From a virus: a stretch of DNA of 26,566 bases. The notes under the pieces were generated by a model, which saw only the letters and a program-made list of their open reading frames with translations, searched no databases and had not been told where the DNA came from. The position numbers were made by a program, and so were the translations under genes. How positions within the stretch are numbered: position 1 is the first letter of the stretch; each line of letters begins with the position of its first letter. This document shows positions 1 to 26,566 of this stretch, one piece after another. The DNA lies in the IMG/VR virus record IMGVR_UViG_3300010885_022412, positions 1 to 26,566 of that record. One strand, written 5' to 3'.

Positions 1-448
1 TCAAAAGATGACGAAGCCCGAGACGGACCACTACTTCTACAATCTACAACACAAAAACTTTACAGAAATTAAGTAAAACTAAGAACTATAAAGCAAAAGT
101 GTTCGTCAGGTAATAGTGAAAGGTGACTACATAGTAATGAGCCGTTCATTGCACGATAGGATCGCAAGTCTGATCGTATTCTTACCAAACACCTCTAGTC
201 CCGCAAGGACCAACTGGGAAGGCATTCTCGGAGAGAGTCAAGTAATAAGAGAGTAACTATTATCTCAAGGAGTGATTCACCTAAATAATCGTCACTGAGG
301 TTTACTTCTCAAAAGGAAGTGGATACGAAGGGAAACAATAATCCTTCAAAAGATACCTCACATAAACGTATAATCTCAGCGTTTTTTTAAAAAACTTATC
401 TTATAAGAAGAAATTTGGGGACGATGTGAATCGGTCCCTTTTTTTTTG
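1..448 (+). ncRNA. Structured non-coding RNA, 5' part outside window
   Basis: No credible reading frame exists here although genes are tightly packed elsewhere. Local hairpins are visible on the plus strand: ACGAT (153-157) pairs with ATCGT (173-177) around a GCAA loop; GTCC (198-201) pairs with GGAC (207-210), again with GCAA at the tip; ACTTC and GAAGT pair near 304-320; CTTAT and ATAAG pair near 397-410. The region ends in an intrinsic terminator at 418-448, which fixes the strand. The 5' end lies left of the window. I do not recognise the family. Large ornate phage RNAs such as GOLLD or ROOL are candidates by size and setting only. It has no tRNA T-loop and I recognise no RNase P signature. 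Confidence 0.5.
418..448 (+). terminator. Intrinsic terminator of the left-edge RNA
   Basis: GGGACGAT (418-425), loop GTGA, then ATC and GTCCC (430-438, with one bulged G) followed by ten T. It ends the non-coding transcript and separates it from the gene at 490. Confidence 0.75.
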
Positions 449-468
449 GTTTTTTTTAAAATACCATA

Positions 469-476
469 TATTTATA
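469..476 (+). promoter_or_regulatory. Late-type motif TATTTATA
   Basis: TATTTATA lies 13 nt before the ATG at 490, directly after the terminator of the preceding RNA. It is one of about a dozen copies placed upstream of genes in this window. No -35-like partner is evident. Confidence 0.5.
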
Positions 477-489
477 ATAAAATAAAATT

Positions 490-960
490 ATGAAAAAAAT
501 CGTAAGATTAACAGAATCTGATTTGGTTAGAATAGTTAAAAGAGTAATTGCCGAAGATGCAACTGCGGTAGCTTCAAATAGTCCTTGGTCTCTTTTAAAA
601 ACACCAACACCATCAAACATTGCTAAAGTTATTTTTAACGCTAAAGGAACATTTAATGACGATGAAACAATAGTTATTGCCGCTTTATCAAAAATTACGG
701 ATAAAAATATGTTTAACCAAGTGAACACTGAACTAAACAAATTAACAGGAGGTCAACAATTTGCAACATATTTGAATTCATTTATGCAAGGTGATGATTT
801 CACAAGAACCGCATATAATGGTAAAACAGTAGAAGATCAATTATGTAGAATATTTAAGGTTGAAAAAAATACTACTGATACAGACATATACCCATTAAAT
901 AAACTTAACTACAAAAAAACTAATTTACAAAAATTTTCATACGGATATAACTCAAATTAA
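490..960 (+). CDS. Unknown protein with RLTESDLVRIVKRVIAE N-terminus
   Basis: This encodes 156 residues with no recognised domain. The first 22 residues form a basic amphipathic helix-like segment (RLTESDLVRIVKRVIAE) ending in I-A-E. That ending resembles the (I/L)-x-E cleavage sites of T4-type prohead proteases and the short capsid-targeting peptides of T4 internal proteins. Some other proteins here begin in a related way (for example LITEEEKSKIL at 4360), so a role as a packaged head protein is possible, but this is inference. The ATG at 490 is preceded by an A-rich leader with no Shine-Dalgarno, and TATTTATA lies 13 nt upstream. The gene is monocistronic and ends before the bidirectional terminator at 979-1008. 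Confidence 0.7.
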   Translation: MKKIVRLTESDLVRIVKRVIAEDATAVASNSPWSLLKTPTPSNIAKVIFNAKGTFNDDETIVIAALSKITDKNMFNQVNTELNKLTGGQQFATYLNSFMQGDDFTRTAYNGKTVEDQLCRIFKVEKNTTDTDIYPLNKLNYKKTNLQKFSYGYNSN

Positions 961-978
961 AAATGAAATTATAAAACA

Positions 979-1008
979 AAAAAAGGTGACTATACGGTCA
1001 CCTTTTTT
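979..1008. terminator. Bidirectional terminator
   Basis: An A-run, GGTGAC (985-990), loop TATACG, GTCACC (997-1002), then a T-run. It sits between the convergent genes at 490-960 and 990-1574. The rhomboid stop codon (990-992) falls in the hairpin, so the last codons of that gene form part of the stem. Confidence 0.85.
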
Positions 1009-1574
1009 ATTTTATAAACAATTACAAATAATAATCCGCCTAGAATACCCATAACATGACCAAAAATTCTCATATCGTTTAAAAAATCAACTTGGAGTAT
1101 GTTTAATAAATTATCCAAACAAAAAACAATCCCTAAAAATCTAACAGATGATGATGTATTTTTTGAAACGAAAATGTTAAATACAATAATAGATAATACG
1201 ATCCCTGACAAACCCATAATTTCATCATCATTACCCAAGAACATCATAGGAAAAAAATTGAAGACCCAACCAAAAACAATTAACATTAAGTAATTTTTAA
1301 TACCAATTTCTTTTTCTAATCCAGATCCAAAAAGAATAAGTAATGCCAAATTAAACATTAAGTGAGATGGGTGAAAATCATGTAGAAATGGATATGTGAA
1401 AACTTCATATAAAGTTGATAAAGATAATTCACCAATATTCAAGTTTAAGGTATCTATAATCATTGGATTAACAATTAATGAAAAAATACCGAGTAAGTAA
1501 AACAATACAGAAACAACTGTAATGGTTTTAGTGACTTTACTAATTTCGTTAAATTTGTTGATGTAAGTTTTCAT
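990..1574 (-). CDS. Rhomboid-family intramembrane serine protease
   Basis: This encodes 194 residues, mostly hydrophobic, with about six membrane segments: the minimal bacterial rhomboid core. Rhomboid signatures are in order: HLMFN with the oxyanion Asn (H-x-x-x-N), then FGSGLEKEIG after the second segment, GLSG with the catalytic Ser, and GHVMGILGG with the catalytic His in the last segment. All catalytic residues are present, so an active protease of the inner membrane is expected. The substrate is unknown. The start ATG is only 4 nt from the -7 element of a host-type promoter at 1579-1609, so the message would have almost no leader. Such genes are not part of T4-type core gene sets; acquisition from a host is likely. 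Confidence 0.85.
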   Translation of the reverse strand: MKTYINKFNEISKVTKTITVVSVLFYLLGIFSLIVNPMIIDTLNLNIGELSLSTLYEVFTYPFLHDFHPSHLMFNLALLILFGSGLEKEIGIKNYLMLIVFGWVFNFFPMMFLGNDDEIMGLSGIVLSIIVFNIFVSKNTSSSVRFLGIVFCLDNLLNILQVDFLNDMRIFGHVMGILGGLLFVIVYKIKKVTV

Positions 1575-1578
1575 AATA

Positions 1579-1609
1579 CTAAATTACGAATATTTTACGA
1601 ATAATCAAA
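1579..1609 (-). promoter_or_regulatory. Host-type (-33/-7) promoter of rhomboid gene
   Basis: On the minus strand TTTG (1609-1606), a 19-nt spacer, then TAATTTAG (1586-1579). This fits the Bacteroidota primary-sigma consensus TTTG-N19-TAnnTTTG with one mismatch in -7. Transcription would start at or within a few bases of the ATG (1574). Confidence 0.6.
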
Positions 1610-1621
1610 ATATTATTATAA

Positions 1622-1650
1622 AAAATAAAACCCCATCCTAGGATGAGGTT
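1622..1650 (-). terminator. tmRNA terminator
   Basis: Minus-strand reading: AACCTCATCC, TA, GGATGGGGTT, then a T-rich run. It begins a few bases after the encoded CCA of the tmRNA. Confidence 0.85.
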
Positions 1651-1654
1651 TAGT

Positions 1655-2054
1655 TGGTGGAGGTGCGGAGACTCGAACTCCGGTCCAGTCTATCCTGTCA
1701 GAGAAGGACTACACGTTTAGGTCAAGGTTTGTCATACCTTCCGAAATATCTAAGTTCTCACACCACTCAGCGACGGTGGTAGTTCTTACGGGGAACCACG
1801 CCCGTTTTGTTTTCTTTTAGAGTGAAAACCAACTCATCAACGACTTCTGTTGCTAGGTTATCTGTCTGACCGACCCCCCGTTTCCGTACTTAAATTAAGC
1901 TACAGTAACTTCAGATTCTCTTACTAATCCAAGAGTTTCCATTTTTGATAAAACGTTGCCGTCTATAAAAGTAAACCAGTTTTTAAGGAGATTAGTTCAG
2001 TCCCCACGTGCCCTTGATCCTCAGCCAATACCTGTCAAATCCAAAAACACCCCC
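1655..2054 (-). ncRNA. ssrA: Transfer-messenger RNA (tmRNA), one-piece
   Basis: A 400-nt minus-strand gene. The 5' end GGGGGTG (2054-2048) pairs with CACCTCC (1665-1659) as a 7-bp acceptor stem with one G-U, followed by discriminator A and an encoded CCA (1657-1655). A tRNA-like T arm is present: CGGAG, loop TTCGAGT, CTCCG. After the stem comes TTTTTGGATTTGACAGG, the conserved tmRNA D-domain start. A TAGAC box precedes the resume codon GGC at 1960. tmRNA with SmpB rescues stalled ribosomes and adds a degradation tag. The gene is flanked by a host-type promoter 20 nt upstream of the mature end (implying RNase P trimming) and its own terminator. The tag is atypical (see 1895-1960). Confidence 0.95.
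1895..1960 (-). other. tmRNA tag reading frame
   Basis: From the resume codon GGC (1960-1958), placed five bases after the start of the TAGAC box as in E. coli TAGTC-GCA, the frame runs 21 codons to TAA (1897-1895). The peptide starts GNVLSKMETL and ends LVRESEVTVA. Usual bacterial tags, including Bacteroidota ones, end in ALAA or similar. This one is longer, charged, and ends in TVA. Confidence 0.75.
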
Positions 2055-2073
2055 ATATGTCAAATAACTATTG

Positions 2074-2104
2074 TAAAGATAGTATATTTCTTTCTATTAT
2101 CCAA
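2074..2104 (-). promoter_or_regulatory. Host-type promoter of tmRNA
   Basis: On the minus strand TTGG (2104-2101), a 19-nt spacer, then TATCTTTA (2081-2074): one mismatch in each Bacteroidota element. The start would lie about 15 nt upstream of the mature 5' end (2054). The -33 box overlaps the flank of the divergent TATTTATA motif. Confidence 0.6.
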
Positions 2105-2106
2105 TA

Positions 2107-2114
2107 TATTTATA
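2107..2114 (+). promoter_or_regulatory. Late-type motif TATTTATA
   Basis: TATTTATA ends 5 nt before the ATG at 2120. If it is a -10 type element the message would be leaderless. The stretch 2105-2119 also contains TATAAATA, the T4 late consensus. Confidence 0.4.
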
Positions 2115-2119
2115 AATAT

Positions 2120-3256
2120 ATGAAAAAAAGACTTCTTATTGAGGATGAGGCTAAAGAATTAGATGATTTTCAAAAACTACTATTATTAAACAAAAAAAGA
2201 ATATCTCCTGATGATGTTCTATTTGTTGATGAAAATGGAGTTAAACCTGAGGAGATAGAGATTGATTCTAAAGGAATGTACTTTAACTTTGATGGTCTTG
2301 AAGAATTTTTAAAGTTCTTTTTTCCTGACACATATGGTGAAGAAGCATATGAAGCTTATGAGGCATCGTATCTTGATCAAATGTATAATGAAAGGTGGGA
2401 TTTTGGTTTTAGTGATAAAGCCTATGATGAATGGAGAGAGGGTTATATAATGGGTGATTTTTGTGGTGAAAATATATCGGTATTATATGATATTGTTAAA
2501 CTTGTTTCTCCAAATATACTACCTTGTTTTGTTAAAAATGAGTCAGGAGGGTATCAGGTTAAAAATGAGTCATGTGAAGTTAAAATAAGAGACGTTCTTG
2601 ATTCACTTCCTAATATATCCGATAATATACAATGGATATGGTCTGATGCAAAACAAGCTGCAACTGAGGGACCTGCCTCAGATTATATTAAAAATGTTTA
2701 CTGTGATGGGTTAAAACAATTTGGTTTTGAGAATTTTTCACATAGATTGGATAATTGTTTTAGAAGTTATTTTATAAGTTGGGGTAATTTGGCAATGATG
2801 TTTATTAACAACGGTGAGTTTGACGGAAATCTAATTCAAACCATGCGTGATTACATTGAAAGGAATTTTAAAAACCATACCCCTGATTATTATGAGATTG
2901 AATACAATGCCATGGATTACGATAAATTCAAAGACGTTTTTTGTGATAGAGTCAACAGTAAATTGGAAGAGTTAGAGGAAAGTTTGATTGAGAATTATAA
3001 CCCTGAATACCTAAAGATTTTAAATCAAATAATAAACATGGGAGGTATGGATAATTTTATTCCAATGAAAGCCTTTAATGGTCAATACGAGATTAAATTT
3101 AATTCAATTGATGAAGACACTCTAAAGGTTTCATTCATTGTTAGAAAGAAAGGTGTATGGGGATCCGATGTTAAACAAGGTAAGGCACCAATTAAAGATG
3201 TTATAAATTTTATGAATCAACCAGGTTTATTTAAACCTGACGAATATAGAAATTAG
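2120..3256 (+). CDS. Unknown acidic protein, 378 aa
   Basis: No known domain is recognised. The open frame extends up to 2057, but I place the start at the ATG at 2120 (MKKRLLIEDEAKEL). The upstream part overlaps the tmRNA promoter, and the TATTTATA motif lies just before 2120. The N-terminus recalls other short phage proteins here (basic first residues followed by L-I-E-D/L-I-T-E). The sequence is rich in Asp, Glu, Phe and Tyr, including a Tyr/Glu-rich run EEAYEAYEASYLDQMY, and is probably soluble. It is divergent from the tmRNA, and its stop overlaps that of the convergent peptidase gene by a few bases. Confidence 0.7.
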   Translation: MKKRLLIEDEAKELDDFQKLLLLNKKRISPDDVLFVDENGVKPEEIEIDSKGMYFNFDGLEEFLKFFFPDTYGEEAYEAYEASYLDQMYNERWDFGFSDKAYDEWREGYIMGDFCGENISVLYDIVKLVSPNILPCFVKNESGGYQVKNESCEVKIRDVLDSLPNISDNIQWIWSDAKQAATEGPASDYIKNVYCDGLKQFGFENFSHRLDNCFRSYFISWGNLAMMFINNGEFDGNLIQTMRDYIERNFKNHTPDYYEIEYNAMDYDKFKDVFCDRVNSKLEELEESLIENYNPEYLKILNQIINMGGMDNFIPMKAFNGQYEIKFNSIDEDTLKVSFIVRKKGVWGSDVKQGKAPIKDVINFMNQPGLFKPDEYRN

Positions 3257-4290
3257 TCAGATCCAAATAACCTCTCGTGTAAGATCTCATATAGTTTAAG
3301 ACAATCATCGTTATCAATGAATAGACCGGCACCATCGTAGATGTCTGAAATCATAATCCCTTCCTCTTCTTCAAAAATATCCAAAGAATCCAATGAATGT
3401 AATTTATCAACCTCATACTCAACTACGTTAACATCCTCATGGTTATTAAATGTTTGGAACCCCTGAGGTTTGTATTCAAACTCATATTTCTTTAACCCAA
3501 GATCTTTAACCAAGTTTTTACCTGCCTCAATTGCTCTAACAACATCATCAATACAGATAAGTTCATTTGATGTGTGCATGTTGTAATATCCGCAAGAAAT
3601 GTTAATACAAGAGAAATCTGACTTTTGTTTGATCATCATAATGTCAGTGTATGGGTGTGATTGTACCATCATCTCGTTTTTAAACGATTTGGTGATAGAT
3701 CTAAGAGCAGTGTGAAAGAATTCACCCTCTTTATCAAATAAAACGGTTCCAAAACAACTATAAGAGATAAGGTGATCACCTGGCGCATCGTATTGAGTAC
3801 AATAACCAACATCTTTAAGGAAATCTTCATTTACCTTTTTTGATCCGTGACAACCTGTTTCTTCTGACACGAAGAAAGCAACCTTAACCTTATCTAATTG
3901 TTTAAGTAATTCTAAACAGATATAGATACCACATTTATCGTCACCACCAATACCTGTTGGTTTATCGTCTTTGGTGTATGCCTTTAAACATAATACTTGT
4001 TCTGTACCAAAGTCTTTTCCGAAAGTGTAAGGACGAAGAAGGTGTTCTTCTTTAACGATAATTTCGTCAACAAGTTCGTGTACTGTATCTGTGTGGGAAA
4101 TAAACATTGGGTAGAACTCACCTTCATCTAAAGTTCCTTTTGTTACATAGATATTATTGTGTTCATCACAATTAAGTGTAACACCGTCCATCTTGCCAAT
4201 TGTTGACATGATATACTCAACCATCTTACTTTCTTTGTAAGTTTTGGTTGGGACTGATAGTAACTCTTTAAATTTATTTAGATTCATCAT
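3253..4290 (-). CDS. M20-type metallopeptidase (peptidase T-like)
   Basis: About 345 residues with the di-zinc peptidase pattern in order: SHTDTVHE (first metal His and catalytic-site Asp), IGGDDKCG (bridging Asp), SEETGCHGS (catalytic Glu and metal Glu), QYDAPG (Asp), and YNMHTSNE (last His). This matches the M20 family; the tripeptidase PepT group is the nearest by motif, with the related M42 group as alternative. It should trim short peptides in the cytoplasm. The frame extends to a TTG at 4305, but that codon overlaps the -7 box TATCTTTG, so the ATG at 4290 (or the adjacent one at 4287) is the likely start. The gene is divergent from the gene at 4360. Confidence 0.8.
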   Translation of the reverse strand: MMNLNKFKELLSVPTKTYKESKMVEYIMSTIGKMDGVTLNCDEHNNIYVTKGTLDEGEFYPMFISHTDTVHELVDEIIVKEEHLLRPYTFGKDFGTEQVLCLKAYTKDDKPTGIGGDDKCGIYICLELLKQLDKVKVAFFVSEETGCHGSKKVNEDFLKDVGYCTQYDAPGDHLISYSCFGTVLFDKEGEFFHTALRSITKSFKNEMMVQSHPYTDIMMIKQKSDFSCINISCGYYNMHTSNELICIDDVVRAIEAGKNLVKDLGLKKYEFEYKPQGFQTFNNHEDVNVVEYEVDKLHSLDSLDIFEEEEGIMISDIYDGAGLFIDNDDCLKLYEILHERLFGSD

Positions 4291-4302
4291 ACATTGTTTC
4301 CA

Positions 4303-4333
4303 CAAAGATATTGTAATTTTTCAACAACACCAA
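4303..4333 (-). promoter_or_regulatory. Host-type promoter of M20 peptidase gene
   Basis: On the minus strand TTG (4333-4331), a 20-nt spacer, then TATCTTTG (4310-4303), a perfect match to the Bacteroidota -7 consensus TAnnTTTG. It leaves a leader of under about 10 nt and rules out the upstream TTG start. Confidence 0.7.
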
Positions 4334-4334
4334 C

Positions 4335-4342
4335 TATTTATA
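4335..4342 (+). promoter_or_regulatory. Late-type motif TATTTATA
   Basis: TATTTATA lies 17 nt before the ATG at 4360 and abuts the -33 box of the divergent peptidase promoter. Confidence 0.5.
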
Positions 4343-4359
4343 TTATAAAATAAAATATT

Positions 4360-5160
4360 ATGGGAAAATTTTTAATTACAGAAGAAGAAAAATCTAAAAT
4401 ACTAGGGATGTATTATAAAAATACGGGTAAAACATTGGTTAAAGAGGATACTACTATACCAGATAACATGTGGAAGTCCTATATTGATGCGGTAAATAAA
4501 GCAAAGTCAGATGCTATGACCATTAGTTCACCACCAAATATGTTAAGCCCTGAATATATTAAAGATAAAAATTATTCCGTTGCGTTTGCCACTCGTATTA
4601 ATGGAGTTCAAAAAAGTTTATGGTACCAATGTATTGATGATGAACCGCGAACCAAAAAGGATGATACTTTTTTCAAGGCTGGTCAGATTTACAATGATAG
4701 TTTTAAGTTAAGTGACGCCGCAACAGAATTAAATGCTGGTGGTACTCCTTGGAAGGAAATGTTTAGTTGGGCTTGTAAACCCGCTATGGCAGTATTAGCG
4801 GCTAGACAAGCTAAGGCTCAACCACAGGCTCAAGTTGCCGCAGCAACAACGGTTGCCACCCCAACTGCTGCCCCTGTTATACAAAAGACAGATGCGGAAA
4901 AAAGTATTGAACAAAGAAAAATAAAAAGTGATGAGGCTAACGCAAAAATAAAAACATTAATGTCGGCTGAAGACTTTTTAAATTACAATAAAGACAAAGC
5001 AACATTGGATAATGAAGTGAATCAATTAAATACCCTTCTGAATTTATCTCAACTGAGTAGTGAAGATAAAATGGCCTTAAGAAATAAAGTAAGAGTATTG
5101 ATAAAATACAAACCTGAATACGGGCAAGCCCCTTATTATTTAATGTCTAGTTTACAATAA
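4360..5160 (+). CDS. Unknown protein, LITEEEK N-terminus and Ala/Pro linker
   Basis: This encodes 266 residues. It opens with MGKFLITEEEKSKILGMYY, comparable to the FLTE|A processing site of T4 gp23 and to the N-terminus of the 490 protein; I-T-E could be a prohead-protease site. A middle region of about 100 residues is followed by an Ala/Gln/Thr/Pro linker (about residues 150-173: AKAQPQAQVAAATT and on) and a helical, charged C-terminal third ending KYKPEYGQAPYYLMSSLQ. I recognise no enzyme motif. The gene stands alone between a late-type motif and the terminator at 5165-5192. A packaged or virion-associated protein is possible but unproven. Confidence 0.7.
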   Translation: MGKFLITEEEKSKILGMYYKNTGKTLVKEDTTIPDNMWKSYIDAVNKAKSDAMTISSPPNMLSPEYIKDKNYSVAFATRINGVQKSLWYQCIDDEPRTKKDDTFFKAGQIYNDSFKLSDAATELNAGGTPWKEMFSWACKPAMAVLAARQAKAQPQAQVAAATTVATPTAAPVIQKTDAEKSIEQRKIKSDEANAKIKTLMSAEDFLNYNKDKATLDNEVNQLNTLLNLSQLSSEDKMALRNKVRVLIKYKPEYGQAPYYLMSSLQ

Positions 5161-5164
5161 TTTT

Positions 5165-5192
5165 AAACCCCACTCACAAGGTGGGGTTTTTT
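5165..5192. terminator. Bidirectional terminator
   Basis: AAACCCCAC (5165-5173), loop TCACAAG, GTGGGGTT and a T-run (5181-5192). It serves the convergent genes at 4360-5160 and 5191-5700. Confidence 0.85.
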
Positions 5193-5700
5193 ATTTATAT
5201 ACGGTAAGAACGCAGTAAACAAAATCACAACAATCATACGTAATACCATTAACAATCATTTTATTTGTGATTCTATAGTCAACATAAATTCCTGTTGGAT
5301 TAGGATCTAAAAGAAGTTCATTATGTAATGGTGAATTAACCCAAGCCTTGAAGATAGTTTCCGCAACCATATCTTCAGTCCCTTCGTAAACCGCACCATA
5401 AAGATTCTCACCCACATACTTGTATTGTGATTTGTAAACGTAATTTACTCTACTTGTGAAACTATTGAATGTTTGGGTAAATGATGTTTTTAATTTTTGA
5501 GTATGGTCAAGAGGCACAGTTGATGTCTCAACCATGTAATTTAATTCTTGAACATTTAATAGTTTGGCACTATCTGAAACAACAAGAGGTTTAAGGTGAT
5601 TTTGAACTCTGTATTTATTAACCTTCTGAATTATTAATGTATTCAGTGATTGGGTAAACCCAACAAAAGAAATAAAGATAAATAAAATGAGAGTTTTCAT
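5191..5700 (-). CDS. Secreted CAP (SCP/PR-1) domain protein
   Basis: This encodes 169 residues. A Sec signal peptide is visible (MKTLILFIFISFVGFTQS, cleavage near residue 18). The rest is a CAP domain: N-terminal VNKYRVQNHLKPLVVSDS helix, LDHTQK (cavity His), GENLYG (Glu), and a WVNSPLHNELLLDP segment (second His), then the C-terminal strand region. These are the conserved CAP cavity residues. CAP proteins are extracytoplasmic; bacterial ones have no single defined activity. The gene lies downstream of ClpC on the same strand but has its own host-type promoter. A signal-bearing cargo gene in a T4-type phage suggests action in the host envelope or outside the cell, possibly before lysis. Confidence 0.85.
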   Translation of the reverse strand: MKTLILFIFISFVGFTQSLNTLIIQKVNKYRVQNHLKPLVVSDSAKLLNVQELNYMVETSTVPLDHTQKLKTSFTQTFNSFTSRVNYVYKSQYKYVGENLYGAVYEGTEDMVAETIFKAWVNSPLHNELLLDPNPTGIYVDYRITNKMIVNGITYDCCDFVYCVLTVYK

Positions 5701-5741
5701 TATTCTGTGTTTTAAACAAAGATATAATAAAAACTCTCATT
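5686..5741. repeat. 12-nt perfect inverted repeat around CAP start
   Basis: AATGAGAGTTTT (5686-5697) and AAAACTCTCATT (5730-5741) are perfect inverted copies with a 32-nt centre holding the -7 box and the CAP start codon. Only readthrough RNA from clpC would contain both arms. Confidence 0.7.
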
Positions 5742-5748
5742 AAGAAAT
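5717..5748 (-). promoter_or_regulatory. Host-type promoter of CAP gene
   Basis: On the minus strand TATCTTTG (5724-5717) is a perfect -7; about 20 nt upstream ATTT (5748-5745) is a partial -33. The leader is about 10 nt. The promoter sits inside a 12-nt inverted repeat (5686-5697 and 5730-5741). Confidence 0.65.
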
Positions 5749-5749
5749 T

Positions 5750-7807
5750 TTAATCCTTCTTTTTTCTACCTCTTTTAGGTTTTTCCTCAAGAACCTCATC
5801 AACTTTATCGTCAATCACAACATTTTCATCAACAACCGTTAGATTATAGTTAACCCCCTCTTTAATTTCGGACATTAAAATCTTCTCAGAAATTAAATCC
5901 TCAATCTTATCTTGGATTGCTCTTTTAATTGGTCTTGCTCCAAATGTTTCATCAAACCCAACTTTTGAGATATAATCAATAACCGATTGATCGTAAGTAA
6001 AGTTATATTTTTTACCCTCAACACGTTTTAACAATCTGTCAATCTCTAACTTGGTAATAACATCAATATGTTTTTTCTCAAGTGAGTTGAATACGACAAC
6101 ATCATCAATACGATTTAAGAACTCAGGTGCGAAGAACTTACTAAGTTCTTTTTTAAGAATGTCTCTTTTTTGTTCTTCTTGAACCACATCACTTGAGTTA
6201 TTAGTTTTGAATCCAACACCTGTACCGAAGTCTTGTAATTTCTTAACCCCAATGTTAGATGTCATAATGATTAAACAATTTTTGAAGTTAATCTTTCTAC
6301 CTAATGCGTCGGTAATGTGACCATCATCCAAAAGTTGTAATAATGTTGAGAAAATATCTTTGTGTGCTTTCTCAATCTCATCAAACAATACAACTGAATA
6401 AGGTTTGTTTTTAACCTGTTCTGTTAATTGTCCACCATCATCGTGACCAACGTATCCTGGAGGAGAACCAATCAATCTTGAGATTGTGTGTTTCTCTTGG
6501 TATTCGGACATATCAACACGGATAAGGTTATCAGGACTACCAAATATTTCTTTCGCCAATTGTTTTGCCAAGAATGTTTTACCAACACCTGTTGATCCCA
6601 AGAAGATGAATGATCCGATTGGTTTGTTTGGATCCTTAATACCAATTCTATTTCTACGGATAGCCTTGGTGATTTTTAATACTGCCTCTTCTTGACCAAT
6701 TACGATTGAATTAAGATTTGTGTCCAAATTGATAAGTGAGTTTTTCTCATCCAAGTTGATATTTGAGATTGGAATTTTAGTCATATTAGAAACAACCTCA
6801 TAAATCAATTCTTCAGGAATGGTTCTTTTACTATTCTTAAGTTCTTCATCAAACTTCTTTTTCTCAATATCTAATCTACTTAACACATTTCGTTCTCTAT
6901 CACGAAGTTCTGCCGCTTGTTCGTAATTCTGTTGTTTGATAACGGTGATTTTCTCCAATTTAATATCTGACGCTTCTTGTTTAAGTTTCTCAATAACCTC
7001 AGGAAGTTTAATGTCAATCTGCATTCTTGCCCCAACCTCATCCAAGATATCAAATGCTTTATCTGGAAACTCACGATCTGTAATATAACGATCTGCTAAT
7101 TCAACGAATGTCCAAAGGGTTTCATCACTATACTTAACCTTGTGATGGTCTTCATACTTATCCTTACTTTGTTGAAGGATCTCAAATGTTTCCTCTTTTG
7201 TGGAAGCATCAACAATAACTTTTTGGAATCTTCTCTCTAACGCACCATCTTTTTCAAAGTTAGTTCTATACTCATCCAAAGTAGTTGCCCCAATACATTG
7301 GATCTCACCACGCGATAGAGCTGGTTTAAAGATGTTTGACGCATCTAACGAACCTGAACTATTACCCGCACCTACGATAGTGTGAATCTCATCAATAAAT
7401 AAGATTATGTTTGGAGCCGCTTGAAGTTCCTCAATAATCACTTTCATTCTTTCCTCAAACTGACCACGATATTTTGTACCGGCAACAATTGAGTTCATAT
7501 CTAATGATACAATTCTTTTATCTGCCAAATTCTTAGGACATTCTCCGTTATGGATCATCATTGCCAATCCTTCTACTATTGCAGTTTTACCACAACCTGG
7601 TTCACCGATAATAATTGGGTTATTTTTCTTTCTACGAGACAAAATTTGGGCAATCCTAAAGATTTCTTTTTGTCTTCCAATAACAGGGTCAAGTTTACCT
7701 TCTTCAGCTAACTTATTTAAGTCCTTACTAAAGTTATCAAGTACTGGCGTTCCACCATCTGATTTTTTCTTTCCTTTATCCCCTCCGTCTTCTGCAAATT
7801 CTAACAT
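5750..7807 (-). CDS. clpC: ClpC-type AAA+ unfoldase lacking the N-domain
   Basis: This encodes 685 residues with two AAA+ modules. First: GEPGCGKT (68-75), Walker B IILFIDE (134-140), LERRF arginine-finger region (about 190). Middle: a UVR motif in KQQNYEQAAELRDRE (about 291-305), typical of ClpC. Second: GSTGVGKT (404-411), VVLFDE (472-477), MTSN sensor (515-518). A VGF tripeptide at 531-533 in FGTGVGFKT occupies the ClpP-docking loop position, so pairing with host ClpP is plausible. Full ClpC is usually about 820-850 residues; the amino-terminal Clp_N repeats that bind adaptors are missing. The C-terminal tail is Lys-rich. It is divergent from a UVR protein that could act as adaptor. Acquisition from a Bacteroidota host is likely. 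Confidence 0.9.
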   Translation of the reverse strand: MLEFAEDGGDKGKKKSDGGTPVLDNFSKDLNKLAEEGKLDPVIGRQKEIFRIAQILSRRKKNNPIIIGEPGCGKTAIVEGLAMMIHNGECPKNLADKRIVSLDMNSIVAGTKYRGQFEERMKVIIEELQAAPNIILFIDEIHTIVGAGNSSGSLDASNIFKPALSRGEIQCIGATTLDEYRTNFEKDGALERRFQKVIVDASTKEETFEILQQSKDKYEDHHKVKYSDETLWTFVELADRYITDREFPDKAFDILDEVGARMQIDIKLPEVIEKLKQEASDIKLEKITVIKQQNYEQAAELRDRERNVLSRLDIEKKKFDEELKNSKRTIPEELIYEVVSNMTKIPISNINLDEKNSLINLDTNLNSIVIGQEEAVLKITKAIRRNRIGIKDPNKPIGSFIFLGSTGVGKTFLAKQLAKEIFGSPDNLIRVDMSEYQEKHTISRLIGSPPGYVGHDDGGQLTEQVKNKPYSVVLFDEIEKAHKDIFSTLLQLLDDGHITDALGRKINFKNCLIIMTSNIGVKKLQDFGTGVGFKTNNSSDVVQEEQKRDILKKELSKFFAPEFLNRIDDVVVFNSLEKKHIDVITKLEIDRLLKRVEGKKYNFTYDQSVIDYISKVGFDETFGARPIKRAIQDKIEDLISEKILMSEIKEGVNYNLTVVDENVVIDDKVDEVLEEKPKRGRKKKD

Positions 7808-7859
7808 AGTTTTTTCTTTTTTTCTAATACTAACAATAATTAAACAAAAAGTCCAATAT

Positions 7860-7904
7860 TGTCAGTTTGACATGTTTATTTATTTTTACCTGACATTTTG
7901 TCAG
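7860..7904. promoter_or_regulatory. Two operator-like palindromes between clpC and UVR gene
   Basis: TGTCA-GTT-TGACA (7860-7872) and CTGACA-TTT-TGTCAG (7890-7904) are perfect inverted repeats with 3-nt centres. Their centres are 31 bp apart, close to three helical turns. They share the TGTCA/TGACA half-site and lie in the 168-bp divergent intergenic region, so one regulator could control both genes. I see no clear host -7 box for clpC. Confidence 0.5.
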
Positions 7905-7975
7905 TATATGGGTGTTGGCACAAATTTCGTAATAATTTTTGTAAAATAAAAATAAACTTAAAAATAAATTAAAAA

Positions 7976-8338
7976 ATGATTGATTGGAGAGAATTCAATA
8001 GAATGATGGATGAAATGTTTAGTTCCCCATTTAATGATATGGGATGGAATAAAAAATCTTACAAATCACCAGATGGTAGAACATCATATACCTTTATGAG
8101 TAAAGGATTTGATGAAGAACCAAAAATAGATGAGGTTGGGTTTCTAAAACATAAATTAGAAAAGTGTGTCGCGTTACAAAATTTTGAGGAAGCCGTACAA
8201 TTAAGAGATAAGATCAAAAAATTAGAAGAAAACAAAGAAAAGATTTCAGAGTTAAGAACTAAGTTAGATGAATGTGTGAAAAACCAAGACTACGAAAAGG
8301 CGATAGAGTATCGTGATAAAATAAGGGCTCTCAAATAA
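7976..8338 (+). CDS. UVR-motif protein, McsA-like ClpC adaptor candidate
   Basis: This encodes 120 residues. The C-terminal two thirds hold two tandem UVR motifs: LEKCVALQNFEEAVQLRDKI (about residues 59-78) and LDECVKNQDYEKAIEYRDKI (about 98-117). UVR motifs occur in UvrB/UvrC, ClpC and the ClpC activator McsA. The phage ClpC encoded divergently next door carries one too, so a partner role is the simplest inference. The N-terminal 50 residues (MIDWREFNRMMDEMFSSPF and on) are unlike McsA zinc-finger regions and have no CxxC pairs. UvrB/UvrC-type catalytic domains are absent. The gene ends just before a strong terminator. Confidence 0.75.
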   Translation: MIDWREFNRMMDEMFSSPFNDMGWNKKSYKSPDGRTSYTFMSKGFDEEPKIDEVGFLKHKLEKCVALQNFEEAVQLRDKIKKLEENKEKISELRTKLDECVKNQDYEKAIEYRDKIRALK

Positions 8339-8343
8339 TAAAG

Positions 8344-8369
8344 TCCACCTTCGGGTGGATTTTTTTTTG
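8344..8369 (+). terminator. Intrinsic terminator with UUCG loop
   Basis: TCCACC (8344-8349), TTCG, GGTGGA (8354-8359), then ten T. It lies just after the UVR gene stop. Confidence 0.9.
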
Positions 8370-8374
8370 TGGTA

Positions 8375-8382
8375 TATTTATG
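8375..8382 (+). promoter_or_regulatory. Late-type motif variant TATTTATG
   Basis: TATTTATG lies directly after the UUCG terminator; its ATG (8380) is itself a possible start and the next ATG (8386) follows by two codons. Confidence 0.35.
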
Positions 8383-8385
8383 GTT

Positions 8386-8706
8386 ATGAAAGGTTGGAGA
8401 AAATTTGTAGATACTTTGGAATTGACAAAAGATTTAGAACAGGATTATTTTGATATGAGAAAAATATTCCAAAGAGAGGAATGGTCGGATGAAGATTTAT
8501 TAAGCCCAAGTTACTTTCCTCATGATCTATTAGAATTGCACTCTAGATTCCAACCAAAAATGCGTGAGATTTTTCAAACAATTAAAGATTATGGTTTTGA
8601 TGTTTACGGAGACGAAGTCCATAACTATATTATGGATAAACTTAGTCATATAGATGACATAACCCCATTAAGAAAACCAAATGGCGATAACAAACGAAAT
8701 GATTAG
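8386..8706 (+). CDS. Unknown small protein, 106 aa
   Basis: A charged, probably all-helical protein (MKGWRKFVDTLELTKDLEQDY and on) with no recognised domain. Two in-frame ATGs exist, 8380 and 8386. The later one gives MKGW and lies 3 nt after the motif copy, so I prefer it; the difference is two residues. The 3' end overlaps the start of the KTSC gene by 26 nt (or 8 nt if that gene starts at 8699), which implies translational coupling. Confidence 0.6.
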   Translation: MKGWRKFVDTLELTKDLEQDYFDMRKIFQREEWSDEDLLSPSYFPHDLLELHSRFQPKMREIFQTIKDYGFDVYGDEVHNYIMDKLSHIDDITPLRKPNGDNKRND

Positions 8707-8926
8707 CGGAACTACAATTCTAAACGAAGTAGAATCCTCAAATATTGTAAGAACTCAATACAATACTGTCACTAAAAAGATGATAGCGGAATTTAAAAAC
8801 GGATCTAGATATGAGTACGATGACGTACCTCACCAAAAATATACAGAGTTTAGATCATCACAATCACAAGGAAATTTCTTCAACAAAAATATTTCTAAGA
8901 CCTATACTCATAAGAAACTAGGGTAA
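8681..8926 (+). CDS. KTSC-domain protein
   Basis: This encodes 81 residues. Nearly the whole protein fits the KTSC domain: VESSNIVRTQYNTVTKKMIAEF (beta hairpin with SS and Y), NGSRYEYDDVP, then SSQSQGNFFNKNISKTYTHKKL with the G-x-x-F-N pattern. KTSC domains occur as small stand-alone proteins and at the C-terminus of some lysyl-tRNA synthetases; their role is unclear, with nucleic-acid binding often suggested. The start at 8681 overlaps the preceding gene. The ATG at 8699 (overlap ATGATTAG) is an alternative that trims six residues without touching the domain. Confidence 0.75.
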   Translation: MAITNEMISGTTILNEVESSNIVRTQYNTVTKKMIAEFKNGSRYEYDDVPHQKYTEFRSSQSQGNFFNKNISKTYTHKKLG

Positions 8927-8931
8927 TCTTG

Positions 8932-8939
8932 TATTTATA
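8932..8939 (+). promoter_or_regulatory. Late-type motif TATTTATA
   Basis: TATTTATA ends 3 nt before the ATG at 8943, in the short gap after the KTSC gene. Confidence 0.4.
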
Positions 8940-8942
8940 TGT

Positions 8943-9680
8943 ATGAGTACTAAAGAACTAATAAAAAGTTTTGATATACAGAATGAACTAAACCCTAAGA
9001 TTTGGGAGAAAGGTGATGGTGAAAACTACACTATGAAACCAGAGGTTAGAGAAAGGTTGTTAGAGATTGCATACCAATTCATAGATTATTTGGGGGTTGA
9101 CATTGTTGTAACCGATGTTGTTCTTACTGGATCGTTATCAAACTATAGTTGGTCAAAGTATTCAGACTTTGATGTTCACATCATTGCCAACTATCACCAA
9201 TTCCCACCAAGTCAGGTGGAACTTTACAAAGAACTCTTTATGTTAAAGAAAGCACTATTCAACAAAAACCACGATATTAAGTTATTTGGGTATGAGGTTG
9301 AATTGTATGTTGAGGATGAAGCGGAAGCTCACTTCTCAAGTGGTGTTTATTCATTACTTTTTGATGAGTGGGCAAGAGAACCTAAGAAAGAAAAGGTAAC
9401 CATTGATAAAGGTACAGTTGAAAGAAAGGCTAAACAATGGATGGATATTATTGATGGGGTATTAGACAATATTGAAGATGAAGATATTGACACCGCCAAA
9501 GAACTTGTTGAGAAATATAAAGAGAAACTTAGGAAGTTTAGGACCTGTGGGTTACAGAAAGATGGTGAGTTCTCATCGGAAAATCTTGTCTTTAAAATCT
9601 TAAGAAGAAACGGATATCTTGAAAAATTGAGGGGTGCAACTCACAAAATACTTGAGAAAGGTTTATCTATGAATCAATAA
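8943..9680 (+). CDS. Nucleotidyltransferase-fold protein (Pol beta superfamily)
   Basis: This encodes 245 residues. The hallmark is LTGSLSNYSWSKYSDFDVH (about residues 61-79): the GS motif followed by D-x-D (D75, D77), which bind nucleotide and metal. A third acidic position probably lies in YEVELYVED (about 117-125). The C-terminal half is helical and charged (VERKAKQWMDIIDGVLDN, ELVEKYKEKLRKFR), resembling the helical partner of minimal nucleotidyltransferases. Such enzymes add nucleotides to tRNA, small molecules or proteins; the substrate cannot be read from the sequence. No antitoxin-like partner of the MNT/HEPN type is visible next to it. Confidence 0.75.
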   Translation: MSTKELIKSFDIQNELNPKIWEKGDGENYTMKPEVRERLLEIAYQFIDYLGVDIVVTDVVLTGSLSNYSWSKYSDFDVHIIANYHQFPPSQVELYKELFMLKKALFNKNHDIKLFGYEVELYVEDEAEAHFSSGVYSLLFDEWAREPKKEKVTIDKGTVERKAKQWMDIIDGVLDNIEDEDIDTAKELVEKYKEKLRKFRTCGLQKDGEFSSENLVFKILRRNGYLEKLRGATHKILEKGLSMNQ

Positions 9681-9715
9681 TGTTAGCAAAAAGAAAATAT
9701 TACCGATTATCAATA

Positions 9716-9723
9716 TATTTATT
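9716..9723 (+). promoter_or_regulatory. Late-type motif TATTTATT
   Basis: TATTTATT lies 33 nt before the ATG at 9757, at the head of a translationally coupled three-gene set. Confidence 0.4.
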
Positions 9724-9756
9724 AAGAAAAAATAATTTTTAAAAACATAAAAAACT

Positions 9757-11232
9757 ATGTCAGGACTAAGACCTATAGGAAGTGAGAAATTAGAGGGTAT
9801 GGATAAAATTAGACGAATAATGGAAATTGCTCGTTATAATGAAAACACACCAGAATCTATCAACGAAAGCAAATCTACTGAGTATAGCTTGGATTTGGCT
9901 GACGGAAACACATACGAAATTGTAAAAGAAAGACAAGGATATATTGTGAAAAGAGCAATCAATGAATCTGAGAATGATTATATTGACCCAATGCAAAATA
10001 GAAAATATTACCCATCTTACTCACAAGCCTTAAAAAGATTGAACTTAATGGCAAGAGAGTTCAACTCACTTCACGAAAATGTTGAAGGTACCTCGTTATT
10101 TAACGAGCAAAAAAAAAAGTACATACTAAAGGTTCCTAAAGGAAAACCTGCGGCTGAAGAGACACCTGCACCTGCGGCTGCCCCTCCTGTTCCCGCACCA
10201 GCACCTGAACCAGCTCCCGCACCGGCACCTGAAGAGGCGATGACACCAATGGGTGATGAGGGAATGCCACCAATGGGTGATGAAGGAATGCCGCCAATGG
10301 GTGATGAAGGAATGCCACCAATGTCACCAGGAGAAGACGAAGGAATGCCGCCAATGGAGGATGAAGGAATGCCACCAATGGGTGATGAGGAAGAAGATGT
10401 TGACGTTGATGTTGATGTTGATGTTGAACCAAAAGAGAAAAAAGTTTCTGACCTTAAAAGAATCCAAATACTTGTTGGAAAATTATCACAAAAAATTAGA
10501 TCATATGAAGAGGGTAAAGAACTTTCTGCTAAAGATGTAAAATACATTGTCAACTCAATTTTATCGGCAATTGATGTAGATGTTTTAAGTGAAAAAGACA
10601 TTGAGCAAATTATTTCTAAATTAGATAAATCCGAAGATGAGGGTGAGGAAGATGTTGACGTTGATGTGGATGTTGAAGATGAGGAAATGTCACCTGAAGA
10701 TTCGTCAACTGAAGAAATTGAAGCACCTGAAGGTGAAATGGCTGAAGGTTTTGGTAATTTGGGAGACGCATTTAATAACTATATGGGAGCGGCTTACGCT
10801 AACACCGCAATGAGAAAAATGCAAGGTCAAGAAATTGATGAAGAAGAAGACTACTACGGTGATGACGATGATGATGAATATCACAGAGAAAGAAGAAAAG
10901 GTAGAAAACATTTGATTAACCCTGGTCACTTCTCTCACGGAACATATAATGAATCATCGGTTGATAAAGTCCTTTCAAAATATTTTACAATATCTGAAAG
11001 TGAAGAAAAAGAAAACCAAGTAAAACAACAAGAAAGAACTCAAAAACAATATAAAGACACTAAATCACAAGTTATTAGGTTATCAGAAAGTGTTGAACAA
11101 ATTGAAGCAGCGACCGAATACATTAAAGAATACCCAAGAGCTAAATTGTTTGGAATCTCAAATAAAGGAAATCTTATTTTCAAACAAGGAATTAGTGAGG
11201 TTAAAATTACAAAATTTGGTGATATTCTATGA
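9757..11232 (+). CDS. Acidic repeat protein of unknown function, head-region
   Basis: This encodes 491 residues with no recognised fold. After about 125 ordinary residues comes an Ala/Pro linker (about 130-165), then tandem GMPPMGDE-type octapeptides (about 168-208), a VDVDVDVDVE run, a helical stretch, a second VDVDVDVDVE run, a Glu/Asp-rich part with DDDDD, and a compact C-terminus (VIRLSESVEQIEAATEYIKEY and on). Several I-N-E and L-x-E sites occur (for example INESKS, AINESE). Extreme acidity and these sites recall T4-type scaffold or internal head proteins, but nothing proves it. The stop overlaps the next ATG (ATGA), so it is coupled to 11229. Confidence 0.7.
   Translation: MSGLRPIGSEKLEGMDKIRRIMEIARYNENTPESINESKSTEYSLDLADGNTYEIVKERQGYIVKRAINESENDYIDPMQNRKYYPSYSQALKRLNLMAREFNSLHENVEGTSLFNEQKKKYILKVPKGKPAAEETPAPAAAPPVPAPAPEPAPAPAPEEAMTPMGDEGMPPMGDEGMPPMGDEGMPPMSPGEDEGMPPMEDEGMPPMGDEEEDVDVDVDVDVEPKEKKVSDLKRIQILVGKLSQKIRSYEEGKELSAKDVKYIVNSILSAIDVDVLSEKDIEQIISKLDKSEDEGEEDVDVDVDVEDEEMSPEDSSTEEIEAPEGEMAEGFGNLGDAFNNYMGAAYANTAMRKMQGQEIDEEEDYYGDDDDDEYHRERRKGRKHLINPGHFSHGTYNESSVDKVLSKYFTISESEEKENQVKQQERTQKQYKDTKSQVIRLSESVEQIEAATEYIKEYPRAKLFGISNKGNLIFKQGISEVKITKFGDIL
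10241..10395 (+). repeat. Tandem GMPPMGDE-coding repeats
   Basis: Consecutive near-identical 24-nt units encode G-M-P-P-M-G-D-E. One unit is replaced by a PPMSPGEDEG variant and one by PPMEDEG. They are in frame and interior to the gene. Confidence 0.8.
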
Positions 11233-11636
11233 ATAGACTGATATATATAAATGGAATGGGTCCAAATTATAAGGGAGATAACATTTATGAGTTTATCTTT
11301 TCTGACACTTTGGAGGTTTGGGGTGAAAACTGGGAATCAAAACCAGCAAATGGATACCCTAGTCCACCTGATATAGAATACATAAAAAAAGTGGGGACTT
11401 TAGTAAATGAAGACGTTAATTTGGAGTTGGTACAAGGTTCTGATGTTTTTTCAGTCATTGACTCAATGGATGGTGTTTTGGCTTTAGGATGGGAAAAAGA
11501 AAACGATACCGTTGATTTTTCTTTGGTTAAAAGATTAGTATTCCAATTTGGGGATACTGAAGATATTGTTAAAGATAAACTATATGAAAGAGATATAGTA
11601 TTAGAATTTGAAAAACAAGTAGTTTATGAAAAATAA
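11229..11636 (+). CDS. Unknown protein, 135 aa
   Basis: A soluble, acidic protein (MNRLIYINGMGPNYKGDNIYEFIFSD and on) with no recognised domain; short beta-like segments such as YEFIFSDTLEVWGENW suggest a compact fold. Its ATG overlaps the upstream stop as ATGA, and its 3' end overlaps the next start by 11 nt. It is therefore the middle gene of a coupled trio that leads into the large terminase. A head or packaging role is inferred from position only. Confidence 0.7.
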   Translation: MNRLIYINGMGPNYKGDNIYEFIFSDTLEVWGENWESKPANGYPSPPDIEYIKKVGTLVNEDVNLELVQGSDVFSVIDSMDGVLALGWEKENDTVDFSLVKRLVFQFGDTEDIVKDKLYERDIVLEFEKQVVYEK

Positions 11637-12441
11637 TAAAGACATCATTTATTTAATTGAAAATGGTCTTCACGTTAAAACTCTTTCTAAGATGAATGAG
11701 TCTCAAATTAAAGTTTTAGTTGAGAAATTTAAAAACTCAAAAGAGGAAACCAAAGAAATACAAACGGTAACATCAACTAAAGTTATTGCAACCCCTGAGG
11801 AAGCAAAAAAAGGAATTCCAATTCAGGGTAAAACAATGGCAAAAGAATTGCCTGACGGAAGGATTGAGTTTTCCGAGACCGAAACGGACGATCTAACAAC
11901 ATCTAATGCTCAGGGTAATGCTGAATTATCTAAAGTGACAGGTCAAGAACCACCTGAGGACGCAAACGATATGGCACCTGATGGAATGGACGATGATTCC
12001 GACGATAATAGATCGTCAATGGGTTTATCTGAGAAATTTGTATCACACGCTCAACAAAATTTCTTTTGGGCTAAATGTAATACAACAAAAGGTGTACAAA
12101 GACAAAAATGGTGTCAATTGGCAAGAGAATTCTCTGATGAGACAACAAAAAAAGATTACAAAAAAATGCCGGAAAAATTACACCCTGAAAAAACGGTAAA
12201 AGTAAAAAAAGAAAAAACAAACGAACAATTGGAAAAATTTTTGGAGAAAAAAATCTCAGAAATGGTAGAAAAAGAAATACAACCAAAAATGTCTAAAAAA
12301 GATTTAATTGAGGCTATTAAAAAAAGAAAAAATAATAACTCAATGATCCTTAGTAAGCCAAAAAAGGTTGATATGTTCTCAAATGAAGCTCCAATGGAAC
12401 TACCAATTGGTAGAATGTTCTCCATCGGAAAAACAAAGTAG
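11626..12441 (+). CDS. Unknown protein upstream of terL; small-terminase position
   Basis: This encodes 271 residues. The N-terminal half is acidic (DANDMAPDGMDDDSDDN). The centre has a conserved-looking block HAQQNFFWAKCNTTKG followed by RQKWCQLAREFSDET with two Cys and aromatic residues. The C-terminal third is strongly basic and probably coiled coil (EKTNEQLEKFLEKKISEMVEKE, then IKKRKNNN). In T4 the small terminase gene 16 lies directly before gene 17, and this gene holds that place. No helix-turn-helix or other terminase signature is clear, so the role is only positional inference. It overlaps the upstream gene by 11 nt. Confidence 0.65.
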   Translation: MKNNKDIIYLIENGLHVKTLSKMNESQIKVLVEKFKNSKEETKEIQTVTSTKVIATPEEAKKGIPIQGKTMAKELPDGRIEFSETETDDLTTSNAQGNAELSKVTGQEPPEDANDMAPDGMDDDSDDNRSSMGLSEKFVSHAQQNFFWAKCNTTKGVQRQKWCQLAREFSDETTKKDYKKMPEKLHPEKTVKVKKEKTNEQLEKFLEKKISEMVEKEIQPKMSKKDLIEAIKKRKNNNSMILSKPKKVDMFSNEAPMELPIGRMFSIGKTK

Positions 12442-12483
12442 TTTTTTGTTTAAAGTCATTACTTCGTAAAAAATTAGATTAAG

Positions 12484-12491
12484 TATTTATA
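12484..12491 (+). promoter_or_regulatory. Late-type motif TATTTATA
   Basis: TATTTATA ends 4 nt before the terL ATG (12496) in a 54-nt gap. Confidence 0.4.
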
Positions 12492-12495
12492 TTAT

Positions 12496-14271
12496 ATGGC
12501 TTTAACTAAAGAACAGGTAATGATTGAGTATGTGAGATGTCTACAGGACACTCCATACGCACTTCGTACATATCTACAAACTTACGACAACACAGTATCG
12601 CAATACGTACCATTGGAATTATTTCCAGATCAGGTTTCTTTATTAAAAGACTATGAGGAATTTGAGGAGAACATTGCATTAAAATATCGTCAAGCAGGTG
12701 TATCTACGGTAACCGCAGCTTGGATATCAAAAAGGTTGGTATTTGCCAAGAAAAACAAACCCGAAAAAATTCTTATTATTGCCAACAAACTTGATACATC
12801 TCAAGAGATGGCAAATAAGATTAGAGCATTTGTGTCTCAATGGCCATCTTGGGTTGGGGCCGGATTTGCACCAGAAAAAAACGCACAAAAACACTACAAA
12901 CTAACAAATGGATCTGAGGTTAAAGCGGTGGCAACATCAAAAGATGCCTTACGTGGATTTACTCCTACGATATTAGTATTTGATGAGGCGGCCTTTATTG
13001 AGGCCGATAGTGATTTTTGGGCGGCTTGTATGGCATCCTTATCCACAGGGGGTAAGGTAATTGTGGTTTCTACACCAAATGGATACGACCCAATTTATTA
13101 TGAGATATACGACCAAGCATTAAAAGGGATGAATCAGTTCAAAATCACTGAGATGTTTTGGTATAGAGATCCAAGATACACAAAAGACCTTTATTTAGTT
13201 AAAACGGAAGATATTGTTCATTACCTACTAAATAGGGAAGAATACGATGAATCAAAAAATATTTCATTAGGTAGTATTGATCCTTACGAACGAGATTATG
13301 ATGAAATGTCCCACTTTTTCAAACAAGGGTACAAACCATGCTCAAGTTGGTATGAAAAAATGGTTAAGAAACTTAAATACGATAAACGTAAAATTAACCA
13401 AGAGTTAAATTGTGAATTCTTAGGTTCAGGTGATAACGTATTTGATAACAAACAACTTGAGGACATTAAGAATAACTCATTGTTAGAACCAACAACAAAA
13501 CTAATGGGTAATTCCGTTTGGATATGGAAGGAACCAGTTGAAGGTCACAAGTATATTATGGGTGTTGACGTTTCTCGTGGTGATAGTGAAGATTTTTCAT
13601 CAATACAAATTATTGATTTTGACGCAAGAGAACAGGTCTTTGAATACGTTGGAAAAATACCTCCTGATACATTAGCGGAAATTGCTTATAAGTGGGGGAT
13701 TATGTATAGCGCATTTGTTGTTGTGGATATCACCGGTGGTATGGGTATTACTACGGTAAGAAAAATGCAGGAACTTGGATATAGAAGTTTGTATATTGAT
13801 GGAGTTGATTCTATGAATATATGGGCAGTTAATAAAAGTTCTGTTGATAAAATACCTGGTATTAACTTTAACAATAAAAGGGTTCAGATTATCGCAGCAT
13901 TTGAGGAAGGAGTTAGACATAAATTTCAAATTAGAAGTGTTCGTTTATATAATGAAATGAACACATTCATATATTTAAATGGTAGACCTGACCACCAAAA
14001 AGGACAACACGATGACCTTATTATGGGCATATCAATGGCGTTATATGTGGGTGAATCATCATTCTCCAAGTTAGAGAAAGTAACCGAACATACAAAATCA
14101 ATGATTGATTCTTGGGCGGTTGTAAATAACGATACGGTGGCTAAGGAAGCACACTTTAATCCGGTAATTCCAAATCAAAACTTTTTGAATGAAAGAGCGG
14201 GTTTAAATAGAGGGGCAACACGTAAAGAATACGAACAATATGGTTGGTTATTTAACGGTATGAGAAGATAA
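12496..14271 (+). CDS. terL: Terminase large subunit (T4 gp17-like)
   Basis: This encodes 591 residues, close to T4 gp17 (610). The ATPase domain has a deviant Walker A YRQAGVST (64-71), Walker [10 protein letters not shown] (159-167) and motif STPNG (192-196). The nuclease domain has [13 protein letters not shown] (356-368), VVVDITGG (408-414) and a late HDDLIMG (about 507), the three acidic positions of the RNase H-like fold. TerL drives ATP-dependent DNA packaging into the prohead and cuts the concatemer. In T4 the Walker A is RQLGKTT; here the usual Lys position is Val, as in some other phage terminases with RQxGxST. The order terL ... portal follows T4 17 ... 20. Confidence 0.95.
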
Positions 14272-14276
14272 TAGAG

Positions 14277-15704
14277 ATGGGATTAGATTTTAGAAAAAGA
14301 TCGGGTAGAATAGCGAATGGATCAAGATTGATTGTTCCTGGTCAAATTACGACCGGAGATAAAGTTTTTGAATTAACATTCTCTAATAAAAAGAATCCTT
14401 ATGATGTTCCAGCTCCTAGCGCTGTTGCAATCCTTGTAACCCCATTAAAAACACCAAGACCATCCCAAACACCAACACCAACACCAACGGTAACACCAAC
14501 ACCAACGGTAACACCAACTAATACGCCAACACCAACAATTACACCTACTAATACGATAACACCAACGGTTACTCCAACTAACACAATAACACCGACGGTA
14601 ACGCCAACAAATACAATAACACCAACTGTAACAAATACGCCAACTAAAACGGTTACACCAACGGTTACTCCAACCAAAACGGTTACGCCAACACCAACAA
14701 TTACACCTACTAATACGATAACACCAACGGTTACTCCAACTAATACGAAAACACCAACACCTACACCTACAAATACACCAACTAATACGGTTACCCAAAC
14801 ACCAACTAAAACGGTAACACCGACACCAACGGTTACTCCGACTAATACAATAACACCTACACCGACTAAAACGGTTACACCAACGGTTACCCAAACACCA
14901 ACTAATACTGTTACACCAACGCCAACTAAAACGGTAACACCAACGGTTACTCCGACTAATACAATAACACCAACACCAACATCTTCACCACTACCACCTA
15001 CAATAAATTATTTCCAAGATTGTTGTACTAATTTAGTGTATAAGATTGGTGATGTACCAGCATTAGTTCCGATTACTATTGGTAATTATTATTATGTCGT
15101 AAGTGATGTATTTACAGGTTGTAGTCAATCGGTATCGGCAACAACCTCTGTTTCACAAGGGGTTTATATAGGTTCAACAGGATACACTAATTGTATTGAT
15201 TGTTTTGCGGCTGAATCAATTATTTGCCCTTCACCAACACCAACGGTTACGCCAACAGTTACTCCGACACCAACTATTACAGATACTCCAACGCCTACAC
15301 CAACACCAACTAATACTGATACACCTACACCTACACCAACTAATACTGAAACTCCGACGCCTACTCCAACTAACACTGATACGCCTACTCCAACACCTAC
15401 TAATACTATAACACCGACACCTACAAATACTGAAACACCAACACCTACTCCGACGCCAACTAATACGACTACACCAACACCAACAAATACTCCAACTCCA
15501 ACTCCAACGCCAACAAATACACCAACTCCAAGTCCAACTGCGGTAGTTGAGGACTATTTATTGTTGGAGGATGATTATTTATTCCTATTGGAGGATGGTG
15601 ATTATTTAATAATAACACCTGAAGTAACAGTAGAAGAGTTTTTATTATTACAGAATTCAGGATTATTCACACTCCAAAACTCAAATTATCTAAAAAAACA
15701 ATAA
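14277..15704 (+). CDS. Thr/Pro-repeat adhesin-like structural protein
   Basis: This encodes 475 residues, 5 nt after terL. A 55-residue N-terminal part ([15 protein letters not shown] and on), perhaps the attachment domain, is followed by a long (T-P)n region with TVTPTNT and TITPTNT units (about 58-238). Next come a small Cys-rich domain (about 240-318, DCCTNLV, GCSQS, NCIDC), a second Thr/Pro region (about 318-421), and a C-terminal hydrophobic/acidic repeat ([20 protein letters not shown]). Thr/Pro runs make stiff extended stalks and could be O-glycosylated. Expected location is the virion surface or tail. It occupies the place of T4 genes 18/19. The repeats use varied codons, so the amino-acid pattern rather than the DNA is conserved. 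Confidence 0.75.
14455..14990 (+). repeat. Thr/Pro-coding low-complexity repeat, first block
   Basis: An irregular ACACCAAC-type tandem repeat encodes [11 protein letters not shown] units. A second block of the same kind lies at about 15230-15540. Confidence 0.85.
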
Positions 15705-15724
15705 AACAATAAAAAAAATATAAA

Positions 15725-16573
15725 ATGTCAAATCAAAAACTAACCGAATTACCAATATCAACATCAGTAACAAATAGTGATGTGTTATACGTTGTAACTG
15801 ATTATGTTGAGGGAGATCCAGTATTGACAGGTGACTCAAAACAAATATACTTTTCTTCAATTACGGAAAGTATATCTACATTTCCTTATACGGGTGATGC
15901 TAGTATTACAGGTAATTTAATCGTAACAGGTAATATAAATGAAGTTAAAGTATACAGAGGTGGTGGCGATAATGCGAATAACTTGGCTGTTGGTGTTGGT
16001 GCATTAGCGAATAATACTGTTATAACAGGTGATACAGGACTGTATAATATTGCTTATGGCCCATCTTGTTTAGGTGCAAACACCACAGGATGGGGTAATA
16101 CCGCCATTGGTTACAACAACCAATTAAATACCCAAACAGCAACGGAGAATACATCGTTAGGATTTCAATGTCTATTCTTCGCTCCGTTAGGAGATCGTAA
16201 TACGGCAATAGGGTCACGAGCGTTATATACATTAGGTAATTCTGCGTTTACCAGTCAAGACAACAATACTGCAATTGGAACATATGCAGGTAGGTACGTA
16301 TCTACCGGAACAACCGCTTTAAATACATCAACAGGTTCAACTTTTATTGGGTACAATACAAGAGCGTTAGGGAACGGACAAACTAACCAAGTAGTAATTG
16401 GAAATAGTGCAGTAGGTAATGGAAGTAACACATCAACAATAGGAAACTCAAGTACTGACTTACTTTATCTTGGAGGTAAACCAGGTGAAGGCATTGTACT
16501 GAGATCCCCTAATAACACAAAATATAAATTAACCATCGCAAATGGTGGAACATTAACAATAACGGCAATATAA
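15725..16573 (+). CDS. Tail fibre/adhesin with YadA-like head repeats
   Basis: This encodes 282 residues. The first 50 (MSNQKLTELPISTS and on, with DVLYVVTDYVEGDPVLTG and SKQIYFSSITESI) are strongly similar to those of the next gene and probably form a shared virion-anchor domain. A short linker with SITGNLIVTGNI follows. The body has repeated NTAIG/TSLG/NTAIGTYAG/STFIGYN/QVVIGN units, like left-handed beta-roll head repeats of trimeric autotransporter adhesins. The C-terminus is short (KYKLTIANGGTLTITAI). A trimeric receptor-binding fibre is the best guess. The start is 20 nt after the preceding stop, with an A-rich leader. Confidence 0.75.
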   Translation: MSNQKLTELPISTSVTNSDVLYVVTDYVEGDPVLTGDSKQIYFSSITESISTFPYTGDASITGNLIVTGNINEVKVYRGGGDNANNLAVGVGALANNTVITGDTGLYNIAYGPSCLGANTTGWGNTAIGYNNQLNTQTATENTSLGFQCLFFAPLGDRNTAIGSRALYTLGNSAFTSQDNNTAIGTYAGRYVSTGTTALNTSTGSTFIGYNTRALGNGQTNQVVIGNSAVGNGSNTSTIGNSSTDLLYLGGKPGEGIVLRSPNNTKYKLTIANGGTLTITAI

Positions 16574-16574
16574 A

Positions 16575-19112
16575 ATGGCAAATCAAAGATTAACCCAATT
16601 ATCATCAACTAACACAGCATCAAATGGTGATGTATTATACATTGTAACGAATTATGTGTCGGGTGATCCTGTATTAACCGGTACGTCCAAACAGATATAT
16701 TTTTCGGCATTAACCCAAAGTATAACAGGTGGTACTTCAGGAACATCTGGAACAAACGGAACATCCGGAACAAATGGATTAAGTGGTGCAACAGGAACTA
16801 GTGGTACAAATGGAACATCAGGAACAGATGGAACTAATGGATCTGATGGAACTAGTGGATCAAGTGGTGATAAATATAGAACACCAGCAACAGGATCTTA
16901 TACTTTAGGTGTTACGAGTGGAGGGACTTTAACAATAAATACCGGTTTGGGGTATTCAGTGGCACAATCAATATTAATTGTTAAAGATATTAACAATAAC
17001 CAAACATCTTCAGTCGTTTCATACGATGGTTTAGATGGGACTTTGGTATTCTCAGGAGCGTCTGCGGTTGTAGGTAGTGGTACTTATACAGGATGGACTG
17101 TAAACTTAGCAGGTGCTGCCGGTGGTGATGGTTCTTCGGGCACAAATGGTACTTCAGGAACAAATGGGTTAAGTGGTGCAACAGGAACTTCAGGAACAAA
17201 TGGTACTTCAGGAACAAATGGGTTAAGTGGTGAAACAGGAACTTCAGGAACAAATGGTACTAGTGGTACTTCACCAAGCGGATCAACTGGTAATCTTGGT
17301 GATTATTTGCCATTAAGTGGTGGTACCGTATCAGGAAATACTACTTTCACAAGTGGATTAACAACATCTAATACAACAGTAAATGGAAACTTAACGGTTA
17401 CAGGTAATACAAATCTAAATGCTTTAACCGCAACAACTAGTACCATAAATGGAAACTTAACCGTAACAGGAAATACAAATATTAATGCTTTAACCGCAAC
17501 AACTAGTACCATAAATGGAAACTTAACAGTGACTGGAACCACAAATCTAAATGCTTTAACCGCAACAACTAGTACTATAAACGGAAATTTAACCGTGACT
17601 GGAACCACAAATCTAAATGCTTTAACCGCAACTACAAGTACCATAAATGGAAACTTAACCGTAACAGGAAATACAAGTGTTAGATCTTTAACATCTACCG
17701 CAAGTACAGTAAATGGAAACTTAACCGTTACAGGTAATACAAATCTAAATGCTTTAACTGCAACAACAAGTACGGTAAATGGTAACTTAACTGTTACAGG
17801 AACCACAAATCTTGGTACTTTAACATCTACTGCGAGTACAGTAAATGGAAACTTAACAGTGACTGGAACTACAAATCTAAATGCTTTAACCGCAACAACT
17901 AGTACCATAAATGGAAATTTAACTGTAACAGGAACTACAAATCTAAATGCTTTAACCGCAACTACAAGTACCATAAATGGAAACTTAACGGTTACAGGAA
18001 CTACAAGTATCAATGCCTTAACTGCAACAACTAGTACTATAAATGGAAATTTAACCGTAACAGGAACCACAAATGTTGGATCTTTAACTGCGACAACTAG
18101 TACTATAAACGGAAACTTAACCGTGACTGGAACTACAAATCTAAATTCTTTAACTGCAACAACAAGTACCATAAATGGAAACTTAACGGTTACAGGTAAT
18201 ACAAATCTAAATGCTTTAACCGCAACAACTAGTACAGTAAACGGAAATTTAACAGTGACTGGAACCACGAGTCTTGGTACTCTAACTTCTACCGCAAGTA
18301 CCATAAATGGAAACTTAACCGTAACAGGAAATACAAGCATTAATGCCTTAACTGCAACAACAAGTACGGTAAATGGTAACTTAACTGTTACAGGTAATAC
18401 AAATCTAAATGCTTTAACTGCAACGACAAGTACCATAAATGGAAACTTAACCGTAACAGGAACAACAAGTGTTAGATCTTTAACTTCTACGGCAAGTACC
18501 ATAAATGGAAACTTAACAGTGACTGGAACTACAAGTGTTGGATCTTTAACTGCAACAACAGTTAACATAACTTCAGTTGGTTCAGTATCATCTGCAACAA
18601 CCATAACTAATTTGGGAATTACAAGTGGAGGGTTAGTCGTTACAAGTTCTACAATATCAACACCTGTTTATCTATCAGTAAATAAAAATGTTGCTCAATC
18701 AATACCATACGCAACAGAAACAACCCTAACCAATTGGGAGACAACTTCTTTAGTAAACAACACACCAAGTGCGTGGAACGCAACAACGGGTACATTTACT
18801 TGTCCTGTTGCTGGTGTTTATGATATATCCTTAACTTTGATGTTGTCTAATGTATCACCTGATGCTATTTTTAACGAGTTTGCCCCTATTATCAGTTTTA
18901 ATGGAGTTCCTTATATTAGTGATTGGTGGACTACATTTATAGGAAATGTTGTTAATACCCCGTCAGTTACTGTAAGATATGTATTACAACTAGCAGTAGG
19001 AGATGTTATTAGACCTCGTGTTTATCAAAATATTAGAACTAGCACGGCATACAATATTGTAACAGGTCGTAATAGTTTCATCATTAGTCAATTACCAAGT
19101 AAAATAATATAA
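16575..19112 (+). CDS. Long tail fibre: collagen-like, 18 x 22-aa repeats, C1q-like tip
   Basis: This encodes 845 residues. N-terminal anchor domain shared with the preceding gene (1-52). Collagen-like Gly-X-Y tracts GTSGTNGTSGTNGLSG (about 53-98) and again at about 184-240, separated by a beta-rich domain. Then 18 tandem 22-residue units of pattern (I/V)NGNLTVTG(T/N)T-(N/S)-x-x-x-LTATTST (about 269-664). The last 150 residues look like a C1q/TNF-type jelly roll: GTFTCPVAGVYDISLTLML, LQLAVGDVIRPRVYQN and a final SFIISQL strand. All these elements are trimer-forming, so an extended fibre with a receptor-binding tip is expected. It follows the shorter fibre gene with no gap to speak of. Confidence 0.8.
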   Translation: MANQRLTQLSSTNTASNGDVLYIVTNYVSGDPVLTGTSKQIYFSALTQSITGGTSGTSGTNGTSGTNGLSGATGTSGTNGTSGTDGTNGSDGTSGSSGDKYRTPATGSYTLGVTSGGTLTINTGLGYSVAQSILIVKDINNNQTSSVVSYDGLDGTLVFSGASAVVGSGTYTGWTVNLAGAAGGDGSSGTNGTSGTNGLSGATGTSGTNGTSGTNGLSGETGTSGTNGTSGTSPSGSTGNLGDYLPLSGGTVSGNTTFTSGLTTSNTTVNGNLTVTGNTNLNALTATTSTINGNLTVTGNTNINALTATTSTINGNLTVTGTTNLNALTATTSTINGNLTVTGTTNLNALTATTSTINGNLTVTGNTSVRSLTSTASTVNGNLTVTGNTNLNALTATTSTVNGNLTVTGTTNLGTLTSTASTVNGNLTVTGTTNLNALTATTSTINGNLTVTGTTNLNALTATTSTINGNLTVTGTTSINALTATTSTINGNLTVTGTTNVGSLTATTSTINGNLTVTGTTNLNSLTATTSTINGNLTVTGNTNLNALTATTSTVNGNLTVTGTTSLGTLTSTASTINGNLTVTGNTSINALTATTSTVNGNLTVTGNTNLNALTATTSTINGNLTVTGTTSVRSLTSTASTINGNLTVTGTTSVGSLTATTVNITSVGSVSSATTITNLGITSGGLVVTSSTISTPVYLSVNKNVAQSIPYATETTLTNWETTSLVNNTPSAWNATTGTFTCPVAGVYDISLTLMLSNVSPDAIFNEFAPIISFNGVPYISDWWTTFIGNVVNTPSVTVRYVLQLAVGDVIRPRVYQNIRTSTAYNIVTGRNSFIISQLPSKII
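17379..18566 (+). repeat. 18 tandem 66-bp repeats in the fibre gene
   Basis: In-frame 66-bp units encode INGNLTVTG... with two alternating flavours: NLNALTATTST and (S)VRSL/LGTLTSTAST. The DNA copies are close but not identical. The last unit is degenerate. Confidence 0.9.
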
Positions 19113-19170
19113 TATGGAAATTGATAGTCCAAATGAGATGATATTTCTATAGGTAAACAAACTATTTAGA

Positions 19171-19178
19171 TATTTATA
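19171..19178 (+). promoter_or_regulatory. Late-type motif TATTTATA
   Basis: TATTTATA lies 20 nt before the portal ATG (19199), in an 86-nt gap after the fibre gene. Confidence 0.5.
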
Positions 19179-19198
19179 ACTATAGTTAAATTATTTAC

Positions 19199-20998
19199 AT
19201 GGAAAATAACAGGCAAAATCTTACAGTTTGGCAAAGGCTATCCAAAACCTTTGGACCCGATTCTACATTGGGAATGTCACAACCTGACTATAAGTTAGAT
19301 AAGAAAGAATTATTAAAAACAACAGATAAGGCAGAATACGAGAGAGCTAAGTTGCAAAACCAACAATCTCTTTATTTGAGTACTAACTGGGCTAAGGTTG
19401 AGAATAACTTATACACTCAAGCAGTTTATTACGAACCAACAAGATTAGCCGCGTTTTATGATTTTGAATCAATGGAATATACACCTGAGATTTCTGCGGC
19501 TTTAGATATCTATGCTGAAGAATCAACAACACCAAATCAAGATGGTTATGTTCTTCAGGTATATTCAGAATCAAAAAGAATCAAATCAATTCTTGTGGAT
19601 TTATTCATCAATAATTTAGATATCAACACTAATTTACCAATGTGGATTAGAAACATGTGTAAGTACGGTGATAACTTTGTTTATTTAAAATTAGACCCTG
19701 AAAAAGGAGTAACAGGAGCATTACAATTACCTAACATTGAGATTGAAAGGTTGGAAAGAGGTATGGACGCAAGAACATATAATGCAACCATAGATGTTAC
19801 TAAGAAAGCATTAACGTTCACTTGGAAAGCAAGAGACGCTGAGTTTAACACTTGGGAGATTGGTCACTTCAGATTATTGGGTGATGATAGAAAACTTCCT
19901 TATGGTACTTCTATGTTGGAAAAAGCAAGACGTATTTGGAAACAATTAGTTTTGGCTGAAGATGCGATGTTAATCTATCGTACATCAAGAGCACCTGAAA
20001 GACGTGTGTTTAAAGTATTCGTGGGTAACATGGACGATAAAGATGTGGAAGCATATGTACAAAGAGTAGCAAACAAATTCAAAAGAGATCAAGTTGTAGA
20101 TAAAAACTCAGGTAATGTGGATTTAAGATTTAACCAAATGGCGGTAGATCAAGATTACTTTATACCTGTACGTGATCCAGCAGCTGCTAACCCAATTGAC
20201 ACATTACCGGGAGCTCAAAACTTGGCAGAGATTGCCGATATTGAGTATATCCAAAAGAAATTAGTTACCGCATTAAGAATACCTAAGGCTTATTTAGGAT
20301 TTGAGGAAGTTGTTGGTGATGGTAAAAACTTATCATTATTGGATATTCGTTTTGCTCGTACAATCAACAGAATTCAAAAATCGGTTATTGCCGAATTAAA
20401 TAAGATTGCAATCATTCACTTATTCTTAATGGGATTTGAGGATGAATTACAAAACTTCTCATTAGGTCTTACAAATCCATCAAAACAAGCTGACTTGTTA
20501 ATGATTGATGTTTGGAAAGAAAAAGTATTATTATATAAAGATTTGGTCGCAGAGATTCCAAAATCACTTCAAGCAACATCAGCAACTTGGGCTAAGAAAC
20601 ATATCTTTGGATTCTCAGATGAAGAGATTAAGTTGGAATTACAACAAGTTAGAATGGAAAGAGCGGTTTCTGCGGAACTTGATAATACCGCAACTATTAT
20701 TACAAAAACAGGGTTATTTGATAACATAGATAGATTGTATAAAGCGCCGGCATCAGGATCAACAGCACCGGCACCCGCAGGAGATGCGGGAGGAGCCGGA
20801 GATATGGGAGCACCAGCGCCTGAAGCGGGAGGACCACCTCCACCACCTGAGGCACCACCAACAGTACCTGAATCTACTCTTAGTGATAAATTAAACATTC
20901 TTAATGAGGGAAAAGAAGACGAATACTTAAGTTTTGATAAGATGAACAACTCTTTGGGTGATATTGAAAACGAATTATTTAAATTATTACAAGACTAA
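19199..20998 (+). CDS. Portal protein (T4 gp20-like)
   Basis: This encodes 599 residues; T4 gp20 has 524. Typical T4-family segments include the N-terminal YYEPTRLAAFYDFESMEYTP (structure around the clip/wing), YGDNFVYLKL, PYGTSMLEKARRIWKQL, SRAPERRVFKVFVGNM, DYFIPVRDP, and RIPKAYLGFEE with FARTINRIQKSVIAEL (crown/stem helices). The dodecamer is the DNA channel at the head vertex and the start point for head assembly. The last 100 residues are an Ala/Gly/Pro-rich linker (APAPAGDAGGAGD, GGPPPPPEAPP) plus a short acidic tail; this extension explains the extra length. The start follows a late-type motif. Confidence 0.95.
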   Translation: MENNRQNLTVWQRLSKTFGPDSTLGMSQPDYKLDKKELLKTTDKAEYERAKLQNQQSLYLSTNWAKVENNLYTQAVYYEPTRLAAFYDFESMEYTPEISAALDIYAEESTTPNQDGYVLQVYSESKRIKSILVDLFINNLDINTNLPMWIRNMCKYGDNFVYLKLDPEKGVTGALQLPNIEIERLERGMDARTYNATIDVTKKALTFTWKARDAEFNTWEIGHFRLLGDDRKLPYGTSMLEKARRIWKQLVLAEDAMLIYRTSRAPERRVFKVFVGNMDDKDVEAYVQRVANKFKRDQVVDKNSGNVDLRFNQMAVDQDYFIPVRDPAAANPIDTLPGAQNLAEIADIEYIQKKLVTALRIPKAYLGFEEVVGDGKNLSLLDIRFARTINRIQKSVIAELNKIAIIHLFLMGFEDELQNFSLGLTNPSKQADLLMIDVWKEKVLLYKDLVAEIPKSLQATSATWAKKHIFGFSDEEIKLELQQVRMERAVSAELDNTATIITKTGLFDNIDRLYKAPASGSTAPAPAGDAGGAGDMGAPAPEAGGPPPPPEAPPTVPESTLSDKLNILNEGKEDEYLSFDKMNNSLGDIENELFKLLQD

Positions 20999-21001
20999 CA
21001 A

Positions 21002-21009
21002 TATTTATA
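21002..21009 (+). promoter_or_regulatory. Late-type motif TATTTATA
   Basis: TATTTATA lies 13 nt before the ATG at 21023, directly after the portal stop. Confidence 0.5.
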
Positions 21010-21022
21010 ATAAAAACTAATT

Positions 21023-21739
21023 ATGAATTTCGGTGAAATAAAATCAAAAATAGAGACGTGTATGTCAGAATCTTATAAGACTAACACCTTAAAAGATAAT
21101 CTTTTTGTATTTGAACAAATTGTCTTAAAAAATAAAAACATATCAAAGGTGTTTTTTCTTTATGACGAACTCTCAAAAAATAAAGGGATATCTGAGTCCG
21201 TTGCAAACGAATATATTACTGAATCTATTTCAGCATACGAAAAAACAATTAAGAAAATTACGCCAAAAGAAATTAAAGAATTAAAAGCATGGGTAGGTCA
21301 TATTACGTGTGAAAACGAATATAAAAATATTGATAATTTATTCTCAAAAGATCTATTGGTTATGGAGGATAAAATTAAAAGTAAAAAACTTATTTCTGAG
21401 ACTCTAAGACAAACAGAAAAAGAATCAAAAGAAATAATAAATGTCCCATTAAAGGCTATGGTTAACGTGGCAAACAAAACCGTTAAAAACTTTCTTTCAA
21501 ATCTAACGGAATCAGAACAAAAAGAATTAAATAAAATTTTATCCACACCAAAAGAAACTTTAGTTGAGGACTACAATAAAATTAAAGATGAGGTTACCAA
21601 AAAATTAGGCAACACAAAATTAACAGAGTCAGATGATGAAACTGTAAACACTATTGATAAAGTCTTAGGTAAATTACAAACAGAATCTTTTAACGAACTT
21701 AATTATTATAAGTTAATTAAATTATCTGAATCTCTTTAA
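21023..21739 (+). CDS. Unknown head-module protein (gp67 position)
   Basis: This encodes 238 residues, largely helical and charged (MNFGEIKSKIETCMSESYK and on). It contains repeated TES/SES motifs (ISESVANEYITESIS, KLTESDD, LSESL). No family is recognised. In T4 the genes 67 and 68, both prohead core proteins, lie between portal and protease. This gene and 22001 occupy those two places, so a prohead core role is a reasonable positional inference. It is about three times longer than T4 gp67. Its stop overlaps the stop of the convergent bS21 gene. Confidence 0.7.
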   Translation: MNFGEIKSKIETCMSESYKTNTLKDNLFVFEQIVLKNKNISKVFFLYDELSKNKGISESVANEYITESISAYEKTIKKITPKEIKELKAWVGHITCENEYKNIDNLFSKDLLVMEDKIKSKKLISETLRQTEKESKEIINVPLKAMVNVANKTVKNFLSNLTESEQKELNKILSTPKETLVEDYNKIKDEVTKKLGNTKLTESDDETVNTIDKVLGKLQTESFNELNYYKLIKLSESL

Positions 21740-21921
21740 TCTTCAGATCTCAGTTTTTGGATATAAGAGGCTTTTTGAATCTCGTCTCTTTTCTTAACTG
21801 ACTTTTTAGTAAATTCTTTTCTTTCAAACAATTTACTATTTTGTTTCGTCTTTATCACTTTTCCTTTAAGTTCTTTTAAGGCTTTTTCAATATTACCCTT
21901 TTTTACTTCTACAAATAACAT
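21736..21921 (-). CDS. rpsU: Phage ribosomal protein bS21
   Basis: This encodes 61 residues starting at ATG 21921 (MLFVEVKKGN). The open frame continues upstream to 21957, but that part overlaps the promoter motif. bS21 pattern: short N-terminal strand LFVEVKKG, helix IEKALKELKGKV, then the basic FERKEFTKKSVKKRDEIQKASYIQKL. The last block resembles Bacteroidota bS21 (..K.SV..R.QIQKAAY.Q.L), where the C-terminal part helps to hide the 16S anti-Shine-Dalgarno on the 30S platform. It would replace or compete with host bS21. It is a lone minus-strand gene within the head module, with TATTTATA 18 nt before its start, so it is probably made late. Confidence 0.85.
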   Translation of the reverse strand: MLFVEVKKGNIEKALKELKGKVIKTKQNSKLFERKEFTKKSVKKRDEIQKASYIQKLRSED

Positions 21922-21939
21922 ATTTTTTTGGTTTGTTGA

Positions 21940-21947
21940 TATAAATA
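21940..21947 (-). promoter_or_regulatory. Late-type motif TATTTATA before bS21
   Basis: On the minus strand TATTTATA lies 18 nt before the bS21 ATG. On the plus strand the same bases read TATAAATA, the T4 late consensus, 53 nt before the gene at 22001. Confidence 0.5.
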
Positions 21948-22000
21948 TAATAATCATCTACCTTTAAGTAAAAATAAACCTCAGAGTATGAAAAATTTTT

Positions 22001-22468
22001 ATGAAAAAAGGGAAAACAACCAAATTAACTGGTTACCGAACGTTTAAATCGCACTATGGAACCATTGATGCACAAAACCTTAAATCAATTTACGTTAACC
22101 TACAAACTTGGGTAGAACCCAAAGATGAAGTAGAAAATTGGAACAGAGTAGTTCTAAACATGTCAAGATCCGTTAAACATTCGGTTTTTGAAAACATAAA
22201 CAAAGAAGTTTTTGACAACAAATTTATTGTTGATTTAGACCTTCGTACAAGTGGATTACATCTAAAGAAAAAATCATTTATGAACTTAGAGGTTAATCTT
22301 TTCTTACACGAACCTATGGACTTCAAATCCCCAAAATTAAAGAAACACGTAAAATCTTTAATTAAATCTTTATATGGGGATGTAATAAATAAAAACAAAT
22401 ATTTTAAATTTTATTTAACCAAAACAGGAAATTCAAAACCTATTAAAAAAGAAACTGAAACTATTTAG
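22001..22468 (+). CDS. Unknown head-module protein (gp68 position)
   Basis: This encodes 155 residues, basic (MKKGKTTKLTGYRTFKSHYG and on), with a middle of alternating hydrophobic residues (KFIVDLDLRTSGLHLKKKSFMNLEVNLF, given here as two parts FIVDLDLRTSGL and SFMNLEVNLF) and a Lys-rich C-terminus. No domain is recognised. T4 gp68 is of similar size (141) and lies directly before the protease gene, but I see no sequence evidence of homology. ATG 22001 is preceded by AATTTTT and no Shine-Dalgarno; an ATG at 21988 is out of frame. Confidence 0.65.
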   Translation: MKKGKTTKLTGYRTFKSHYGTIDAQNLKSIYVNLQTWVEPKDEVENWNRVVLNMSRSVKHSVFENINKEVFDNKFIVDLDLRTSGLHLKKKSFMNLEVNLFLHEPMDFKSPKLKKHVKSLIKSLYGDVINKNKYFKFYLTKTGNSKPIKKETETI

Positions 22469-22476
22469 TATTTATA
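22469..22476 (+). promoter_or_regulatory. Late-type motif TATTTATA
   Basis: TATTTATA lies 13 nt before the protease ATG (22490); it overlaps the end of the preceding gene region. Confidence 0.5.
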
Positions 22477-22489
22477 TAGAAAATATTAA

Positions 22490-23218
22490 ATGGAAAATTT
22501 CAAAATATTAGGACCGAGAGATTCGGGTAAAGGTATTCTTATTGAATATGATGCTGGGTATATAAATCCAAGAGAGGGTAAAAACTTAGAAATGATCAAT
22601 GAAAATAAGGATATGTTGGATCACTCAAAACCATTTGAGTTTTATGCGGTTCTTCAGAAATATAATACACCAAATAGAAATGGTCGTGTATACCCTGAAA
22701 GGATTTTAAAAAGAGAAGCGGATAACTACAAAAAGATGATTGATAAAGGCACTTCTCTTTCTGAGTTAAACCACCCTGAGTCGTCTTTAATTGACTTAGA
22801 CAGAGCTTCACACATTATCACAGAGATATGGTGGGAGGGACCCGTATTATTGGGTAAGTTAAAGTTATTAACAAGTCCAGGTTTCCACGAAAGAGGGATT
22901 GTTTCTACCAAAGGTGATTTGGCAGCAAACTACCTACGTCAGGGAGTTACTTTGGGTATATCTTCTCGTGGTGTTGGTTCACTTAAAAAAGTGGGAGAAC
23001 AAAACGAAGTACAGGATGATTTTGAACTAATCTGTTTTGACCTTGTATCTTCACCATCTACACCGGGAGCATACTTGTTCCAAAATAAAGATGACAGAAT
23101 GAAGTACGAAGAAAGCTTAGAAGAGGATAGAAAAATCGCAGTAGAAAGAAATGTTGGGGAATCAGGAACTAAATCACTTGACTTAATGAAAAGATTATCC
23201 GATTATTTAGGAAAATAA
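22490..23218 (+). CDS. Prohead maturation protease (T4 gp21-like)
   Basis: This encodes 242 residues; T4 gp21 has 212. Signature blocks are NRNGRVYPERIL (62-73), SELNHPES with the conserved His (about 95), the RASHIITEIWWEG strand, and LGISSRGVGSL with the conserved Ser (about 158-159). These identify the herpesvirus-assemblin-like fold family of T4 gp21. The enzyme sits in the prohead core, cuts scaffold and capsid proteins after (I/L)-x-E, and then degrades itself. A matching site FLINE|A is present in the major capsid protein of this window. It lies just upstream of scaffold and capsid genes as in T4. Confidence 0.93.
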   Translation: MENFKILGPRDSGKGILIEYDAGYINPREGKNLEMINENKDMLDHSKPFEFYAVLQKYNTPNRNGRVYPERILKREADNYKKMIDKGTSLSELNHPESSLIDLDRASHIITEIWWEGPVLLGKLKLLTSPGFHERGIVSTKGDLAANYLRQGVTLGISSRGVGSLKKVGEQNEVQDDFELICFDLVSSPSTPGAYLFQNKDDRMKYEESLEEDRKIAVERNVGESGTKSLDLMKRLSDYLGK

Positions 23219-23225
23219 AAAAATT

Positions 23226-23438
23226 ATGGACGAAAAGTATTTTGTAGCTAAGATCACCACTGATATGGTTGATACTGAAACCGGAAAGGTTAAAAAACAA
23301 AGAGAAGAAAAATTAGTAAAAGGTTATTCACCAACCGATGTTGAGGCGAAAGTAACCAAAGTTTACGAGAACTATTCTATGGAATGGAGAATCACATCTA
23401 TCAGTGAAAGTAAAATTGATGAGGTGATTGAGAATTAA
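23226..23438 (+). CDS. Small protein, DUF4494-like
   Basis: This encodes 70 residues, 7 nt after the protease. The pattern (FVAKITTDMVDTETGKVKKQ, then LVKGYSPTDVEAKV and YENYSMEWRITSIS) weakly resembles DUF4494, a small Bacteroidota/phage family of unknown function. It is probably a compact beta-alpha-beta fold. Cotranscribed with the protease and closed by a terminator. Confidence 0.6.
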   Translation: MDEKYFVAKITTDMVDTETGKVKKQREEKLVKGYSPTDVEAKVTKVYENYSMEWRITSISESKIDEVIEN

Positions 23439-23457
23439 GATCTAAAAAATTAAATAA

Positions 23458-23498
23458 GAAATGGGAATTGACAATAGTCTTTTCCCATTTTTTTTTGT
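23458..23498 (+). terminator. Intrinsic terminator after the protease unit
   Basis: AAATGGGAA (about 23459-23466), a loop of about 15 nt, TTCCCATTT (23482-23490) and a T-run. It separates the protease pair from the scaffold gene. Confidence 0.75.
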
Positions 23499-23538
23499 CT
23501 TAAACTATCTAAAATTAAAATTTTTTGAATATTGTAGA

Positions 23539-23546
23539 TATTTATT
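23539..23546 (+). promoter_or_regulatory. Late-type motif TATTTATT
   Basis: TATTTATT lies 21 nt before the scaffold ATG (23568), after a terminator. Confidence 0.5.
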
Positions 23547-23567
23547 TGAAAACTCTATAAAAAAAGT

Positions 23568-25139
23568 ATGGAAAAAAACCAAAATGTAGTAGAAGATGCT
23601 CTATTTCAAATTCGTAATTTGGAAGAGACTCTACAAGAGAATGCAAAAGGAATACTTCAATCTACGATGAAAGAAGAAATCAGACAATTAGTAAAAGAAT
23701 CTCTAAAGGAACAAGATGACGAGATTGACACAGATGAACCTGTAACAGGCGGAGAAGCAGAACTTGATGTTGATTCAGAAGTTGAAGACGAGGACATGGA
23801 TGATGAAATGGAAGATGATGACGAAATGGACATGGACATGGAAGATGATGACGAAATGGAATTTGATATGACTGGTGACGACATGGAAGATGATGAAACT
23901 ATTGATTTGACAAATGCGTCAGATGATGAGGTTTTACAAGTTTTCAAAGCTATGGGTGATGAAGACGGAATTATCGTTAAAAAAGAAGGTGGTAATATTC
24001 ACCTTAAAGACGGTGACAACGACTACATGATCCAATTGGGTGAGTCTGATTTAGAAGAAGAAGAATATGGACATGGTAATTCTGAAATGGAAGAAACAAT
24101 CTATGAAATTGAAATGGAAGATGATGACGAAATGGAAGATGATGATTTTGAAATGGATTTTGAAACCCCTATGAGAGATAAAATCAGATCTCATAAAGGT
24201 GACTTTGAAACTCCAATGAGAGATAAAATCAGATCTCGTATGGATAGACACAGAGATTTTGAAGATGACATGAGTGAAGGTACTTACCCTGAAATGGAAG
24301 AAATGTATGGGGAAGGTATGCATCACTATGAAATGGAAGAAGAGGAAACTATTGACTTAGATTTAGGTGAAGAGTGGAATGAAGAAGAAGTGGGTAATTT
24401 GGACGCTGTTATGGAAGCCGTTAAGAAAGCTATGAAACCAAAAGGAGTTGGAATGGGTAACCAATCTAAATTCAAATATAACCAAAAACCTAACATGAGT
24501 GGAGGATTCAACGAAAAGAAAAAAGAAGGTCCAAGAGCTGTTGGTACAGGTAAAGCGAAGTTTGAATACAAAGAAGGTGAGAATATGGAAAAAGGTAAAT
24601 CTACACCTGTTAAGAAAGCAGAAACTAAAGAAGCGTCAAGAACATTAGGTAATGGATCTAAAGACGGTAGTCGTGGACTTAGAAAAGCAAGAACTAACAA
24701 TAGAAACATTAGTTACAACCCTATAAAAATCTCTGAAGAAAAAGCTCAAAATGAAGTGAACTTACTAAGAGAGAAAAATGAAGAGTACAGACAAGCACTT
24801 GACGTGTTTAGAACAAAACTTAACGAAGTTGCGATCTTTAACTCAAACTTGGCTTACGCTACAAGATTATTCACAGAACATTCAACAACAAAACAAGAAA
24901 AAATAAATATCCTAAGAAGATTTGACAATGTTGAAACTTTGAAGGAATCAAAAAGTCTATATAGATCTATCAAAGACGAGTTGACATCTGGATCTAAAAC
25001 TGACGAAAAATTAAACGAGTCAATTGAAAGAACTGTTAACAAAACTGTATCAACAGGTTCATCAGCAAATTTAATTGAATCAAAAACGTACGAAAATCCA
25101 CAATTCTTAAGAATGAAGGATTTGATGTCAAAACTTTAA
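23568..25139 (+). CDS. Prohead core scaffold (T4 gp22-like)
   Basis: This encodes 523 residues, much longer than T4 gp22 (269). The N-terminal helix (ALFQIRNLEETLQENAKG) is followed by a very acidic Asp/Glu/Met region (about 50-290), a basic linker, and a C-terminal helical domain LREKNEEYRQALDVFRTKL / EVAIFNSNLAYATRLFTEHS / TKQEKINILRRFD. The last is the typical gp22 segment. The gene lies between protease and major capsid as in T4. Scaffold fills the prohead and is destroyed by the protease before packaging. The extra length is in the acidic part, which includes a recent duplication (24153-24237). Confidence 0.88.
   Translation: MEKNQNVVEDALFQIRNLEETLQENAKGILQSTMKEEIRQLVKESLKEQDDEIDTDEPVTGGEAELDVDSEVEDEDMDDEMEDDDEMDMDMEDDDEMEFDMTGDDMEDDETIDLTNASDDEVLQVFKAMGDEDGIIVKKEGGNIHLKDGDNDYMIQLGESDLEEEEYGHGNSEMEETIYEIEMEDDDEMEDDDFEMDFETPMRDKIRSHKGDFETPMRDKIRSRMDRHRDFEDDMSEGTYPEMEEMYGEGMHHYEMEEEETIDLDLGEEWNEEEVGNLDAVMEAVKKAMKPKGVGMGNQSKFKYNQKPNMSGGFNEKKKEGPRAVGTGKAKFEYKEGENMEKGKSTPVKKAETKEASRTLGNGSKDGSRGLRKARTNNRNISYNPIKISEEKAQNEVNLLREKNEEYRQALDVFRTKLNEVAIFNSNLAYATRLFTEHSTTKQEKINILRRFDNVETLKESKSLYRSIKDELTSGSKTDEKLNESIERTVNKTVSTGSSANLIESKTYENPQFLRMKDLMSKL
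24153..24237 (+). repeat. Direct repeat in scaffold gene
   Basis: Two copies encode DFETPMRDKIRS, the second followed by RMDRH. The DNA copies are nearly identical, suggesting a recent in-frame duplication. Confidence 0.75.
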
Positions 25140-25174
25140 TAAACAAATAAACACAAATAATAAAAACCAAAAAA

Positions 25175-26566
25175 ATGGGAGCATTATTAGAATCAGGTCT
25201 TGTAGGTAACATCGGGTTAAAACACCTTAAAGTTATCAAAGAAGACACAATTAACAAATGGGACAAATTAGGGTTCCTTGATGGTCTTAAAGGACATCTA
25301 AAAGAAAACGTAGCTCAATTATATGAGAACCAAGCTTCTTTCTTAATTAACGAAGCAACAGGTGAAGGCTCTAACGGAGCATTTGAAACAGTTGTTTTCC
25401 CTATCGTAAGAAGAGTATTCTCTAAATTGTTGGCTAACGACATCGTTTCTGTACAAGCAATGAACTTACCTATCGGTAAATTGTTCTACTTTGTACCACG
25501 TATTCAAGGATACCAAAACCAATTACAAGGGCCAGATGCAACTGGAGGTATTCACTACCCACCAATTGGATCTAACAACGAAGCTGCAGGTCAAACTCCA
25601 GGTTCAGGTTACCCACCAGTAGGGCCTTACTCTTACCAAAAAGATTTGTATGATTTATTCTACGAAGGAAATGAGGCAGGTTTAGATCCTCCAGGATTGT
25701 TTGATTACTCTAAAGGTAAATGGACAGCAGTTACAGCTAACACTACAGTTCAAGCTTGGGTTGGTGGTTATTTAGTTGACGCTAACATCGGAGCAGGACA
25801 AATCATTCCAGCTGGTAACACAAGAAAAGTTATCGTTAAAATGTGTGGTTTCGCAACTGCAGGTGAAGGTAAATTGATTGGACCTGACGGAAATGAAATG
25901 GATAGTGAGGCATTCTTGTCTGACTTGAGAATATACGGTTTCACAGGTTTATCAGCATCTACAACACCATGTGACGTTATCAAAAACAGTGCAGGACAAT
26001 ATGTTCCTTTATTGTTTAGATGTGTTACTCAAATCTACGGTAAAGGTTTAGTTAAATATGGTGATACAGCACAAACTGTATTCTCTAACTCAGGATCAAA
26101 TCCTCCATCTCCAACAAACGCAGGTAACGGTGGTTCTTACTACGATATCTGTGACTCAGCAGGTTGTATTTGGTTAGAAGTTGATTTATCTTGTCCAGTA
26201 TGTGCTGATTGTAACTCAACATCTTTAGATGGTTACACAGGTACTACATTGTTCTCAGGTGGATCTGCAACTTCATTTACTGCATGGTTCAGAAGATATG
26301 CTAACTTAGAGTGGGAAGATGAAATCGGTGAGGTTTCTTTTGACCTTGAGTCAGTAACAGTTTCTGTAACAGAAAGAAAATTAAGAGCACAATGGTCTCC
26401 TGAGTTAGCTCAAGACGTTGCTGCATTCCATAACATTGACGCTGAAGCTGAGTTAACTGCATTGTTATCTGAGCAAGTAGCAGCTGAGATTGACCGTGAG
26501 ATCTTACGTGACTTGAGAAAAGGAGCGGCTTGGAACTTACGTTGGGATTACAACGGATGGAGAAGA
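25175..26566 (+). CDS. Major capsid protein (T4 gp23-like), 3' truncated by window
   Basis: An open frame of 464 codons with no stop; the C-terminus lies outside the window. N-terminal part MGALLESGLVGNIGLKHLK..., then ASFLINEATGEG at about residues 54-65. The I-N-E|A bond at residue 60 matches the T4 gp23 cleavage SFLTE|A at residue 65. Following blocks VVFPIVRRVFSKLLANDIVSVQAMNLPIGKLF (cited as VVFPIVRRVF and VQAMNLPIGKLF) match the T4 (V/I)RRA.P.L..DICGVQPM...GQ.F region of the HK97-like fold. Near the edge, LSEQVAAEIDREILRDL is the late alpha-helical segment. The leader is A-rich (ACCAAAAAAATG) with no Shine-Dalgarno. No late-type motif is seen in the 35-nt gap, so it may be read from the scaffold promoter. 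Confidence 0.95.
   Translation, partial: MGALLESGLVGNIGLKHLKVIKEDTINKWDKLGFLDGLKGHLKENVAQLYENQASFLINEATGEGSNGAFETVVFPIVRRVFSKLLANDIVSVQAMNLPIGKLFYFVPRIQGYQNQLQGPDATGGIHYPPIGSNNEAAGQTPGSGYPPVGPYSYQKDLYDLFYEGNEAGLDPPGLFDYSKGKWTAVTANTTVQAWVGGYLVDANIGAGQIIPAGNTRKVIVKMCGFATAGEGKLIGPDGNEMDSEAFLSDLRIYGFTGLSASTTPCDVIKNSAGQYVPLLFRCVTQIYGKGLVKYGDTAQTVFSNSGSNPPSPTNAGNGGSYYDICDSAGCIWLEVDLSCPVCADCNSTSLDGYTGTTLFSGGSATSFTAWFRRYANLEWEDEIGEVSFDLESVTVSVTERKLRAQWSPELAQDVAAFHNIDAEAELTALLSEQVAAEIDREILRDLRKGAAWNLRWDYNGWRR

Follow-up and report, generated by a model that had tools for sequence, protein, structure and literature searches.

What does a virus gain from a gene for bS21, which viruses carry more often than any other ribosomal protein (PMC9723584, PMC9976891)? 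We considered this question for a bS21 gene in a 26,566-nucleotide stretch of viral DNA (IMG/VR record IMGVR_UViG_3300010885_022412; the window, hereafter). Flavobacteria provide a clean test, given that their bS21 controls itself via nearly the only strong Shine-Dalgarno (SD) sequence in the genome. Specifically, bS21-lacking ribosomes of Flavobacterium johnsoniae translate rpsU via an SD of exceptional strength, and bS21 thereby limits its own synthesis (McNutt 2023, PMC9976891). Such ribosomes favor rpsU and initiate slowly or poorly on SD-less messages (PMC9976891).

Much of what the locus displays is already published, and the window is another member of a known group. Chen 2022 (PMC9723584) described 47 Bacteroidetes phage genomes with a reverse-strand bS21 in the head module, an aromatic residue at the position of Tyr54, and a diverged N-terminal half, and found bS21 to be coexpressed with structural genes in metatranscriptomes. 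The first-pass annotation of this DNA was right that phage bS21 genes had been reported before; the combination in which it placed the interest is largely anticipated there, as host group, reverse strand, Tyr54, and late expression are all in that study. A search of its text found no mention of promoters, autoregulation, or the lack of an SD. New here are a viral bS21 gene without the SD control signal, the reading of an upstream element, TATTTATA, and syntenic loci without bS21.

The bS21 gene and its place in the head module

The 61-residue translation of the reading frame (MLFVEVKKGNIEKALKELKGKVIKTKQNSKLFERKEFTKKSVKKRDEIQKASYIQKLRSED) matches Pfam PF01165 over residues 4-53 (E 5.7e-8, 32.8 bits against a cut-off of 27) and scores below the stricter cut-off of NCBIfam TIGR00030 (23.6 versus 28.95). 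Its best relative in the PDB is bS21 of F. johnsoniae (7jil_z, E 3.4e-8), and a second bS21 chain, 9i5v_9, is a further solved relative. With residue contacts taken from McNutt 2023 and Chen 2022, Y53 in the phage sequence falls at F. johnsoniae Tyr54; among 40 aligned phage bS21 proteins, this column holds Y in 37 and H in the other 3. The same 40 proteins diverge strongly at F. johnsoniae positions 18-33, where a near-invariant phage signature (V23, I24, K/R27, Q28, N29) stands against F23, D24, and G27 in the hosts. Hence, the initial description of a 61-residue, Bacteroidota-type bS21 with the C-terminal block IQKASYIQKL is borne out by the reading frame, the block itself, the best solved relative, and the tyrosine at the Tyr54 position.

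The ORF finder had proposed a 73-residue product from an upstream ATG at 21957. We rejected this start, as the relatives all begin at the ATG at 21921 and because the conserved upstream element would otherwise fall within the reading frame. Relatives of the protein are encoded by more than 560 viral stretches, and comparison with the three closest gave dN/dS values of 0.09-0.11; this is a working gene under purifying selection.

The gene had been described as antisense in the head module. It does lie on the strand opposite to the head genes, but it is hardly antisense to any of them, as it fills a slot of its own, converging on gp21023 with an overlap of only 4 nt and diverging from a conserved neighbor, bS21_CN (CN), over a gap of 79 nt (Table 1). 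The order TerL-portal-gp21023-[bS21 reverse]-CN-protease-gp23226-gp23568-MCP was retained in 80 of the 80 closest IMG/VR loci over the part that each covers, in a comparison of TerL and of portal to MCP; fiber genes lie between TerL and portal. TerL identity between the window and the fetched bS21 loci that reach this gene ranged from 51 to 96%. In every one of L001-L080 that covers both genes, CN adjoins bS21. Its AlphaFold2 model (pLDDT 87.7) found one good Foldseek match, an uncharacterized Myoviridae protein (E 5.5e-10); searches of Pfam, PHROGs, and phage records returned no match, and Foldseek against the PDB returned none better than E 0.02. Since annotation and structure searches gave no function, we make no claim that CN is a helper in bS21 exchange. 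At the DNA level, the window matched none of the phage records. Two highly repetitive proteins are encoded in the stretch from terminase to portal: one carries PTPTNT repeats, and the other, which is tail-fiber-like, a long NGNLTVTG array.

Table 1. Positions of the window's features, in order along the DNA
Feature	Coordinates	Strand	Remarks
GOLLD RNA	1..382	+	RF02032, 281 bits; cut at window edge
tmRNA-like RNA	1655..2054	-	RF00023, 93.7 bits
ClpA/ClpB-like AAA+ ATPase, 685 aa	5750..7807	-	below curated ClpA and ClpB cut-offs
Small protein	7976..8338	+	paired repeats resembling UvrB/UvrC motifs (by eye)
Large terminase	12496..14271	+	PF03237 E 1.5e-12; phrog_2; TATTTATA at 12484
Highly repetitive protein	14277..15704	+	
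Highly repetitive protein	16575..19112	+	
T4-type portal (gp20)	19199..20998	+	PF07230 E 7.2e-74; TATTTATA at 19171
Convergent neighbor gp21023, hypothetical	21023..21739	+	overlaps bS21 stop by 4 nt; TATTTATA at 21002
bS21	21736..21921	-	61 aa; ATG start, TAA stop
bS21 leader, SD-less	21922..21946	-	+1.6 or -2.0 kcal/mol, by tail used
TATTTATA element, promoter-like, sense for bS21	21940..21947	-	about 18-26 nt before ATG
Divergent neighbor bS21_CN, 155 aa, conserved, hypothetical	22001..22468	+	AAATAAAC in upstream gap
Prohead protease (gp21)	22490..23218	+	PF03420 E 8.4e-23; TATTTATA at 22469
Major capsid protein	25175..26566, runs off window end	+	phrog_138 E 4.4e-36

Signals upstream of phage and host bS21 genes

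Before bS21, TATTTATA is perfectly conserved among 14 aligned relatives of the clade. The bS21-CN gap of these relatives contains two invariant blocks: the run TTATATTTATATCAA, within which the element lies, on the bS21 side, and GTTTATTTT on the other, which on the opposite strand, ahead of CN, is AAAATAAAC. Near variants, TATTTGTA and TATATATA, precede bS21 in other clades. Across 433 upstream regions from the window and two large relatives (L377-L384 and L385-L399), TATTTATA occurred 68 times in sense versus 9 in antisense orientation, and AAATAAAC 20 versus 2 times; both rank near the top of the upstream 8-mers by sense enrichment. The distance from TATTTATA to the ATG peaks at 11-14 nt and at 3-6 nt; if the element is a promoter, we infer very short leaders and possibly near-leaderless messages.

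The first-pass annotation had seen in this element a late-type motif and had suggested that bS21 may act late in infection. The conserved sense element upstream of the gene stands, but the label "late-type" is only partly right: TATTTATA corresponds to the late box of T4, TATAAATA, in reverse complement. In the sense orientation, TATAAATA is at background, with 3/129 and 3/258 genes versus 37 and 68 for TATTTATA. We thus rejected "T4 late promoter" as a name for the motif, given that the sense strand carries TATTTATA, and likewise rejected lateness deduced from the motif alone, given that most 20-kb pieces of the two large relatives contain it. Because TATTTATA is used genome-wide, rather than specifically by late genes, it is no proof of lateness; what does speak for late action is that the bS21 genes of relatives are cotranscribed with structural genes (PMC9723584).

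Host and phage genes differ sharply in a second upstream signal. We scored SD strength as the pairing energy between the 16S tail and the 25 nt immediately preceding the ATG. Extended SDs were present in 80 of 80 Flavobacteriales rpsU loci (-16.8 to -23.3 kcal/mol), whereas 42 distinct leaders of close phage bS21 genes ranged from -4.9 to +1.8 kcal/mol, with the window at +1.6. The contrast is robust to the tail used: with an alternative tail read in Bacteroidota (host) genomes, GGAACACCTCCTTT, hosts ranged from -17.5 to -22.8, phages from -4.7 to +1.8, and the window was at -2.0. Among 52 more distant viral bS21 leaders, none fell below -13 and two fell below -9, such that 0/94 viral leaders overall reach -13 kcal/mol; the leader in the huge phage LR756501, at -12.1, has a fairly strong SD. 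The extended SD by which Flavobacteriales autoregulate bS21 is, therefore, lacking from the phage genes.

Two considerations bear on how this contrast is read. First, the expectation in the first-pass annotation that phage genes are SD-less proved correct well beyond bS21: in the two large relatives, phage genes generally pair at the level of shuffled sequence (median, -1.3 kcal/mol), and 0/147 and 1/311 genes fall below -13. The absence of an SD before bS21 need not, then, have been selected, as SD-lessness is the default in these phages. Second, in a phylum-wide sample, 35/68 rpsU genes fell below -13. Because the remaining 33/68 do not reach it, the autoregulation argument holds for this phage only if its host is an SD-bearing one.

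Ancestry, loci without bS21, and accompanying RNAs

The phylogeny with host bS21 that had been proposed as a check, built on 64 columns, recovered the phage proteins as one group (SH-aLRT 91) nested, with modest support, among Bacteroidota bS21. They lie near the copies from huge phages and the SD-less second copies of bacterial chromosomes, again with modest support (SH-aLRT 90). A finer placement among hosts was set aside, as the sister group is uncertain in a tree of only 64 columns.

The second chromosomal copies are of interest in their own right. Specifically, rpsU genes without an extended SD were seen in L288, L290, L292, L295, and L296 (Bacteroidota), and also in L264 and L267, several of them directly after a primary-sigma-factor-like gene (by eye), in genomes that also carry a canonical, SD-bearing rpsU. 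They represent a possible alternative bS21 in bacteria themselves.

In two loci, L363 (2206-3490) and L366 (529-1813), the head module and CN are kept with no bS21 between gp21023 and CN, and they provide natural minus controls for the gene. Because these two syntenic loci lack it, bS21 is not essential, and a strict coupling of bS21 to CN, which we had considered, is weakened. The gene was gained or lost within the module; the unrooted CN tree gives no direction. Chen 2022 reported CN to be missing from phages without bS21, based on two outgroup genomes, a statement that L363 and L366 qualify; loci that keep CN without bS21, present here, are not reported in that study.

Further, the tmRNA-like RNA of the window has counterparts in all four large relatives tested (L382, 18523-18941, +; L397, 1939-2329, -; L518; L519), and ARAGORN misses these phage tmRNAs. 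A tag frame of 21 codons is predicted in the five phages, reading GNVLSKMETLGLVRESEVTVA in the window, with near copies in three relatives and a diverged frame, GNTFAKLAALGLTKEEAVVTI, in the fourth (frame picked by eye). Two host genomes encode the usual tag, GENNYALAA; the phage tag lacks the ALAA end, and tagged proteins may therefore escape degradation. The phage tmRNA is possibly more novel than bS21. The GOLLD RNA lies near the tmRNA, within about 1.6 kb, in the window and in two relatives (L382, 19086-19497, -; L397, 1-377, +).

How phage bS21 may act, and how it compares with known systems

We consider it probable that the locus encodes a working bS21 of Flavobacteriia-like ancestry that escapes the host's autoregulation, represses host rpsU, and replaces host bS21. 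In this scheme, a T4-like Bacteroidota phage would express bS21 from its own promoter-like element, and the protein would enter the host 30S subunit and hold the 16S 3' tail in the bS21-bS18-bS6 pocket. Ribosomes would thereby be kept SD-blind, a state expected to initiate well on SD-less messages, including nearly all those of the phage. Unlike rpsU, the phage gene, lacking an extended SD, would be translated by fully assembled ribosomes with no shut-off by its own product; with the build-up of phage bS21 and its masking of the anti-SD (ASD), host rpsU would go down and host bS21 would be replaced. The scheme draws on published work for late coexpression in relatives (PMC9723584), for autoregulation and poor initiation on SD-less messages (PMC9976891), and for ASD masking (in the papers cited), while incorporation in this host, repression of rpsU, and benefit to the phage are steps that we infer.

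This reading bears on the suggestion, made in the first-pass annotation, that a phage copy may change which messages are initiated. Because the ASD-masking residue is kept, phage bS21 should render ribosomes SD-blind just as host bS21 does; and as neither host nor phage messages carry an SD, masking the ASD cannot by itself favor those of the phage. As stated, the suggestion is not supported, the retained Tyr54 implying no selectivity by the ASD route, and rpsU is the one host message for which an effect is predicted. The 80/80 versus 0/94 contrast thus leads to a specific prediction, namely, that expression of phage bS21 lowers host rpsU. The seat of any further selectivity would have to be the diverged 18-33 stretch, which could also impair or alter 30S binding.

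One alternative is that the host stops making bS21, which joins the 30S subunit among its last proteins, late in infection and the phage copy simply keeps ribosomes complete for SD-less messages, with neither replacement nor repression. That bS21-free ribosomes initiate poorly on SD-less messages (PMC9976891), that the gene is dispensable in L363 and L366, and that it is expressed alongside structural genes in relatives (PMC9723584) all fit this account, and it overlaps with the scheme that we favor, from which it differs only in the displacement of host bS21 and the repression of rpsU. By itself, however, it leaves the strongly conserved, phage-specific middle region unexplained, and we regard it as possible, if rather doubtful. 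Somewhat more doubtful still is the published reading, whereby phage bS21 takes the place of the host protein and, through its diverged N-terminal half, biases ribosomes toward phage messages. The phage-specific signature at positions 18-33 is in line with it, as is the location of the divergence near the mRNA path (Chen 2022, PMC9723584), but no phage-specific leader signal was found for such ribosomes to read, SD-less leaders are common to the host as well, and the residue that masks the ASD is unchanged. A nonribosomal role, as a virion protein or an RNA-binding factor made with the head, is very improbable: the gene's position in the head module, coexpression with structural genes, and the virion packaging raised in Chen 2022 (PMC9723584) are countered by the retained Bacteroidia-type C-terminal residues and by the entry of a Pelagibacter phage bS21 into E. 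coli ribosomes (Mizuno 2019, as cited in PMC9723584).

Taking the feedback-free replacement of host bS21 as our preferred reading, we tentatively extend it to a more speculative picture, in which the bS21 genes of Bacteroidota phages would in general have escaped SD-based autoregulation and their product would act as a one-way switch, made without feedback, masking the ASD, turning off rpsU as the chief SD-dependent message of the host, and replacing host bS21 throughout the ribosome pool, with, in this phage lineage, a phage tmRNA bearing a noncanonical tag alongside.

The phages of Chen 2022 (clades a-e) share with the window the same reverse-strand gene, flanked by two hypothetical proteins in the module of TerL, portal, protease, and MCP, as well as the same aromatic residue at position 54, and Bacteroidota hosts were predicted for these relatives. 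The F. johnsoniae bS21 (7JIL) belongs to the same family, with the same C-terminal block and Tyr54, and the window protein is ~51% identical to it, although the middle region has diverged and rpsU has the extended SD that the phage gene lacks, hence the absence of SD-based autoregulation in the latter. Huge phages (LR756501, 735 kb; LR745206; LR756502; LR756504) likewise encode a Bacteroidota-type bS21, 47-56% identical to that of the window, but none of the window's head-module proteins turned up in the 6-kb flanks of these genes. Finally, the second chromosomal rpsU genes resemble the phage gene in lacking an extended SD, yet they are bacterial genes with a middle region unlike the phage signature.
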